The notes under the pieces are model-generated. The model saw nothing but the letters and a program-made list of their open reading frames with translations, ran no database searches and had not been told where the DNA came from. A stretch of DNA of 64,000 nucleotides from positions 1-64,000 of the forward strand of contig CANJCB010000019.1 in assembly GCA_947473305.1 (NCBI GenBank), given 5' to 3'. This DNA comes from Rhodospirillales bacterium. Lineage in GTDB: Bacteria > Pseudomonadota > Alphaproteobacteria > ATCC43930 > CGMCC-115725. The first letter of the stretch is position 1; every line of letters starts with the position of its first letter. Both the position numbers and the translations under genes were made by a program. Below, one piece after another: positions 1 through 64,000 of this stretch.

Positions 1-149
1 CAACGCCCGCAGACCCCATTCGAGCCTTGACCGGAAGACCCCGGACCAAGCTTACTTCAACAGGCTGCCGCAGATCGCGGCCGCCTGAACCCCGCAGAGG
101 TTCCACTTATCAAAGCGAAAAAGCTGCTCAGATAAACCGAGCCAGCTCT
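1..149 (+). mobile_element. Right end of an IS3-family insertion sequence (partial)
   Basis: The stretch holds the last codons of an IS3-type transposase (2-88), about 60 non-coding bases, and then the point near 149/150 where sequence in the OsmC reading frame begins. The terminal bases around 133-149 (ccgagccagctct) are the probable right inverted repeat. The left end and any target duplication lie outside the window, so the exact boundary is inferred from where OsmC homology stops. Confidence 0.7.
2..88 (+). CDS. IS3-family transposase OrfB, C-terminal fragment
   Basis: Read from base 2, the frame gives NARRPHSSLDRKTPDQAYF followed by about ten residues and a TGA at 86-88. The pattern RPHSSL..KTP..AYFN is the standard tail of the DDE integrase domain in IS3-family OrfB proteins, just after the catalytic Glu region. 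Only 28 codons are in the window, so the gene runs in from the left. It belongs to the element that interrupts the neighbouring OsmC gene. The IS subgroup cannot be assigned from this fragment. Confidence 0.75.
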   Translation, partial: NARRPHSSLDRKTPDQAYFNRLPQIAAA

Positions 150-482
150 CTTGGCGTCATCCGCGCCCGGGATCTTCGCGCGCAAGGTCAGATGGACCTT
201 GGTGATGGCGAAACCGTCGGCGACCTTGTCCAGGGTCACGTCGGCCTTGGTTTCCATATGCTCAGCGGTCAAACCTGCCTCGCCCAGGATCAGCGACAGG
301 GCCATGGTGAAGCAGCCCGCATGGGCCGCGCCGATCAGCTCTTCGGGGTTGGAGCCGGGCTTGCCCTCGAAGCGGCTGCTGAAACCGTAGGGATATTCCT
401 TGAGTGCGCCGCTCTTGGTCGAAAGCGCACCCTTGCCGTCCTTGATCCCGCCCTTCCAGGCGGCCGAGCCATAGGTCTGCAT
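150..482 (-). pseudogene. OsmC-family peroxidase gene, 3' end lost to IS insertion
   Basis: The first ~110 residues match the OsmC/Ohr hydroperoxide reductase family: start MQTYGSAAWKGG, then EELIGAAHAGCFTMALS with the first catalytic cysteine at residue 57, then AKIPGADDAK. Intact members continue with a segment carrying the second cysteine (typically CPVS) and a final beta strand. Here the frame runs instead into insertion-sequence DNA and stops at base 57 after about 30 unrelated residues. Without the second cysteine the thiol peroxidase cycle should fail. It lies downstream of the LLM oxidoreductase on the same strand. Confidence 0.75.
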
Positions 483-584
483 ATCGGATCTCCTCGCGTG
501 ATGGTTGCCAGGATCATAGCCGAATGCGAACGAGCCGGGAGGATATCCCGGCTCGTCTTTTAGGGTCGGTAGCGGTGTAGAGTT

Positions 585-1532
585 TTACGCCCTCAGACGC
601 GGAATGATCTGCTCCGCGATGATCTTGATCTGGTCCATCTGGTACTTGTAGGGCACGAAGATGATCTTCTGCACGCCCACCGCCAGATGCTCCTTCAGCT
701 GGGCGACGCATTCGTCGACCGTGCCCATGATGGCGCTGTCTTTGGTGGACTGGCTCCAGGAGGCATAGTCCCATTCCTTGCCGAGCCATTCGTTCATCTC
801 GCCTTCGATCTCGGACTTCTTGCCGATCATGATCGGGAGCTGGTTGCCGTTGAGGATCGTGTCCGGATCCTTGCCCATCTCCTTGGCGAAGCCCTTCACC
901 TTGTTCCAGCTCTCGGTGAAACCCTGGGGCGTGTAGAAATAGGTGAGCCAGCCGTCCATGGCGGCCGCGCGCTTCAGCACGCGATCCACATAGCCGCCGA
1001 TCAGGATGGTCGGGCGGGGCTGCTGGAAGGAGCGGGGCTCCATGACCGAGCCGCGCATCTTGTGGGGCGGATAGTCGCCATCGACCATCTTCTCGGTCCA
1101 GAGCCGGTTCATGATCTCCAGGTTCTGGTCCATGATCTTGCCGCGCTGCTCGAAGGGATAGCCCATCGCGTCGAACTCGCGCTTATACCAGCCGGCAGCC
1201 GTTCCCAGGATGAGGCGTCCCTCCGACAGAAGGTCGATGCTGGAAAGCTGCTTCGCCAAGAGGACCGGGTTGCGGACCGGGAGCACCAGCACGCCGGTGC
1301 CGAGCTTGATCTTCTTGGTCCGCGCCGCGACGGCGGTCAGCAGGGTCAACGCCTCGATGATCGGGAAAGAGGGTTCGACGCCCAGAAGCACATGGTCCCA
1401 GACCCAGAGCGAGTCGAAGCCCATTTCTTCCATCTTCACGCCGTAATCCACCAGCGCCCTCGCGTCGGGCAGCTCGGGCCAGGCGGTGAAGTTCCGCATA
1501 GCGATCCCGAAGGTGTTGCTGAGCTTGGTCAT
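585..1532 (-). CDS. LLM-class flavin-dependent oxidoreductase
   Basis: This 315-residue protein has the luciferase-like TIM-barrel pattern: GFDSLWVWDHVL near residue 40, then LGTGVLVLPVRNP and LSEGRLILGTAAGWYKREFDAMG, then a GGY.DRVLKRAA segment near 180. Such enzymes use FMN or F420 for monooxygenation or hydride transfer. The full length and the AGGAGA ribosome site just before the ATG support the start. It follows the CoA-transferase pair on the same strand, separated by a palindromic repeat, so it may act on the same compound. The substrate cannot be read from sequence. Confidence 0.85.
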   Translation of the reverse strand: MTKLSNTFGIAMRNFTAWPELPDARALVDYGVKMEEMGFDSLWVWDHVLLGVEPSFPIIEALTLLTAVAARTKKIKLGTGVLVLPVRNPVLLAKQLSSIDLLSEGRLILGTAAGWYKREFDAMGYPFEQRGKIMDQNLEIMNRLWTEKMVDGDYPPHKMRGSVMEPRSFQQPRPTILIGGYVDRVLKRAAAMDGWLTYFYTPQGFTESWNKVKGFAKEMGKDPDTILNGNQLPIMIGKKSEIEGEMNEWLGKEWDYASWSQSTKDSAIMGTVDECVAQLKEHLAVGVQKIIFVPYKYQMDQIKIIAEQIIPRLRA

Positions 1533-1570
1533 GGGTCCGTCTCCTACGGCATCATTATTTGTTTCCGGCT

Positions 1571-1699
1571 CCCTCTCCGCCCTTCAGGGGGGAGAGGGTC
1601 GGGGGTGAGGTGGGTCGTGCAGTTCGCAAGGTTTGGCAGGTTTGAGTTCTCCATCGACACCCACCTCACCCTAATCTCCCCCCAAGGGGCGGAGAGGGA
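1571..1699. repeat. Composite palindromic intergenic repeat, copy 1
   Basis: The left arm is a small hairpin (ccctctcc ... ggagaggg) followed by gtgaggtgggt. The right arm is the near-complement acccacctcac followed by a second small hairpin ending in ggcggagaggga. The arms flank about 45 unrelated bases. A second copy lies at 3462-3593. Both sit between genes and look like a mobile palindromic unit or a transcription-attenuating structure. Confidence 0.7.
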
Positions 1700-1708
1700 C
1701 TTAATTGA

Positions 1709-2479
1709 CTACGCGATATAGAGGCGATCGGGATCGAGGTGGCGAAGCACCTTCAACTCGTCCTCGGTCGGCGGCGGGGTGGTCTCGACGTTGCGCTCGA
1801 TGATGAGCTCGAAACCGGTGTTGTCCTGGATTTCTTTCGCGGTCACGCCGGGGTGGAGCGCCACGACCTTCATGTCGCGGCTCTTCTCGTCAAACCCGAG
1901 GATCGCGAGATCGGTCACCACGCGGAAGAGGCCACCCAAGTCCAGGCCCGCCTTCTCGCGGCTGCGTCCACCGTCGAGGAAACCGGGGCTCGTCACGAAA
2001 TCGACCTTCTCCACGAAGCGCCGCTTCTCGTGCTTCATCGCGACGATCATGTTGGTGAGGCTGGCGATATCATTGCCCCCGCCGGTGCCCGGCAGACGCG
2101 CGGTCGGGTTCTCCGCGTCGCCGATGAAAGAACTGTTGAGGTTGCCGTGCTTGTCGATCTGGGCACCGCCCATGAAACCAATATCCACATAGCCGCGCTG
2201 CAGGAGCAGCAGAACGTCCGTAGAGGGCAGCAGCATATTGGCGCGGCGGCAGCAGCGCTGTTCATTGGTCGAAGGCGGGAGCTGGCCCGGCTCGACGAAG
2301 GCGCCGATGGTGCCGCCCTCGAAGAGGATGGTAAGCGTCGGCGCATGGGTCCTCTGCGCCAGGATCGCCGCCAGCAGAGGCAGGCCCACGCCGGCAAAGA
2401 CGATCTGGCCATCCTTCAGGAGCCGGCTGCTCATCACCGCCAGGACCTCGGCGGCCGTGTAGTTGCGACGCTCAGTCAT
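1709..2479 (-). CDS. CoA-transferase, beta subunit (GctB/IpdB-like)
   Basis: At 256 residues it has the family I CoA-transferase beta-subunit layout. A GIGLP-like turn appears as FAGVGLPLLAA near residue 30. FEGGTIGAFVEPGQLPPS near 55 is the region that supplies the active-site acidic residue in relatives. GYVDIGFMGGAQIDKHGNLN near 98 is the family hallmark. It overlaps the alpha-subunit gene by 8 bp, so the two are co-translated as a heteromer. Relatives move CoA between small acids (glutaconate, 3-oxoacids) or, as IpdAB, hydrolyse a ring-cleavage CoA thioester. The substrate here is unknown. Confidence 0.85.
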   Translation of the reverse strand: MTERRNYTAAEVLAVMSSRLLKDGQIVFAGVGLPLLAAILAQRTHAPTLTILFEGGTIGAFVEPGQLPPSTNEQRCCRRANMLLPSTDVLLLLQRGYVDIGFMGGAQIDKHGNLNSSFIGDAENPTARLPGTGGGNDIASLTNMIVAMKHEKRRFVEKVDFVTSPGFLDGGRSREKAGLDLGGLFRVVTDLAILGFDEKSRDMKVVALHPGVTAKEIQDNTGFELIIERNVETTPPPTEDELKVLRHLDPDRLYIA

Positions 2480-3431
2480 TGTTGATGCTCCTGCCGCGCC
2501 GCGCCGCGTCCTGCAATTCGGCCATGCCGAGACGGCCGAGATAGTCGTTCCAGTCCTTGGGCTCGTAATAGAAGCGCTGGAGGTATTCCGCGACGCCCTT
2601 CTCCGCGTCCTTCTTCAGGAGATCGGCGTAATAGTCGTGATGGCTAAAGAAGGGTTCGTAGACGCCGTAGCACTCGTGCGGCGCGCAGCCGAAGGGCACC
2701 TCGACTACCGCATCCACGGTGAAGAAGGGGATGCGGGTATGATCGGGGGCGCGGCGGATCTGGTCGTTGGAGATGATCCGCTCGGTCGTCATGACAACCC
2801 GATTCGCCGCCATGGCGAGATCGGCGTCGAGGAAGGGCAATCCATCCATCTGTGCATTGCCATAAGCGTCGCAGCGCTGGACATGGATGAAGGCGATGTC
2901 GGGATTGAGCGCCGGCACCGCGACCAGCTTCTCGCCGGTGAAGGGGCATTCCATCGTCTTGACGTTGGGCAGCCGCCCCATGAGATCCGAGCCCATCATG
3001 GCGCGCATCGGCAGGAAGGGCAGGCCCATGGCCCCGGCGCGGAAGCGCAGGCCCATGGCCATATGGCTCCATTCCTCAAAGACCGCGCGCTTCTGCTCGG
3101 TATAGTTCCGCATGATCTTCGAGACGCCCCAGTTGAGCCCATGGCTCATCCAGCTCGTGATCACATGGTTGCAGAGGCCGGAGGCGAAGGTCAGGTCGCC
3201 TTCCTGGCAGGAGATGCCGCGGGCGATGGTATGCCCCTTGGCCCCGGCGCGGATCAGCGCCCAGATCATCGCCAAAGGCGTGCGCGACATGGTGCTGCCG
3301 CCAAGGCCGATCAAATCGCCTTCCTTGACGAGGCCTGCCGCCTCCTCCAGCGACATGACTCGTTCGCGCAGGGAATGATCCCGCGCCTCGGTCTTCTTGC
3401 GAAGCTCCTGATAGGCTGTCATCGACCCCAA
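2472..3431 (-). CDS. CoA-transferase, alpha subunit (GctA/IpdA-like)
   Basis: This 319-residue protein opens with a regulatory helix and then VKEGDLIGLGGSTMSRTPLA, the CoA-binding GG motif of alpha subunits, followed by ARGISCQEGDLTFASG. Later IAFIHVQRCDAYGNAQMDG matches the typical HVQ..D..GN motif. A strong AGGAGA precedes the ATG. It is transcribed ahead of the beta subunit, which starts inside its last codons. The pair probably activates or cleaves an acid made by the surrounding catabolic enzymes. Confidence 0.85.
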   Translation of the reverse strand: MGSMTAYQELRKKTEARDHSLRERVMSLEEAAGLVKEGDLIGLGGSTMSRTPLAMIWALIRAGAKGHTIARGISCQEGDLTFASGLCNHVITSWMSHGLNWGVSKIMRNYTEQKRAVFEEWSHMAMGLRFRAGAMGLPFLPMRAMMGSDLMGRLPNVKTMECPFTGEKLVAVPALNPDIAFIHVQRCDAYGNAQMDGLPFLDADLAMAANRVVMTTERIISNDQIRRAPDHTRIPFFTVDAVVEVPFGCAPHECYGVYEPFFSHHDYYADLLKKDAEKGVAEYLQRFYYEPKDWNDYLGRLGMAELQDAARRGRSINND

Positions 3432-3461
3432 TCTCCTCTAACCGCCGGCCTACCTCTTCCT

Positions 3462-3593
3462 CCCTCTCCGCCCTTCAGGGGGGAGAGGGCCGGGGTGAGG
3501 TGGGTCCTGCAGCTTGCCAATTCTTTCAGGAGGGTACCTTCCTCTGACACCCACCTCATCCTAATCCTTCTCCCCCCAAGGGGCGGAGAAGGA
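3462..3593. repeat. Composite palindromic intergenic repeat, copy 2
   Basis: It repeats the arms of the copy at 1571-1699 almost base for base (ccctctccgcccttcagggg, gtgaggtgggtc, acccacctcat, ccccccaaggggcggag), while the central ~45 bases differ. Conserved arms around a variable centre suggest that selection or mobility acts on the arms. It lies between the PLP-enzyme gene and the CoA-transferase alpha gene. Confidence 0.7.
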
Positions 3594-3604
3594 CTTTGTT
3601 TGTC

Positions 3605-5104
3605 TTACGCGCCGAGCTTTACGCCGGTGCGGGCATTGAATTCCTCGATCAGCTTGTCCCAGGCGGCCCGCTCGCCAGCGATACCCTGCCAGAAGGACTG
3701 GTCCTTGCGGCGGTCGAAATCCGCCGTCGAAAGCCCCTGCTGCTCGACCCAGGTGTAATAACCGAGATTGAAGACCCGGCGGCGATCCAAATGCGTCATC
3801 TCGATCAAATCGTTATCGGCCAATCCCAGCAAGTGGCGGCCGAAGACCTCACCCGCGCTTACGGCATCGAAACCGTCCGGATAATGGGCGGAGGAAAGCT
3901 TCTCCCGCTCGCTGCCATACATCGCGCCACTGTCGGTGGCGATGGTCACCAGCACGTCGTCGGACCCGAGTTCCAGACGGCGGGCGGTCTTGATCGCCGC
4001 CAGCACGTTGCAGATGCCGGAGAAGCCGATGAGCTTCAGATCGGCGACCACGCCCTGGTCAACGTGGCGGCGCTTGGTGAGATAGTCCTTGCCGACCGAC
4101 GAATTGAACAGCAGGTCCAATTCGTCGGTCGCCCGGTCGGAGATGCCGACCACGATATCCGTGTTCATGACGTTGTGGATCAAGGGCACATGCTTGTCGC
4201 CGATGCCCTGGATATTATGCTCGCCGTGGCCGTTGTAGAGCAGCGTCGGGCATTCCGAGGCCTCGACCGCGACGATCTTCGCGCCCTGCGCCGCCTTCAG
4301 GTAGTCACCCGCCGCAAGCGTGCCCGCCGACCCTGAGGCCGCGACGAAAGCGGCAAGCTTCGCCCCCGGCGAGGTCTTCTTCACATCGTTGAAGATCCGC
4401 TCCAGCGCCGGGCCTGTGCAACTGATGTGGGAGAGGTAGTTCCCGAATTCCGAGAACTGATTGAGGATCACATTCGACGGGTCCTGCGCCATCTCGGCGC
4501 ATTTGTCGTAGATCTCCTTGACGTTGCTCTCGGTCCCCGGCGTGCGGACGATGTCCGAGGGATCGGCAACCCAATTGGCCAGCCAGTCGAACCGCTCCTG
4601 GCTCATGCCGGCCGGCAGGACCGCGATGCCCCGGCAACCCATGATGCGGGAAAGCGCAACACCGCCCCGGCAATAGTTCCCGGTGGAGGGCCAGACGGCC
4701 CGATGGTTCAGGGGATCGAAGCGCCCGGTGACGAGCCGCGTCACCAGGCAGGCATAGGCCGGCAGCACCTTATGAGCCCCAATCATCGGGAAGGTATAGC
4801 CCAGGGCCACGACGATCTTCGCCTTGACCTGGGTCAGTTCTTCCGGGAGCACGAGATAGCGCGGTGTTGCGCCCTGGCCGGTCCGGTATTCGTCGTTGTT
4901 CCAATGAACGCGGAAGAGGTTGGCCGCATTGGGGTCGTCGGGGGCGACCTTCTCCAGCGCTTTGCGGATGCGCTCCGGGATTTTTCCAGGATCGGCAAGC
5001 TGAGCGAAGGTCGGCAGTTCCACGCCCGTCTGCTTTAGCCGCGCAATGGCGTTGTCGAAGGCCGGTCCCGGCTGGATCGAAGGCGTGATGTCGTTCAACT
5101 GCAT
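3605..5104 (-). CDS. PLP-dependent enzyme of the cysteine synthase/tryptophan synthase beta fold
   Basis: The 499-residue protein carries the fold type II PLP pattern. GAHKVLPAYACLV holds the probable Schiff-base lysine, STGNYCRGG is the SxGN substrate/phosphate loop, and AFVAASGSAGTLAAGDYL is the glycine-rich phosphate-binding loop. It is about 180 residues longer than CysK, with extra sequence at both ends, so it belongs to a larger, poorly characterised subfamily. The open frame extends to 5332, but the added 76 residues are low-quality (Arg/Pro/Trp-rich), and MQLNDITPS at 5104 is the likelier start. It lies first in the minus-strand run with the CoA-transferase. A beta-replacement or elimination reaction is likely; the substrate is unknown. 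Confidence 0.75.
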   Translation of the reverse strand: MQLNDITPSIQPGPAFDNAIARLKQTGVELPTFAQLADPGKIPERIRKALEKVAPDDPNAANLFRVHWNNDEYRTGQGATPRYLVLPEELTQVKAKIVVALGYTFPMIGAHKVLPAYACLVTRLVTGRFDPLNHRAVWPSTGNYCRGGVALSRIMGCRGIAVLPAGMSQERFDWLANWVADPSDIVRTPGTESNVKEIYDKCAEMAQDPSNVILNQFSEFGNYLSHISCTGPALERIFNDVKKTSPGAKLAAFVAASGSAGTLAAGDYLKAAQGAKIVAVEASECPTLLYNGHGEHNIQGIGDKHVPLIHNVMNTDIVVGISDRATDELDLLFNSSVGKDYLTKRRHVDQGVVADLKLIGFSGICNVLAAIKTARRLELGSDDVLVTIATDSGAMYGSEREKLSSAHYPDGFDAVSAGEVFGRHLLGLADNDLIEMTHLDRRRVFNLGYYTWVEQQGLSTADFDRRKDQSFWQGIAGERAAWDKLIEEFNARTGVKLGA

Positions 5105-5395
5105 CTGAAGGCAACCTTGCGGCAAAAAGCAATTCAGGCGCGGGCGGCGGCGACCGCCCGATCTATCTATGGTTCTAATCTTAAGCCCATTGAGTTGGCA
5201 AGCGGGCCGGAGCCTATCGCCCAAGCCAACCCAGGGAGCCACCGGCCGCCGGTATTCGGGGCAAGCCCGAGGATCCTGCGACCAGTTCGATAGAGCCCCA
5301 TGATGCCATAGGCTGGCAACGCAGGGAGACAAAATCCGGTTGGCCCCGCTCCGCCGCGCTGTTAGCGTCGGGCACGCATCAAACGGGGGATATCG
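5105..5395. other. Divergent intergenic region
   Basis: These 291 bases separate the minus-strand PLP-enzyme gene from the plus-strand isomerase gene, so promoters for both should lie here. I see no convincing hairpin, RNA gene or small coding frame. A ribosome site (GGGGGA) sits at the right edge for the isomerase. Confidence 0.5.
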
Positions 5396-6205
5396 ATGGG
5401 GGAGACTGCACGGCCGATCCGATCTTTCTCGACCCTGGGATGCCCCGATTTGGAACTCGACGCGGTTTTGGCCGTCGCCCGGCGCTTCCGGATCGATACG
5501 GTGGAACTCCGCGCGCTCGGCGGCACACGCGATTTGCCGGCATATTTTTCACGCACCTATGGCAGCCCGAAAGGCCTCGCCGAGGCATTAAGCGACAGGC
5601 CGCCGGTCATTGGCCTCGGTACGGGCTTCAACCTCATGGTCAATGGCTCGGAAGACCGGCAAATCCTCATCGACTACGCGATCTGGGGAGAGGCGGCGGG
5701 CGTGCCCCGCCTTCGGGTCTTCGACGGAGGGGTCGAGGGCAGCGACGCCGAGATCCATCACGCCTGCGAAACCCTCGCCTGGTGGCAAAGGACAAAGGCC
5801 GAGCGCGGCTGGACCATCGATCTCATGATGGAAACCCATGACGCCTTCGCCCAGACCGGTCCCCTCGCCCGCTTCCTGAAGGCCGCGCCGGAGTGCCTAC
5901 TGCTCTGGGACGCGCATCATACCTGGCGCAAAGGCGGGGAAGACCCCATCAAGACCTGGGAACTGGTGCGACCCCAGACCTGCCATATCCATGTGAAGGA
6001 CAGTCTATCCGTCCCGAGCCCAGGTTTTCCCTATACCTATGTCGTCCCCGGCGCGGGAGAGTTTCCGATGGAGCGGCTGAGGACCAGGCTTTCCCGCGAT
6101 GGTTACGCGGGCGTGTTGAGCCTTGAATGGGAAAAGCTCTTTCATCCCTACCTGCCCTCGATCGAAACCGCGCTTCAGGAGGCGCAGGATCGCGGTTGGT
6201 GGTAA
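5396..6205 (+). CDS. Sugar phosphate isomerase/epimerase family (xylose-isomerase-like TIM barrel)
   Basis: This 269-residue protein matches the AP-endonuclease-2/xylose isomerase-like barrel. It starts with RSFSTLGCPDLELDAVLAVA, then RIDTVELRALGG. Metal-ligand candidates are the Glu of LMMETHDAFA, the DAHHTW segment, CHIHVKDS, and the Glu of LSLEWEKLFHP near the C-terminus. Members isomerise sugars or inositol derivatives using a divalent metal. The ATG follows GGGGGA at good spacing. A small monooxygenase-like gene follows 26 bp downstream and is probably in the same transcript. Confidence 0.8.
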   Translation: MGETARPIRSFSTLGCPDLELDAVLAVARRFRIDTVELRALGGTRDLPAYFSRTYGSPKGLAEALSDRPPVIGLGTGFNLMVNGSEDRQILIDYAIWGEAAGVPRLRVFDGGVEGSDAEIHHACETLAWWQRTKAERGWTIDLMMETHDAFAQTGPLARFLKAAPECLLLWDAHHTWRKGGEDPIKTWELVRPQTCHIHVKDSLSVPSPGFPYTYVVPGAGEFPMERLRTRLSRDGYAGVLSLEWEKLFHPYLPSIETALQEAQDRGWW

Positions 6206-6231
6206 TTCTTCGCAAACCCCAGGAGCGAAAC

Positions 6232-6531
6232 ATGATTCTCGAAATCGCGCAGATCGACGTCAAAGCCGGGACGGAAAAGGAATTCGAGGGGCAAGTCGCC
6301 AAGGCCGCCCCGCTCTTCAAGCGCGCCAAGGGCTGCAAGGCCATGAGCCTGCATCGCTCCACCGAAAACCCCAGCCGCTATCGGCTCTTCGTCCAGTGGG
6401 AAACGCTGGAAAATCACACCGTCGATTTCCGCAACTCCGCCGATTTCGCGGAATGGCGCAAGCTCGTGTCCCATTGCTTCGACACGGCGCCGATGGTCGA
6501 GCATGTGAGCGAGGTCGTCCACGGCTTCTGA
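6232..6531 (+). CDS. Antibiotic biosynthesis monooxygenase (ABM) domain protein
   Basis: The 99-residue protein is a single ferredoxin-like ABM domain: MILEIAQIDVKAGTEKEFE, then GCKAMSLHRSTENPSRYRLF and VQWETLENHTVDF. Such proteins are dimers that oxidise quinols, act in haem or aromatic turnover, or stabilise reactive intermediates without a cofactor. The frame is open upstream to 6127, but that part overlaps the isomerase gene. ATG 6232 has AGGAG at ideal spacing and starts exactly at the domain. The substrate is unknown. Confidence 0.8.
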   Translation: MILEIAQIDVKAGTEKEFEGQVAKAAPLFKRAKGCKAMSLHRSTENPSRYRLFVQWETLENHTVDFRNSADFAEWRKLVSHCFDTAPMVEHVSEVVHGF

Positions 6532-6555
6532 CGCCGCGGACGACCCGGCCCGGGG

Positions 6556-7071
6556 TTAGTTGCCGGTAACCCGGTGGGAAACGCTCATCTCCGGCCGCTT
6601 GTTCAGGGTCTGGTAGACGACGCAATAACGCTCCGTGAGCTTCAGGAGCGTGGCCAACTGCTCGGGGCTGGCGTCGCAGTCGAGGTCGAAGCGCAGGCGG
6701 ATCGCGCGGAATCCCACCGGCGCCTCGCGATCGACGCCCAGGGTGCCCCGGAAGTCGAGATCGCCTTCCGCCTCGACCCGGCCGCCCCGCAGCGGGATTT
6801 CCAGCGCCGTCGAGACGGCCTTCAGGGTGACGCCCGCGCAGGCGACCAGCGCCTCCAGCAGCATATCGCCGGAACAGGCTTCAAGCCCGTTGCCGCCGGT
6901 CGCCGGATGAAGGCCGGCTTCGATCAGCGCCCGCCCGGTCTCGACCTTGCAGGTCAGGCTCTCGTCGCCCAGCGTGCCCTGCGCGCGCAGGGTGATCATC
7001 GCCGCCTCGGGCTTCTCCTTGTATTGGGTCTTGAGCGGGGACTGCATCTCCCGCAGTTCTTCGGCCTTCAT
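6556..7071 (-). CDS. OsmC-family protein
   Basis: This 171-residue protein is an intact OsmC-fold member. GNGLEACSGDMLLEALVACAGV carries cysteines at about 66 and 78, and a later TERYCVVYQTL carries the second redox cysteine near 149. The family reduces organic hydroperoxides with paired cysteines. The open frame extends to 7395, but the extra 108 residues resemble non-coding sequence; ATG 7071 is preceded by AAGGAGCTG. It is a second OsmC gene in the window and is distant in sequence from the disrupted one at 150-482, so it is not a duplicate of it. Confidence 0.8.
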   Translation of the reverse strand: MKAEELREMQSPLKTQYKEKPEAAMITLRAQGTLGDESLTCKVETGRALIEAGLHPATGGNGLEACSGDMLLEALVACAGVTLKAVSTALEIPLRGGRVEAEGDLDFRGTLGVDREAPVGFRAIRLRFDLDCDASPEQLATLLKLTERYCVVYQTLNKRPEMSVSHRVTGN

Positions 7072-7291
7072 GTCAGCTCCTTGCAAAATATCGGGTGCGA
7101 ATAGATCGGAACGGGCTTTCTTCCGGAAGTCCCATCGGGGATAGCGCGGGAAGCGTCCACTCCGCAACCCCGAGCCCCTTCTTCGCAACTCCCGAGTAAA
7201 GAGCGTCGATTGACTCGGGTTTGCCCATCTGTGAGAGTTTTGGCGCAAAGAAAGGCGGAGACCGCCTGAAAGCCAGAGGGAGAGAGGGTCC

Positions 7292-8299
7292 ATGACAGGA
7301 ACATCAAGACTCGTCGGCGTGGCATTGGCGATGGCGCTCGCCGCCGGTTTGACGGCAGGTTCCGCCGCCGCCCAGGAGCGGTCTAAGATCCGCATGGTCT
7401 TCTCGATCTCGGCGAATACGCCGGTACTGCCCTATCTCGTCGCCAAGGATACCGGCTGGTACGAGAAGAACGGGCTCGATGTGGAAGAGATCTTCTTGGT
7501 GGGCGACGCCAATGCGTTGCGCGCGGTCATTGCCGGCAATGGGGACGTGGCCCAGTTCGGCCTTACCACGGCACTTCAGGCGGTGGCCGAGGGCGGCGCC
7601 AAGATCAAGACCATCGCTTCCTGGCAGCCCAGGGTCGACTACCAGTTCATCGCGCTCAAGGGCAAATATAAGACCCTGGAGGACTTCAAGGGCACGGTCT
7701 TCGCCTCGGGCAGCCCCGGGGATCTCACCTTCGAACTGCCGAAGATGGTGATGAAGAAGCACAATGTGGACTTCTCCAACATCAACTTCGTGGCCGTGGG
7801 GCCCCATCCCGACCGCCTGAAGGCGCTCGAGGGCGGCAAGGCGCAGACTTCCATGGTCAACATGCTGACCGCCCGGCGTGGCATCGAGGACGGTGCGGTC
7901 GACATCATCCGCGCGGTGAAGGACGACTTCCCCGATTTCGGCTTCTCTTTCCTGGTGACGACCGAGGCGAATATCGCCGATCCCAAGAAGCACAAGGCCC
8001 TCGAAATCCTGGTGAAGGGCGCCATGGTGGGGGCGCGCTCGATCCTCAAGGATCCCGATGGCGCCGCCAAGGTGCTGAACGGCCGGATCCCGGATCTTTC
8101 GACCAAATTCATCCATGAGGTTCTGGTCGAGTTGAACCGGCTCAAGGTCTGGGGCGACGACGGCGGGCTCGACAAGAAGATCGCCCAATTCACTTCCGAC
8201 CTCTCGGTCCAATACAATCAGCTCTCCAAGCCCGTGAAGGCCGAAGACATCATCGATACCCAATTCGTCGACAAGGCAAATGCGGAGCTGAAGGGTTAG
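7292..8299 (+). CDS. ABC transporter substrate-binding protein, NitT/TauT (NMT1/THI5-like) type
   Basis: The 335-residue protein begins with a clear signal peptide (cleavage near AAAQ, about residue 28). It continues with FSISANTPVLPYLVAKDTGWYEKNGLDVEE, the typical opening of NMT1/THI5-like binding proteins, and GDVAQFGLTTALQAVAEGG. Relatives bind sulfonates, nitrate, pyrimidines or aromatic acids in the periplasm. The start has GAGAGAGGG upstream. No permease or ATPase gene lies next to it, so its transporter must be encoded elsewhere or it serves as a sensor. The neighbours suggest an aromatic or CoA-activated acid as ligand; this is inference. Confidence 0.85.
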   Translation: MTGTSRLVGVALAMALAAGLTAGSAAAQERSKIRMVFSISANTPVLPYLVAKDTGWYEKNGLDVEEIFLVGDANALRAVIAGNGDVAQFGLTTALQAVAEGGAKIKTIASWQPRVDYQFIALKGKYKTLEDFKGTVFASGSPGDLTFELPKMVMKKHNVDFSNINFVAVGPHPDRLKALEGGKAQTSMVNMLTARRGIEDGAVDIIRAVKDDFPDFGFSFLVTTEANIADPKKHKALEILVKGAMVGARSILKDPDGAAKVLNGRIPDLSTKFIHEVLVELNRLKVWGDDGGLDKKIAQFTSDLSVQYNQLSKPVKAEDIIDTQFVDKANAELKG

Positions 8300-8313
8300 C
8301 CGCAGAAGGGGCC

Positions 8314-8376
8314 AACCCTCACCCTCCCCTCTCCTAAGCTTGGGAGAGGGTTGGGGTGAGGGTTGGGGTGAGGGTT
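8314..8376. terminator. Bidirectional hairpin terminator between convergent genes
   Basis: aaccctcaccctcccctctc pairs with the complementary gggagaggg/ggggtgagggtt across a short loop around aagctt. The gggtgagggtt arm is then repeated and followed by a run of T. It lies between the stops of the binding-protein gene (plus) and the hydrolase gene (minus), where it can end both transcripts. Confidence 0.7.
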
Positions 8377-8377
8377 T

Positions 8378-9211
8378 TTAACCGAGGAAATTCAGCACCT
8401 TCTCCGTGAAATCCTCGACATGCTCGGCAAAGGGCTTGTGGCCGCATTTCTCGAAGATGTGGAGTTCGGAAGCCGCAATCCGCTTATGCCCGTCGATCAC
8501 GTTCTGCCAAGGCGCGCGGGGATCGTCGCGGCCGGTGATGATAAGGGTCGGGCATTTGATCTGCTCCAACCGTTCGATCACCCGGTATTCCTTGGAATCG
8601 ACCGTCGCGATCAGCCCTTCCACGGTCTGCTTCAGGGCCAAGGCGCGGCCCGGTAGCGCGTAGGAGGTGAGCTGCGTGAAGACAATCTCTTCGAAGGTAT
8701 CGCCCTTCATATAGGTCGAGCCCGCGTTGCGGGGGCGGATCGTCTCGGGCGTCGGATCGGAAGCGGCGGCGATCTGGTTCTTCAGCACCGCCTGCAGCAC
8801 CGGCACCTGATCGTCCGCCGGATTGAAGACCGAGCCCGTCCCAATAAGGATCAGCTTCTCGACCTCCTCCGGCCGCTCGAAATACATGAGCGCCGCCAAG
8901 AGCCCCCCGAAGGAGCTGCCCGCCGGAATGTAGCGCTTGACGCCTAGGGCCTTCATGAAGCCGAAGAGCTGGTCGAGTTGCACCCGCTGGGGCGGCCGGT
9001 CGCCGAAGTCCACCATATCGGCGAAACCATGCCCGACGAGATCCAGCGCGTAAACCGGCCGGTCACCCGCAAGCTGATCGATGCAACGGACGAAGATATC
9101 GCCGGAGGAGCCCACCCCATGGATCAGGAGGAGCGGTGTCCCGCTCTTACCTTCCCCGGATACATAGTAGCGGGTGTTGATCCCGCCGACGTCGATGAAG
9201 CGGACCCGCAT
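8378..9211 (-). CDS. Alpha/beta hydrolase
   Basis: This 277-residue protein has the alpha/beta hydrolase core: LLIHGVGSSGDIF (oxyanion loop), PAGSSFGGLLAAL with the nucleophile Ser in GxSxG, an acid in IITGRDDPRAPW, and His in CGHKPFAEH. The length and motifs resemble meta-cleavage-product (C-C bond) hydrolases. The frame is open to 9262, but the upstream gene stops at 9214 and ATG 9211 follows directly, suggesting coupled translation. With the LigB-type dioxygenase two genes upstream, hydrolysis of a ring-fission product is a reasonable guess. Confidence 0.8.
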   Translation of the reverse strand: MRVRFIDVGGINTRYYVSGEGKSGTPLLLIHGVGSSGDIFVRCIDQLAGDRPVYALDLVGHGFADMVDFGDRPPQRVQLDQLFGFMKALGVKRYIPAGSSFGGLLAALMYFERPEEVEKLILIGTGSVFNPADDQVPVLQAVLKNQIAAASDPTPETIRPRNAGSTYMKGDTFEEIVFTQLTSYALPGRALALKQTVEGLIATVDSKEYRVIERLEQIKCPTLIITGRDDPRAPWQNVIDGHKRIAASELHIFEKCGHKPFAEHVEDFTEKVLNFLG

Positions 9212-9213
9212 GC

Positions 9214-9918
9214 TCAATGAGCCGTCTGCACGACGCGCCACATGTCGTCGTAGAAGGCCCACCAGACCTCGACCGTGTTCCGGACAGTCCGCAACACCAA
9301 CTCGATATCGGCGTCGGTGGTCGCGAACTGCTTCAGGAAGTCGATGCCGGCATCGGAGTGATCCTTGTCGGCTTCTTCATGGACCGTGTAGAAGGCGGCC
9401 TGTTCGGGCGTGCAGTTATAATATTTCATCATGGCCTGAGAGACCTTGCCCGCGACGCCCACGACTTGGGCTTCTCCGCCGAGCGACGTCGCCGCGATCC
9501 CTTCCAGGAAGCCGCGATGGCAAACCTCGGTCATATAGGAACGCAGAGCCAGCGAGCCAGCGCAGAGTTGCGCGCCGTACATCTCTTCCTTGCTGATGCC
9601 GAAGGCCTCTCCCATGATCAGGTAGAGCTTCCAATGGGGAATGCCGTCGGAGAAAATCCGACCGGTGCCTTCCTCATAGACCACTTCGGCCATGCGCGGC
9701 CGCCACTCGGGGTCGGGGCAGCTCATATAGAGCGGGCCATGGTAGAAATGGTTGTAGAGCGGCACCACGCCGAACTGCTTCAGGTATTCCTTGACCTGCG
9801 GCCGGGAAAGCTCGCCCTGCATGAGCGCGACCCAAAGAGGATGGGTCCGCCGATGCTTCTTGGCGTGAATCTCGCCGATCTCCTTGAAGACCGAATCATA
9901 TGTCCTGCTTAATGCCAT
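9214..9918 (-). CDS. TenA/PqqC-like haem-oxygenase-fold di-iron protein
   Basis: The 234-residue all-helical protein resembles the TenA/PqqC/HDO superfamily. THPLWVALMQGELSRPQVKEY is the common N-terminal helix. VVYEEGTG near residue 82 and TVHEEADKDHSDAG (H180, E181, D184, H187) match the metal-ligand pattern of haem-oxygenase-like di-iron oxidases. Such enzymes cleave or oxidise amines, fatty acids or cofactor precursors using O2. It lies between the LigB-type dioxygenase and the hydrolase, all minus strand, so a shared pathway is likely. The specific reaction is unknown. Confidence 0.75.
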   Translation of the reverse strand: MALSRTYDSVFKEIGEIHAKKHRRTHPLWVALMQGELSRPQVKEYLKQFGVVPLYNHFYHGPLYMSCPDPEWRPRMAEVVYEEGTGRIFSDGIPHWKLYLIMGEAFGISKEEMYGAQLCAGSLALRSYMTEVCHRGFLEGIAATSLGGEAQVVGVAGKVSQAMMKYYNCTPEQAAFYTVHEEADKDHSDAGIDFLKQFATTDADIELVLRTVRNTVEVWWAFYDDMWRVVQTAH

Positions 9919-9948
9919 CGCACACCTCGTCCTAAAAAATCTTGTCGG

Positions 9949-11019
9949 TCAGGAAACCGGCGCAAAGGTCGCCATGACCTTGCTGGAATTGAAGATCCAG
10001 GAGCCTACGAAATCGATGAACTCGGGCTTGCTGTCGAGCTCGTGCATCGCACCCGCGAGGCAGACCCAGTTGAGAACTTCCTGCTGCCCCGCCTCTTCGA
10101 TGTCCTTGAGGTTCATGTCCCGGAACTTGGTATAGCGCCCGGCCTTCAGATCCTCGAAACAGCGCAAGTCCGCTTCCACGTCGGGATAGATCCAGTTGTT
10201 TTTTTCGGTCAGGAAGGCATGCGACCAGCTCGACGACGCAATAATCGCGACCCGCCAGGGGCTGTCGCGCAGGATGCGGGCGGTCGCCTGGCCGATCTGA
10301 AAGCAACGGCGGGGCGTCGGGGAAATCGGATCGAAGCGGTTCTCCACTCCACCGAAGAGATGCCCAAGGCTGCCCCGGCTGCGGATCACGGTGCTGCCGT
10401 AGCAATTCACATGGAACGGCACGATCGGATGGTTGAAGCCCCGCCGGTCGTAGTCGAGATATTGGATCGTGTTGAGGAAGCTGTGAGGCAGCGGGCTGCC
10501 GTCCCGCACCTTATAGGAATAGGCCATGTCGAAATCGGATTCGATCAGGTTCTGCACGAGGTAGCCGGCCCCCGCCATATGGCCCTGGAACTTGAAGACC
10601 TTCTCTATCGGATCGCCCCAGATATTGCTCTTGCCCGGATTGATGCTGCTCGATTGCAGATAGGGCTGGCACTCGTATTTATCGAAGATGAAGACGTTGA
10701 AGGGCGGCACGCAGTCCTCGCGGAACTGCTCGTATTGGTCGTCGCCCCAGATCACCACGAAATCGGGCTTGAAGGCATCGAGCCGGTCGCGGACCTTGGC
10801 GAAATCCGCCATCAGATGAGCCCGGTGGGAAGCGGCCGAGGCGAGCCCCTCGTCGGATCCCCATTCCTGCTGCATCGGCTCCGGCCAGTTCTTGGAATCG
10901 CGGAGGTGAGCGGGAACCCGGTCGCTCTTGAGCGTGCGGCGCAAAAGCTCCGCCAGGTTCTCGTCCTGCCCCAGAAAGCCCGGATGATGCGTGACGCCGA
11001 GCCCGAGAATTTCACCCAT
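9949..11019 (-). CDS. Class III extradiol dioxygenase, LigB-type catalytic subunit
   Basis: This 356-residue protein starts MGEILGLGVTHHPGF, where His11/His12 match the iron-binding His of LigB-like enzymes. DFVVIWGDDQYEQF near residue 88, the conserved turn of the fold, follows. Later IIASSSWSHAFLTEKN supplies another His near the active site. Class III extradiol enzymes open catechol-type rings with non-haem Fe(II). No small LigA-like subunit lies beside it, so it may act alone. GGGAGG precedes the ATG. It leads the cluster with the HDO-like protein and the hydrolase. The substrate is unknown. Confidence 0.75.
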   Translation of the reverse strand: MGEILGLGVTHHPGFLGQDENLAELLRRTLKSDRVPAHLRDSKNWPEPMQQEWGSDEGLASAASHRAHLMADFAKVRDRLDAFKPDFVVIWGDDQYEQFREDCVPPFNVFIFDKYECQPYLQSSSINPGKSNIWGDPIEKVFKFQGHMAGAGYLVQNLIESDFDMAYSYKVRDGSPLPHSFLNTIQYLDYDRRGFNHPIVPFHVNCYGSTVIRSRGSLGHLFGGVENRFDPISPTPRRCFQIGQATARILRDSPWRVAIIASSSWSHAFLTEKNNWIYPDVEADLRCFEDLKAGRYTKFRDMNLKDIEEAGQQEVLNWVCLAGAMHELDSKPEFIDFVGSWIFNSSKVMATFAPVS

Positions 11020-11161
11020 CGCCCTAGTCCCTCCCTTTGTCCGCGACTGTTGCGCAGGGCCTGATTCGAGTCAATCGCGATCGCCAGTAAATTGAATTCA
11101 TAAGTTAAAGAGAGGGGCCAAACCCGGCCACGGCCATTGCTGCCTCCCCGCCCCTTGTCTA

Positions 11162-12703
11162 ATGTATCAAAGTTTATTGTATCAAAAATCCCGCTTGGGA
11201 GATCCTTATGATAAGAACGTCGCCGGCTCGGCTCGGCCGTTCCCCTCCGTTCGCGGCGCCGGCGCTTGGGGGGATCCGCTGAACGCCTCGACCGCAGAGC
11301 GTATTTCCGCGCGGCTCCTCGATGGGATACCGACGCCGCAACGCTATTGGGCGGTGGTTTCGATCGCCATTTCGGTGATGCTGGCCTCGCTCTCGACCGC
11401 CATCGCGAATATCGCACTGCCCACCATCGCCCGGGAATTGGCGGTGAGCCCGGCCTCGGCCATCTGGGTGACCAACGCCTATCAGATCGCCATGACGGTG
11501 CTGATCCTGCCGCTGGCGTCCATCGGCGATATCGTCGGGCACAGCAAGGTCTACCGCACCGGTCTGGCGGTTTTCACCCTCGCCGCCTTCGTTTGCGCTT
11601 TCGCGGATTCGCTGCCCATGCTGACTTTCGGCCGCATGCTCCAGGGCATGGGCGCGGCCGGGATCCTGGCCTGCAACACGGCGCTCGTTCGTTTCACCTA
11701 TCCCCGGGCGATGCTCGGACGCGGCATGAGCGTCAACTCCTTCGTGGTGGCGACCTCGGCGGCCTCCGGCCCCAGCATCGCCGCGGCGATCCTGTCGCTG
11801 GCGCCGTGGCCCTGGCTCTTCGCCGTCAATATTCCGCTGGGGGCGCTTGCTTTCTTTCTCTCCCGCAATCTCCCCTATATCGACGGCACGGGCGCGCGCT
11901 TCGACTTCCAAAGCGCGCTCTACGCCGGTCTTGCCTTCGGTCTTTTGATCATAGGTATCGACGCGCTGGGACATGGACATGGCTTTGGTCTTTTCGCGGC
12001 CCTGATTGCCATCTCCATCCTGTCGGGTTTTCTGCTCGTGCGACGGCAGGCAAAGCTGGCGACACCGATGCTGGCGGTCGATCTCTTCAAGCGGCCGGTC
12101 TTCGCGCTCTCCGTCAGCACCTCGGTGCTCTCCTATACGGCGCAAGGATTGGGTTTCGTCTCGCTCCCCTTTTATTTCCACGATGTGCTGGGGCAGTCGC
12201 AGGTCGCGATCGGCCTCCTCATGACGCCTTGGCCGGTTACGGTGATGATCACCGCGCCCATCGCGGGCTATCTTTCCGACCGTTATCCGGCAGGCATCCT
12301 CTGCTGCATCGGATCATCCTGCCTGGCTCTGGGCCTCGTCCTGCTGGCCTTCCTGCCACCCGATCCCGAACCGCTCAATATCGCCTGGCGAATGGCGATC
12401 TGCGGCTTCGGCTTCGGTTTCTTTCAAACGCCCAACAACCGCGCCATCGTCACCAGCGCGCCCCGCGAACGCAGCGGCGGGGCCAGCGGCTTCATGTCCT
12501 CCGCGCGCCTCTTGGGCCAAGCGACCGGCGCGTCGTCGGTCGCCTTGATCTTTGGGATGTTCGCGGCGCAAGGAGCCCCCGAAAGCGCCGCCGTGACTTT
12601 CGCCGTCTTGACCGGCGCGACCTTCGCGGCCGTGGGCGCCGGCGTCAGCCTGCTGCGCCAGATGGATTTTCGCCGCGACGCGGCAGCCAATGCCGGGGAC
12701 TGA
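11162..12703 (+). CDS. MFS transporter, DHA2-like drug/solute exporter
   Basis: The protein, up to 513 residues, has about 14 hydrophobic segments. The signature region between TM2 and TM3 reads LASIGDIVGHSKVYRTGL, and RFTYPRAMLGRGMSVNS follows TM4. It closely resembles the second MFS protein at 14965-16347 across its length, so the two are paralogues. The start is uncertain: ATG 11162 lacks a ribosome site and overlaps a TGTATCAAA direct repeat (11164-11187), and the conserved part begins only near residue 58 (PTPQRYWAVV). It is followed by an oxygenase gene after 5 bp, so they share a transcript. Confidence 0.85.
   Translation: MYQSLLYQKSRLGDPYDKNVAGSARPFPSVRGAGAWGDPLNASTAERISARLLDGIPTPQRYWAVVSIAISVMLASLSTAIANIALPTIARELAVSPASAIWVTNAYQIAMTVLILPLASIGDIVGHSKVYRTGLAVFTLAAFVCAFADSLPMLTFGRMLQGMGAAGILACNTALVRFTYPRAMLGRGMSVNSFVVATSAASGPSIAAAILSLAPWPWLFAVNIPLGALAFFLSRNLPYIDGTGARFDFQSALYAGLAFGLLIIGIDALGHGHGFGLFAALIAISILSGFLLVRRQAKLATPMLAVDLFKRPVFALSVSTSVLSYTAQGLGFVSLPFYFHDVLGQSQVAIGLLMTPWPVTVMITAPIAGYLSDRYPAGILCCIGSSCLALGLVLLAFLPPDPEPLNIAWRMAICGFGFGFFQTPNNRAIVTSAPRERSGGASGFMSSARLLGQATGASSVALIFGMFAAQGAPESAAVTFAVLTGATFAAVGAGVSLLRQMDFRRDAAANAGD
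11164..11187 (+). promoter_or_regulatory. TGTATCAAA direct repeat near the start of the MFS gene
   Basis: TGTATCAAA occurs twice, 15 bp apart start to start, in an AT-rich patch inside otherwise GC-rich DNA. It covers the first codons of the longest MFS frame. This suggests either operator half-sites with a later true start, or chance. Confidence 0.3.
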
Positions 12704-12708
12704 CCGCC

Positions 12709-13341
12709 ATGCCCGAGCTCAAGGACGAACCGCTCATCGCCCTCTTCGCGGCGCCTTTCATCAGCCATCTCTGGACCGATAGCGAAGCCCTCAACCGGGA
12801 GCTCAAAGACAAGATCCTGGCGCAGGAACGCGACCATCCCCAGCGGTCGGTCTCGCTCAGCAATGTGGGGGGCTGGCATTCCGATACGGGGGACCTGGCC
12901 TTCTGCGGTGAAGCGGGGATAACGCTCTGCCGGCGGATGAAGGAGATGGGCGACGTCGCCACCGCCAAGCTTTTCGCCGAACAAGGCAAGCCCGATCCAC
13001 GCTTCGGCTGGTTCCTCGAAGCCTGGGCCAATGTGAACCGGGCAGGGGATTTTAACCGTGTCCATTTTCACGGGCTTTACACCTGGTCCGGCACCTATTA
13101 CGTCGATGCGGGAGATCCCGAGAATCCCAATGTCGGCACCGCTTTGGAGCTTACCGACCCGAACCAGGCCAGGGCTGGCAATTTCCTGCCCGGCCACCTG
13201 CCCACCAGCGCCCTGATCCGGCCCCAGCCCGGATTGATGGTGCTGTTTCCAAGTTATGTTCCGCACATGGTCTTTCCGCACAAGGGAGCCAGCCCGCGTA
13301 TTTCCATAGGCTTCAACCTGCGCAAAGACCCCTATCCTTGA
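12709..13341 (+). CDS. Putative 2OG-Fe(II) oxygenase (TIGR02466-like)
   Basis: This 210-residue protein fits the small family of putative 2-oxoglutarate/Fe(II) oxygenases. FNRVHFHGLYTWSGTYYVD (about 116-134) supplies the His and the usual SG.YY strand. LFPSYVPHMVFPH (about 179-191) gives the distal His, and SPRISIGFNL gives the Arg that binds 2-oxoglutarate. ATG 12709 comes 5 bp after the MFS stop; the much longer frame upstream is an out-of-frame reading through the MFS gene. Known relatives hydroxylate amino acids or small peptides. The context suggests modification of a compound handled by the flanking transporters. Confidence 0.8.
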   Translation: MPELKDEPLIALFAAPFISHLWTDSEALNRELKDKILAQERDHPQRSVSLSNVGGWHSDTGDLAFCGEAGITLCRRMKEMGDVATAKLFAEQGKPDPRFGWFLEAWANVNRAGDFNRVHFHGLYTWSGTYYVDAGDPENPNVGTALELTDPNQARAGNFLPGHLPTSALIRPQPGLMVLFPSYVPHMVFPHKGASPRISIGFNLRKDPYP

Positions 13342-13367
13342 GACCCAAGAAAAGTGAGAGGCTTTCC

Positions 13368-14945
13368 ATGAGAACACTATTCCATGCCGGCACCGCGATG
13401 CTCGTCGCAGCCGGGCTCACGACCGCCGCCGAGGCCCAGACCCCGCAGAAGGGCGGTTCGGCGATCTTCGCGCTCGCCCAGGATCCTTCGGGCGTTAACC
13501 CGGACACCTCGTCAAACCTGCCGGACCGCCAGGTCGGCTGCATCATCTATCCGGGCCTGGTGACAGTCTCGCCCGAATACGCCCCAGCCCCCGCCTTGGC
13601 CAAAAGCTGGTCGATTTCGCCGGACGGGCTCACCTATACGCTGAACCTCGTCACGACCAAGTGGCACGACGGGCAGCCCTTCACCTCCGAAGACGTGAAA
13701 TACACGATCCAGGAAGTGAGCTCGAAGTTCTCCGCCATCTTCTCCGATGCCGGCAAGGCCATCGACCGGATCGAGACGCCCGCCCCCGATAAGGTCGTCA
13801 TCACCCTGAAGCAGTCCTATGGACCCTTCATGCTGGCGCTTTCCTGCATCACGGGTGCCTCGCCGCTGCCGGCCCATCTCTTCCGCGGCACCGATCCCTT
13901 GAAGAACGCCGCGACCCTGACGACGCCGGTCGGCACCGGGGCCTTCAAGCTCAAGGAATGGAAGCGCGGCGACTATGTGAAGCTGGAGCGGAACAGCGCC
14001 TATTTCGACGCCGGCAAGCCCTATCTCGACGAGGTCATCGCCAAGATCATCCCGCAGTCCTCCGCCCGCCTTCAGGCCCTCAACGCCGGTGAGATCGACT
14101 ATCTGCCGACCCCGCCCTCCAGCGACCGCGCGGCCATCGAGGCCAATCCGAAGCTCAAGACCGAGACTTCGGACATCGCGCCCTCCTTCATCCTGGCTTT
14201 GCTCAACAATTCCAACAAGCCGCTCAACGACAAGCGGGTCCGGAAGGCGCTGCTGGTCGCGACCGACCGCGAATACATCCTGAAGAACGCGTCCTTCAAC
14301 CTCGGCACGGTCGGGGTCGAGCCTTTCCCGACGAACCTCGGCTGGCTGGTCAATCCGGAGATCGACTACAGCAAGACCTATGCTTTCGACTACGCCAAGG
14401 CCAATGCGATGCTCGACGACGCCGGCTTCAAGCGCGGCGCGGACGGCAAGCGCTTCGGTCTCCGGATCGCGGTTTTCGCCAACCAGTACCTCGACCTGCA
14501 GCAGACCGCCGTCGCCATGAAGAGCATGTGGCAGAATGTCGGGATCGACGTGACCATCGAGCAGCTGGAAGACGCGACGCTCTTGAAGAAGGTCTATAGC
14601 GACCGGGACTACGACATCCATCTGACGCCCTATACCACCTATGCCGATCCCGCCTTCGGCATCGCCCGCGCCTATGTCAGCGCGACCATGGGCCGGCCCT
14701 ATGGCAATCCCACCGGCTACTCCACCAAGGAGATCGACGACCTCTTCGAAAAGGGCGCCCGCGCCACGGTTCGGGACGAGCGCGCGAAATACTATCGCGA
14801 GGTCCAGGCCCTCATTGCCGAGGAAATGCCGAGCCTGACGCTCCGTCAATACCGCCAGTTCGATGGTTCCACCAAGCGGCTCAAGGGTCTCTGGAACGTG
14901 GCGGTAGGCAATGGCGCCTGGGCCGACGCCTGGCTCGAGAAGTGA
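13368..14945 (+). CDS. ABC transporter substrate-binding protein, family 5 (peptide/nickel/opine type)
   Basis: The 525-residue protein has a signal peptide (MRTLFHAGTAMLVAAGLTTA, cleaved near AEAQ) and the family 5 pattern: GGSAIFALAQDPSGVNPD, then AKSWSISPDGLTYTLNL, then GTGAFKLKEWKRGDYVKLERN. It should bind a peptide-like or glycoside ligand in the periplasm. The frame opens 30 bp earlier, but ATG 13368 starts the signal peptide. No cognate permease or ATPase is adjacent; it is flanked by two MFS genes. It probably shares a transporter encoded elsewhere. Confidence 0.85.
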   Translation: MRTLFHAGTAMLVAAGLTTAAEAQTPQKGGSAIFALAQDPSGVNPDTSSNLPDRQVGCIIYPGLVTVSPEYAPAPALAKSWSISPDGLTYTLNLVTTKWHDGQPFTSEDVKYTIQEVSSKFSAIFSDAGKAIDRIETPAPDKVVITLKQSYGPFMLALSCITGASPLPAHLFRGTDPLKNAATLTTPVGTGAFKLKEWKRGDYVKLERNSAYFDAGKPYLDEVIAKIIPQSSARLQALNAGEIDYLPTPPSSDRAAIEANPKLKTETSDIAPSFILALLNNSNKPLNDKRVRKALLVATDREYILKNASFNLGTVGVEPFPTNLGWLVNPEIDYSKTYAFDYAKANAMLDDAGFKRGADGKRFGLRIAVFANQYLDLQQTAVAMKSMWQNVGIDVTIEQLEDATLLKKVYSDRDYDIHLTPYTTYADPAFGIARAYVSATMGRPYGNPTGYSTKEIDDLFEKGARATVRDERAKYYREVQALIAEEMPSLTLRQYRQFDGSTKRLKGLWNVAVGNGAWADAWLEK

Positions 14946-14964
14946 GAGCTGACGGGAGCCTGTT

Positions 14965-16347
14965 ATAGAGGCTGAACGCGACGGACTGCCGCTGCCCCAG
15001 CGCTACGGGGCGATCGGTGCGATCATGCTGTCGGTGGCTTTGGCGTCGATTTCCGGCGCCATCGCCAACGTCGCGCTGCCGACCATCGCAAAGGATCTCG
15101 GCGTCAGCCCCGCGACCTCGATCTGGGTGATCAGTTCCTACCAGATCGCGCTCGGCGCCTTGATCCTGCCGATGTCCTCGCTGGGCGAGATTTTCAGCTA
15201 TCGGCGGGTCTATCGGGTCGGATTGCTCGTCTTCACCCTGGCGTCGCTGCTCTGCGCCTTCACCCATTCGCTTCCCATTCTGATCGTGGGACGGATGCTT
15301 CAGGGCGTTGGTGCTGCGGGCGTCGTCAGCCTCAACACCGTCATCACCCGCTTCACCTATCCCCGCGCCATGCTGGGTCGGGGGATCGGGCTCAACTCCG
15401 TCCTGGTCGCCACCTCCACGGCGGCGGGTCCGAGCGTCGCGGCGGCAATCCTCGCCGTCGCGGATTGGCCCTGGCTCTTTCTCGTCAATGTGCCCTTGGG
15501 GGGCCTGGCCTTCATCCTGTCCCGCTGGATCCCGGTCACGAAGGGCTCGGGCCATCCCTTCGACGTGCGGAGCGCCGTGCTCAATGCGGTGGCGCTCGGT
15601 GGGCTCATCCTTGGCATCGATGAGATCGGGCGTGGCGAGGCCACCGAATGGGCCATCCTTGCGATCATCGCCGCCGTCATCTCCGGCATCTTCCTGGTAC
15701 GTCGCCAGGAAACCCTCAAGGCCCCCATGCTGGCGACCGACCTCCTGAAGAACCCAGCGATGTCGCTGGCGGTGACAACCTCGGGCTGCTCCTATGCGGC
15801 GCAGTGGTTCGCTTTCGTCTCCCTCCCCTTTTTCTTCCAGGATGTCATGGGGCAATCGCAGATCGCGACGGGACTTCTGATGACGCCCTGGCCGGTCACG
15901 GTCATGGCGATATCGCCGTTGGTCGGCCGGCTGTCCGACCGCTATCCCGCGGGAGTCCTATGCTCGATAGGAGCCGGGATCATGAGCCTCGGCCTGATCC
16001 TGCTCGCCTTCCTCCCCGATCAGGCGAGCAGTCTCGACATCAGCTGGCGCATGGTGATCGCCGGCATCGGCTTCGGCGTTTTCCAGACCCCGAACAACCG
16101 CTCCATCATCATGAGCGCCCCTCCCGAGCGGAGCGGGGGCGCCGGAGGCCTCCTTGCCCTGGGACGGATGATCGGACAGGCGACAGGCGCGGCGCTGGTG
16201 GCTCTCATCTTCGGTCTCTGCGCGCTCAATGGCGCGAGCCAGGGGACGGCTGTCGTCCTCGCCCTCCTGGCCGGCGCAGGCTTTGCGGGCGCAGGCTCGA
16301 TCGCCAGTGCCTTGCGTTCCCTGAGCCGCAAACCGGCGGAGGCGTGA
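14965..16347 (+). CDS. MFS transporter, paralogue of the gene at 11162, with no normal start codon
   Basis: About 460 residues with some 14 membrane segments; LSSLGEIFSYRRVYRVGLLVF and RFTYPRAMLGRGIGLNS match the upstream MFS gene. Conserved coding sequence (GLPLPQRYGAIGAI) extends before the first ATG at 15025, which would cut into the first helix. In that frame there is no ATG, GTG or TTG after the stop at 14950. An ATA at 14965 sits six bases after GGGAG, ideal spacing. It may be a rare ATA start, a mutated ATG or a sequencing error. If ATG 15025 is used, the protein has 440 residues. Confidence 0.7.
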   Translation: MEAERDGLPLPQRYGAIGAIMLSVALASISGAIANVALPTIAKDLGVSPATSIWVISSYQIALGALILPMSSLGEIFSYRRVYRVGLLVFTLASLLCAFTHSLPILIVGRMLQGVGAAGVVSLNTVITRFTYPRAMLGRGIGLNSVLVATSTAAGPSVAAAILAVADWPWLFLVNVPLGGLAFILSRWIPVTKGSGHPFDVRSAVLNAVALGGLILGIDEIGRGEATEWAILAIIAAVISGIFLVRRQETLKAPMLATDLLKNPAMSLAVTTSGCSYAAQWFAFVSLPFFFQDVMGQSQIATGLLMTPWPVTVMAISPLVGRLSDRYPAGVLCSIGAGIMSLGLILLAFLPDQASSLDISWRMVIAGIGFGVFQTPNNRSIIMSAPPERSGGAGGLLALGRMIGQATGAALVALIFGLCALNGASQGTAVVLALLAGAGFAGAGSIASALRSLSRKPAEA

Positions 16348-16348
16348 A

Positions 16349-16930
16349 TTGATCACAATCGAAGAAATCCGGGAGCGTCGGGCAAAGCGCATCGTCTTCT
16401 GGTCGCTGGTGCTTTCGATGGCATGGCCCATCGCACTGATCCTCGTCTGGACCGCCCCCTTTGAACTCTCCTTCTATGGGGGACCGCTCGCCATCTTGGG
16501 CTGGGTGCTGTCCGGCCTCGTCGGCCTGGTTCTGGCCGGAATAGCCTTCTCGCAAAAAGCGCACGGCCGGATGCTCGCGATCCTCGTCCTGCCGGCCACA
16601 GCGCTCCTGGCAGCGATCAACGTCAACCTCGTCTGGGACACCAGCATGAGGTGGGGCTACCTCATTCATGCCGGGGTGATGAAGCCCTTCTATCTGCGTG
16701 ACATCGATAAATTACCCGCCGAGCAGCCAAAATTGGCAGCTTTCTCCTGGGGCAGTTTCGTCGATGTGTCGCTGGGTGTCGTCTACGACGAGAGCGACGA
16801 GATCGCCAAGCCTCCGGAGGCGAGACCCCCTGCCTGGAACCAGAGAGCCACCGGAACCCTCGCCGCCTGCGAGGTGTTGGAGACCCTTCCCGCCGGCGAT
16901 CATTTCTATGTGGTCCGCGTCGCCTGCTAG
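16349..16930 (+). CDS. Small membrane protein of unknown function
   Basis: The 193-residue protein starts at a TTG directly after the MFS stop. It has an N-terminal charged stretch (ITIEEIRERRAKR), three hydrophobic segments (about 16-36, 44-66, 73-92), and a C-terminal half predicted outside the membrane (SWGSFVDVSLGVVYDE). I do not recognise a family. The start is supported only by the tight spacing to the MFS gene, which suggests co-expression. The rest of the frame has normal local codon use, so I consider it a real gene. Confidence 0.55.
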   Translation: MITIEEIRERRAKRIVFWSLVLSMAWPIALILVWTAPFELSFYGGPLAILGWVLSGLVGLVLAGIAFSQKAHGRMLAILVLPATALLAAINVNLVWDTSMRWGYLIHAGVMKPFYLRDIDKLPAEQPKLAAFSWGSFVDVSLGVVYDESDEIAKPPEARPPAWNQRATGTLAACEVLETLPAGDHFYVVRVAC

Positions 16931-16976
16931 GACCGGCTTGGGAAGACCCCGCGCGAGGCTCAGAGGCGGTGCCACC

Positions 16977-19076
16977 TCAGGATGCCGCCCTCCCCACGAT
17001 CAATGCATCGACGAGCGCCGCCTTGCCGGTCACCGGATCCAGGATAAGCGGGTTCATGTCGATCTCGTCGACCAGATCGCCGATTTCCATGGCCAGTTCC
17101 GACAGCTTCAGAAGCAAGGGGGCGAGGGTCGCGGCGGGATCGAACTTCGGGTGGCTCTTGCGCAGCATCGCCTTCAAGGCCGGGACCTCGTCGATCATTT
17201 CCCGCGCATCCGCCTCAGAGATCGGGGCCACCCGCAGCGAGACCGCCCGGATCGCCTCCACGAAAACGCCGCCAAGCCCGAAGACCAGGGTCGGTCCGAA
17301 CTGGGGATCCCGTTTCAGGCCGAGGATCACTTCGAGGCCGCTGCGGATCATCGGCTGGATGAGGAAACCCTCGATCCGCGCCTGGGGGGCCTTCGCCGCG
17401 ATATCGGACTTTATGCCCTCGATGGCGTCCCGCACCTCTTCCGCCGAACTGAGGCCGAGCCTCACGCCGCCGACCGCCGCCTTATGGGCGAGGTCGCCCG
17501 ATATGACCTTGGCGACCACCGGATAGCCCAATTCCGCGGCCGCATGCACGGCCGCGTCCGTCGACAGCACAACCGTCTCGGGCACTGCCGGAAAACCGTA
17601 GAGCGACAGCAGGGATTTGCTGAGGTCTTCGGTCAGGAGCTTGGCCCCGCCGGCCAGATAGCGCTGCGCCTGCTGACGGCGGGCGGTGTCTCGCGCGGCG
17701 ACATGGGGGCTGACCTGCGGGCGGCTGTGCCAATCGATCAGCGCCTTGATCGCCTTCAGGCCGGGCCGGACGCCGCTGAGGCAGGCCACGCCTGCATCGC
17801 GCAGCGTCTTCTCGACCTCAGAGGTCCAGGTGCCCGAGAAATTGTTGAGATAGACGATCGGCTTGCTGGTCTTGCCCACGAGATTGGCTGCCGCCTTGGA
17901 TGCCACCGCATCGAAGACCGATGGGCTGTCCTGGTTGATCGCGACGATGCCGATGGCGGGCTCGTCCAGCAGGATCTGGACATATTCTTCGTATTTGTCC
18001 GGCGTGTTCGCAAGCCCACCGGTCGCATCGATGGGATTTTCCGGCCGGCCGAACCAGGGCAGCAAGGCCTGAAGCCGCTTTTTCCCGGCCTCGGACAACG
18101 GCGGCACCTTGAGCCCCACATCGGATGCGATATCCAGGACCAGGCCGTTTTCACCCCCTGACACGCCGATGAAGCCGAGGCCATCCGCCGTCGGCGCCTT
18201 GGCATGGCGGAAGATCTCGATGGTCTGCATCATCTCTTCGAGGTCGTCGACCTGGACGACGCTCTTCTGCCGGAAGAGCGCGCGCTGCACTTCCGACGAG
18301 CCCGCGAGGCTGCCTGTATGGGCCGCCGTCGCGGCGCTGCCCAATTCGCTGCGGCCCGTTTTCAGGACGACGAGGGGCTTGCCCCCCGCCCGCGCCGCCT
18401 CGGCCGCCTCGATGAAGCGCGCGGGCTTGCGGAAACCTTCGATAAAGGCCGCGAGCACCTTGACGCGCGGGTCGCCCGCCAGGAAGTGGAGATAATCCGC
18501 CGAGGACACCGCCGCCTCGTTGCCCGAGGAGATGAGGTGGCTGAAACCGACAGGGCGCGTGGTGCGGCACATGGCGACGACGACACTGCCGCTCTGGGAA
18601 ACCAGCGCCACATCGCCCCGCACCACATCCTTGGGGCTCGTGCTGTAATAGCCCGAGGCCTTGTCGATGAAGTTGATGACGCCGAGACAATTGGGGCCGC
18701 AGATCGCCATGCCCGTCCGAGCGAGAAAGGCCTCCAGCTCGACCTGCCGCTGGCGTCCTTCCTCACCCGCCTCGGCAAAGCCGCTGGAGATGACGACGGC
18801 GGCGCGGATGCCCTTGGCATGGGCATCTTCGAGCACCGCGACGACGCCCTCCGCCGGCACCACCAGCACGGCGAGGTCGACCGGATGGGGGATCGCCTGC
18901 AGAGTCGGGAAACACGGCATGTCGAGGACATTTTCGTAGCGCGGGTTCACCGGATAGATCGGCCCTTCGAACCCCACGTCCCTGAGGTTACGCACGACCG
19001 CGGCGCCGCGACTTCCCTCTTTGGAAGCGCCAACGACGGCGACCGATCGGGGCGATAGCAGGCTTTTAAGATCCAT
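16977..19076 (-). CDS. ADP-forming acyl-CoA/acetate-CoA ligase, fused alpha-beta
   Basis: This 699-residue protein joins the CoA-binding and ligase domains (PRSVAVVGASKEGSRGA at the N-terminus; ICGPNCLGVIN near 124) to an ATP-grasp domain (YPVVAKVISGDLAHKAAVGG near 540). AAHTGSLAGSSEVQ near 249 carries the His that is phosphorylated in acetyl-CoA synthetases of this type. The enzymes interconvert acyl-CoA, ADP and phosphate with acid, CoA and ATP. AAGGAAGGA precedes the ATG. It stands alone on the minus strand, converging with the small membrane protein gene. The acid substrate cannot be told. Confidence 0.88.
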   Translation of the reverse strand: MDLKSLLSPRSVAVVGASKEGSRGAAVVRNLRDVGFEGPIYPVNPRYENVLDMPCFPTLQAIPHPVDLAVLVVPAEGVVAVLEDAHAKGIRAAVVISSGFAEAGEEGRQRQVELEAFLARTGMAICGPNCLGVINFIDKASGYYSTSPKDVVRGDVALVSQSGSVVVAMCRTTRPVGFSHLISSGNEAAVSSADYLHFLAGDPRVKVLAAFIEGFRKPARFIEAAEAARAGGKPLVVLKTGRSELGSAATAAHTGSLAGSSEVQRALFRQKSVVQVDDLEEMMQTIEIFRHAKAPTADGLGFIGVSGGENGLVLDIASDVGLKVPPLSEAGKKRLQALLPWFGRPENPIDATGGLANTPDKYEEYVQILLDEPAIGIVAINQDSPSVFDAVASKAAANLVGKTSKPIVYLNNFSGTWTSEVEKTLRDAGVACLSGVRPGLKAIKALIDWHSRPQVSPHVAARDTARRQQAQRYLAGGAKLLTEDLSKSLLSLYGFPAVPETVVLSTDAAVHAAAELGYPVVAKVISGDLAHKAAVGGVRLGLSSAEEVRDAIEGIKSDIAAKAPQARIEGFLIQPMIRSGLEVILGLKRDPQFGPTLVFGLGGVFVEAIRAVSLRVAPISEADAREMIDEVPALKAMLRKSHPKFDPAATLAPLLLKLSELAMEIGDLVDEIDMNPLILDPVTGKAALVDALIVGRAAS

Positions 19077-19247
19077 CTGGTCCTTCCTTATTCGCGAGCA
19101 GCCCTGGTTCCTCCCTCGGGGTTCCAGGCATTCGCCGTTGTCGCGGCTGACTTATGCTGCCATCCTCGTGCCTGGGAACCGCAACGTCAACGGAGCGGCG
19201 CGCCCGGTCAAAATTTCATCCCTTATCGGACACCGGGGGGCCGATCG

Positions 19248-20363
19248 ATGAAATACCTTTCCATTGTATTTATGCTCGTCTCGCTGCTGGCCGCCGTGCC
19301 TCTCCACGCGGAGGAGATGACTTTCAAGCCGGCCTACGAGACTCCGCTGAAAGGGCCGGCGGCGGCGGCCGGCGCGATCATCTGGAGCCATGGCGCGAAT
19401 TCCTATTACGGTGTCGGAGACGTTACCGCTTCCGCCCCCGCCACTTTCGTCAGATCGCTCCGCGACGCGGGCTGGGACATCTATCGACTGAACCGGCCAA
19501 CGATCACGGAAGAACTCAAACGGAGCAGCGGCACGCTTCGCGAACGGGCGGAGGAATTGAAGCGCCAGGGTTATCGGAAAGTGGTGTTGGCAGGGCAATC
19601 GGCGGGGGGTTGGATTTCCATCATCGTCGCGGGCCAGACCGATGTCATCCATGCGGTGATCGCCGATGCCCCAGCCTATCGCGGGGTGAACTGGGGCCAG
19701 AAGGAGCGCAATGCCTCCGAACTCTACGACAACCTCGAAACCGTGAAACGTGGCAGGATCATGGTGTCGTTCTTCGCGAACGATCCTTACGATCCCGGCG
19801 GTCGAGGGCCGAAGGCCACGGAAATCTTGCAAAAATCGGGGGTGCCTCACCTCGTCGTCGACAATCCACCGGGATTTTCCGGCCACGGCGCCGCCAACGG
19901 CAGCGCCTTCGCCCGGCGCTTCGGCGCCTGCGTTCTGGCCATGATCGGCGATGGCCCGGTGCCGACTCAGCGATCCTGCGAAGCCGCCAGCAAGGAAAGC
20001 GGGCCGAGCGAGGCCTTCAAACCGCCCGCCGACCTGCGCATCGCCGAAGCCCAGGGCGCCCCTGTCGATCCCTTTCTGGGCAAATGGTTCGGGGTCTATC
20101 CCAATGGCCGCGAATTCATGCTGGTCATCGAAAAGATCACCGGAGAACGGATCGATGCCGCCTACATCGCGGGTCCCTTCGGAAAGACCGAGACGGCGAC
20201 CACGCGGCGCCAGGGCCATCTGGCGCCTAATGCTCTCATGTTCGATGAACCCGGAAAGAGCAAACTTGTCTACAGCCTGCGCGACGACGACGACCTGGAT
20301 GCGAGATGGGAGGCCTCGGACGGCAAGAGCACGCTGACCGCCGTCATGCGCCGGCTTCCCTGA
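19248..20363 (+). CDS. Exported alpha/beta hydrolase (dienelactone-hydrolase-like)
   Basis: The 371-residue protein has a signal peptide (MKYLSIVFMLVSLLAAVPLHA) and an alpha/beta hydrolase core. GAIIWSHGANSYYG forms the oxyanion region, LAGQSAGGWIS gives the nucleophile Ser, and a Asp/His pair is likely at FANDPYDPGG and FSGHGAAN. The C-terminal ~100 residues (FLGKWFGVYPNGREFMLVIE) form a separate, lipocalin-like small domain also found in some periplasmic esterases. It is divergent from the acyl-CoA ligase gene and converges on the channel gene. Periplasmic ester or polysaccharide deacylation is possible. Confidence 0.7.
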   Translation: MKYLSIVFMLVSLLAAVPLHAEEMTFKPAYETPLKGPAAAAGAIIWSHGANSYYGVGDVTASAPATFVRSLRDAGWDIYRLNRPTITEELKRSSGTLRERAEELKRQGYRKVVLAGQSAGGWISIIVAGQTDVIHAVIADAPAYRGVNWGQKERNASELYDNLETVKRGRIMVSFFANDPYDPGGRGPKATEILQKSGVPHLVVDNPPGFSGHGAANGSAFARRFGACVLAMIGDGPVPTQRSCEAASKESGPSEAFKPPADLRIAEAQGAPVDPFLGKWFGVYPNGREFMLVIEKITGERIDAAYIAGPFGKTETATTRRQGHLAPNALMFDEPGKSKLVYSLRDDDDLDARWEASDGKSTLTAVMRRLP

Positions 20364-20372
20364 GAACCGGGC

Positions 20373-21932
20373 CTAAATCCCGAAGAAGCCTCGGATCCTG
20401 CCCGCGAGCCGGCTCAAGGCCGAACCGTCCGCCGCAGCGGTACCGTCCTTCTGCTGCTTCGAGAGATGCTCCTTATTGGCGTCGCCCAGCGCCATGACCT
20501 GAGCGGCAAGCGCCTCGACGAGTTCCGGGTGATCGCGCAGCATCGGCTCCAGCGCGGATTTCTCGATCTCGATAACCGCAACGTCACCGGCGGCGCGCAC
20601 CGTGGCGCTGCGGGGCTCTCCGGTCATCAGGGACATCTCGCCGAAACTATCTCCCGGACCCAATTGCGCGATCTTAGCTTCGGATCCGCCGTCCGCCGCG
20701 ACGGAAACTTCGACCTTGCCCCGCAGAATGACGAAGAGCGAAGAACCGGGATCACCTTGACGGACAATGCATTCGAGCGGCCCGAACAAGAGGCGGCGCG
20801 GCTTTTGCGCGAGTTCGGCGCGACGTTCCAGCGGCAGGGCCGCGAGCAGGCTCGACCGGTTGAGCGCGGCTTGCGCCTCGCCGGAAATCGCCTCAGCCGA
20901 GACCGGCTGCACCGCCGGGGACGCGTCATGCGGGGTCGCCGTCTCGCGCCGCCTCACACTGAGCGGGATGCCGGCACGGTCGAAGGCGTACCAGACGGCG
21001 CCCACCACCTCGTCCTGGCGCAGGATCCAGAGATGCGGGCTCGGCTGCCAGAAGATCACCTCGAACATCATGCCAAGCTCGTTGAAGCCCTTGGCCAGGA
21101 CCATGGGCTTGGGGTCCCGCAGAACATAGGGCAGGCCCAGCATTGCCTGCATGGCGACCTCGCGGACCCGTTCCGGCGCGACACCGATATCGACAGTGAT
21201 GGGAATATGCTGGCGGACGTTGGTATTGGGCTGGCTCAGGTTGGTGAGCCGCAGGTTCGCCGCCTTGGAGTTCGGCAGGATAATGAGATTGCCGTCATAG
21301 GTCCTGAGCGTGACCGCGCGCCATCCCGAATCCACCACAATCGCCCAGATGCCGTCGACCTGCACGCTGTCGCCCTTCCTGAAGGGATGCGTGAGGTTGA
21401 GCGCGAGACCGGAGAAAATCTCCGCCAGGGTCGATTGCGCGGAATAGCCGATGATGAAGGCGACGGCCCCCGAGGTGGCCGCAACCGCCGTCACATCCCG
21501 CTGGAACACGAGGCCCGAGATCAATAGCACAGCCGTCGCGTAGACGCCGAAGCTCGCAAGCTGGACCAGGATGTCCGGGACCGCCGATTGCGTGTCGCTA
21601 TGCTTCAAGGCGCCATGCCAGACATAGCGTTTGAGCGCCAGATTGATCATATAGGCCAGCGACAGAATGGCCACCGCTGAGAGCGTATTCGCCCAGGCAT
21701 CCCGGTAGTCGGCGATGCTATGCGGCATCAGCGCCAGGAATTGCGTCAGCATCACCCGCCAGGTGAGGAAGAAGAGGAAAAGGCTGAGACCCAGGACAAC
21801 CGGGTGCTTCGACCCTCTCGACCGCCAGGCGACGAAGGAGATGAAGGCCGCGGATCCCGTAACGACCAGCAGGACGAAACCGAAGAGATCGAAGAAATCG
21901 GTCAGGAAGGAAGCCACAGGCGAACTCTTCAT
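20373..21932 (-). CDS. MscS-family channel with C-terminal cyclic-nucleotide-binding domain
   Basis: The 519-residue inner-membrane protein has four hydrophobic segments in its first ~190 residues and the MscS pore/beta domain (TSGAVAFIIGYSAQSTLAEI, FRKGDSVQVDGIWAIVVD, GNLIILPNSKAANLRLTN). Residues about 375-500 form a cNMP-binding domain (IVRQGDPGSSLFVILRGKVE, GDSFGEMSLMTGEPRSATV). Similar MscK/MscS-cNMP fusions are gated or modulated by cyclic nucleotides. The longest frame begins at 21965; I prefer ATG 21932, just before the first helix, though neither start has a strong ribosome site. A perfect palindrome lies upstream. Confidence 0.85.
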   Translation of the reverse strand: MKSSPVASFLTDFFDLFGFVLLVVTGSAAFISFVAWRSRGSKHPVVLGLSLFLFFLTWRVMLTQFLALMPHSIADYRDAWANTLSAVAILSLAYMINLALKRYVWHGALKHSDTQSAVPDILVQLASFGVYATAVLLISGLVFQRDVTAVAATSGAVAFIIGYSAQSTLAEIFSGLALNLTHPFRKGDSVQVDGIWAIVVDSGWRAVTLRTYDGNLIILPNSKAANLRLTNLSQPNTNVRQHIPITVDIGVAPERVREVAMQAMLGLPYVLRDPKPMVLAKGFNELGMMFEVIFWQPSPHLWILRQDEVVGAVWYAFDRAGIPLSVRRRETATPHDASPAVQPVSAEAISGEAQAALNRSSLLAALPLERRAELAQKPRRLLFGPLECIVRQGDPGSSLFVILRGKVEVSVAADGGSEAKIAQLGPGDSFGEMSLMTGEPRSATVRAAGDVAVIEIEKSALEPMLRDHPELVEALAAQVMALGDANKEHLSKQQKDGTAAADGSALSRLAGRIRGFFGI

Positions 21933-21972
21933 GAGATGTGGGGAAACGCGATGCCGCGAGGGCATCGGCGCA

Positions 21973-21990
21973 GATTAAATAGATTTAATC
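21973..21990. promoter_or_regulatory. Perfect 18-bp AT-rich palindrome (operator candidate)
   Basis: GATTAAAT-AG-ATTTAATC is a perfect 8-bp inverted repeat with a 2-bp centre. It sits in the 161-bp gap between the divergent channel and alcohol dehydrogenase genes. It is an AT-rich island in GC-rich DNA, shaped like the binding site of a dimeric repressor. Confidence 0.45.
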
Positions 21991-22093
21991 GAATCCTCGT
22001 CGCTTTTACACATTCATCGCTGTGATGCGCGCCGTAGCCAACCCTAGGCTGTCGGTGCAAGATCGGCGTTCATGCCGGCGCGGGGAGGATCCG

Positions 22094-23218
22094 ATGAAGG
22101 TCAAGGCTGCGGTGCTCGGTCGAATGGGAGCGGCCCTGCCCTATCGGCAGTCGAAACCGCTCACGATCGAGGAGATCGAGCTCGATCCCCCGGGACCGGG
22201 CGAAGTCCTCGTACGGATCGCCGCCGCCGGTCTTTGCCATTCCGATCTTTCCGTCATCAACGGCGACCGCCCGCGCCCCACGCCCATGGCGCTCGGTCAC
22301 GAAGCGGCAGGCGTAGTCGAAGCGCTGGGACCGGGCGTCGACGATCTCTCGCCGGGCGATCACGTCGTCATGGTCTTCATGCCGAGTTGCGGCCATTGCC
22401 TGCCCTGCGCCGAGGGGCGTCCTGCCCTCTGCGAGCCCGGGGCCGTCGCCAACGGGGCCGGTACGCTTCTTTCAGGACATCGACGCATCCATCTTCACGG
22501 CGCCGACGTGCATCATCACCTGGGATGCTCCGCCTTCGCCGAAAAGGCTGTCGTCTCGCGGCGCTCCCTCATCAAGATCGACCCGGCCCTGCCCCTCGAC
22601 GAAGCCGCCCTTTTCGGCTGCGCTGTGCTGACGGGGGTGGGAGCCGTGGTCAATACGGCCAAGGTCCGGCCCGGCCATACGGTGGCGGTGGTGGGTCTGG
22701 GCGGTGTCGGGTTGGCGGCGCTCCTCGGCGCGCTGGCCGCAGGCGCCCGCCGGGTCGTCGCGGTGGATCTTTCCGACGAAAAACTGGCGCTGGCCCGGCA
22801 ATTGGGCGCGACCGATACCGTCAATGCCCGGTCCCCGACCGCCGTGGAGGAAGTGCGCGACGCGACCAAGGGGGGCGTGGACTTCGCCTTCGAGATGGCG
22901 GGGGCGCTGAAGGCGATGGAGCTTGCCTATAAAATCACGCGGCGCGGCGGCACCACGGTGACGGCGGGGCTACCGCCGCCTGATGCGGCGCTGGCCCTGC
23001 CGCTGGTCAATCTGGTGGCCGAGGAGCGCACGGTGAAGGGGAGCTATATCGGCACCTGCGTCCCGAGCCGCGACCTGCCGCGCTATATCGAGCTTTATCA
23101 ACGAGGCCGTCTGCCGGTCGACCGGCTGATGAGCGGAAAACTCCGGCTCGATGAGATCAACGAAGGCTTCGACCGCCTGGCCGAAGGCAAGGCCGTCCGG
23201 CAGGTCATCGTCTTCTAA
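22094..23218 (+). CDS. Zinc-dependent alcohol dehydrogenase (MDR family)
   Basis: The 374-residue enzyme shows the classic MDR order. AAGLCHSDLSV holds the catalytic-zinc Cys, MALGHEAAGVVEALGPGV the His-Glu pair, and CGHCLPCAEGRPALC the four structural-zinc cysteines. VVGLGGVGLAALLGA is the NAD(P)-binding turn, followed by AVDLSDEKLALA. It should oxidise a primary alcohol or glutathione adduct to the aldehyde level. The frame extends to 22022, but ATG 22094 follows GGGGAGGA and starts at the domain. It converges on pheA with a 1-bp gap. Confidence 0.88.
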   Translation: MKVKAAVLGRMGAALPYRQSKPLTIEEIELDPPGPGEVLVRIAAAGLCHSDLSVINGDRPRPTPMALGHEAAGVVEALGPGVDDLSPGDHVVMVFMPSCGHCLPCAEGRPALCEPGAVANGAGTLLSGHRRIHLHGADVHHHLGCSAFAEKAVVSRRSLIKIDPALPLDEAALFGCAVLTGVGAVVNTAKVRPGHTVAVVGLGGVGLAALLGALAAGARRVVAVDLSDEKLALARQLGATDTVNARSPTAVEEVRDATKGGVDFAFEMAGALKAMELAYKITRRGGTTVTAGLPPPDAALALPLVNLVAEERTVKGSYIGTCVPSRDLPRYIELYQRGRLPVDRLMSGKLRLDEINEGFDRLAEGKAVRQVIVF

Positions 23219-23219
23219 G

Positions 23220-24089
23220 CTAATCCGCCTCCGCCCTCGCCGCCGCGAGGCGGAAGGGATGCGCCTTGTAGACGCCCAGGATACGGACCTCGTGTGAGAA
23301 GAAGCGCAACTCGTCGAGGGCGAGCTTCAGCGAGCGGTCCTCGGGATGGCCCTCCACATCCGCATAGAATTGCGTCGCGGTGAAACGGCCGCCGAGCATG
23401 TAGCTTTCGAGCTTCGTCATATTGATGCCGTTGGTGGCGAAGCCGCCCAGGGCCTTGTAGAGCGCCGCCGGAACGTTGCGCACGTTGAAGACGAAGGTGG
23501 TGACGACCATGCCTTCGCCGCGCGGCGCGAGTTCGGACTCCCGCGACATGATGACGAAGCGGGTCGTGTTATGGGCCGCATCCTCGATATTGGCCGCCAG
23601 CGCCGTCAGCCCATAGATCTCCCCCGCGAGTTCCGAGGCGATGGCGCCCACGGTGGGATCGCCGCGCTCCGCGACTTCGGCAGCGGCGCCCGCCGTATCG
23701 GCGGCCACCACGGCCTTCAGCTTATGGTCACGGATGAAATCCCGGCATTGGGACAGCGCATGGACATGGCTGCGCACCGACTTCAGGCCTTCCAGCGTGG
23801 CGCCGGGCACGGCCAGGAGGAAATGGTTCACCGGGTGGTAATGCTCGCCGATGATATGAAGGCCGGAATCAGGAAGCAGGTGGTGGATATCCGCGACCCG
23901 GCCGGCAACCGAATTCTCGATCGGCAACATGGCGAGCCGCGCCTGACCTTCGCGCACGGCGAGGATGGCGTCCTCGAAGCCGCCGCAGGGCAGCGTCGTC
24001 ATCCCCGGAAAGACGCTGCGGCAGGCGAGGTCCGAATAGGCGCCCGGCGCGCCCTGAAAGGCGATGAGATCGGCTGAATTTCTGGTCAT
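23220..24089 (-). CDS. pheA: Prephenate dehydratase
   Basis: This 289-residue protein converts prephenate to phenylpyruvate in phenylalanine synthesis. The catalytic domain starts [15 protein letters not shown] and includes [19 protein letters not shown] and HNTTRFVIM, with the catalytic Thr of the TRF motif. The C-terminal ACT domain ([20 protein letters not shown], then [15 protein letters not shown]) is the phenylalanine-sensing module. It is the monofunctional form without chorismate mutase. Its ATG overlaps the stop of kdsB by 4 bp, so the two are co-translated. Confidence 0.93.
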
Positions 24090-24853
24090 GGATTTGTCCG
24101 GTTGGGCGCCAGAAGCTCGCGGGCGCGCTCAAGGTCGGCGGGAGTATCGACACCGAGCGGAACCGTGTCAACGAGAGCGGCGTCGATCCGCATCCCGGCT
24201 TCCAAGGCGCGAAGCTGCTCCAGGCTTTCGCGCTGCTCCAGCACGCCGCGCGGCAGGGTCACGAAGCGCTCCAGCGCGGCGCGGCGATAGACATAGAGCC
24301 CGATGTGATGGAAATGCGGCCCCGCGCCCGGCGGCACGGTCGCCCGGCTGAAATAGAGGGCGCGGGCGATTCGCGCGCCGGGGGCAAAGCCCACGACGGC
24401 CTTCACCACCGAGGGATTGGCCCGGTCATGCTCGTTGTCGATCTCGCAAACCAGCGTCGAGATATCGACGGCGGGATCGGCGAGCGGCGTCACGGCGGCG
24501 CGCACGAGCGCCGGATCCAGCGTGGGCAGGTCGCCTTGCAGATTGACGATGGAATCGAATTGCCGACCCGGATCGAGCTTTCCCAAAGCCTCGAAGATGC
24601 GGTCGGAGCCGGTCGGATGATCGGGATCGGTCAGCACCGCCTTGCCGCCCGCGCGTTCGACGGCCTCCGCGATTTCGGGCTCGGCACAGGCGACGAAAAC
24701 CGGTCCCACCCCGGCCTCGGTGGCGCGGCGCCAGCAATGGACGATCATCGGAACCCCGTGAATGTCGGCGAGCGGCTTCCTCGGCAGCCGGGTAGAGCCC
24801 AGGCGCGCGGGGATCAGAACCACAGGGTTAAGAGCCAAAACACCAGGATTCAT
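24086..24853 (-). CDS. kdsB: 3-deoxy-manno-octulosonate cytidylyltransferase
   Basis: The 255-residue enzyme activates KDO as CMP-KDO for lipid A/LPS assembly. [21 protein letters not shown] is the nucleotide-binding signature. [12 protein letters not shown] and [13 protein letters not shown] supply the CTP/Mg2+ motif, with the Asp in [14 protein letters not shown] follows the sugar-binding region. The frame is also open from a GTG at 24874; I prefer ATG 24853 because it sits nearer the domain. It is coupled to pheA. Its presence shows a Gram-negative host with LPS. Confidence 0.92.
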
Positions 24854-25050
24854 GCGGGTCTCGCTGGTTTTCACCCAATTCTTGCGTCGTTATGCCGCAC
24901 GAATTTCGCCATGGAACGACGAGGGCCGGAAAGCTATTGTGCGCCGCGCTTCAACCATATTTCGATTGAGTTGTCAGCGGAATTCCGGTTGTCTCCCGCC
25001 GCCTCTAGCGGGTAGACCCTCGGCGCAGTTTCTGGCGAAGGACCTATTGG

Positions 25051-25590
25051 ATGTCGTCTCTCGATAAAAACAAGATTGCAGCTTCGGTCCTCATCGGCCT
25101 GATGCTCGCTTGGATTACCGGCATCCTCGCGGAGAAGATCGTCGTCTCCCATCCGTTGAAACAGAACGTCTACATCGTTCAGGGTGTCGAGCCTGCCGCA
25201 ACCGCCGAAACCGGTGGCGCCGCCGCTGGACCCGAGCCGCTGGGTCCGCTGCTGGCCTCGGCCGATATCAACGCTGGCAAGGAAGTCGCGAAGAAATGCG
25301 CGACCTGCCATACCTTCGACAAGGGTGGCGCGAACCGGGTCGGCCCCAATCTCTATGGCACGCTGGGTTCCGAGATCGGCGAAGGCCATGCCGGTTTCGC
25401 CTTCTCCAACGCGCTCAAGGACAAGCACGCGACCTGGACGGTCGAGACGCTCAACGAATGGCTCTTCAAGCCCCAGGCTTTCGCCAAGGGCACCAAGATG
25501 ACCTTCGTCGGCCTGCCCAAGGCCAAGGACCGGGCGGACATGATCGCCTATCTCAACTCGCTGAGCGACGCTCCCAAGCCGCTCCAGTAA
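25051..25590 (+). CDS. Membrane-anchored cytochrome c (CycM type)
   Basis: The 179-residue protein has one N-terminal helix (about 10-28, not cleaved), an Ala/Gly/Pro-rich linker (45-70), and a class I cytochrome c domain: CATCH at 83-87, GPNLYGTLG, and the distal Met in KGTKMTF near 150. Such CycM proteins carry electrons between the bc1 complex and cytochrome c oxidase on the periplasmic face. It is divergent from kdsB/pheA, a common alphaproteobacterial arrangement, and is followed after 4 bp by the phosphatase gene. Confidence 0.9.
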   Translation: MSSLDKNKIAASVLIGLMLAWITGILAEKIVVSHPLKQNVYIVQGVEPAATAETGGAAAGPEPLGPLLASADINAGKEVAKKCATCHTFDKGGANRVGPNLYGTLGSEIGEGHAGFAFSNALKDKHATWTVETLNEWLFKPQAFAKGTKMTFVGLPKAKDRADMIAYLNSLSDAPKPLQ

Positions 25591-25594
25591 GACC

Positions 25595-26377
25595 ATGAGC
25601 CGGGCGGTCGACCCCGCCTATCTGGCGCTGGCCAACAAGCTGGCGGATGCCGCTGCTACGGTCATCCGCCCCTATTTCCGCAAGCCTCTCGCGGTGGACG
25701 ACAAGGCCGACCTGAGCCCCGTCACCATCGCCGACCGGGAAGCCGAGGCAGTGATGCGCCGGCTCATCGGCGAGACCTTCCCCGATCACGGCATCTTCGG
25801 CGAGGAACACGGCCAGGACCGGACCGATGCCGAATATGTCTGGGTGTTGGATCCCATCGATGGGACCAAATCCTTCATCAGCGGCATGCCGGTCTTCGGA
25901 ACCCTGATCGCGCTGGCCCATAAGGGCCGTCCCATCCTCGGGATCATCGACCAGCCGATCTCCGGCGAGCGTTGGGTTGGCGCGCAGGGTCATCCCTCGA
26001 CACTGAACGGGGCGAAGATCGCGACGCGCGCCTGTGCCGATCTTAAGCAGGCCACGCTTTTCTCCACATCCCCCGATCTCTTCCCCGGCGAGAAGCTCAA
26101 GGCTTTCGAACGGCTCCGCGACTCGGTCAAGCTGACCCGCTATGGCGCCGACTGCTACGCCTACGGCCTGCTGTCAGCGGGTTTCATCGATCTTGTCGTG
26201 GAAGACAGCCTCAAGCCCTACGACTATTGCGCACTCGCGGCGATCATCGAGGGGGCGGGGGGAATCGCGACGGATTGGGACGGCAAGCCGCTCGGTCTCG
26301 ACTCACCCGGCCATGTGGTGGCCTGCGGCGATCCCCGGCTGATCGGTGCGGCAAGGGCACTGCTGCGCGGCGCCTGA
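25595..26377 (+). CDS. hisN: Inositol monophosphatase family enzyme, probably histidinol-phosphatase
   Basis: The 260-residue protein has the Li-sensitive phosphatase motifs: DLSPVTIADREAE, IFGEEHG, WVLDPIDGTKSFISGMPVFG (the DP.DGT metal site), and DCYAYGLLSAGFIDLVVED near 190. Sequence in this subgroup is closest to HisN, the last phosphatase of histidine synthesis in many alphaproteobacteria. A 3'(2')-phosphoadenosine phosphatase or inositol phosphatase role cannot be excluded. It begins 4 bp after the cytochrome gene. Confidence 0.8.
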   Translation: MSRAVDPAYLALANKLADAAATVIRPYFRKPLAVDDKADLSPVTIADREAEAVMRRLIGETFPDHGIFGEEHGQDRTDAEYVWVLDPIDGTKSFISGMPVFGTLIALAHKGRPILGIIDQPISGERWVGAQGHPSTLNGAKIATRACADLKQATLFSTSPDLFPGEKLKAFERLRDSVKLTRYGADCYAYGLLSAGFIDLVVEDSLKPYDYCALAAIIEGAGGIATDWDGKPLGLDSPGHVVACGDPRLIGAARALLRGA

Positions 26378-26460
26378 CTTCTTTTTCGGCGCGCGGGGTG
26401 CATCCTCCCCGGACTTCAACTAGATTGATGTCAAAGATGCTTCTCTCCAGGGATGGGTTC

Positions 26461-28281
26461 ATGCGCTTCGCCGCTCTTGCCGTTCTTGCCGCCTTGGTCA
26501 TGGTCCCCGCCGCACAGGCTGCGGATTCGACAACCCGCCACGGGTTGTCCATCCACGGCGAGCTCAAATATCCTGCCAATTTTACCCATTTCGACTATGT
26601 GAACCCGGACGCGCCCAAGGGCGGTACGGTCCGCTATTCCGCGATAGGGACCTTCGATACCCTCAACCCTTATGTGATCAGGGGAGTGGCCGGACCTATT
26701 GTCTTCGACACGCTGACAGCCCCGGCGCAGGATGAAGCGTCAGTCGCCTATGGCCTGATCGCGGAAAGCTTCGAGATTCCGGCGGATCACACATCGGTCA
26801 CTTTCCATCTGCGCCGGGAGGCGAAGTTCCAGGATGGAAGCCCCATCACGCCCGAGGATGTGATCTGGACCCTTCAGATGCTGCGGGAGAAGGGCAAACC
26901 CTTTTACCGCAATTACTATGGGGATGTGACCAAGGCCGAGAAAATCGGCGACCACAGCGTCAAATTCTCCTTCAAGTCGAGCGACAACGCGGAATTGCCT
27001 CTCATTCTGGGACAATTGCCCGTCCTGTCGAAAGCCTATTGGAACGGCAAGGACTTTGAGGCCACCACCCTGGAAGCACCGCTACGCAGCGGCCCTTACA
27101 AGGTAGAGAGCCTGGAGCCCGGGCGCTCCATAACCTTTCGCCGGGACCCCAACTACTGGGGCCAGAATCTGCCGGTCAACAAGGGCCGCAACAATTTCGA
27201 CGTAATCCGTTACGACTACTACCGCGACAGTAATGTGGCGCTCGAAGCCTTCAAGGCGGATCAATACGACATCAGGCGCGAGAACAGCTCCAAGAACTGG
27301 TCGACGGGTTATGATTCTCCGGCCCTCAAAGCCGGGCTTTTCAAGATGGAAGCGATCCCGAACGAAGTTCCGACGGGGATGCAGGCCTTCGGCTTCAACC
27401 TCCGCAACGAGCTTTTCAAGGATCCGAAGGTGCGTCAGGCGCTGGCCTATGCCTTCGATTTCGAATGGTCCAACAAGAATCTCTTCTATGGGATGTATAG
27501 CCGGACCAAGAGCTATTTTTCTAACTCGGAACTCGCCTCTCAGGGCCTGCCGAGTGTCGACGAGCTGGCGGTTCTTGAGAAATACAAGGATCGCCTACCG
27601 CCGGAGGTTTTCTCCAAGACTTACGAACCACCCAAGACCGATGCTACCGGCAATATTCGGGACAACCTAAGGGAAGGCCTGCGGCTCCTGAAGGAGGCCG
27701 GTTGGACCGTGAAGGGCAAGAACCTCGTCAACGACAAGACCGGCAAGCCCTTCACTTTCGAGATACTGCTTTACGAACCCGTCTTCGAGCGGATCGCGCT
27801 CCCCTTCAAGCAGAACCTCGAACGCCTGGGCATCACCATGAATATCCGCACCGTGGATATCGCCCAATACCAGAAGCGCATGGACGACCGCGATTTCGAG
27901 ATGGCGATCGTGAGTTTCCCCCAATCGGATTCTCCCGGCAACGAGCAGCGGGATTACTGGAGTTCGGCCGCCGCCAAGGATCCGGCAAGCCGCAACGAGC
28001 TCGGCATTGCCGATCCCGTGATCGACGAGTTGATCGAGCTCCTCATCCAATCGCCCGATCACAAGACGCTGGTGACCCGGGTCCGCGCGCTCGACCGTGT
28101 GCTGCTCTGGGGATTCTACACCATCCCGCAGTGGCACTATTCCAAGTTCAATGTCGCGGCCTGGGAGCGTTTCGGCCGGCCCGCCAAGGCGCCCAAATAC
28201 GAGGTGGGCCTCGACACCTGGTGGTGGGACCAGAAAAAGGCGGATGCGACGGCCAAGCGCGAACCCCAGGTCGTCAAATAG
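26461..28281 (+). CDS. yejA: Peptide/microcin C-type ABC transporter substrate-binding protein
   Basis: The 606-residue protein has a signal peptide (MRFAALAVLAALVMVPAAQA) and a family 5 binding domain of the YejA subtype, recognised by ANFTHFDYVNPDAPKGGTVR, AEEF-like SPITPEDVIWTLQML, and QMDDRDFEMAI-like RMDDRDFEMAIVSFPQS. It feeds oligopeptides to the YejBEF importer. The frame opens at 26227 inside hisN; ATG 26461, after CAGGGATG, is the natural start. It begins the yejABEF operon: the next gene starts 3 bp downstream. Confidence 0.9.
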   Translation: MRFAALAVLAALVMVPAAQAADSTTRHGLSIHGELKYPANFTHFDYVNPDAPKGGTVRYSAIGTFDTLNPYVIRGVAGPIVFDTLTAPAQDEASVAYGLIAESFEIPADHTSVTFHLRREAKFQDGSPITPEDVIWTLQMLREKGKPFYRNYYGDVTKAEKIGDHSVKFSFKSSDNAELPLILGQLPVLSKAYWNGKDFEATTLEAPLRSGPYKVESLEPGRSITFRRDPNYWGQNLPVNKGRNNFDVIRYDYYRDSNVALEAFKADQYDIRRENSSKNWSTGYDSPALKAGLFKMEAIPNEVPTGMQAFGFNLRNELFKDPKVRQALAYAFDFEWSNKNLFYGMYSRTKSYFSNSELASQGLPSVDELAVLEKYKDRLPPEVFSKTYEPPKTDATGNIRDNLREGLRLLKEAGWTVKGKNLVNDKTGKPFTFEILLYEPVFERIALPFKQNLERLGITMNIRTVDIAQYQKRMDDRDFEMAIVSFPQSDSPGNEQRDYWSSAAAKDPASRNELGIADPVIDELIELLIQSPDHKTLVTRVRALDRVLLWGFYTIPQWHYSKFNVAAWERFGRPAKAPKYEVGLDTWWWDQKKADATAKREPQVVK

Positions 28282-28284
28282 CCG

Positions 28285-29376
28285 ATGCTGGCCTATATCA
28301 TCCGGCGCGTGCTGCTGATCGTGCCGACCCTCTTCGCGATCATGGTGGTCAATTTCATTATCGTGCAGGCCGCCCCCGGCGGTCCGGTGGAGCAGACGAT
28401 CGCTCTGCTAAAAGGGAATAGCGGCAGCGCTACCGAACGCTTTTCAGGCAGTCAGGACGATCCGGGGACCCGGCAGCAGAACGCGGCAAGCGACAGCCGT
28501 TACCGAGGCGCGCGCGGCCTCGACCCCGCTTTGATCAAGGAGCTCGAGCGGCAATACGGCTTCGACAAGCCGCCGCTGGAACGCTTCGCGCTGATGATGC
28601 GCAACTATCTGACCTTCGATTTCGGAAAGAGCTTCTTCCGGGATCGCTCGGTGACGGATCTGATCATCGAAAAACTGCCGGTTTCGATTTCGCTCGGGCT
28701 CTGGACGACCTTTCTCACCTATCTCATCTCGATCCCGCTAGGCATCCGGAAAGCGGTGAAGGACGGATCGACCTTCGATCTCTGGACCAGCTCGGTCCTG
28801 ATCGTCGGCTATGCGATCCCCTCCTTTCTCTTCGCGATTCTGCTGATCGTGCTTTTCGCGGGCGGCAGCTACTGGAACTTCTTCCCCCTGCGCAACCTCA
28901 CTTCCGACAACTGGGCGACCCTTTCCTGGACGGGACGCAGCCTCGACTATCTCTGGCACATCACCCTGCCCGTCATAGCTCTGGTGATCGGCAGCTTCGC
29001 GACCTTGACCATGCTGACCAAGAATTCCTTCATCGAAGAGATCAACAAGCAATATGTCGTGACAGCCCGGGCGAAGGGTCTCTCCGATGGCCGCGTGCTC
29101 TACGGCCATGTCTTCCGCAACGCCATGCTGCTCGTGATCGCAGGCTTTCCGGCCGCCTTCATCGGTATTCTCTTCACCGGATCCCTTCTTATCGAAGTGA
29201 TCTTCACCCTGGACGGGATGGGCTACCTCGGTTTCCAGGCGGCGATCGGGCGCGATTATCCGATTATGTTCGGGTCGCTCTACATCTATACCCTCATCGG
29301 GCTGGTTCTGACCCTCGTTACCGACATTACCTATATGCTCGTCGATCCCCGCATCGACTTTGGGAAGCGAACATGA
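28285..29376 (+). CDS. yejB: Peptide ABC transporter permease YejB
   Basis: This 363-residue inner-membrane permease has the family N-terminus [20 protein letters not shown], a YejB-type periplasmic insert (about 45-95, ending [17 protein letters not shown]), and the EAA loop that docks the ATPase ([24 protein letters not shown]). Six helices are visible. It overlaps yejE by 4 bp. With yejA, yejE and yejF it forms a complete importer for oligopeptides, known in enterobacteria to take up microcin C. Confidence 0.92.
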
Positions 29377-30466
29377 CATCGGCCGACAAAACGGCCGAGA
29401 CGGGCGTCATCCAGACAGGGCCGGTCCAGGACAAGTTTCTGGGGATCCCCATCAAGGCGATGACGCGGCGGCGGCTCGCGAATTTCCGTGCCAACAAGCG
29501 TGGGTTCTGGTCGCTCTGGATCTTTCTCATTCTCTTCGTTCTTTCGCTCGGCGCGGAGCTGGTCGCCAACGACAAGCCTTTTCTGGTGCGCTACGACGGC
29601 GGCTGGTACTTTCCGGCTTTCGTGAGCTATCCCGAAACCACCTTCGGCGGCGACCTGCCGACCGAGACGGATTATCGCGATCGCTTCGTCGAGAGCCAGA
29701 TCCGGGACAAGGGCTGGATACTCTGGCCCCCGGTTCCCTTCAGCTATGCGACGATCAACTACGAACTTCCCACCCCCGCGCCGTCACCGCCCACCGCGGT
29801 CAATTGGCTCGGCACGGACGACCAAGGGCGCGACGTGGTCGCGCGGCTGATATATGGCTTCCGGATCTCGGTTCTCTTCGGCCTCACCCTTACGGTCCTG
29901 AGCTCGGTCATCGGCATCGCGGCGGGTGCGGTGCAGGGTTATTTCGGCGGACTGATCGATCTGCTCTTCCAGCGCTTCATCGAAGTATGGTCGGGCTTGC
30001 CGACTCTCTATCTTCTGATCATCCTGGCGAGCATCGTGCAGCCTAATTTCTGGTGGCTCCTGGGGATCATGCTGCTCTTTTCCTGGATGGGACTGGTCAA
30101 CCTCGTCCGCGCGGAATTCCTGCGCGCCCGGAATTTCGACTACGTCCGAGCGGCCCGCGCGCTGGGCGTGTCCGATCCGGTCATCATCGTCCGCCATGTC
30201 CTTCCCAACGCCATGGTAGCCACCCTCACCTTTCTGCCTTTCATCCTCAGCGGTTCGGTCACAACGCTCACCGCCCTCGATTTTCTGGGCTTCGGCCTTC
30301 CTATCGGTTCTCCCTCGCTGGGCGAGCTTTTGAATCAGGGTAAGAACAATCTCCAGGCGCCCTGGCTCGGCATCGCCGGCTTCCTGGTCGTGGCGATCAT
30401 GCTGAGCCTGCTGGTCTTCATCGGCGAGGCCGTGCGCGACGCCTTCGACCCCCGAAAGCTCACCAC

Positions 30467-30470
<4 letters not shown>
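29373..30470 (+). CDS. yejE: Peptide ABC transporter permease YejE
   Basis: The 365-residue permease begins with a ~45-residue cytoplasmic tail ([19 protein letters not shown]) and a long periplasmic stretch with [20 protein letters not shown], typical of YejE. The membrane core carries the EAA motif ([23 protein letters not shown]). Gene ends overlap by 4 bp on both sides (yejB and yejF), giving strict co-translation. It pairs with YejB as the second half of the channel. Confidence 0.92.
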
Positions 30471-32110
<1,640 letters not shown>

Positions 32111-32115
32111 ATTTT

Positions 32116-33042
32116 ATGGCGTTGCTGTTCCACTCCAAAATCGACTCTTCCGAGGAATTCGGGGCGGTACTGGCGAGCGAGCTGCCGGGCACCGAATTCC
32201 GCGTCTGGCCCGATATCGGAGATCCTGCCGAGATCGAGGCGGCGGTGGTCTGGCGTCCCCCGCCGGGCGTCCTCGCGGCGCTGCCCAATCTGCAGCTCAT
32301 CTGCGCGCTCGGAGCCGGCGTCGACGCCCTGCTCGCCGACGAGACCTTGCCGGCGGTGCCCGTCGTGCGGCTGGTCGACGACCATCTGACGACCTCGATG
32401 TCGGAATATGTGATCCTCCAGGTCATGCGTTTTCACCGGCTGGATCACGAATATCTGGCGCAGCAGCGGGCGGGGGTCTGGAAGATCCTGCCGCCGCGCA
32501 TCGCGGAGGAGCGCAAGGTCGGCATGCTCGGGATGGGGGTGCTCGGCACGGCGGCGGCGCAAAAGCTGCGCCATATCGGTTTCGATGTGGCGGGTTGGAG
32601 CCGCAGCCCGCGACGGATCGAGGGCGTTCCGACCTTTCACGGCCCGGAGGGGCTCGACGCGCTGCTCGAACGCAGCGAAATCCTGGTCTGCCTGCTCCCG
32701 CTGACCGCCGATACCCAGGACATCCTGAACGCCTCGCTTTTCCGCAAGCTGCCGAAAGGGGCGGTGCTCATCAATTGCGGCCGGGGCAAGCATCTGGTGG
32801 AAGAAGACCTGATCCCGGCGCTGGACTCCGGGCAGCTCTCGGCTGCGGCGCTTGACGTCTTCCGGGAGGAGCCGCTCTCCCCAAAACATCCCTTTTGGTC
32901 CCATTCCGGGATCTTTATCTCCCCTCATGTGGCGAGCCAGACCAATGCGGGAACCGCCGGCCGCGCCATCGCCGACAATATCCGGCGCATGCGGTCGGGC
33001 CGGCCGCTGCTCAACCAGGTCGATATACGCAAGGGCTATTAG
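32116..33042 (+). CDS. ghrA: Glyoxylate/hydroxypyruvate reductase A-like 2-hydroxyacid dehydrogenase
   Basis: This 308-residue D-2-hydroxyacid dehydrogenase has the Rossmann turn GMLGMGVLGTAAAQKL near residue 137 and the family motif INCGRGKHLVEEDLI near 220, which holds the catalytic Arg-adjacent segment. The C-terminal SPHVASQTNAGTA carries the catalytic His. The short N-terminal substrate domain and overall length match GhrA, which reduces glyoxylate and hydroxypyruvate with NADPH. It converges on the aminopeptidase gene with a 4-bp overlap of the stops. Confidence 0.85.
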   Translation: MALLFHSKIDSSEEFGAVLASELPGTEFRVWPDIGDPAEIEAAVVWRPPPGVLAALPNLQLICALGAGVDALLADETLPAVPVVRLVDDHLTTSMSEYVILQVMRFHRLDHEYLAQQRAGVWKILPPRIAEERKVGMLGMGVLGTAAAQKLRHIGFDVAGWSRSPRRIEGVPTFHGPEGLDALLERSEILVCLLPLTADTQDILNASLFRKLPKGAVLINCGRGKHLVEEDLIPALDSGQLSAAALDVFREEPLSPKHPFWSHSGIFISPHVASQTNAGTAGRAIADNIRRMRSGRPLLNQVDIRKGY

Positions 33043-34412
33043 CCGAACTTCGCCTTGATCATGGCATAGAGCGCGCGCAGCGATTGCGCTTCGCCGCCTT
33101 CGGGACGGCCAGGACGGCTGCCCGGGTTCCAGGCCATCATGTCGATATGAGCCCAGGGCGTCGTCTTGGCGATGAAGCCTTCGAGATAGAGCGCCGCCAC
33201 GATGGCCCCGGCAAAGGGCGATTCCGATACGTTGTTGATATCCGCCACCGGGCTCTTGAACATCTTGCGATAAGGCTGCCAGAGGGGCAGGCGCCAGAGC
33301 GGATCGGCCTCCGCCTCTGCCGCTTTCATGAGATCCGCCGCCACACCGTCGTCGTTGGCGAAAAGCGCCGGCATATCGGGTCCCAGCGCCGCCCGTGCGG
33401 CGCCGGTCAGGGTCGCGCAATCGATCAGCAGGTCGGGCTTCTCGGTATCGGCCTCGGCCAGCGCGTCGCAAAGCACGAGGCGGCCTTCGGCGTCGGTGTT
33501 CCCGACCTCCACGGTGATGCCTTTGCGGGTTTTTATCACGTCGAGCGGGCGGAAGGAGGTGGAGGAGACGAAATTCTCCACCGCCGGCACCAGTACCCTG
33601 AGCCGCACCGGCAGCTTGGCGTCCATGATCGCCGAGGCGAGCCCCAGCACCACGGCGGCTCCGCCCATGTCCTTCTTCATCAGGCGCATCCCGCTCGAAG
33701 GCTTGAGATCCAAGCCTCCGCTGTCGAAACAGACGCCTTTGCCGACCAGCGTCACCTTGGGGTGCGAGGCGTCGCCCCAGGTGATGTCGATAAGCCGGGG
33801 CGCCCGGGCGCTGCCCCGCCCAACTGCATGGATCGTCGGATAATTCTCGCGCAGCAAAGCGTCGCCTTCGATCACAGCGCAGGTGGCCCCCGCCTTGCGG
33901 GCCATATCACCCGCAGCGGCAGCAAGCTCCGCCGGCCCCATGTCCTCGGCGGGCGTGTTGATGAGATCGCGCGCAAAGCTCATGGCCTGCGCGAGCCGCT
34001 CCACCTCCCCGCGATCGGCTTCCTTGGGCCAGACCAGATCGGCGAAGCCGCTCGAGGGTTTCCTGTAGCGGTCGAAGGAATAGCAGGCGAGCGCCCAGCC
34101 GAGCGCCGCCCCCGTCGCGGCGTCGCGGTCGAGCTTGGCGTCAATCTTGTAAGATCCCTCGGGAAGCTTGGCGGGAAGGCCCGCATAGCTCCAGATCCGG
34201 TCGTCCGAGGCCACGCCGACCAGGACCCGTGACAGAGCGCCGTCGGCAGCGGGAATGAGCGCCGTTTCCCCGACCTCGCCCTTGAAACCGACCGCCTCCA
34301 CCCAGCGTTGGCCCGCCGGATCCAGCCCTTTCAGCGCCTTGCCCAGCTTTCCGGAAACGACAGGGGTCAGCGGGATGGCGTCGCGGGCATCCGCGAGGAG
34401 ATGAAACGGCAC
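33039..34412 (-). CDS. Leucyl aminopeptidase family protein (M17)
   Basis: The 457-residue metallopeptidase shows the M17 catalytic signature NTDAEGRLVLCDAL near 330, GKGVCFDSGGLDLKPS near 235 (metal-binding Asp) and KKDMGGAAVVLG. The GTG start is preceded by GGAGGA. These di-zinc enzymes release N-terminal residues from peptides in the cytosol. The N-terminal domain is shorter and more divergent than in PepA, as in the subgroup often called PepB-like. It could use peptides imported by the neighbouring Yej system. Confidence 0.9.
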   Translation of the reverse strand: MPFHLLADARDAIPLTPVVSGKLGKALKGLDPAGQRWVEAVGFKGEVGETALIPAADGALSRVLVGVASDDRIWSYAGLPAKLPEGSYKIDAKLDRDAATGAALGWALACYSFDRYRKPSSGFADLVWPKEADRGEVERLAQAMSFARDLINTPAEDMGPAELAAAAGDMARKAGATCAVIEGDALLRENYPTIHAVGRGSARAPRLIDITWGDASHPKVTLVGKGVCFDSGGLDLKPSSGMRLMKKDMGGAAVVLGLASAIMDAKLPVRLRVLVPAVENFVSSTSFRPLDVIKTRKGITVEVGNTDAEGRLVLCDALAEADTEKPDLLIDCATLTGAARAALGPDMPALFANDDGVAADLMKAAEAEADPLWRLPLWQPYRKMFKSPVADINNVSESPFAGAIVAALYLEGFIAKTTPWAHIDMMAWNPGSRPGRPEGGEAQSLRALYAMIKAKFG

Positions 34413-34555
34413 CGGTAAATCCTCCAGCGAGCGAAAGAAGGCAGAATGCTCCGCTGGTTAACACTTGGAAAGGGGAAGCGTCACCCGCGCGGACAGGTTG
34501 CGCCGCGCCCCTCTCCAAGCCACATTGAAGGACCGAAAGAAGTCCGGAGAGCGGT

Positions 34556-35209
34556 ATGGCCGAGTTCACCCTTGTCGTCGGCAACAAGAATTACTCGTCC
34601 TGGTCGCTGCGCGCCTGGCTGATGTTGAAGCAGGCCGAGGTGGATTTCGACGAAGAGCTGATCCCGCTTTATACGCCCGGCAGCCGCAACGAGTTGATGC
34701 GGCTGTCCCCTTCGGGACGCGTGCCGGTGCTGCGGCACGGCGATCTCACGATCTGGGAGACCATCGCGATCGGGGAATACCTGGCCGAACTTTCCCCTCT
34801 CGCGGGACTCTGGCCCAAAGCGAAAGAGGCGCGGGCGGTGGCGCGGGCGGTGAGCGCCGAGATGCACGCGGGCTTTGCCGCCCTTCGCGGCCATTTTCCC
34901 ATGAACATGCGGTCGGCTTTCCCCAATCGGCCGCCCACACCCGAAGCGCAGACAGACATCAACAGGATCGAGGCGATCTGGCGGGATTGCCGCAAGCGCT
35001 TTGGCGGCGAGGGGGATTTTCTCCTCGGAAGCCTGAGCATCGCCGACGCCATGTATGCGCCGGTGGTCAGCCGCTTCCGCACCTATAAGATCGACCTGGA
35101 CGCCGAGGCACAGCGTTATGCGGACGCCATCTGGGCCTTGCCGGCATTTCAGGAATGGCTGACCGCCGCCGGGAACGAGCCGATGATTATCGAAGAGGCG
35201 GAATTCTGA
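34556..35209 (+). CDS. Glutathione S-transferase family protein
   Basis: The 217-residue protein has an N-terminal thioredoxin-like half, with GNKNYSSWSLRAWLMLKQAEV and the Ser-rich GSH site, then LSPSGRVPVLRHGDLTIWETI containing the cis-Pro and the E-T/S pair that binds glutathione. An all-helical C-terminal half includes FLLGSLSIADAMYAPVVSRF. It conjugates or reduces with glutathione; the substrate is unknown. The start follows CCGGAGAG. It is divergent from the aminopeptidase gene. Confidence 0.85.
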   Translation: MAEFTLVVGNKNYSSWSLRAWLMLKQAEVDFDEELIPLYTPGSRNELMRLSPSGRVPVLRHGDLTIWETIAIGEYLAELSPLAGLWPKAKEARAVARAVSAEMHAGFAALRGHFPMNMRSAFPNRPPTPEAQTDINRIEAIWRDCRKRFGGEGDFLLGSLSIADAMYAPVVSRFRTYKIDLDAEAQRYADAIWALPAFQEWLTAAGNEPMIIEEAEF

Positions 35210-35347
35210 CCCAAACCCGCCGAGTCGTGACAATAAAGCCTCACCTGGGAAGATTAGCGGCGATTCACGCACTGCACCATTGACCATTACGGCGGAATGC
35301 GCCCAAATATCCCCCTTTAATTGATGTGGCGAAATCTAGGCGGGCGT

Positions 35348-36007
35348 ATGGGTAGGGGAAAAGAGTTCAGGCCTCCGCGGCGGCGTGGCTTCGACGACGA
35401 CGAGTTTTCAATGCGCGGGATGCCGGAAGCACCCCGAGGCGCTCCGCGATCCCCCTACGGTGGAAGCGGTTTCTCCTCCGCTCCCAGCGCACCGATGCAG
35501 CCCTCGGGCCCGACCGTCGATGCGACCGTCAAATGGTTCAATCCGGAAAAGGGCTTCGGCTTTGCCGAGCTTGCGGATGGAACAGGCGACGCGTTCCTTC
35601 ATATCGCGGTTCTGGAAGCGGCCGGCCATCGTGCGGTATCTCCGGGCGCAACTCTGAAAGTCACCACGGGCCAGGGCCAAAAGGGCCGGCAGATCACCCA
35701 GGTGCTTTCCGTTGACGACAGCACGGCTACGGCCGCTCCGCCCCGTCGCGACAGCGCCCCCCGCTCTCCCCGGCCGTCCTTCAACGCGGCCGACGCCACC
35801 GAGATGTCCGGTACCGTCAAGTGGTACAACCGCGACAAGGGCTTCGGCTTCGTCTCGACCGGCGGTGGCGGCAAGGACGTTTTCGTCCATGTCTCGGTGC
35901 TTCAGCGTGCAGGCTTGACCGAGCTTGCCGAGGGCCAGCAGGTTTCCATGCAGGTCGTGGAAACTCCGAAGGGCCGGGAAGCCACCTCGATTTCGGCCGA
36001 CGGCTAG
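35348..36007 (+). CDS. Cold-shock protein with two CSD domains
   Basis: About 219 residues. A basic N-terminal tail (RPPRRRGFDDDEF) is followed by two cold-shock domains. The first starts ATVKWFNPEKGFGFAEL with DAFLHIAVL; the second starts SGTVKWYNRDKGFGFVS with DVFVHVSVL. These are RNP1 and RNP2, the single-stranded nucleic acid-binding strands. A Ser/Pro-rich linker separates them. The double form is typical of alphaproteobacteria. Starts at 35321 (TTG), 35324 and 35348 are all open; none has a strong ribosome site. Confidence 0.85.
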   Translation: MGRGKEFRPPRRRGFDDDEFSMRGMPEAPRGAPRSPYGGSGFSSAPSAPMQPSGPTVDATVKWFNPEKGFGFAELADGTGDAFLHIAVLEAAGHRAVSPGATLKVTTGQGQKGRQITQVLSVDDSTATAAPPRRDSAPRSPRPSFNAADATEMSGTVKWYNRDKGFGFVSTGGGGKDVFVHVSVLQRAGLTELAEGQQVSMQVVETPKGREATSISADG

Positions 36008-36017
36008 ACCCTAAGCC

Positions 36018-36356
36018 TTATTTAGGCTGCAAGCGCTGATCGCCACCTGGCGTGCCGGGTGGCGGGATCACGGGCGTGCTGTTCGGTTCCGGCACCGGAA
36101 CAGGCTTGTGAATCTCGTCATCGCCGGTCGGCGGCGGCGCCACCACGCCATTGGTGCGGGCAAGCTCCTTGCTGAGCGATTCATCGTTGGGCCTGCGGTC
36201 CTTGTCGTCTTTCATCCCGGGGACAGGGACGCTACGCTCCTGAACGCCGCCCTGCGTGGCCGGAGGCGGAGCCATGGGCGCCTGCGCCGAAGCGACGACA
36301 CAGGAGCCGGCGATCCCGGCCAGCAGGACGAGAGCGCCGAAGGATGGATTTCGCAT
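36018..36356 (-). CDS. Small Pro-rich exported protein
   Basis: The 112-residue protein has a signal sequence (MRNPSFGALVLLAGIAGSCVV) that could be cleaved at ASAQ or, less likely, act as a lipoprotein signal at Cys19 (AGSC is a weak lipobox). The mature part is low-complexity and rich in Pro, with PVPEPNSTPVIPPPGTPGG. I do not recognise a family. It lies convergent to the cold-shock gene with a 10-bp gap. Signal peptide plus normal codon use support a real gene. Confidence 0.5.
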   Translation of the reverse strand: MRNPSFGALVLLAGIAGSCVVASAQAPMAPPPATQGGVQERSVPVPGMKDDKDRRPNDESLSKELARTNGVVAPPPTGDDEIHKPVPVPEPNSTPVIPPPGTPGGDQRLQPK

Positions 36357-36431
36357 GACGCATCTCCTTTCTCCCCTTCAGAACCCCGTCGCGGACAGAT
36401 CCGTTCCCGCCAAGCCGCGGTGCGTCCTGTC

Positions 36432-37211
36432 ATGACCGTCGATCTCGCGGTCTTGGAGCAGGGGACCGACCAAGGCATTCCGCCCCTCGTCATCCTCCAC
36501 GGACTGTTCGGTTCGGGCCGAAATTGGCAGAGCATCGCCCGCGCCCTGGCCGCGACGCGCCGGGTTCTGGCTTTCGACCTGCGCAATCACGGCGCCTCGC
36601 CCTGGGCTCCCACCATGTCCTATCCGGAAATGGCCGAGGATGTCTGGGCGGCACTCGCCGCGCGCGGCATTTCCGAAGCCGCTCTGCTGGGGCATAGCAT
36701 GGGAGGGAAGATCGCCATGGTCATGGCCCTCGACCGACCGCAATTCGTGGAGCGACTCGCCGTGGTCGATATCGCGCCGACCGCGCATGCCCCGATCCAC
36801 CGGCCGCTGATCGAGGCGATGCGGAACCTCGATCTGACCGATAATCCGCGACGAAGCGAAGCCGAAGCCCGTCTCGAAGCGACTGTCCCGGAGGCGGGTG
36901 TCCGTCAATTCCTGGTTCAAAACCTCGTGACAGAGGACGGCGGCCTGCGTTGGAGAATTAATCTCCAGGCGATCGAAGCGTCGCTGACCGAGCTTTCCGG
37001 CTTTCCCGCCAGCTATGCGGAAAAACGCTATGAAGGCCCCACCCTGATCGTCGCCGGCGGCCGTTCGACTTATATAAAAAGGGCCGATAAACCCGTTTTC
37101 TCCCGATTTTTCCCGAATTTGCGCCTCGTGGAGATCCCCGATGCCGGCCATTGGGTCCATGCCGAACAGCCCCGGGCCTTTCTCGATGCGGTCGGTCCCT
37201 TCCTCGGATGA
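36432..37211 (+). CDS. Alpha/beta hydrolase, YbfF-like esterase
   Basis: The 259-residue protein has PLVILHGLFGSGRNWQSIA (oxyanion), AFDLRNHGASPW, LLGHSMGGKIAMVMAL (nucleophile Ser in GHSMGG), an Asp near VAGGRSTYI and the catalytic His in DAGHWVHAEQP. The pattern LFGSGRNW..DLRNHG is typical of the YbfF/ABHD11-like esterases. ATG 36432 is chosen because the long upstream frame overlaps the Pro-rich protein gene on the other strand and lacks homology. The substrate is unknown. Confidence 0.82.
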   Translation: MTVDLAVLEQGTDQGIPPLVILHGLFGSGRNWQSIARALAATRRVLAFDLRNHGASPWAPTMSYPEMAEDVWAALAARGISEAALLGHSMGGKIAMVMALDRPQFVERLAVVDIAPTAHAPIHRPLIEAMRNLDLTDNPRRSEAEARLEATVPEAGVRQFLVQNLVTEDGGLRWRINLQAIEASLTELSGFPASYAEKRYEGPTLIVAGGRSTYIKRADKPVFSRFFPNLRLVEIPDAGHWVHAEQPRAFLDAVGPFLG

Positions 37212-37334
37212 AATCGTCTCAACTTAACGTCTCTATTAATTTACCCTAAATCGGTAGGCACGAGACTTTGGCATTGCGCGATCTCTTGGAGATGAAGTCT
37301 TCAATTGCGCCTTATCATTTGCTGTCATTACAAT

Positions 37335-37363
37335 TTGACGCTTGCAGCGGCTCACGATAAGCT
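37335..37363 (+). promoter_or_regulatory. Possible promoter of the electron-transfer operon
   Basis: A TTGACG at 37335-37340 and TAAGCT at 37358-37363 are separated by 17 bp, the sigma70-like distance; the -10 match is only partial. They lie in the 209-bp AT-richer gap before the reductase gene, the only sizeable gap upstream of the seven-gene run. I found no clear FNR/FixK-type palindrome. Confidence 0.35.
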
Positions 37364-37420
37364 GGCCGCAAGGCAGTACGCGCTTGCAGGGAGCGTGTAA
37401 GGGGTTCCGCGTGGGGGATT

Positions 37421-39814
37421 ATGGCCGAACATTATAAGATCGCGATCATTGGATCGGGTCCCGCTGGGCTGAGCGCTGCCGCCCATGCGGCCGAACTCGG
37501 CGTGTCGCATATCCTTTTCGAGCGCGCCAAGCAGTATTCCGACACGATCTACAAATTCCAGAAGCGCAAGCATGTCATGGCCGCGCCGGAGACTCTTCCC
37601 CTGCGCAGCGACCTGCCCTTCAAGGAAAGCAGCCGCGAAGAAATCCTCGGCGGCTGGGCCGACGGCATGGGCGCCCGCGCGAGCAACGTGCGCATGGGCA
37701 CCGAAGTGACCGGGATCACCGGCCAGAAGGGCGCTTTCAAGATCGCCACGAAGGGCGGCGAAGAATTCACGGCCGAAGCCGTCATCCTGTCGATCGGCGT
37801 CCAGGGCAACCTCCGCCAGCTTGGCGTTCCGGGCGACAACTGGGAGCGGGTGCAGTACCAACTCGACGATCCGGACGAATATCAGAACGAAAACATCATC
37901 ATCGTCGGCGGCGGTGACGCCGGCATCGAAAACGCCCTGGCGCTGTCGGTCGGCAACAATGTGTCGATCGTGAACAACCAGGCCGAATTCGCCTATGCCA
38001 AGCCCGCCAACCGCGCGCTGATCCTGGCGGCGATCAAGGAAGGCACGATCCAGGGGATCATGTCGGCCAACGCCAAGCAGGTCGAGCCGGGTCTCATGAC
38101 CCTGAGCGTCCCGGACGGCGAGATCCAGGTTAAATGCGACCGGATCATCGCCCGTATCGGCGCCCTGCCGCCCCGCAAATTCGTCGAATCCTGCGGCATC
38201 CAGTTTTCGAGCCCGGCGCCTACCGCCTTCCCGCATGTCTCCGACACCTACGAGTCGAACGTGCCCGGCATGTATATCGTCGGCGCGCTGGCGGGCTACC
38301 CCCTGATCAAGCAATGCATGAACCAGGGCTACGAGGTCGTCGAATACATCCTCGGCAACAATATCCCGCCCGCCGACGAGCCGCTCATCCAGGCGAAGCT
38401 CGACCATATCAAGCCGGCGATCAATCCCTCGCGCCTCATCGAGCTCATCCGCGAGCGGCTGCCGGTCTATAAGGTCCTGACGACCCTGCAGATCCGCGAG
38501 ATGCTGCTCGGCTCCGAAATCCACTTCAAGAAGCCGGGCGAGGTGATCTTCGCGCGGAACGACTACACGAACTCTTTCTGGTCGATCATCGACGGCCAGG
38601 CCGACATCCAGATCAATCCCACCAATCCGGCAGAGGTCGTGACCCTCCAGCCCGGGCAGTTCTTTGGCGAGATGGGCCTCATTTCCGGTCGCCGCCGCAC
38701 CGCCACCACCGTGGCGCGCACGGACTGCCTGCTGCTGGAAGTGCCGCGCAACTCCATGATCCGGCTGCAGCGCTCGGTCCCGGAAGTAAAGCGGGTCATC
38801 GACGAAGTCGCGATCATCCGCCAGATCAAGACCTATCTCACCCCGACAGTGGACGATGCCGCTCTCAGCGAAGTCGTGGCTTCCTCCGAGATCGTCGCCC
38901 TGAAGCCGGGCGAGGTTCTGATCCAGGAGGGGACCGACGACGATTCGGTCTTCCTGATCCGCAGCGGCTCGGTGACGGTCTCCAGCACCATCGGCGGCCA
39001 GGAAGTCGTGCTCGCCTACCTGCCGGCGGGCAATTACGTCGGCGAGATGGCGCTCCTGACGAAACAGCACCGCTCCGCGACGGTCAAGGCGGCGGTCGCC
39101 TCCGAGGCCATCAAGATCAACAGCACCGCCTTCCGCGCCCTTCTCGACCGGGCGCCGGACCTTATGAAGCAGGTCAAGGGCAAGCTCGAAACCCGGATGC
39201 GCGAGCGCGTCCAGGTCGAGGCGAGACCCGAGGATACCGGCCTCATCGAATTCCTGCTGCGGCAGGGCTTCTCCGAAGCGACCGACGTTCTGCTCATCGA
39301 CGAGTCGCTCTGCGTCCGCTGCGACAACTGCGAAAAGGCCTGCGCCGAGACCCATCACGGCGTCTCGCGTCTCACCCGCGAGGCCGGCCCGACCTTCGAT
39401 TCGGTCCATGTGCCGACCTCCTGCCGGCATTGCGAGCATCCTCACTGCATGAAGGACTGCCCGCCGGACGCGATCCGTCGCGCACCGAACGGCGAAGTCT
39501 TCATCGGCGACAATTGCATCGGCTGCGGCAACTGCGAGCGCAACTGCCCCTATGGCGTCATTCATATGGCGGCCGTTCCGGCGGAGAAGCCGAGCCTTCT
39601 GAACTGGCTGCTCTGGGGCGCCGGCCCCGGCCCGGGCGAAGACAAGTCCGAGGCGGGCATGAATGCGCGCACCGGTTCCAAGCACGCCACCAAATGCGAC
39701 ATGTGCAAGGACGACCCGGCCGGCCCGGCCTGCGTGCGGTCCTGCCCGACGGGTGCGGCGATCCGCGTCAATCCCGAACAATTCCTCAATTTCCTGCGCG
39801 AGCAGGGACGGTAG
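37421..39814 (+). CDS. FAD/NAD(P) reductase fused to two cNMP-binding domains and a 4x[4Fe-4S] ferredoxin
   Basis: The 797-residue chain holds three modules. Residues 1-320: a flavoprotein reductase with GSGPAG (11-16) and a second dinucleotide turn VGGGDAG (about 162-168). It lacks the CxxC of thioredoxin reductase. Residues ~355-475 and ~480-600: two cNMP-binding domains (FFGEMGLISGRRRTAT near 414; VGEMALLTKQHRSATV near 540). Residues 625-797: four [4Fe-4S] motifs with Cys at 631/634/637/641, 668/671/676/680, 699/702/705/709 and 759/762/771/775, the DmsB/HybA-type pattern. It should pass electrons from NAD(P)H through FAD to the clusters, with cyclic-nucleotide control. It has no signal peptide, so it is cytosolic. 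It leads an operon with haem proteins; GGGGGA precedes the ATG. Confidence 0.85.
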   Translation: MAEHYKIAIIGSGPAGLSAAAHAAELGVSHILFERAKQYSDTIYKFQKRKHVMAAPETLPLRSDLPFKESSREEILGGWADGMGARASNVRMGTEVTGITGQKGAFKIATKGGEEFTAEAVILSIGVQGNLRQLGVPGDNWERVQYQLDDPDEYQNENIIIVGGGDAGIENALALSVGNNVSIVNNQAEFAYAKPANRALILAAIKEGTIQGIMSANAKQVEPGLMTLSVPDGEIQVKCDRIIARIGALPPRKFVESCGIQFSSPAPTAFPHVSDTYESNVPGMYIVGALAGYPLIKQCMNQGYEVVEYILGNNIPPADEPLIQAKLDHIKPAINPSRLIELIRERLPVYKVLTTLQIREMLLGSEIHFKKPGEVIFARNDYTNSFWSIIDGQADIQINPTNPAEVVTLQPGQFFGEMGLISGRRRTATTVARTDCLLLEVPRNSMIRLQRSVPEVKRVIDEVAIIRQIKTYLTPTVDDAALSEVVASSEIVALKPGEVLIQEGTDDDSVFLIRSGSVTVSSTIGGQEVVLAYLPAGNYVGEMALLTKQHRSATVKAAVASEAIKINSTAFRALLDRAPDLMKQVKGKLETRMRERVQVEARPEDTGLIEFLLRQGFSEATDVLLIDESLCVRCDNCEKACAETHHGVSRLTREAGPTFDSVHVPTSCRHCEHPHCMKDCPPDAIRRAPNGEVFIGDNCIGCGNCERNCPYGVIHMAAVPAEKPSLLNWLLWGAGPGPGEDKSEAGMNARTGSKHATKCDMCKDDPAGPACVRSCPTGAAIRVNPEQFLNFLREQGR

Positions 39815-39820
39815 GCCGAC

Positions 39821-40705
39821 ATGAGCGATAGAGCGGGAACCGCCAACACCCCGATGCGCGCCCATGGCGGCGCGGATCACCATGAATCCTTCCTGGTCTA
39901 CAGGAAGTTCAAGTGGCTCAAGATCGCAGCCCTGCTGTCACTGGTCTGCTTCATCGCCTATCTGGTGCATCAGCCCAAGGACATCCCCAACGGGGGAACC
40001 TGGCTCGGCTACACGCTGGGCGGCACGGGTGCGGCGCTCATCGTCTGGCTCACCTGGTTCGGCTATCGCAAGCGCGCCTATAGCTCAGGCGCCGGCCGGG
40101 TCCAGGCCTGGCTTTCCGCCCATGTTTATCTGGGTCTGGCCCTGGTGGTCGTGGCGACGCTCCACAGCGGTTTCCGCTTTGCCTGGAATATCCATACCTT
40201 CACCTATTGCCTCGTGCTGATCGTCGTGGCGAGCGGCATTTTTGGTGTCTTCACCTATGCGCGCTATCCGTCGCTGATGACGGCGAACCGGCGCGGCCTC
40301 ACCACAGCGCAGATGATGGCCAATATCGGCGCCATCGACGCCGAGCTTCGCACGGCCGCGAGTTCTCTCGGCGACAAGCTGGCGGCGCTCGTCGTCAAGG
40401 CGACGCAGGAGACCAAGGTCGGCGGCGGCGTCTGGGAGCAGCTGCGGGGGCGGCCCCGGTACTGCGGAACGGACGAGGCGGCGCGGGAACTTCAGACTGT
40501 GCTGCGCCAGGACCTCGGCGCCGAAGAACACGAAGCCCGCAAGCTCATGGTCCTCCTGACCCGCAAGAGTCAGATGCTGGCCCAGATGCGCCGGGACATC
40601 CAATACAAGGCGATGATGGACATCTGGCTTTACGTCCATGTGCCTTTGGCGATAGCGCTCGTGGTCGCACTTGCGACCCACGTCTTCGCTGTCTTCTTCT
40701 ACTGA
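39821..40705 (+). CDS. Integral membrane protein with a di-haem b pattern
   Basis: The 294-residue protein has about five helices (near 34-50, 62-81, 98-116, 125-146, 269-293). Two helices each carry His pairs 14 residues apart: H101/H115 and H273/H287. This i/i+14 pattern on two helices is the classic bis-His di-haem arrangement of cytochrome b and ferric-reductase-like proteins. A charged loop (about 150-265) with helical content faces the cytosol or periplasm. It starts 6 bp after the reductase gene. It would carry electrons from the iron-sulfur module across the inner membrane to the FHA-decahaem protein. I do not recognise a named family. Confidence 0.75.
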   Translation: MSDRAGTANTPMRAHGGADHHESFLVYRKFKWLKIAALLSLVCFIAYLVHQPKDIPNGGTWLGYTLGGTGAALIVWLTWFGYRKRAYSSGAGRVQAWLSAHVYLGLALVVVATLHSGFRFAWNIHTFTYCLVLIVVASGIFGVFTYARYPSLMTANRRGLTTAQMMANIGAIDAELRTAASSLGDKLAALVVKATQETKVGGGVWEQLRGRPRYCGTDEAARELQTVLRQDLGAEEHEARKLMVLLTRKSQMLAQMRRDIQYKAMMDIWLYVHVPLAIALVVALATHVFAVFFY

Positions 40706-40717
40706 GCGGGGCGGGAC

Positions 40718-42421
40718 GTGCAGGCGCAAATCACCTCCATAACCCGCCGCGCTCGCGGCGATCTTCGCAAATCCTCGGTCGTCACCGGAGGCTATCTCCG
40801 CATCGGCCGGAACGCGCATAGCGAGATTCTGCTCTCCGACCTTCGCATGGCGATGGAGGAGGCCGAGCTTCATATCGAAAACGGTGAGTTGCGCCTCATC
40901 CGCAAGGGCACAAACCCCCTCACGGTCAATGGCCAGGGCACCAATACGGGGCTTCTCAAGGTTGGAGATGAACTCCGGCTTGGGCCATACCGGCTGGTGA
41001 TCGAAGAGCCTCCCGAGGGAGTGGACGCCGCGATCGGCGTCGAACTCGTGACGCCTTTGAGCGAAGACGTCGAACGGCTGACCAGCACGAGCCGCATCGG
41101 CCTCGCCAACACCTGGTTCTCCCGGCGCGGTTTCGCCTGGAGCCTCGCTCTCGTCATCGCGTTGCTTTTCCTTGCCTTCCCGCTGGCCGGGCACTTCATG
41201 TCCCGCGCCTCCCAGGACGGGTCGGGCAGCGCTCCGGCGGTGCTCGCCGCTTTCCACAAGACCTGGAGCGCCGGCGAGGTTTCCAACCCGCATAAGTTCT
41301 TCTCCAGCAATTGCGCCAATTGCCATGAGCAGAGCTTCAAGACCGTTCAGGATGAGGCCTGCGCCTCCTGCCACAATACGGTCAATCATCATTTCGATCC
41401 GGCCACGGTCACCCCCGCAGCCGCAGGCCAATTGAGCTGCACGAACTGCCACAAGGAACACCGTGGCCCCGTGATGGCCTCGGGAGCCACGCAAGGCGTC
41501 TGCCTGGATTGCCATGCCGACATCAAGAAGGTCGCTCCCAATACGAAGCTGGCGAACGCCGGGGATTTCTCCAGCGGTCATCCGCCGTTCCACCCGATCG
41601 TCTCGCTCGACGGCAAGACCCTGGCGCGCGTCGACAGCATGGACGCCAAGCAGCAGTCGAACCTCAAGTTCCCCCATTCGACCCATCTCGCCCAGGGCGG
41701 TGTCCGTGGCCAGACCGGCATGGTGAAGCTTGAATGCTCCAACTGCCATGTGCCCGAACGCGACGGCGCGCTCATGAAGCCCGTCGCTTTCGAGCAGAGC
41801 TGCGCCAATTGCCATAGCCTGGCCTTTACGGCGGAAGGCGGCGGCCGCGCGGTTCCCCATGGCAATCCGGATCTTGCCAAGCGCACGGTCGAGGAATTCT
41901 TCTCCAAGGTTGCGCTCGACGGGGGCTCGGTCGATACGACCGCTCCGGAAACCATCCGCCGCCGTCCCGGCGTGCCCTTGACCGATCCGCAGCGCCTGGA
42001 AGCGGCGCAATGGGCCAAGGTCAAGGCAGCGGAAGCGATGGAAATCGTCTTCGACGACAAGCGCGGCTGCGGTTCCTGCCATACGGTCCAGAAGACCGAC
42101 GCCGGCTATGGCATCGTCCCGGTGAAGATTTCCTGGGTCTCGATGCCGGAAGCGCATTTCAATCACGCCAAGCATGCGGCTGTAACCTGCACCAACTGTC
42201 ATAACGCTCCGGCATCGACGAGCAGCGCGGACATCCTGCTGCCCCAGATCGCCACCTGCCAGAATTGCCATGGCGGGGTTGGAGAAACCACCAAGGTGGC
42301 GTCGAGCTGCATGACCTGTCATGACCTGCATCGCAAGGAACTCGGCCCCATGCGCCCGCTGCCCGCCGGCAAGACGAGCCGCATGCCGCAGCCGGTCGCG
42401 ATCCGCTCGGGGACCAATTGA
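40718..42421 (+). CDS. FHA domain-transmembrane-decahaem cytochrome c fusion
   Basis: This 567-residue protein starts at GTG 40718 after GGGGCGGG. Residues ~20-110 form an FHA-like domain (YLRIGRNAHSEILLSD, then VNGQGTNTGLLKVGDELRLG). A helix at about 138-160 follows. The rest carries ten CxxCH haem motifs (first Cys 199, last motif at 531) and looks periplasmic. The FHA is degenerate: the usual S-R-x-H is replaced by A-M-E-E, so phosphothreonine binding is doubtful. The chain is thus a membrane-anchored decahaem cytochrome with a cytosolic docking domain. It ends 2 bp before the next gene. Fusion of FHA with multihaem c is not something I recall as described. Confidence 0.85.
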   Translation: MQAQITSITRRARGDLRKSSVVTGGYLRIGRNAHSEILLSDLRMAMEEAELHIENGELRLIRKGTNPLTVNGQGTNTGLLKVGDELRLGPYRLVIEEPPEGVDAAIGVELVTPLSEDVERLTSTSRIGLANTWFSRRGFAWSLALVIALLFLAFPLAGHFMSRASQDGSGSAPAVLAAFHKTWSAGEVSNPHKFFSSNCANCHEQSFKTVQDEACASCHNTVNHHFDPATVTPAAAGQLSCTNCHKEHRGPVMASGATQGVCLDCHADIKKVAPNTKLANAGDFSSGHPPFHPIVSLDGKTLARVDSMDAKQQSNLKFPHSTHLAQGGVRGQTGMVKLECSNCHVPERDGALMKPVAFEQSCANCHSLAFTAEGGGRAVPHGNPDLAKRTVEEFFSKVALDGGSVDTTAPETIRRRPGVPLTDPQRLEAAQWAKVKAAEAMEIVFDDKRGCGSCHTVQKTDAGYGIVPVKISWVSMPEAHFNHAKHAAVTCTNCHNAPASTSSADILLPQIATCQNCHGGVGETTKVASSCMTCHDLHRKELGPMRPLPAGKTSRMPQPVAIRSGTN

Positions 42422-42423
42422 AC

Positions 42424-43749
42424 ATGCGGTCGAAAGCGCTCAGAGGAATCCGCCTCGCTATCCTGGCCACCTTCGCGGTTGCCGGTTTCGCAACCCAAGG
42501 CATGGCAGGGCCTCTTCCGTCCCAATCCAAGGACGTGCATATGGGGACCGGCACCTGTGCCGAATCCATGTGCCACGGCGCGGGCAATTCCTGGGAACGC
42601 TCGACCGTCCCGCAGAACGAATATATCATCTGGTCGCGGCAGGATAAGCACTCCAAGGCCTATACGGCCCTTGGCGAAGAGCGCGGCCAGCGGATCGCCA
42701 AGAACCTCGGCATCGGCGACGCCCAGAAGGCGCCGCTCTGCCTGAGCTGCCATACGGATGTCGCCGCCGCGGACAAGCGCGGCTGGCGCTATAAGGAAGC
42801 GGACGGCGTCGGCTGCGAGGCCTGTCACGGGCCGGCCGAAAAATGGCTGCAGGTCCATGTCACCGGCATTTCGAGCCACAAGGAGAATGTCGAAGCCGGC
42901 ATGTACGGATTGGAAGATCCAGTCGACCGCGCGAAGGTCTGCGTCGGCTGTCACGTGACCGCCTCGAACCCGCTCTTCAATCACCGGCTTTACGGCGCGG
43001 GCCATCCCCGTATCGTCTTCGAGCTCGATACGTTCACCGCGACCGAGCCCGCCCATTACCGCATCACCGACGCCTATCGGACCCGCAAAGTCGTCGCCAA
43101 TGGTGCCCGCACCTGGGCTGTCGGCCAAGCCGCCGTGGCGCAGGTCGTTCTGACCCAGGTCTCCGATGCCCAGCGGAACCACGACGGGATCATGCCCGCG
43201 CTGGCGACGTTCGATTGCTTTGCCTGCCACCATCAGCTCGGCAGCATGAGCGGCAGCCTGGCGCAGCAGCCCGTCGGCACCATGCGCATCAATCTCTCGA
43301 GCCTGCAGATGCTGAAGGTCGTTGCCGCAGAAGTCGATCCGCCCCTGGCCGACCGGCTCGGCCGCAACATCACGGCGCTCCGCGCTTCCGTGCGCGAAGG
43401 CTTCCAGCCGATGGCGCGCGCCGCGGCCGACGCCGCGCAGACGGTAACCGAACTCTCGGCCAAGATCGGTCAGCGCGCCTACGACCAGAATCAGATGAAA
43501 ACCCTGCTGCGCGCCCTTGTCCGGGCCGGCGTGGCGGGAGAGTATGCAAGTTACGTCGATGCGGAACAGGCCACTATGGGCATTGCGGCTGTTCTCTCCG
43601 CCTTGACGGTATCAGGTTCGATCAACGAGCCGCGTTATCGAGATGCCCTAGCCAAGCTCTACGAAGCCATGGCGAAACCCGAAACCTTCAAGCTGGACGC
43701 CTTCCGCTCTTCGGTTGAAACCCTTGGACGGGCCACTGACGCCCTGTGA
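42424..43749 (+). CDS. Pentahaem cytochrome c (cytochrome c554-like), paralogue 1
   Basis: The 441-residue periplasmic protein has a signal peptide ending near MAGP. It carries one CX4CH motif (CAESMCH, Cys45) and four CxxCH motifs (CLSCH, CEACH, CVGCH, CFACHH, last Cys at 265). GAGHPRIVFELDTF and other His residues could be distal haem ligands. The C-terminal third has no haem motifs and is helical. It matches the c554-type family and is paralogous to the protein at 47187 (shared order of motifs, GAGHPR, NEYxIWS). ATG 42424 is preferred over an overlapping TTG at 42418. Confidence 0.85.
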   Translation: MRSKALRGIRLAILATFAVAGFATQGMAGPLPSQSKDVHMGTGTCAESMCHGAGNSWERSTVPQNEYIIWSRQDKHSKAYTALGEERGQRIAKNLGIGDAQKAPLCLSCHTDVAAADKRGWRYKEADGVGCEACHGPAEKWLQVHVTGISSHKENVEAGMYGLEDPVDRAKVCVGCHVTASNPLFNHRLYGAGHPRIVFELDTFTATEPAHYRITDAYRTRKVVANGARTWAVGQAAVAQVVLTQVSDAQRNHDGIMPALATFDCFACHHQLGSMSGSLAQQPVGTMRINLSSLQMLKVVAAEVDPPLADRLGRNITALRASVREGFQPMARAAADAAQTVTELSAKIGQRAYDQNQMKTLLRALVRAGVAGEYASYVDAEQATMGIAAVLSALTVSGSINEPRYRDALAKLYEAMAKPETFKLDAFRSSVETLGRATDAL

Positions 43750-43757
43750 GAAGAATC

Positions 43758-45560
43758 ATGCGCATCGCTCGACCTGTTCGCTTTCAAGATCCCCACGGTA
43801 TGAACCAGAACCTGACATCTCTTTTCCGACGTGGCCTCACGCTCGTGGCGCTTTTCGCCCTTGGCTTCCTGTTCTGGACCGCCGATGCGCGCGCCGACGT
43901 GACGCCCCAAGATCCCCACGCCGCCATGTTCTCGGAGACCGATTATCCCTCGGCCGCCCAGTGCGGGCAGTGCCATCCCAAGGTCTTCGAGGAATGGGCG
44001 TCTTCCAACCACGCCTATGCCTCGATCTCGCCGATGTTCCATAAGTTCGAACAGGCGATTTCGGATCTTTCCTCCGGGACCATCGGCACCTTCTGCGTGC
44101 GCTGCCACCAGCAGGTCGGCACTCAGCGCGGCGAAGGACGCGAGGCGGCGGTCTGGGAGCGGTCTCTGGTCGCCCGTGAAGGCATCACCTGCATCACCTG
44201 CCATCGCATCAACCAGGAATTCACCCACGTCAACGGCGAGCGCAGCATCGTCCCCGGCACCATCAACTATCCGGTGACGGGCTCCGGCTCCTCACAGTTG
44301 CTACCCCAGGTGATCCTGGATAAGGCCACTTACGGCGTCAATCCCACGCCGGAAGGCGACGGCACCAAGATCCATGCCGGTGTCGCCAAGTTCGACCAGA
44401 TCAGCAAGTCCGAATTCTGCGTCGGTTGCCATCAGGTGGCGGTCCATCCAGGCATCAACCTGGAAGTGGTCTGGGCGCAGTATCGCGACTCACCAGCCCA
44501 TGCGCAGGGCATTACCTGCCAAGACTGCCACATGGGCAAGATCCCCGGCGTCGCCGGCGAATATGCCAAGGGCGCGATCGCGATGGCCAATGGCCGGGTC
44601 GTCGGCAGCGACCAGCAGAAGCATTCCAACCATGCCTTCTACGGTCCCGGCTATCCGATCGCACATCCCGGTCTTTTTCCCTTCAACACCCGCTCGCTCA
44701 AGTGGACCATCGAGCAGTGGCTGACCTACGACTACCGTCAGCCCTGGGGCAAGTCCGCTTGGGAAGACAAGGTGAAGCGGGGCGAGGTCAAGGCCGAATT
44801 CCCCGAGGCCTGGAAAACGCGCGCCGACCGCGAGGAAGGCCGTCTCATCATCGAGCAGAACCAGCGTGGCCTGGAGGCCAAGAAGATCCTTCGCCGCGCG
44901 GTGATGGAGAATGCGGGCCACATTGAAGGGCCGTTCTTCTCCGGGCCGCCGACTGTCGGCAAGGGCCTCGACTTCCGATACAGGATCGTCAACGACGACC
45001 CCGGCCACAACATGCCGTCGGGTTCGCTCGGCGCGCAGCCGGAAATCTGGATGAACGTCGTCCTGACGGGTCCTGATGGGAGCCGAGTGTTCGAATCGGG
45101 TTATGTGGACAGCACCGGCGACATGGCCGACCAGCATTCGCTGGAAGTCCGAGAAGGAAAGGTCCCCTTCGACACCCAACTCGTCAATCTCCAGACCAAG
45201 TTCCTGACGACGAACATCAAGGGAACCGATCGCGAGATGTATCTGCCGGTGAATTTCGACATCGACCAGATCCCCTTCATCCGGCCCTCGGGCGTGCCGA
45301 CCTCGGTTCTCAACCATCCGCCATTCATCCGGATGGAAGGCCGCAGCATCCCGCCGCTGGGTTATCGCGACGCCAACTACTCGGTCTCGGCGGACAAGAT
45401 GACCAAGCCCGGGACCTATACCTTGCAGGTGCGCTTGCGCAGTCGGGCGGAGCCGATCTACTTCATGAAATTCGTCGGTGCGACCCAGGACATGCTGCAG
45501 AATATCAATGACTGGATGATCGATATTCATCCGCAAGCATCCACCTTCGAGGTGCGTTGA
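43758..45560 (+). CDS. Pentahaem multihaem cytochrome c
   Basis: About 600 residues with an N-terminal hydrophobic signal (LFRRGLTLVALFALGFLFW, cleaved near ARAD). Five CxxCH motifs lie between residues 69 and 258: CGQCH, CVRCH, CITCH, CVGCH, CQDCH. The C-terminal ~340 residues carry no haem motif and look like beta-rich domains (FRYRIVNDDPGHNMPSGS). GTG 43746 and ATG 43800 are alternative starts; ATG 43758 follows GAGAAG. It is in a tight operon (9 bp after the previous gene) and its stop overlaps the porin start. The function is probably electron transfer or redox catalysis in the periplasm. Confidence 0.82.
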   Translation: MRIARPVRFQDPHGMNQNLTSLFRRGLTLVALFALGFLFWTADARADVTPQDPHAAMFSETDYPSAAQCGQCHPKVFEEWASSNHAYASISPMFHKFEQAISDLSSGTIGTFCVRCHQQVGTQRGEGREAAVWERSLVAREGITCITCHRINQEFTHVNGERSIVPGTINYPVTGSGSSQLLPQVILDKATYGVNPTPEGDGTKIHAGVAKFDQISKSEFCVGCHQVAVHPGINLEVVWAQYRDSPAHAQGITCQDCHMGKIPGVAGEYAKGAIAMANGRVVGSDQQKHSNHAFYGPGYPIAHPGLFPFNTRSLKWTIEQWLTYDYRQPWGKSAWEDKVKRGEVKAEFPEAWKTRADREEGRLIIEQNQRGLEAKKILRRAVMENAGHIEGPFFSGPPTVGKGLDFRYRIVNDDPGHNMPSGSLGAQPEIWMNVVLTGPDGSRVFESGYVDSTGDMADQHSLEVREGKVPFDTQLVNLQTKFLTTNIKGTDREMYLPVNFDIDQIPFIRPSGVPTSVLNHPPFIRMEGRSIPPLGYRDANYSVSADKMTKPGTYTLQVRLRSRAEPIYFMKFVGATQDMLQNINDWMIDIHPQASTFEVR

Positions 45561-47164
45561 TGGCAAGGACTTTCACCTTCGGGACGGGGAGTTCGCTCCT
45601 CGTCCTAGCCCTCCTCGCCTTCGGCGCAATAAATCCCGCCTCCGCGCAGATTCCTCAGCGGTCGATGGATACCCAGGGCGCCGACCCGTCGACGGCCCCC
45701 TCGCATACGGAAGAAATCCACGAGCTTTTCGAAAAAAAGCCCTTGGTCATGGATCCGGCCGCGAAGCCTACGGCCTTCGATACGAAGCGCTTCGGCCCTG
45801 ACCCGAGCTATCCCGAAAATTACAACCAGAAGGAACAGCTCGAGATCTATGGCGGCAAGTACGCCGTCCCGTCCCAGCGTCCCGCCATCGAATTCGGCTA
45901 TCCGCAGTATTCGACGGGACCTATACCGGAAGGTCTGACCCTCTTCGGCGACAAGAACCTGTCCCGTCCCCAACTCATGATCTTTGGCGATGTCCGCTCC
46001 GCGGTCGCCTATAATGACGGGGGAAAGAAAGGCAACGCCCAGGTGGCGGTGCGGGCCAATATCGACGTCGACCTGGCGCTGACCTCGACCGAACGTATTC
46101 ATGCCTTCTTCCGCCCCCTCGATCGCGGCGGGCAGTTCACCCGCTACGAATTCGCAGGCCCGAACAAGACCGACGGACATTTCCTCCTCAACGGAAATAT
46201 CCAGACGCTCTTCTTCGAGGGTGATATCGGATCCATCCTCGGCGGCATCCGGAACCAATACGCGTCCTTCGACATGCCTATCGCTTTCGGCAAGATGCCC
46301 CTGTTCCTGCAGAACGGCATCTGGGCCAATAGCGCGATGATCGGCGGCGCGGTGACGATCCCGTCGAAGAACAGCCGCCTGCTCGACATCACGAACATGG
46401 ACATCACCTTCTTCGGCGGCCGGGACGACGTGTCGACCCCGGCCATCGTGCAGCGTGGGACCAACCAGTTCGACCTCCATGCCGGCCGCATAGCCGGTGT
46501 GACCGGCTGGGCCGATATGGGGGGCGGCTACCTCGAATGGGGCTACGGCCGCGTCGAGGACGGCCGCCAGAACGGTCCCGGTTTCGGCTACAACAACTTC
46601 ACCCTGGCCTGGAGCAAGCGCTACTTCGGCAAGGTATCGAACAGCCTGCGCGTGATCTGGAACACCGGGCAGGATCCGGGAACCGGCAACGGCCGCCAGA
46701 CGGCCGACGGCTTCCTCCTTCTCATGGAAAATTCCTGGATTTCGCCGCTTGAACAGACGCTGGTTCCCTATGCCAACTTCTTCTTCGGCAGCGACCGGCC
46801 GCAGGCGTTGATCCGCGACGCCGGCGCAGGCGGACCGTTGAACAATACCGGCATCAACTTCGAGACGGACGGCCTCACAGGCTTCCCGAAACTCGACGAT
46901 AGCGGCAACAACACTTACGGCGGCGCGATCGGGGTGGAATATCTCTTCAGCCTCGAGCAGCAGATCGTCGTCGAAGCGGCAACCGTGCAGACTATGAAGA
47001 GCCGGGCTGACCGGATCGCCAAGGGACCGCAATACGCACTTGGGATCCGCTATCAGAGGCCGTTGACGAAGAGTCTTATCCTGCGTCTCGACGGTATCGT
47101 GGCCAAGCGCATCAGCGACGACGACGTCGCCGGCGCGCGTGTTGAACTACGTTGGAAGTTCTGA
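45560..47164 (+). CDS. Outer-membrane beta-barrel protein (porin-like)
   Basis: The 534-residue protein has a signal peptide (ending ASAQ) and contains no cysteine at all. After ~100 residues of soluble, Pro-rich sequence it shows alternating hydrophobic strands with many Gly, Tyr, Phe and Trp (FGYNNFTLAWSKRYFG, VPYANFFFGSD). It ends in GARVELRWKF, the C-terminal aromatic residue used by the Bam machinery. I infer a barrel; a specific porin family is not recognised. Its ATG overlaps the previous stop (TGATG). In this operon it may be the sleeve through which a multihaem cytochrome reaches outside. Confidence 0.75.
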   Translation: MARTFTFGTGSSLLVLALLAFGAINPASAQIPQRSMDTQGADPSTAPSHTEEIHELFEKKPLVMDPAAKPTAFDTKRFGPDPSYPENYNQKEQLEIYGGKYAVPSQRPAIEFGYPQYSTGPIPEGLTLFGDKNLSRPQLMIFGDVRSAVAYNDGGKKGNAQVAVRANIDVDLALTSTERIHAFFRPLDRGGQFTRYEFAGPNKTDGHFLLNGNIQTLFFEGDIGSILGGIRNQYASFDMPIAFGKMPLFLQNGIWANSAMIGGAVTIPSKNSRLLDITNMDITFFGGRDDVSTPAIVQRGTNQFDLHAGRIAGVTGWADMGGGYLEWGYGRVEDGRQNGPGFGYNNFTLAWSKRYFGKVSNSLRVIWNTGQDPGTGNGRQTADGFLLLMENSWISPLEQTLVPYANFFFGSDRPQALIRDAGAGGPLNNTGINFETDGLTGFPKLDDSGNNTYGGAIGVEYLFSLEQQIVVEAATVQTMKSRADRIAKGPQYALGIRYQRPLTKSLILRLDGIVAKRISDDDVAGARVELRWKF

Positions 47165-47186
47165 ACTTTTGAAGAGGGGGGTGCCC

Positions 47187-48521
47187 ATGTCTTTCGGCCA
47201 GCGCATCGTGTCCTGGGGCATCTGGGCCGCCCTCGGGATTGGCCTTGTCCTTTCCACCGGAGGAGCCATGGCTCAATCGGCCCAGGACGGGATCCATCTC
47301 GGCGTCACCACCTGTGCCGGCAGCACCTGCCATGGCCGGGTGGAGCGTTTCGCCAACTCCCCAATCGCCCAGAACGAATATCTCATCTGGTCGCAGAAGG
47401 ACCCGCACGCGAAGGCCTTCAAGGCCTTGGAGAGCGAGCGGGGCAAGCGAATCGCGCAGAACCTGGGCCTGCCCAGCGCCCAGTCGGCGGAACTCTGCCT
47501 CGGCTGTCACACGGATAACGCCCCCGCTGCCAAGCGCAGCCGGCAGTTCCAGCTTGCGGACGGCGTCGGATGCGAAACCTGCCATGGCGCCGCCGAAAAG
47601 TGGCTCGGCATCCATGTGGCCGGCAGCCCGCATAACGAGAATGTGGCGGCCGGCATGTATCCGACCGACCAGCCCGTTGCCCGGGCGAAGCTTTGCCTCT
47701 CCTGCCATATGGGCGACAACAGCAAGTATCCGACCCATCAGCTCATGGGCGCGGGGCATCCCCGCATTCCCTTCGAGCTCGATACCTTCACGGCGATCCA
47801 GCCGGCGCATTACAACGTCAACGCCGACTACGTCCGCCGCAAGGGTCAGCCCAACGGCGTGCAGATCTGGGCCATCGGCCAGGCTGTCGCGCTCGGCAAC
47901 ATGATGAACGGGCTCCTCGACGCCAAGCGGAACCGCGACGGCGCGATCCCGGACTTCGTGTTCTTCGAATGCCAGTCCTGCCATCACCCGATGACCCAGC
48001 CCCGCTGGGAAGCGCGGGCTTCGACGGGTCTTGGGCCGGGGCAGATCCTGTTCAACGACGCCAATGCGCTGATGCTGCGGATCGCGGCCCAGCGCGTGGC
48101 GCCCAACCTGGCCCAGCAGCTCTTCGACCGCACCGTGGCACTGCACCAGGGCATGAACGACAGCCGCCAGAAGGTCCTGGAGGAAGCCGCGAAGCTTCGC
48201 GACATCTCCAACCAACTGGTCCAGGCCTTCGCCGAGCGTCGCTTCAACGCGGAGGATATTCGGGCGCTCATGGACGGCGTGATCGACGCCGGGGTCAACC
48301 GTAACGACTTCACCGCATACGGCGGCGCCGAACAGGCCAGCATGGCTCTGTCGGCGATCCTCTCGACCATGCGGAACCTCGGTCAGATCGACGACGGCAA
48401 GTTCAAGACGGCCCAGGCCGCGCTGAACAAGGTCTATGCCGCGGTCGAGAAGGACGACGCCTTCAAGCCGTCGACCTTCGTCGCGGCGCTGAAGGACTTC
48501 CAGGCGGCGATGCCGAAGTAA
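47187..48521 (+). CDS. Pentahaem cytochrome c (cytochrome c554-like), paralogue 2
   Basis: The 444-residue protein has a signal peptide (MSFGQRIVSWGIWAALGIGL, cleaved near AMAQ). It repeats the layout of the protein at 42424: one CX4CH motif (CAGSTCH, Cys43) and four CxxCH motifs (CLGCH, CETCH, CLSCH, CQSCHH, last Cys 262), with GAGHPRIPFELDTF. The C-terminal third is helical and haem-free. The two copies flank the pentahaem protein and the porin. ATG 47187 follows GAGGGGG; an upstream extension to 47139 overlaps the porin gene. It ends the operon, and a strong terminator follows. Confidence 0.85.
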   Translation: MSFGQRIVSWGIWAALGIGLVLSTGGAMAQSAQDGIHLGVTTCAGSTCHGRVERFANSPIAQNEYLIWSQKDPHAKAFKALESERGKRIAQNLGLPSAQSAELCLGCHTDNAPAAKRSRQFQLADGVGCETCHGAAEKWLGIHVAGSPHNENVAAGMYPTDQPVARAKLCLSCHMGDNSKYPTHQLMGAGHPRIPFELDTFTAIQPAHYNVNADYVRRKGQPNGVQIWAIGQAVALGNMMNGLLDAKRNRDGAIPDFVFFECQSCHHPMTQPRWEARASTGLGPGQILFNDANALMLRIAAQRVAPNLAQQLFDRTVALHQGMNDSRQKVLEEAAKLRDISNQLVQAFAERRFNAEDIRALMDGVIDAGVNRNDFTAYGGAEQASMALSAILSTMRNLGQIDDGKFKTAQAALNKVYAAVEKDDAFKPSTFVAALKDFQAAMPK

Positions 48522-48547
48522 GCTTCGCCAAAAGCACCAAGGATCGA

Positions 48548-48574
48548 GGGAGGGCCTGGGGCCCTCCCTTTTTT
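48548..48574 (+). terminator. Rho-independent terminator of the electron-transfer operon
   Basis: GGGAGGGCC and GGCCCTCCC form a perfect 9-bp GC stem with a 3-base loop, followed by TTTTTT. It lies 26 bp after the last cytochrome gene and before the convergent DMT gene. Confidence 0.9.
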
Positions 48575-49506
48575 CATGCGCCGGGAAGCGGTGAGATTTT
48601 CATGGGCTCGGCTCCCTCGTCCCGCGCCACCTTCGCCTCGCGATGCGCCACATAGAGGGTGGAGCCCGCGATGACGGCAGCTCCCACCCAGGTCCAGAGA
48701 TCGAGCGTTTCGGCGAAAAGGAAATAGCCCAAGACAGCGGCGACCGGCAGCCGCAGGAATTCGAAGGGCGCGCAGGCGCTGGCATCCGCCAGTCGATAGG
48801 CCCTTGCCGTCGAAAAATGGGCTAACGTCCCGCAAACTCCCAATCCCAGGAGCCAGCCCCATTGGGACAGCGAAGGCCAGCTCCAGGTAAAGAGGGCGGG
48901 AATGAGGGAGAGCGGCGTCAGGTAGAGCGTCATATAGGCGACGATCGTCGCCGGCGATTCCGTCCGCGCGAGGTATTTCACCGTGACCGAGTTCATCCCG
49001 CTCGCTCCGGCGGAGAGAAGAATGAACAGGAGGCCGACCTCCATGACCGACACGCCCGGCCGCAGGATGACCAACACCCCGACGAAGCCGAGCGCGACCG
49101 CCGCCCAACGCCGGATCCTGACCGTCTCCCCGAGGATCAGGGCCGCTCCCGCGGTAGCAAAGAGCGGTGCGGTGAAATTCAGCGCCGTCGCAATCGCGAT
49201 GGGCACGAGGGTCACGCCGTAGAACCAGGCGCTCATCGAAACGAAACTGACGAAGCCGCGCAGTGAATAGAAGCCGACCTTGGTCGTTTTGAGCCCGGAA
49301 GCGCCGGACCGCACCATCCAGGGCAACATCGTCAGGAAACTGACAAAGCAGCGGAAGAACGTCACCACGAAGGGATGTAATTCCGCCGTCGCCTCGCGGG
49401 CGAAAACAACCATCAGGCTCGACAGGAACCCGTTGAGGATGGTCCAGAGGGCGGCCTGGGTTATCGGCGCCAGGCCTCTACCGGCAACCGATCCCTCTGA
49501 GGTCAT
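48574..49506 (-). CDS. DMT-superfamily (EamA) transporter
   Basis: The 310-residue protein has ten hydrophobic segments in two EamA repeats. FLSSLMVVFAREATAELHPF opens the first, and WLLGLGVCGTLAHFSTARAY with FEFLRLPVAAVLGYFLFAETL marks the second, the common DMT pattern. It should move a small metabolite or amino acid across the inner membrane. It is downstream of the enoyl-CoA hydratase gene on the same strand, 21 bp apart, so they may be co-transcribed. The substrate is unknown. Confidence 0.85.
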   Translation of the reverse strand: MTSEGSVAGRGLAPITQAALWTILNGFLSSLMVVFAREATAELHPFVVTFFRCFVSFLTMLPWMVRSGASGLKTTKVGFYSLRGFVSFVSMSAWFYGVTLVPIAIATALNFTAPLFATAGAALILGETVRIRRWAAVALGFVGVLVILRPGVSVMEVGLLFILLSAGASGMNSVTVKYLARTESPATIVAYMTLYLTPLSLIPALFTWSWPSLSQWGWLLGLGVCGTLAHFSTARAYRLADASACAPFEFLRLPVAAVLGYFLFAETLDLWTWVGAAVIAGSTLYVAHREAKVARDEGAEPMKISPLPGA

Positions 49507-49527
49507 TTTCGCCCCTTGGGGGCGGGC

Positions 49528-50304
49528 CTAACGCCCCTTCCAGTTGGGCTTGCGCTTCTCGGCGAAGGCTCTCGGCCCTTCCTTGTAGTCCTCGCTCGCC
49601 CGAAGAGCCGCCTGAGCCGGATAGATCGTGGTCATGGCGGTCTTCAGATCCGCTGCGTCGAGTGCGGCATAAACCACCTGCTTCGAAGCTCGGATCGAAA
49701 GCGGCGAGCATTCGATGATCTGCTCCGCCCAGCGCTTGGCCGCAGCAAGGGCCTCGCCCGTGGGCACCACCTCGTTTACGAAGCCGAGCTTCAATCCCTC
49801 CTCCGCGGAAACCCGGCGGCCGGTCAGGATCATGCCCAACGCCTGCTTCTGAGGGATCATGCGGGGCAAGCGATGAACGCCGCCCGCCGCCGCCATCAAA
49901 CCGACACGCGGTTCCGGCAGGGCGAAAATCGCATTCTCGGCGGCGATGATGAGATCACAAGCGAGTGCCAATTCGAACCCACCGCCCATGGCGACGCCGT
50001 TCACCGCGGCGATCACGGGCTTGATCATCTCGAACCGCTTGGTCAGGCCGCCAAAGCCCGTAGGCTGCGTCGACATGGGGTTTCCCGCCGCGGTGTATTT
50101 GAGATCGTTCCCAGCCGAAAAAGCCTTTTCGCCCGCGCCGGTCAGGATCGCGACCCAAAGCTCAGGGTTGGCCTCGAAAGCGTCGAACACTTCCACCAGC
50201 TCGTCATGCGCCGGGGCATGCAGCGAATTCATGACCTCGGGCCGATTGAGCGTGACGATACAGATCCGTCCCTCCGTCGCGACCGAGCAATATTGATAAG
50301 CCAC
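49528..50304 (-). CDS. Enoyl-CoA hydratase/isomerase family protein
   Basis: The 258-residue crotonase has SAGNDLKY (first oxyanion loop), NGVAMGGGFELALACDLIIA with the second oxyanion and the catalytic Glu of FELA, and LPEPRVGLMAAAGGVHRLPR with the second Glu. Both Glu of true hydratases are thus present. GTG 50304 (VAYQYCS) follows GGGGAGGAC and starts at the fold; the frame extends to 50385 with no support. The substrate chain length is not predictable. Confidence 0.88.
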   Translation of the reverse strand: MAYQYCSVATEGRICIVTLNRPEVMNSLHAPAHDELVEVFDAFEANPELWVAILTGAGEKAFSAGNDLKYTAAGNPMSTQPTGFGGLTKRFEMIKPVIAAVNGVAMGGGFELALACDLIIAAENAIFALPEPRVGLMAAAGGVHRLPRMIPQKQALGMILTGRRVSAEEGLKLGFVNEVVPTGEALAAAKRWAEQIIECSPLSIRASKQVVYAALDAADLKTAMTTIYPAQAALRASEDYKEGPRAFAEKRKPNWKGR

Positions 50305-50444
50305 CGTTCGTCCTCCCCATAAATTCCGGCTTTGCCGACAATACTTCAATCGACGTAGTCTTGCCCGTTCGGCGCGCCGGTGCAATTCCTCATCCGGTCA
50401 TAATTCACGTTCATCTTGTCGCGTATCTTTTTCGGAGCCCGCCC

Positions 50445-51647
50445 GTGCCGGTCATCCCCCCACCGCCCCCCTCTTCCCCTCTGCCGGACGGTCGCTCCGC
50501 CGTTCGTCCGAGCGTGTTGCAGTTGCCGGTTTCGAGGATCGCCGAGGTCTCCGCGCTCGGCTTCGGCGATCCCGATATCGTCACGCTTTGGTACGGCGAG
50601 GGCGACTTGTCGACGCCGGACTTCATTTGCGACGCCGCCACCGCCGCTCTAAAAAGAGGGGAGACATTCTACACTTATAAGCGCGGCCTGCCGCAGCTTC
50701 GCCAGGCTGTCGCGCATTACCTTACCGACCTTTACGCGAGACCGACCGCGATGGACCGGATCACGGTCACCTCCTCGGGTATGAATGCGATCATGCTCGC
50801 CTGCCAGGCGATCCTCGACGCGGGCGACAACTTGGCCGCCGTCTCGCCCGTCTGGCCCAATGTCGCCGGCGCTGTGGGAGCGCTTGGGGCCGAGGTGAGG
50901 GCCGTCCACCTCACCCCCCGCCAGGATGGCGGCTGGAGCTTCGATCTCGACCGGGTCATTGCCGCCTGCGACGCGCGGACACGCGCGGTTTTCGTCAATT
51001 CCCCGGGCAATCCGACCGGTTGGGTCATGCCCCAGCGCGACGCCGAAGACCTCCTCGCCTTCACGCGGTCGCGCGGTCTCTGGCTGATCGCGGACGAGGT
51101 CTATGCCCGGATCGTCTATGAGGGGCGCGCCGCGCCCTCTTTCCACGATCTGACGGAACCCGAAGACCGCGTCATCGTCATCAACAGCTTTTCGAAATCC
51201 TGGGCCATGACCGGGTGGCGGCTCGGCTGGATGGCGGCGCCCGAGGAACTCACTCCCGCAATAGACAAGCTCGTCGAATACAATACGAGCGGCGCTCCCG
51301 CTTTTCTTCAGGAAGGGGCGCTCACCGCGGTCACCGAGGGCGAGCCTCTGGTGGCCCGGATCGTGGAGCAATGCCGCCAAGGCCGGGATATCCTGGTCGA
51401 TGGTCTCCAGCGCTTTCCGCGGATCACCCTCGCCAGACCCGAAGGCGCATTCTATGCCTTCTGCCGGGTCGACGGGATGGCAGACAGCCTCTCCTTCGCA
51501 AAAGACATTCTGCACCGGTGCAAGGTCGGGGTGGCGCCGGGCTCGGCTTTTGGAGAAGCTGGCGAAGGTTATCTGCGGCTTTGCTTCGCCAGTTCGGCGG
51601 ATAAACTCCGCCTCGCATTGGACCGACTCACCCCTGCCCTCAAATAG
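50445..51647 (+). CDS. Class I/II aminotransferase (aspartate-aminotransferase-like)
   Basis: The 400-residue PLP enzyme shows GEGDLSTPDFI at the N-terminus, TSSGMNAIMLACQAIL, NSPGNPTGWVMP (substrate carboxylate binding), LIADEVYARIVYEG (Asp that binds the pyridine N), and NSFSKSWAMTGWRLGW with the PLP lysine. GTG 50445 is preferred because GGAG lies 7 bp before it; the longer frame from 50361 adds a low-complexity leader. It is divergent from the hydratase gene. The amino acid specificity is not clear. Confidence 0.87.
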   Translation: MPVIPPPPPSSPLPDGRSAVRPSVLQLPVSRIAEVSALGFGDPDIVTLWYGEGDLSTPDFICDAATAALKRGETFYTYKRGLPQLRQAVAHYLTDLYARPTAMDRITVTSSGMNAIMLACQAILDAGDNLAAVSPVWPNVAGAVGALGAEVRAVHLTPRQDGGWSFDLDRVIAACDARTRAVFVNSPGNPTGWVMPQRDAEDLLAFTRSRGLWLIADEVYARIVYEGRAAPSFHDLTEPEDRVIVINSFSKSWAMTGWRLGWMAAPEELTPAIDKLVEYNTSGAPAFLQEGALTAVTEGEPLVARIVEQCRQGRDILVDGLQRFPRITLARPEGAFYAFCRVDGMADSLSFAKDILHRCKVGVAPGSAFGEAGEGYLRLCFASSADKLRLALDRLTPALK

Positions 51648-51805
51648 CCCCTTTTACAAAGCGGGCATCTGCCTACATATAAAGATAGGGTCCGTCGGAG
51701 CCGACGTCTTGCGATGCGACACCCTATGAAAGGCTCCGGCCATTCGGGCGGCCTCTCGAACCGTATCCCCGGCAAGGGCCGCCTGGGTATCGGAAGGAGG
51801 ACTCG

Positions 51806-52252
51806 ATGCACGTTGAGAGCATCCTCAAGGCCAAGGGAACGAAAGTCCTGACGGTCTCCCCTCATGCCACGATCGCTGATGCGGTCGAGCTTCTCTCTCG
51901 CCATGGCATTGGCGCGGTCGTGGTCAGCGGCGACGGAGCGTCTGTCGTTGGTATTCTTTCCGAACGCGATGTGGTGCGAGCCCTCGCCAAGGGAGGGACG
52001 GGCGTTCTGGAACAGAAGGTCGCGTCGCTCATGACGGTCGACGTTTTCACCTGCGATCCCGACGATACCGTCGGCGAAATCATGTCAATGATGACGACCC
52101 GCCGGATCCGCCACCTGCCGGTGCTACGGGACGGCAAGCTCAGCGGCATCGTCAGCATTGGGGACGCGGTCAAGTACCGGCTCGAAGAAATCGAGCTGGA
52201 AGCCTCGTCCCTGAGGAATTTCATCGTCGGAGCCGGACCAGCCGCTGTCTAA
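51806..52252 (+). CDS. CBS-domain pair protein
   Basis: The 148-residue protein consists of two CBS motifs forming one Bateman module: VSPHATIADAVELLSRHGIGAVVV, GILSERDVVRALAKGG, then FTCDPDDTVGEIMSMMTTRRIRHLPV with DGKLSGIVSIGDAVKY. Such stand-alone modules bind adenosine nucleotides and modulate partner proteins. GGAAGGAGG lies before the ATG. A 158-bp gap precedes it. Confidence 0.88.
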   Translation: MHVESILKAKGTKVLTVSPHATIADAVELLSRHGIGAVVVSGDGASVVGILSERDVVRALAKGGTGVLEQKVASLMTVDVFTCDPDDTVGEIMSMMTTRRIRHLPVLRDGKLSGIVSIGDAVKYRLEEIELEASSLRNFIVGAGPAAV

Positions 52253-52360
52253 CCCGGCAGCGGGCAGGATGCGATAATTCTCGCCTCGCCGAGGCGAAGG
52301 GAAGGGATTTGTCTGTGTAAAGCCCATCAAATATGTGCAAAATGATTCCTAGGGGGTTTT

Positions 52361-52435
52361 ATGACGGCTGTGCGAGCGGTCACTGCGGTCTTTCAAAAAA
52401 TAATCAAAATGGATGATGGTGGTTTCGCGCTTTGA
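52361..52435 (+). CDS. Possible 24-residue small protein
   Basis: ATG 52361 follows AGGGGG at short spacing and reads MTAVRAVTAVFQKIIKMDDG plus four residues to a stop. It has an amphipathic look. No homology is recognised; it could be a leader or a chance frame. The next tiny frame starts 16 bp after its stop. Confidence 0.25.
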   Translation: MTAVRAVTAVFQKIIKMDDGGFAL

Positions 52436-52451
52436 GTTGGGGGGAGAGCGC

Positions 52452-52556
52452 ATGATCGATCAGGCAGGACAAAAGTCGGCCGTATTGCCGGTGGAGAGAC
52501 CCTCGCCGGGCTCGTCTCGTGCACTCCGTTTTTTCCGCGGGGGATCCGGGCGCTAG
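52452..52556 (+). CDS. Possible 34-residue small protein
   Basis: ATG 52452 is preceded by GGGGGGAGAG, a stronger ribosome site than many genes here have. It starts MIDQAGQKSAVLPVERPSPG and ends in a basic tail (RFFRGGSGR). The stop lies inside the palindrome GGGCGCTAGCGCCC, just before the response-regulator gene at 52581. It may be a leader peptide or a small protein; I cannot confirm expression. Confidence 0.3.
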   Translation: MIDQAGQKSAVLPVERPSPGSSRALRFFRGGSGR

Positions 52557-52580
52557 CGCCCGTGAGCGAGGACAAAAGAG

Positions 52581-53816
52581 ATGTTGCCCAAGAGTAGTTT
52601 CTGCATTGTCGAAGATGACCGGGCAGTCAGTCATCGGATTTCCTCAATATTGTCCGAAGCCGGTCATTCGGTGACTGTCGCGGCAACCAGCGTTGAGGCT
52701 TTCGACACCATCGCCCAGTCCGCGCCGGACTGTATCCTCGTCGATATCCTGCTTCCCCATATCGACGGCTACGACTTTTGTCGGCGCGTTCGGCAGGATC
52801 CGAGGCTGCGCCGCACCAAGATCGTCGTCATGTCCACGAAGCCCTATGAGGCCGATCGCCGCGAAGCGATCGCCATGGGTGCTGCCGGCTATATCCTGAA
52901 GCCGATTCGGGACAACCTACTGGCGCTCCTGGAAGAAATCCTCCTCGACCGGGTCGAGCTTCATTATTGGGGCGTGCGCGGCACATTGCCGGTGCCCGGC
53001 CGGGGAACCCTGCGCTACGGCGGGAACACGTCCTGCGTCACCATGAGCTTCGGGTCTGACGGCCTCTTCATCTTCGACGCCGGCAGCGGCATCAAGGAGT
53101 TGTCCGACCACCTGATGCAGAAAAAGGCCCGGATCAACGGGCATCTCTTCATCTCCCATTGCCATTGGGACCATATCAACGCGCTGCCCTTCCTGGCGCC
53201 CCTCTACACCCCCGGCAACGAACTCGAGATCATGGGGCCGCCCAATGGCGACCGCCGCATGCTGAAACTGATTAGCGACCAGATGGACGGCGTCTATTTC
53301 CCCGTCACGATCCGGGAATTCGGCTCCCGCGTCAGCTTCCGCGACCTTCGCGAGGAGCAGATGCTGATCGAAGGCATGATGGTCGAGACGATGCTCCTGT
53401 CCCATCCCGGAGCCTGCCTCGGCTATAAGGTCAGCTTCGGCAATACCTCGCTCTGCTACGTCACGGACAACGAGCTTTTCCCCGAGGACACGCCGCAGCA
53501 CGATCCCCGCTATGTCGAAAAGCTCGCTGATTTTGTCCGGGGCGCCGACATCCTCATCACCGACAGCACCTATACGGACGAGGAATATCAGAAGAAAATC
53601 GGCTGGGGCCATTCCTGCCTCACCGAAGTGGCGAAGCTCGCGCATCGCGCCCAGGTGAAGAAGCTCCACCTCTTCCACCATGATCCGGCGCAATCGGACG
53701 ATGCGATTGACCGCAAGCGCAGCCTTACCCAGGCGGTGCTCGACAGCCTGGGCTCGGATACGATCTGCGAAGCCCCGGCCGAGGGCGACACCTTCTCTTT
53801 CAGCAGAAGCGCCTAA
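52581..53816 (+). CDS. Response regulator receiver fused to a metallo-beta-lactamase-fold hydrolase
   Basis: The 411-residue protein joins a receiver domain (1-120: E11/D12/D13 acid pocket, phosphoacceptor Asp55 in LVDILLPH, Lys107 in YILKPI) to an MBL-fold domain (~125-411) with RYGGNTSCV near 145 and SHCHWDH (H193, H195, D197, H198) as the metal site. A further His is near [13 protein letters not shown], Asp at YVTDNE, and a late His at LFHHDP. Phosphorylation would directly switch a hydrolase. No histidine kinase is adjacent. The substrate could be a cyclic nucleotide or phosphodiester, as in RNase Z/PDE-like MBLs. Confidence 0.87.
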
Positions 53817-54121
53817 ACCTTCCTGTCCCGTTCCGGCGCGATCTCGTCGATCGCATGGGCAAGCTTGATATCCCTTTCGCTCAAACCTTCCACGTCATGC
53901 GTCGAGAGGATGATCTCGACCCGGTTGTAGACGTTGAACCATTCCGGATGGTGGTCCATCTTCTCGGCCATGAGCGCGACCTGGCTCATAAAGCCCCAGG
54001 CCTCCATGAAGGTGCCGAAGTGGAAAACCTTGCGGATCGCGTCCCGATCCTCGACCTCGCTCCAGCCACGAAGCTCCCGCAGCGCGCTGCTTCGCGCCGC
54101 GCCCGCCAATCGCTCGACCAT
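53813..54121 (-). CDS. phhB: 4a-hydroxytetrahydrobiopterin dehydratase (PCD/DCoH)
   Basis: The 102-residue protein matches the family across its length: [39 protein letters not shown] (catalytic His pair HHP) and [16 protein letters not shown]. It regenerates the pterin cofactor used by aromatic hydroxylases, or acts in molybdopterin-related roles in organisms lacking such enzymes. Its stop overlaps the RR-MBL stop by 4 bp (convergent genes). Confidence 0.9.
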
Positions 54122-54195
54122 CTCGTTCCTCCCGCCAGTGTCTCAAGAGAGATGGCCAGATCAGGCGCCGAGATCAAGCCGCGACGAGAAGCGGC

Positions 54196-54603
54196 ATGAC
54201 GGGCCCGGAGATCCTGCCACCTTCCCTTGCCGATCTCGAACAAATGGCGAAGGCAGCCTTTGCGGCTCTACCCTCCGAACTCAAGCAGCCTTTGGGAGAT
54301 GTCCTCATTCGCATCGAGGAATTTCCCGACGAGGAAACCGAGAAGGACATGGAGCTCGAAAGCCCCTTCGATATCCTTGGGCTCTACCGGGGCGTAGCCT
54401 TGCCGAACAAGAGCGTCATGGATCCCGGCCTGGGCATCGATATGATCTACCTCTACCGTCGGCCGATTCTCGACTATTGGTGCGAGACCGGCGAGGACCT
54501 CGGCCATGTGGTGCGCCATGTGCTGATCCACGAGATCGGCCACCATTTCGGTTTCAGCGACGACGACATGGAACGGATCGAGGCCGACGAAGAGTTCAGA
54601 TAA
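54196..54603 (+). CDS. Metallopeptidase family protein (zincin, DUF1025-like)
   Basis: The 135-residue protein carries HEIGHHFGFSDDDMERIE near 113, the HExxH zinc site of a short zincin, preceded by GVALPNKSV and DMIYLYRRPIL. This small family is common in bacteria and of unknown role. It is divergent from phhB (74 bp) and overlaps the UDG-family stop by 8 bp. Confidence 0.85.
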   Translation: MTGPEILPPSLADLEQMAKAAFAALPSELKQPLGDVLIRIEEFPDEETEKDMELESPFDILGLYRGVALPNKSVMDPGLGIDMIYLYRRPILDYWCETGEDLGHVVRHVLIHEIGHHFGFSDDDMERIEADEEFR

Positions 54604-55183
54604 GCGCCGCCACCCGCCGCCTGAGTTCAGGCAGAACCTCCGCCTCGAACCAGGGATTGCCCTTGAGCCAGCCGGTATTGCGCCAGCTCGGATGGGGCAG
54701 CGGCAGGTAATCCGGCAAATATTCGCGCCAGGCGGCGACCGTCTCCGTCATCCCGCGCTTGGCGGCCTTTCCGAGATAGCGCTTCATCCCATAAGAGCCG
54801 ATGAGCAGCGTCAGTTGCACGCCGGTCAGAAGCGGCCTCACCTGCGGATGCCAAAAAGGGGCGCATTCGGGGCGTGGCGGGAGATCCCCTCCCATTCTGT
54901 CCCGGCCCGGATAGCAAAACCCCATTCCCATGATCGCGATGCGGCTCTGGTCGTAGAACACTTCCCGGCCAATCCCGAGCCATCCCCTCAAACGGTCGCC
55001 GCTGCGGTCGTTGAAGGAGATCCCCGTCTCATGGACGCGGGTTCCCGGCGCCTGGCTGACGATCAGGAGCTTCGCACTCGTGCTGCCCCGGATTATCGGC
55101 CTTGGCCCCAAAGGCAGATCCGCACAGATCCGGCAGGCCCGGATCTGTGCGAACATCGCCTCTAGTTTTTCATCCTCGCTCAC
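54596..55183 (-). CDS. Uracil-DNA glycosylase family protein
   Basis: The 195-residue protein has LLIVSQAPGTRVHETGISF, matching motif A (G-Q-A-P-G) of UDG families 4/5, and LPLPHPSWRNTGW, matching the HPS motif B. An N-terminal CRIC could be part of an iron-sulfur site, but only two cysteines lie there (plus others in GFCYPGRD and PECAPF). It should remove uracil or another damaged base. It follows phoH on the same strand, 10 bp apart. Confidence 0.8.
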   Translation of the reverse strand: MSEDEKLEAMFAQIRACRICADLPLGPRPIIRGSTSAKLLIVSQAPGTRVHETGISFNDRSGDRLRGWLGIGREVFYDQSRIAIMGMGFCYPGRDRMGGDLPPRPECAPFWHPQVRPLLTGVQLTLLIGSYGMKRYLGKAAKRGMTETVAAWREYLPDYLPLPHPSWRNTGWLKGNPWFEAEVLPELRRRVAALI

Positions 55184-55193
55184 ATGGCGAAGA

Positions 55194-55940
55194 TTACAGG
55201 ACCGTGAGCATCTCCGCGACCAGCGGATGGCGCACGATGTCCCGATCCGTCAATCGGACCACCGCGACATTGGGCAGGGCTTCGAGCCGCCTGGCGATGT
55301 CGGAGAAGCCCGAGAGCCCCTCCAGCAGGTCGCTCTGGTCAGGATCGCCGGTCAGCACCATGGTCGAATGCCAGCCGAGCCGGGTCAGCAGCATCTTGAT
55401 CTGCCCATAGGTGCAGTTCTGCGCCTCGTCGATCACGATGAAGGCGTTGTTGAGGGTGCGGCCCCGCATATAGGCGACCGGCGCGATCTCGATGGCGCCT
55501 TCCGTCATGAGCTGCCGGACCCGCTTGCCGCCCAGCCTTTCGTTGAGCGCGTCGTAAAGCGGGCGGAGATAGGGCGCCAACTTCTCGTGCATGTCGCCGG
55601 GCAAGAAACCCAGACTCTCCCCCGCCTCGACCGCGGGCCGCGTGAGCACGATGCGGCCGACACTGCCGGCTTCCAGCGCATTCACTGCCGCCGTCACCGC
55701 GAGATAGGTCTTGCCCGTTCCCGCCGGCCCCAAGGCCAGCGCCAGATTGTGATTTTCTATGGCCTCCATGAGGGTCCGCTGGTTGTCGCTTTGGGGCCTG
55801 ACCTTGCGCAGATAGCCTTGTTCGCGTCCTTCGTCGTGACGCTCCGGGGTATCGAGGGGATGCCAGCTCGCGCCGAAAAGCGGCTTTACGACGGCTGACG
55901 TGGGGCGGGCCTGAGCTTCACGAGCGGAACGCTTTGCCAT
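55194..55940 (-). CDS. phoH: PhoH family ATPase
   Basis: The 248-residue P-loop protein has LALGPAGTGKTYLAVTAAV (Walker A), IVLTRPAVEAGESLGFLPGD and AFIVIDEAQNCTYGQIKML (Walker B), then TGDPDQSDL. PhoH-like ATPases are linked to RNA turnover (YbeZ type, partner of the YbeY endonuclease). The ATG follows AGAGGAC. The upstream 233-bp region may encode a small RNA. Confidence 0.9.
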   Translation of the reverse strand: MAKRSAREAQARPTSAVVKPLFGASWHPLDTPERHDEGREQGYLRKVRPQSDNQRTLMEAIENHNLALALGPAGTGKTYLAVTAAVNALEAGSVGRIVLTRPAVEAGESLGFLPGDMHEKLAPYLRPLYDALNERLGGKRVRQLMTEGAIEIAPVAYMRGRTLNNAFIVIDEAQNCTYGQIKMLLTRLGWHSTMVLTGDPDQSDLLEGLSGFSDIARRLEALPNVAVVRLTDRDIVRHPLVAEMLTVL

Positions 55941-55964
55941 GCGATGTCCTCTAGCTGCTGGAGG

Positions 55965-56110
55965 GCAATAAAAAACGCCTGCCCGAAAAAACGGGAGGCG
56001 TTTGGACTGACCGCGAAAACGAGGCGGTCGAAAGTTCTGATCTCATTCGTAGGCGATGCGGCAACTGCACGATCACCGAGCAACTTTGACTACAGGTAAA
56101 ACGATACAAG
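55965..56110 (-). ncRNA. Candidate small RNA or 5' leader upstream of phoH
   Basis: On the minus strand, a hairpin (GACCGC ... GCGGTC, 56009-56029) is followed by a strong terminator-like stem (AAACGCCT.CCCG with its complement, about 55973-56003) and a T run (55967-55975), about 30 bp before phoH. It could end a small RNA, terminate gpsA, or be an attenuator in the phoH leader. The 5' end is not defined by a clear promoter. Confidence 0.35.
55967..56003 (-). terminator. Hairpin with T tract between gpsA and phoH
   Basis: Reading the minus strand, AAACGCCTCCCG, a T-rich loop and CGGGCAGGCGTTT form a stem, with further T residues after it. It is placed between gpsA and phoH and would end transcription from the gpsA side. 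Confidence 0.7.
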
Positions 56111-56173
56111 GAAAGACCGGGCCTGTCACCACAACTTGGCCCCTATCATATAAAATTCACAATATGTAGGTTT

Positions 56174-57169
56174 TTAGCCGAGCGCCTCACTGCGAAACGG
56201 TCGTGCCAGCAGCGCCGCCACGACCTTGTCCACATCGCCCCCGCGATGGAGAATCTGGTCGACCGCGGCGGTGATCGGCATCTCGATTCCGAGCCTTGCG
56301 GCGAGTTCCGCGGTGGCCGAGGCCGAGGCGACCCCTTCCGCTACGGAACGGCGTTCCGCCAGGATATCCGCAAGCTGCCTTCCCTCGCCCAGGGCGACGC
56401 CCAGCGAATGGTTGCGCGACTGGATGCTGGTGCAGGTCAAGGTCAGATCCCCAAGGCCGGAGAGGCCCATCAGGGTTTCCGGCTTGCCCCCCTTGGCGAG
56501 CGCGAGCCGCGCCATTTCCGCCAGTCCCCGCGTGATGAGCGCGGCCCGGGCATTGTCCCCGAGCTTTCGTCCCATGACGACGCCGCAGGCGATCGCGAGC
56601 ACGTTCTTGACCGCCCCCCCGATCTCCGCCCCGGCCAGATCGTCGGAGAGATAGGGCCGGAAATGGCTGGTGCCCAGCGCCTCGATGAGCCGCGCCCCTA
56701 CTTCCGCGTCGCGGATGGCGAGCGTCACCGCCGTGGGCTGCCCGCGCGCGACTTCCGCGGCAAAAGTGGGGCCGGAGAGCACGGCGACCTCGGCCTCGGG
56801 CAATTCCGCCTCGACCACCTCGGTCATCATGGCGCCAGTGCCCTCTTCGATGCCCTTGGAGCAGATGATAACTGGCGTTTTCGGCCGGAGCGCCGCTGCG
56901 AGCCCCCGGCAGGACGCCCTGAGATGCTGCGCCGGGACCACCAGCAGCAGGATATCGGAGCCGGCCACCCAGGTGAGATCCGTGGTGGCCACGATCGCCT
57001 TGTCCAGCGTCACGCCCGGGAGAAAGATTGGGTTTTCGTGGCGAAGATTGATCGCGTCCGCCACCTCGTGCTCCCGCGCCCAGAGCACCGCCTGGCCCCC
57101 GGCGCGGCGTGCGGTCATCGCCAAGGCCGTGCCCCAGGCCCCGCCGCCGATGACGCCAATCCTGTTCAT
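56174..57169 (-). CDS. gpsA: NAD(P)H-dependent glycerol-3-phosphate dehydrogenase
   Basis: The 331-residue enzyme makes sn-glycerol-3-phosphate for phospholipids. [14 protein letters not shown] is the nucleotide-binding motif, [17 protein letters not shown] and [15 protein letters not shown] (with the catalytic Lys) are family motifs, and [16 protein letters not shown] follows. It overlaps tsaD by 4 bp (ATGA), so translation is coupled. Confidence 0.95.
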
Positions 57170-58230
57170 GCCTTAACTCCCGCACCGATGGCCGCCGGGG
57201 CCGTGGGATCGAGCGGCCATCTCGGCCGGGGCGCGAAATCGAGCCCATCGCTGAAGCCCAGTTTGAGCCGTTCCAGCCCTGCCCAGGCAATCATCGCCCC
57301 GTTATCGGTGCAAAGCGCCATGGGCGGAGCCACGAACCGCATTCCCATTTCTCCTGCCAACGACTGGAGCTGGCCGCGAAGCGCTCCGTTGGCCGCCACC
57401 CCGCCGGCTACCACGAGATCGCTTCCTTCCGCGTAATGCGCGCGAAACCGCAGGATCGCGTGGCGGGTCCGGTCAACCAGGCAATCGCCGATGGCCGCCT
57501 GAAGGGAGGCCGCAAGATCGGCAGAATCCTGCTCTGCCAGCATCCCGTCGATCCTGAGATCGCTGGCGGCCTGGCGCAACGCCGTCTTCAAACCTGAAAA
57601 GGAAAAATCGCAGCCCGGACGACCGCGCAAAGGACGCGGCAGGGGAATTCGGGCAGCATCGCCCAAGGCGGCTGCCCGCTCGATGGCAGGCCCGCCCGGA
57701 TAGCCCAATCCGATAAGCTTTGCGCCCTTGTCGAAGGCCTCGCCGGCCGCGTCGTCGATGGTGGTGCCGAACCGGACGTAACGGCCGGGTCCTTCCACCG
57801 CCAGAAGTTGGCAATGCCCCCCCGATACGAGCAGCAGGAGATAAGGAAAGGCGACATCCTCGGTGAGCCGGGGGCTCAGGGCATGCCCTTCCAGATGATT
57901 GACTGCGACGAAGGGCAGTCCCCAGGCATAGGCGATGGCCTTGGCGGCGGTGACGCCGACCATGACGCCGCCGATCAAGCCGGGACCGCCGGTCGCTGCC
58001 ACGGCAGACAAATCGCCAAAACCCACGCCCGCCTCGCCGAGCGCCTCTTCGATCAGCCCGTCGAGCCGGTCGAGATGAGCGCGCGCCGCGATCTCCGGCA
58101 CCACGCCGCCGAAGGGCCGGTGCTCGTCGAGTTGCGAGAAGACCACATTGCTGCGGATGCGCTCGCCCTCGTCCGACACGATGGCGGCGGCCGTCTCGTC
58201 ACAGCTTGTTTCGATTCCGAGCACCAACAT
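57166..58230 (-). CDS. tsaD: tRNA N6-adenosine threonylcarbamoyltransferase
   Basis: The 354-residue protein finishes the t6A37 modification of ANN-decoding tRNAs. [18 protein letters not shown] is the typical start, [13 protein letters not shown] carries the metal-binding His pair, and [15 protein letters not shown] and [12 protein letters not shown] are family motifs. The frame extends 36 bp further, but ATG 58230 matches the family. It is divergent from hemC, a conserved arrangement in proteobacteria. Confidence 0.95.
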
Positions 58231-58328
58231 GGGCGCGACCTTAGTCCGCGCCGAAAGAACCATCAACCATCGCCCTCATGTCTCTTCATGGACTTCCCAT
58301 CGGAGGCTGAAACGCCTAAAGAAATGGC

Positions 58329-59285
58329 ATGACCCTCCCCCTCCTCCGCATCGGCACCCGCGGCAGTCCCTTGGCCCTCATTCAGGCCGAGGAAGTGCGC
58401 GCGCGGCTCGCCGCAGCCCATCCCGAGCTGGCCGAACCCGGCGCGCTCGAGATCGTCGTCATCCGCACCACCGGCGATGCCGTGCGCGACCGCACGCTGT
58501 CGGTCATCGGCGGCAAAGGCCTCTTCACCAAGGAGATCGAGGAGGCGATGTACGACGGCGCGATCGACCTCGCCGTCCATTCCCTGAAGGACGTGCCGAC
58601 AGTATTGCCGGACGAATTCGAGCTCATCTGCAACCTGCCGCGCGAAGATCCCCGCGACGCCTTCCTGTCGCCCAAGGCGAAGACGCTCGCCGAGCTTCCG
58701 GCGGGGTCCGTTGTCGGCACCGCCTCGCTCCGCCGCCAGGCGCTGGTGCTGCATATGCGGCCCGACCTGAAAGTCCAGCCGTTGCGGGGTAATGTGGACA
58801 CGCGGATGGCGAAGCTCGACGCGGGCGCGATGGACGCGACCCTGCTCGCGGTCTCCGGCCTGAAACGCTTCGGCAAGGCGGGCCGGATCACCTCGATCCT
58901 GTCCCCCGAAGAGATGATGCCCGCCGTGGCTCAGGGCGCGATCAGCGTCGAGGCCCGGAAAGACGACGAGCGCACGCGGACCTGGCTCGCAGCACTCGAC
59001 CATGCCGCGACCACGATCCAGGTGACGGCCGAACGCGCCCTTCTCGCCGCCCTCGACGGCTCCTGCAAGACCCCGATCGCGGCCTTGGCCGAGCCTGTCG
59101 GCACGGGTGAGATCCTGCTCAGGGCGCTGGTCGTCCGGCCCGACGGCACCGAATTGCATGAGACGCGCCGCCAGGGAGCCTTGGCCGATGCCGTGAGGCT
59201 CGGGGCTGATGCGGGCGCGGAACTGAAGAGCCGGGCCGGACCCAACTTCTTCGACATTCCGATCCAATCCGGGAAACCTGTATGA
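58329..59285 (+). CDS. hemC: Porphobilinogen deaminase (hydroxymethylbilane synthase)
   Basis: The 318-residue enzyme joins four porphobilinogens into hydroxymethylbilane. RIGTRGSPLALIQAEEV is the N-terminal motif, LAVHSLKDVPT has the catalytic Asp region, and LDGSCKTPIAA carries the Cys that holds the dipyrromethane cofactor. It is the first gene of a four-gene run with 4-bp overlaps. Haem made here would supply the many cytochromes of this window. Confidence 0.95.
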   Translation: MTLPLLRIGTRGSPLALIQAEEVRARLAAAHPELAEPGALEIVVIRTTGDAVRDRTLSVIGGKGLFTKEIEEAMYDGAIDLAVHSLKDVPTVLPDEFELICNLPREDPRDAFLSPKAKTLAELPAGSVVGTASLRRQALVLHMRPDLKVQPLRGNVDTRMAKLDAGAMDATLLAVSGLKRFGKAGRITSILSPEEMMPAVAQGAISVEARKDDERTRTWLAALDHAATTIQVTAERALLAALDGSCKTPIAALAEPVGTGEILLRALVVRPDGTELHETRRQGALADAVRLGADAGAELKSRAGPNFFDIPIQSGKPV

Positions 59286-60025
59286 AGGTGCTCGTCACGC
59301 GGCCCCGCGAAGAAGCGGAGGCGCTGGCTTCGGCGCTCTCCGCGCGCGGCATCGAGACAGTAATCGAGCCCCTGCTTTCCATTCAGCCGATCCCCGGAGC
59401 GGAAAAGCCTCTTCGCGCGGCTCTGCCCGGGGCGCAAGCGGTGCTCTTCACCAGCGCGAATGGCGTCCGCTGCTTCGCGCGCTTGTCACTTCGCCGCGAT
59501 ATCAAAGCCCTGGCCGTGGGCGACGCGACAGCGGCATCTGCCCGTGCCGAGGGGTTCGATGACGTGGCAAGCGCCGGCGGAGACGTCGACGATCTGGTCC
59601 GCCTTGCGGGTGAAAGGCTGCATCCGGCGGAGGGGCATCTCATCCATGGCGCAGGCTCGTCCATTGCAGGCAATCTGGCGGGACAGTTGCAGCGGCGGAG
59701 ATTCCAGGTGCGCCGTATCTCGCTCTATGATGCCCTCCCGGCGAAGCGACTTTCCGATGAAACCCTCGCGGCGATCGGCCGGGAGGAGATCGACGCAGCG
59801 CTTTTCTTCTCGCCCCGAACGGCGAAAAGCTTCGTGACGCTCGCCACAAGCGCCCGCGTCGCAGACAGCTGCGCTTCGATCGACGCCATTGCCTTGAGCG
59901 ATGCGGTGGCAGAGGCTCTATCGCCGCTGCCGTGGCGCGCCGTGCGAGTCGCCGGGTCGCCGAACCAGCGGGATCTCCTCGCCGCGCTCGCCTTGGCCGA
60001 CAAACTGGAAAGGACGGATAGATGA
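59282..60025 (+). CDS. hemD: Uroporphyrinogen-III synthase
   Basis: The 247-residue protein fits HemD, which closes hydroxymethylbilane into uroporphyrinogen III. The sequence is divergent as usual for this family, with VLVTRPREEAEALASAL at the N-terminus, AVLFTSANGVRCFARL and ALFFSPRTAKSFVTLA, and position directly after hemC (ATGA overlap) supporting the call. Confidence 0.9.
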   Translation: MKVLVTRPREEAEALASALSARGIETVIEPLLSIQPIPGAEKPLRAALPGAQAVLFTSANGVRCFARLSLRRDIKALAVGDATAASARAEGFDDVASAGGDVDDLVRLAGERLHPAEGHLIHGAGSSIAGNLAGQLQRRRFQVRRISLYDALPAKRLSDETLAAIGREEIDAALFFSPRTAKSFVTLATSARVADSCASIDAIALSDAVAEALSPLPWRAVRVAGSPNQRDLLAALALADKLERTDR

Positions 60026-61086
60026 CCGAACCCCCGTCCGAAGCGAAGACCGAGTTCGACGCCAGGACAGCGCCCGAAAGAGCGGCCCAAACGCCACCCG
60101 CGGCGGAAACCTCGGCGGCAAGAACAAATCCCCTTGTCGTCGCCCTCGGCGGGATAGCGCTTCTGATCGCCATCGTAGGCACCTCGCCGTTCTGGGCTCA
60201 CCTGCTGCCTTGGGCTCCGGCCGATGCCGAGCTGTCGAGCCGCGTTGCAGCACTCGAATCACGTCCCCAAGGCGATCCCGGGGCGCAACAGTCGGAACAG
60301 CGGTTGCGAACGCTCGACCAGCGGATCGTGCGGCTCGAAGAGCAGGCTCGTAACCCCTCCCAGGCTGTGGCCGCCGACCCCGCCTTGGCCGCCCGCCTCG
60401 CCTCGCTGGAACAGCGGATCCAGACCCTGTCCGATCCGCAATCGACCCAGCCGTTGCAGAACGACATTCATCAGACCGCCGACCGGGTCGCGAAAATCGA
60501 AGAGCAGCTTCGCTCCCAGGCAGGCGCCGACCGCCGCGACCAGGCGCTCGTCCTGGCGGTGGGGCAACTTCGCGCGGCGCTCGCCTCCTCCCGTCCCTTC
60601 GCCAGCGAATTGGCCGCGGTCACGACCCTGGGCCGGGATCGCCCGGACCTGCCTGCCCTCCTCAGGCCTTTGGAAGCGCCAGCCGCCAAGGGGGTTCCAA
60701 GCATCACCCTGCTGGCCCAGCATTTCGCTCCCGCCGGCGACCAGATCCTGCGCGCCGCCGCCACTCCCACCGGCGACAGTTTTGGGGAGAGGGCCCTGGC
60801 CCGCGTCCAGTCCCTCATCACGATCCGCCGCGTCGGCGCCCCTGGCAAACCCGTCACGAGCGGCGATCCGACGGAAAACGCGGTGAATACGGCGGAAGCG
60901 GCGCTCGCGGGCGGCGATCTTGCCGGCGCCGTTGCGGCGATCAAGGCGCTCACCGGCCCCGGAGCCGATGCCGCCAAACCCTGGCTTGCCGAAGCCGAGG
61001 GCCGGCTCGGCGCCGAAAACGCACTTGCCAAGGTCGAGGCCTATGCGACGGCGCAGGTGGTCGCCGGCGGAAAGGCCGCTCCTTGA
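60022..61086 (+). CDS. COG4223 mitofilin-like inner-membrane protein
   Basis: The 354-residue protein has a soluble N-terminal tail, one membrane helix (about 36-58, VVALGGIALLIAIVGTSPFW), a long coiled-coil region (about 70-180: LEEQARNPS, RVAKIEEQLRSQ) and a helical C-terminal domain. Alphaproteobacterial proteins of this type are related to mitochondrial Mic60 and lie between hemD and hemY, where they are linked to intracytoplasmic membrane shape. It overlaps both neighbours by 4 bp. Confidence 0.8.
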   Translation: MTEPPSEAKTEFDARTAPERAAQTPPAAETSAARTNPLVVALGGIALLIAIVGTSPFWAHLLPWAPADAELSSRVAALESRPQGDPGAQQSEQRLRTLDQRIVRLEEQARNPSQAVAADPALAARLASLEQRIQTLSDPQSTQPLQNDIHQTADRVAKIEEQLRSQAGADRRDQALVLAVGQLRAALASSRPFASELAAVTTLGRDRPDLPALLRPLEAPAAKGVPSITLLAQHFAPAGDQILRAAATPTGDSFGERALARVQSLITIRRVGAPGKPVTSGDPTENAVNTAEAALAGGDLAGAVAAIKALTGPGADAAKPWLAEAEGRLGAENALAKVEAYATAQVVAGGKAAP

Positions 61087-62504
61087 TCCGTCTCGTCGTC
61101 ACCCTGACGATCATCGCCGGGCTCGTCGCGGGGGCCGTCTTCTTCGCCGACCGGCCGGGCACCGTCGAGCTCGTCTGGCAGGGAACGCTGATCCGCACCA
61201 ACGTCATGGTGCTCGTCCTCGGCGTAGTCCTGCTCGCCATGGGCTCGGCCCTGGCCTTTCATCTTCTGCGCAAGCTGCTCGGAGGACCGGCCGCTTTTCT
61301 CCGCGCGCGCCGGGAACAGCGGCGGCGGCAAGGCTATCGCGCCCTGACCCAGGGGATGGTGGCCGTGGCCGCCGGAGATGCGGTGGAGGCGCTCAAATAT
61401 GCGCGCAAGGCGGATGTGCTGCTAGCGGAACCGCCGCTGACGCTGCTGCTCTCGGCCCAGGCGGCGCAGCTCAACGGCGACGAACGCGCGGCCCAGAACT
61501 ACTTCGCCGCCATGCTGGAACGGCCAGAAACCGAATTCCTGGGCCTGCGCGGCCTTCTTACCAAGGCGCTCCGCGAAGGGGACGAGGCCACCGCGTTGCG
61601 CCTCGCGGAACGAGCCCACACGCTTCGCCCGAAAACACCCTGGGTGCTGACCACCCTCTTCGACCTCCAGACCCGGGCGGGCCGTTGGGACGCGGCGGAG
61701 GAAACGCTCGAAGAGGCGGCCAAGAGGAAGGCGCTGCCCGCCACCGACAGCAAACGCCGGCGCGCGGTGCTTTATCACGAACGGGCCCGCCGCGCCGAGA
61801 GCGAGGGGCTCCACCGCGAAGCACAGAACTTCGCCGGCAAGGCTCATTCGCTGGATCCCGGCCTTACCCCCGCCGCCCTTCATCTGGCTCAGCTTCAGAT
61901 GGCCGAGGGTCGGACGCGCCAGGCCGCGAAAACGATCGAGGCCGCCTGGCGGCGCATTCCCCATCCCGCGCTGGCGGAGACCTTCGGGCGCCTCTACACG
62001 GACGAGCCCGCTCTAAGGCGCGTGAAACATTTCGAAAGGCTGGCGGACTGCGCGCCCGACGATCCGGAAAGCCAGGCAGCGGCAGCTTCCGCCGCCATCG
62101 AAGCTCGTCTCTGGGGCGAGGCCCGTCGACACCTGGAGAAAGCCGCGGCTCGATACGACGGACTGATCCCGCCGCCCGCCCGCATCTGCAGGCTCATGGC
62201 CAAGCTGGAGGAGGCCGAGCACAAGGACGAGGCCAAGATCCAGGAATGGCTTGCCCGCGCATCCATCGCATCAGGCGATCCGACCTGGGTCTGCGATGCC
62301 TGCGGCGGAGAAACTTCCGACTGGTCTTCGGTCTGTCCCAAATGCCGAGCTTTCGCCACACTTTCCTGGCAGGTTCCGACGCGGCATATGACGCGAAGCC
62401 AAGCTTCCTTCGCCCTCGACGCGAGCCCGATCTTGCTGTCCGGCGCTGTTGACGGAAATGGCACCCGGGATGTAAGGTCCGGCCCCTCTCAGGGACCGGT
62501 TTGA
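61083..62504 (+). CDS. hemY: HemY-like TPR membrane protein with a C-terminal zinc ribbon
   Basis: The 473-residue protein begins at TTG 61083 overlapping the previous stop. It has two N-terminal helices (IRLVVTLTIIAGLVAGAVFF and MVLVLGVVLLAMGSALAF) and then TPR-like helical repeats (about 70-390). Near 400-430 it carries WVCDACGGETSDWSSVCPKC, a four-Cys zinc/iron ribbon like the rubredoxin-type knuckle of LapB. HemY proteins of this class are not oxidases; the role is unclear. It closes the haem operon. Confidence 0.88.
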   Translation: MIRLVVTLTIIAGLVAGAVFFADRPGTVELVWQGTLIRTNVMVLVLGVVLLAMGSALAFHLLRKLLGGPAAFLRARREQRRRQGYRALTQGMVAVAAGDAVEALKYARKADVLLAEPPLTLLLSAQAAQLNGDERAAQNYFAAMLERPETEFLGLRGLLTKALREGDEATALRLAERAHTLRPKTPWVLTTLFDLQTRAGRWDAAEETLEEAAKRKALPATDSKRRRAVLYHERARRAESEGLHREAQNFAGKAHSLDPGLTPAALHLAQLQMAEGRTRQAAKTIEAAWRRIPHPALAETFGRLYTDEPALRRVKHFERLADCAPDDPESQAAAASAAIEARLWGEARRHLEKAAARYDGLIPPPARICRLMAKLEEAEHKDEAKIQEWLARASIASGDPTWVCDACGGETSDWSSVCPKCRAFATLSWQVPTRHMTRSQASFALDASPILLSGAVDGNGTRDVRSGPSQGPV

Positions 62505-62537
62505 CGGCCCCGAGACTGTGCCTGTCTTGACTGGCCT

Positions 62538-62612
<75 letters not shown>

Positions 62613-62878
62613 GGCATTTCAGTGAGTTAGAGGATAAAACTCTATCAATGGCGACCCACTCGGCATCCGGGGCAACACCGGGGCAACATTAAGGTCGTGC
62701 TCAAACCTCTCCTGCCCTGAAGTTAGCTCCCACCTCGCTCTGAGATGGCTGACATAAAGCTCAGCGCAAGGACAACGCGCTCGTCGTTGAGCCAACTTAG
62801 TCACGCCAGAGCCGAAGCAGGGTTGATCGCACCGCACAAATGCCTACCATGCCGCGAAACTCATTGGGCGGGGCAATT
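62613..62878. other. Non-coding junction after tRNA-Thr
   Basis: No supportable gene. The stretch starts just after the tRNA CCA end and contains a tandem 11-bp repeat (listed separately). The base composition is less GC-rich than the haem operon. It may be the remnant of an integrated element. Confidence 0.4.
62667..62688 (+). repeat. Tandem 11-bp repeat near tRNA-Thr
   Basis: CCGGGGCAACA occurs twice in direct succession, 54 bp past the tRNA end. Short repeats of this kind near a tRNA 3' end are common as integrase arm sites or remnants; there is no integrase in the window. Confidence 0.5.
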
Positions 62879-63700
62879 ATGGGAAAGCTTTGGGTAGCTG
62901 CGATTGCCATCTTGGCCTCACTCGTGAGTGCAGCCGCACCGGCAAACGCCGGACAGTTCGAAGATGGGTTGGCCGCCTACAAAAGCAAAAATTATGTGAC
63001 GGCCTTCCAACTGTGGTCTCCTCTTGCCGAACAGGGGTATGCAAGCGCCCAATACAACCTTGCATTCCTGTACGCTGACGGCCAGGGCGTACCCCAGGAT
63101 TTTTCTCAAGCGCTGAAGTGGTGCCGCAAAGCCGCCATCCAAGGTCTCGTGCAAGCCCAGGGCAAGCTCGGGGGTATGTACTACGACGGAATGGGTGCGC
63201 CTCAGGACTATACCGAAGCCGCACACTGGCTCCGCAAAGCCGCCGATCAGGGTGACGCCGTTTCTCAGTACAATCTTGGACGCATGTACGAACTCGGTGA
63301 AGGCCTGCCGCAGAATTACACTGAGGCCTTCAAATGGTACCGGCAGGCTGCCGACCAAGGTCTTGGAGGCGCCCAGATAAATCTCGGACAGATGTACCAG
63401 GGTGGGAAAGGCATACCCCAGAGTTCTTCCGAGGCAGTGGGTTGGTTCCGCAAGGCGGCCGACCGAGGCACCCCTCTAGCTCAAGCCCTTCTCGGGTTCC
63501 TTTACTCGCAAGGTCAGGGAGTGCCGCAGGACTATGTCCAGGCGCACAAGTGGTTCAACTTGGCAGCTTCCGGCAATCCTGACTCTGACCCGGAGTTCCA
63601 CAAAGATGCTGTATCATCCCGTGATCTAGTAGCGAGCAAGATGACCACTTCCCAAATTGCCCAGGCGCAGAAGCTAGCCCGCGAATGGAAGCCGCAATAG
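62879..63700 (+). CDS. Exported Sel1-like repeat protein
   Basis: The 273-residue protein has a signal peptide (MGKLWVAAIAILASLVSAAA, cleaved near ANAG) followed by five Sel1-like repeats (for example YASAQYNLAFLYADGQGVPQ, SQYNLGRMYELGEGLPQ). Such proteins bind other proteins in the periplasm or envelope. ATG 62879 follows GGGCGGGG; an earlier ATG at 62840 is less likely. Its codon choice is less GC-biased than the haem operon, fitting acquired DNA next to the tRNA. Confidence 0.85.
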   Translation: MGKLWVAAIAILASLVSAAAPANAGQFEDGLAAYKSKNYVTAFQLWSPLAEQGYASAQYNLAFLYADGQGVPQDFSQALKWCRKAAIQGLVQAQGKLGGMYYDGMGAPQDYTEAAHWLRKAADQGDAVSQYNLGRMYELGEGLPQNYTEAFKWYRQAADQGLGGAQINLGQMYQGGKGIPQSSSEAVGWFRKAADRGTPLAQALLGFLYSQGQGVPQDYVQAHKWFNLAASGNPDSDPEFHKDAVSSRDLVASKMTTSQIAQAQKLAREWKPQ

Positions 63701-64000
63701 GCATCTGCCACTGAAGGCTCGCACTGGTCGCCACTCGCATCTGATGCCATAGAGCAGCGACCAATCCTGAGACATGATCCTTCTGTTCGACCCTTAGACC
63801 CGATCCTTCCGTCCCGACCGCCTACAGCAAGAGCGGCGCGCGCAGCGGAGGTCAGGGAGGGCCGCAAGGCCACCGGCGGAGCCGGCGCGCAGCGTCCTTG
63901 ACCGGAGAGAGCACGGCGCTAGGCTTCGCAGGAAGGGGCTTTCCTTGGTGAGCGCACCCCCACCCATCTCGCTGCACCCAGCCTCCGATAAGGGAGGGGG
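63701..64000. other. 300 bp without a recognisable gene
   Basis: No frame here has homology or a signal I can support. The right part is GC-rich with short inverted segments (for example cgcgcgcagcggaggtcagg) and a G-rich end. It may be the start of another repeat or element continuing beyond the window. Confidence 0.4.

Follow-up and report, generated by a model that had tools for sequence, protein, structure and literature searches.

The window analysed here is a stretch of 64,000 nucleotides, in which seven co-directional open reading frames (g1 to g7) lie on the + strand at positions 37421-48521 and are followed by a hairpin:

37421..39814 (+), g1: FAD-NAD(P) reductase with two cNMP domains and four [4Fe-4S] motifs; putative cytosolic electron entry
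39821..40705 (+), g2: di-haem-b inner-membrane protein (the 'IMP' of PCC4, see below)
40718..42421 (+), g3: degenerate FHA domain, one TM helix and a periplasmic decahaem cytochrome c
42418..43749 (+), g4: c554-family pentahaem cytochrome (PF13435), first haem motif CX4CH
43746..45560 (+), g5: pentahaem cytochrome of the PCC4 core, with a beta-rich domain at its C-terminus
45557..47164 (+), g6: outer-membrane barrel, modelled as OprD/Occ-type, with a conserved N-terminal extension
47139..48521 (+), g7: pentahaem cytochrome with CX4CH; paralogue of g4, 41% identical
48546..48570 (+): intrinsic terminator, an 11-pair GC-rich hairpin with a T-run

The arrangement of seven genes on one strand closed by a terminator, proposed in the sequence-only reading, is thus found in full. 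The first two junctions are gaps of 6 bp (g1/g2) and 12 bp (g2/g3), the next three are 4-bp overlaps, and g6 and g7 overlap by 26 bp in the frame as listed; were the internal ATG at 47187 the start of g7, they would be 22 bp apart. The terminator stem is the longest among 13 such matches, the total number of which equals that expected by chance. A scan for sigma-70 promoters gave nothing convincing, which says little since the window has 63% GC and its host is probably alphaproteobacterial. Elsewhere in the window, 52581-53816 (+) encodes a response-regulator receiver fused to a beta-lactamase-fold domain (PF00072 + PF12706). The haem motifs of g3, g4, g5 and g7 add up to 10 + 5 + 5 + 5 = 25. 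All are CXXCH except the opening motifs of g4 and g7, which are CX4CH and leave 23 of the standard form; the earlier count of 25 is right if these two are included, as is that of three pentahaem cytochromes (g4, g5 and g7, with five motifs each).

At the start of the operon, g1 has by Pfam a Pyr_redox domain and two cNMP domains, to which a PF13247 Fe-S domain is fused, and its 16 C-terminal cysteines are arranged as four [4Fe-4S] motifs, in agreement with the FAD reductase proposed before. Its FAD-NAD(P) part is of the TrxR/YpdA type, and its relatives in the PDB are YpdA, PKA-R and HycB-type ferredoxins. No CxxC was found in the FAD part of g1, which makes a disulphide reductase unlikely; in other words, a FAD/NAD fold of this kind, without a redox CxxC, would probably release its electrons via the Fe-S domain. 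TrxR-like ferredoxin-NADP reductases provide the analogy by which electrons probably pass from the flavin to the Fe-S tail of g1. In all seven full-length orthologues aligned, each of the two cNMP domains keeps an intact phosphate-binding cassette (FGE..L...R.[TS]A); in the alignment of cNMP proteins from the type II loci described below, most keep only the first cassette intact. Moreover, the window's own genome contains six class III nucleotide cyclase domains.

The second gene product, g2, carries WLSAHVYLGLALVVVATLH and WLYVHVPLAIALVVALATH, which are two WX3HX13H motifs, as befits the bis-His di-haem membrane protein suggested earlier, together with SGIFG, an SGXXG motif. This combination of SGXXG with two WX3HX13H motifs is the mark of the PCC3/PCC4 inner-membrane proteins (PMC5566968). 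Hydropathy gives g2 four clear TM helices and a weak fifth, where the PCC4 IMP is described with five (PMC5566968). A search of the window's own genome for the NapC/NirT family gave no match. Overall, the operon has the domains for a chain from NAD(P)H through FAD, Fe/S and haem b to haem c, and retains cyclic-nucleotide-binding residues, which is consistent, at the level of sequence, with the earlier proposal of an NAD(P)H-to-envelope chain under nucleotide control.

Of the FHA-TM-decahaem architecture ascribed to g3, the single TM helix (139-157) and the 10 CXXCH motifs, with a Cytochrome_C7 match, are clear; the FHA domain is degenerate and weakly detected (E 1.6e-4, with a Yop-YscD match at 6.5e-7). 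Since the match is weak and the Ser of the phosphopeptide motif (SxxH) is missing in the orthologues aligned, the domain is read as structural, and its proposed role as a signalling reader is not supported. The paralogues g4 and g7 are c554-type cytochromes (PF13435), and the opening CX4CH is kept in nearly all orthologues of their family. One pentahaem elsewhere (L019:8537-9937) has CGGSTCN in place of CX4CH as its first haem motif, possibly from a sequencing error or a lost haem. In four loci (L114:7260-10986, L119:6211-10725, L120:3180-10638 and L125:9015-14634) a CX4CH pentahaem gene has neighbours that look by eye like type II secretion genes (GspE-, GspF- and pseudopilin-like ORFs), a hint that a cytochrome may be secreted. 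In both g4/g7 and g5, exactly five non-motif His are fully invariant for five haems, the number that bis-His carriers would be expected to have.

The conservation of g5 is pronounced. Its identity to nearly all relatives, drawn from several phyla, is about 50-64%, with the two most divergent at 35-36%, and dozens of columns are invariant across 52 sequences; this is not the work of chance. It is distant kin of the cytochrome c552 5ze8. Its AlphaFold2 model is haem-free and weak where the haems would lie, and a fold search with it found no relative with confidence (best E 2.5e-3, TM-scores about 0.1).

These components lead to PCC4, a candidate electron-exchange system proposed by He et al. in 2017, which consists of a porin, multihaem cytochromes with 4, 5 and 10 haems, an IMP with five TM helices and an Fe-S/flavin redox protein (PMC5566968). 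It has a subgroup I in Hyphomicrobium and a subgroup II in Zeta-, Gamma- and Alphaproteobacteria and Planctomycetes; the latter has a separate PF13247 Fe-S gene upstream of the IMP and another redox gene upstream of the tetrahaem, and the former has no PF13247 Fe-S gene (PMC5566968). In our literature search no experimental work on any PCC4 system was found, and a search for later PCC4 work and for cNMP, FHA, multihaem and LVIVD decahaem proteins gave two directly relevant papers, He et al. (2017) and PMC13264449 (2026).

A scan of one species-level genome collection with g5 gave 277 relatives, mostly from metagenome-assembled genomes, and the 80 kept span Pseudomonadota, Planctomycetota, Verrucomicrobiota, Myxococcota, Nitrospirota, Elusimicrobiota and Gemmatimonadota. 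In their loci g6 adjoins g5 wherever the contig allows, with few exceptions, and g6 is 37-51% identical to the barrel adjoining g5 in relatives including Hyphomicrobium facile; that these are the paper's own IMG genes is inferred from the matching description. Around the g5-g6 pair three inner modules occur. Type I (Hyphomicrobium) has a Fer2-FAD-NAD reductase, tetrahaem, IMP and decahaem, with g5-g6 divergent; type II (Planctomycetes, gamma, alpha and others) has a FAD/NAD-Fer2 reductase, tetrahaem, a separate 2xcNMP+4Fe-4S protein, IMP and decahaem; type III, that of the window, has the fused g1, IMP, FHA-decahaem and CX4CH pentahaem. The two PCC4 subgroups correspond to types I and II in gene content, Fe-S gene and direction, a match by description in which the domain layouts are those of the loci found here.

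The maximum-likelihood g5 tree places the window in an 18-row clade (SH-aLRT 99) composed of type III or probable type III loci and of two rows on whose contigs the type cannot be read, and the Hyphomicrobium rows form a clade of their own. L019 and L024, both proteobacterial loci, share the order g1-g2-g3-(CX4CH pentahaem)-g5-g6 exactly with the window, as do L023 and L025, each of which is cut at one end. The seven-gene order, whose recurrence was put forward as a check, is thereby found again for six of the seven genes; the full set with two CX4CH pentahaems, in L021, is permuted. The system is rare in the window's own family: among 61 genomes searched, the window's own included, g5 has a relative in one other family member, and that relative is distant (40% identity). 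Two divergent clusters, L008 and L009, whose g5 is 35-36% identical and of which one belongs to this family, share a long branch that stands apart from the remaining PCC4-type rows.

Set against PCC4, therefore, the operon has the homologous g5 pentahaem and g6 porin, a decahaem, an IMP with the identical signature and a flavin/Fe-S partner. It differs in having two PF13435 pentahaems with CX4CH in place of the PF13435 tetrahaem, an FHA-fused decahaem, a TrxR-type rather than a Fer2-FAD-NAD reductase, a single protein that joins the flavin, cNMP and Fe-S domains, and one collinear operon. Nor does it have the layout of either subgroup, PF13247 being present, unlike in subgroup I, and fused in g1 rather than separate, unlike in subgroup II. 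Most likely, then, it is a third, differently wired version of PCC4, a variant of a published candidate and not a new kind of system, contrary to the initial impression that this set of parts was unlike those known.

The barrel requires separate consideration. As stated earlier g6 is an outer-membrane barrel without Cys: it has none, and AlphaFold2 gives a barrel (pLDDT 83.5, from 49 sequences). In Foldseek the MOMP, Occ/OprD and AlgE porins rank first, and alignment of the model with OpdQ by VIA-align (Z 26.9, rmsd 2.8 A over 320 residues, model 137-535) runs from the first to the last strand, the likeness being one of fold only, at about 10% identity. No MtrB-type barrels are among the 50 structural matches listed for g6, its Pfam search gave no family at E<=1e-3, and no MtrB/PioB sequence homology to the operon was found. 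OprD-family barrels have 18 strands. A folded pentahaem should not fit inside a barrel of this size, which favours a docking platform for g5 or a solute channel. On the matches listed, g6 models as an OprD-type solute porin and not as a 26-strand MtrB sheath or Mtr-like conduit, a class assignment that comes from a predicted model without partners and is the weakest structural inference here.

The inner part of the operon is found beyond the g5-g6 pair. Among 385 alphaproteobacterial genomes g4-type cytochromes occur in 36, g5 in 30 and full-length g1 in 35; g1 and g4 share 34 genomes against 3.3 expected, and g1 and g5 share 8 against 2.7 (n=385 in both cases, with significance inflated by kinship). 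Expressed differently, g4 is present in 34 of the 35 g1-bearing genomes and g5 in 8 of the 35, from which it follows that the inner module does not depend on g5-g6: g1-g2-g3 with the CX4CH pentahaem is a separable module. Indeed, in clusters from genomes with g1, mostly without g5, most of the other g1 genomes examined have a different outer module beside g1-g2-g3, as at L111:1900-9471 and in further loci (L113, L120, L122, L123, L125, L126, L140-L141, L143, L146-L151, L157-L159). Its three parts are a decahaem of ~1290 aa with LVIVD repeats, for which the window's genome has no match, an HbpS-like protein, and a barrel resembling alginate exporters, whose PF13372 match lies just at the cut-off. 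One genome (G199; L120, L121) has both outer modules, the second set being g4-g5-g6, with a single full-length g1 match. These loci fit, by description, the 'group 1' PCC of ghost-rock metagenomes, which has a large decahaem next to a ~20-strand porin and a ferredoxin-NADP reductase nearby (PMC13264449); the matching loci carry the homologous g1-g2-g3-g4 inner module, and differ from the window in having the LVIVD decahaem and alginate-exporter-like barrel instead of g5-g6.

How such a chain would operate can be proposed from its parts, in a reading about which we are evenly divided, namely that of a PCC4-type chain of a third subtype in which a NAD(P)H-fed, cNMP-tuned flow runs outward along 25 haems and ends on an acceptor at the outer membrane. 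NAD(P)H would reduce the FAD of g1 and, through it, the four [4Fe-4S] clusters, from which electrons would cross the inner membrane by the two b haems of g2 to the decahaem g3, anchored on the outer face of that membrane. Mobile pentahaems g4/g7 would then relay them to g5 at the outer membrane, paired with g6, which may admit a small soluble acceptor (or shuttle or chelate) to g5, or dock g5, with no cytochrome wire inside; a cyclic nucleotide bound to g1 would tune electron entry. We infer this order, direction, nucleotide effect and acceptor; what is observed is the gene set with its conservation, motifs, phylogeny and separable modules, along with the fold class to which the barrel model belongs. 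Like MtrCAB/PioAB, the operon combines an inner-membrane donor, periplasmic multihaems and an outer-membrane barrel, but its entry appears to be NAD(P)H rather than quinol and its barrel is of OprD size. With NADPH oxidase/ferric reductases (FRD) it shares a di-haem membrane core with two HX13H fed by a flavin NAD(P)H reductase, and differs in its separate proteins, Fe-S relay and haem-c acceptors.

A rather unlikely alternative is that g6 imports one specific small molecule and g5 reduces it in the periplasm as the last step, the other genes being a dedicated electron supply. The OprD-type channel of the g6 model, the very high sequence constraint on g5 and its distant kinship to 5ze8 agree with it, but with five invariant non-motif His available for five haems, none of the haems is obviously left open.

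With regard to direction, the NAD-binding flavin reductase of other PCC4-type clusters has a different fold (Fer2-FAD-NAD), and as such reductases, in two unrelated folds, occur in all three architectures, NAD(P)H entry would recur in each. Electrons of Fe(II)-like donors would have to be driven uphill, against the membrane potential, to reduce NAD(P)+. Because of this, the recurrent NAD-binding reductases and the absence of RuBisCO from a search of the window's own genome, net outward flow is preferred. He et al. model PCC4 flow inward to quinone (PMC5566968), such that electrons of extracellular Fe(II)/Mn(II) would pass through g2 to quinone, with g1 a side branch; PCC4 does occur in genomes of Fe(II) oxidisers and Hyphomicrobium, and the IMP resembles a quinone-reactive cytochrome b (PMC5566968), but the same three points make inward flow unlikely. 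Equally unlikely is an insulated conduit in which g5 sits inside g6 and carries haems across the outer membrane in the manner of MtrAB: g5 and g6 are neighbours in nearly all loci with both on the contig and the N-terminal extension of g6 is conserved among relatives, but g6 matches OprD-type porins along the whole barrel, its profile has no sequence match among PDB chains, and MtrB uses 26 strands to enclose a cytochrome of ~80 x 30 x 35 A (PMC7198977).

That the inner module is re-used with another outer module suggests that electron export through the envelope has a plug-in architecture. Tentatively, and with somewhat more doubt than assent, g1-g2-g3-g4 may be a general cNMP-tuned NAD(P)H export module, present in many bacteria, that plugs interchangeably into at least two unrelated outer modules, the barrel serving as a solute channel. 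If so, the label 'porin-cytochrome' would cover a second mechanism, in which the barrel is not a haem sheath. The separability of the module and the OprD-type model of g6 go beyond the literature found. The present subtype is also the clearest on electron entry, with its fused NAD(P)H-FAD-Fe/S protein and intact cNMP sites, and it is found in a named strain, Solimonas terrae KIS83-12, such that the direction, acceptor and regulation of the chain become testable.
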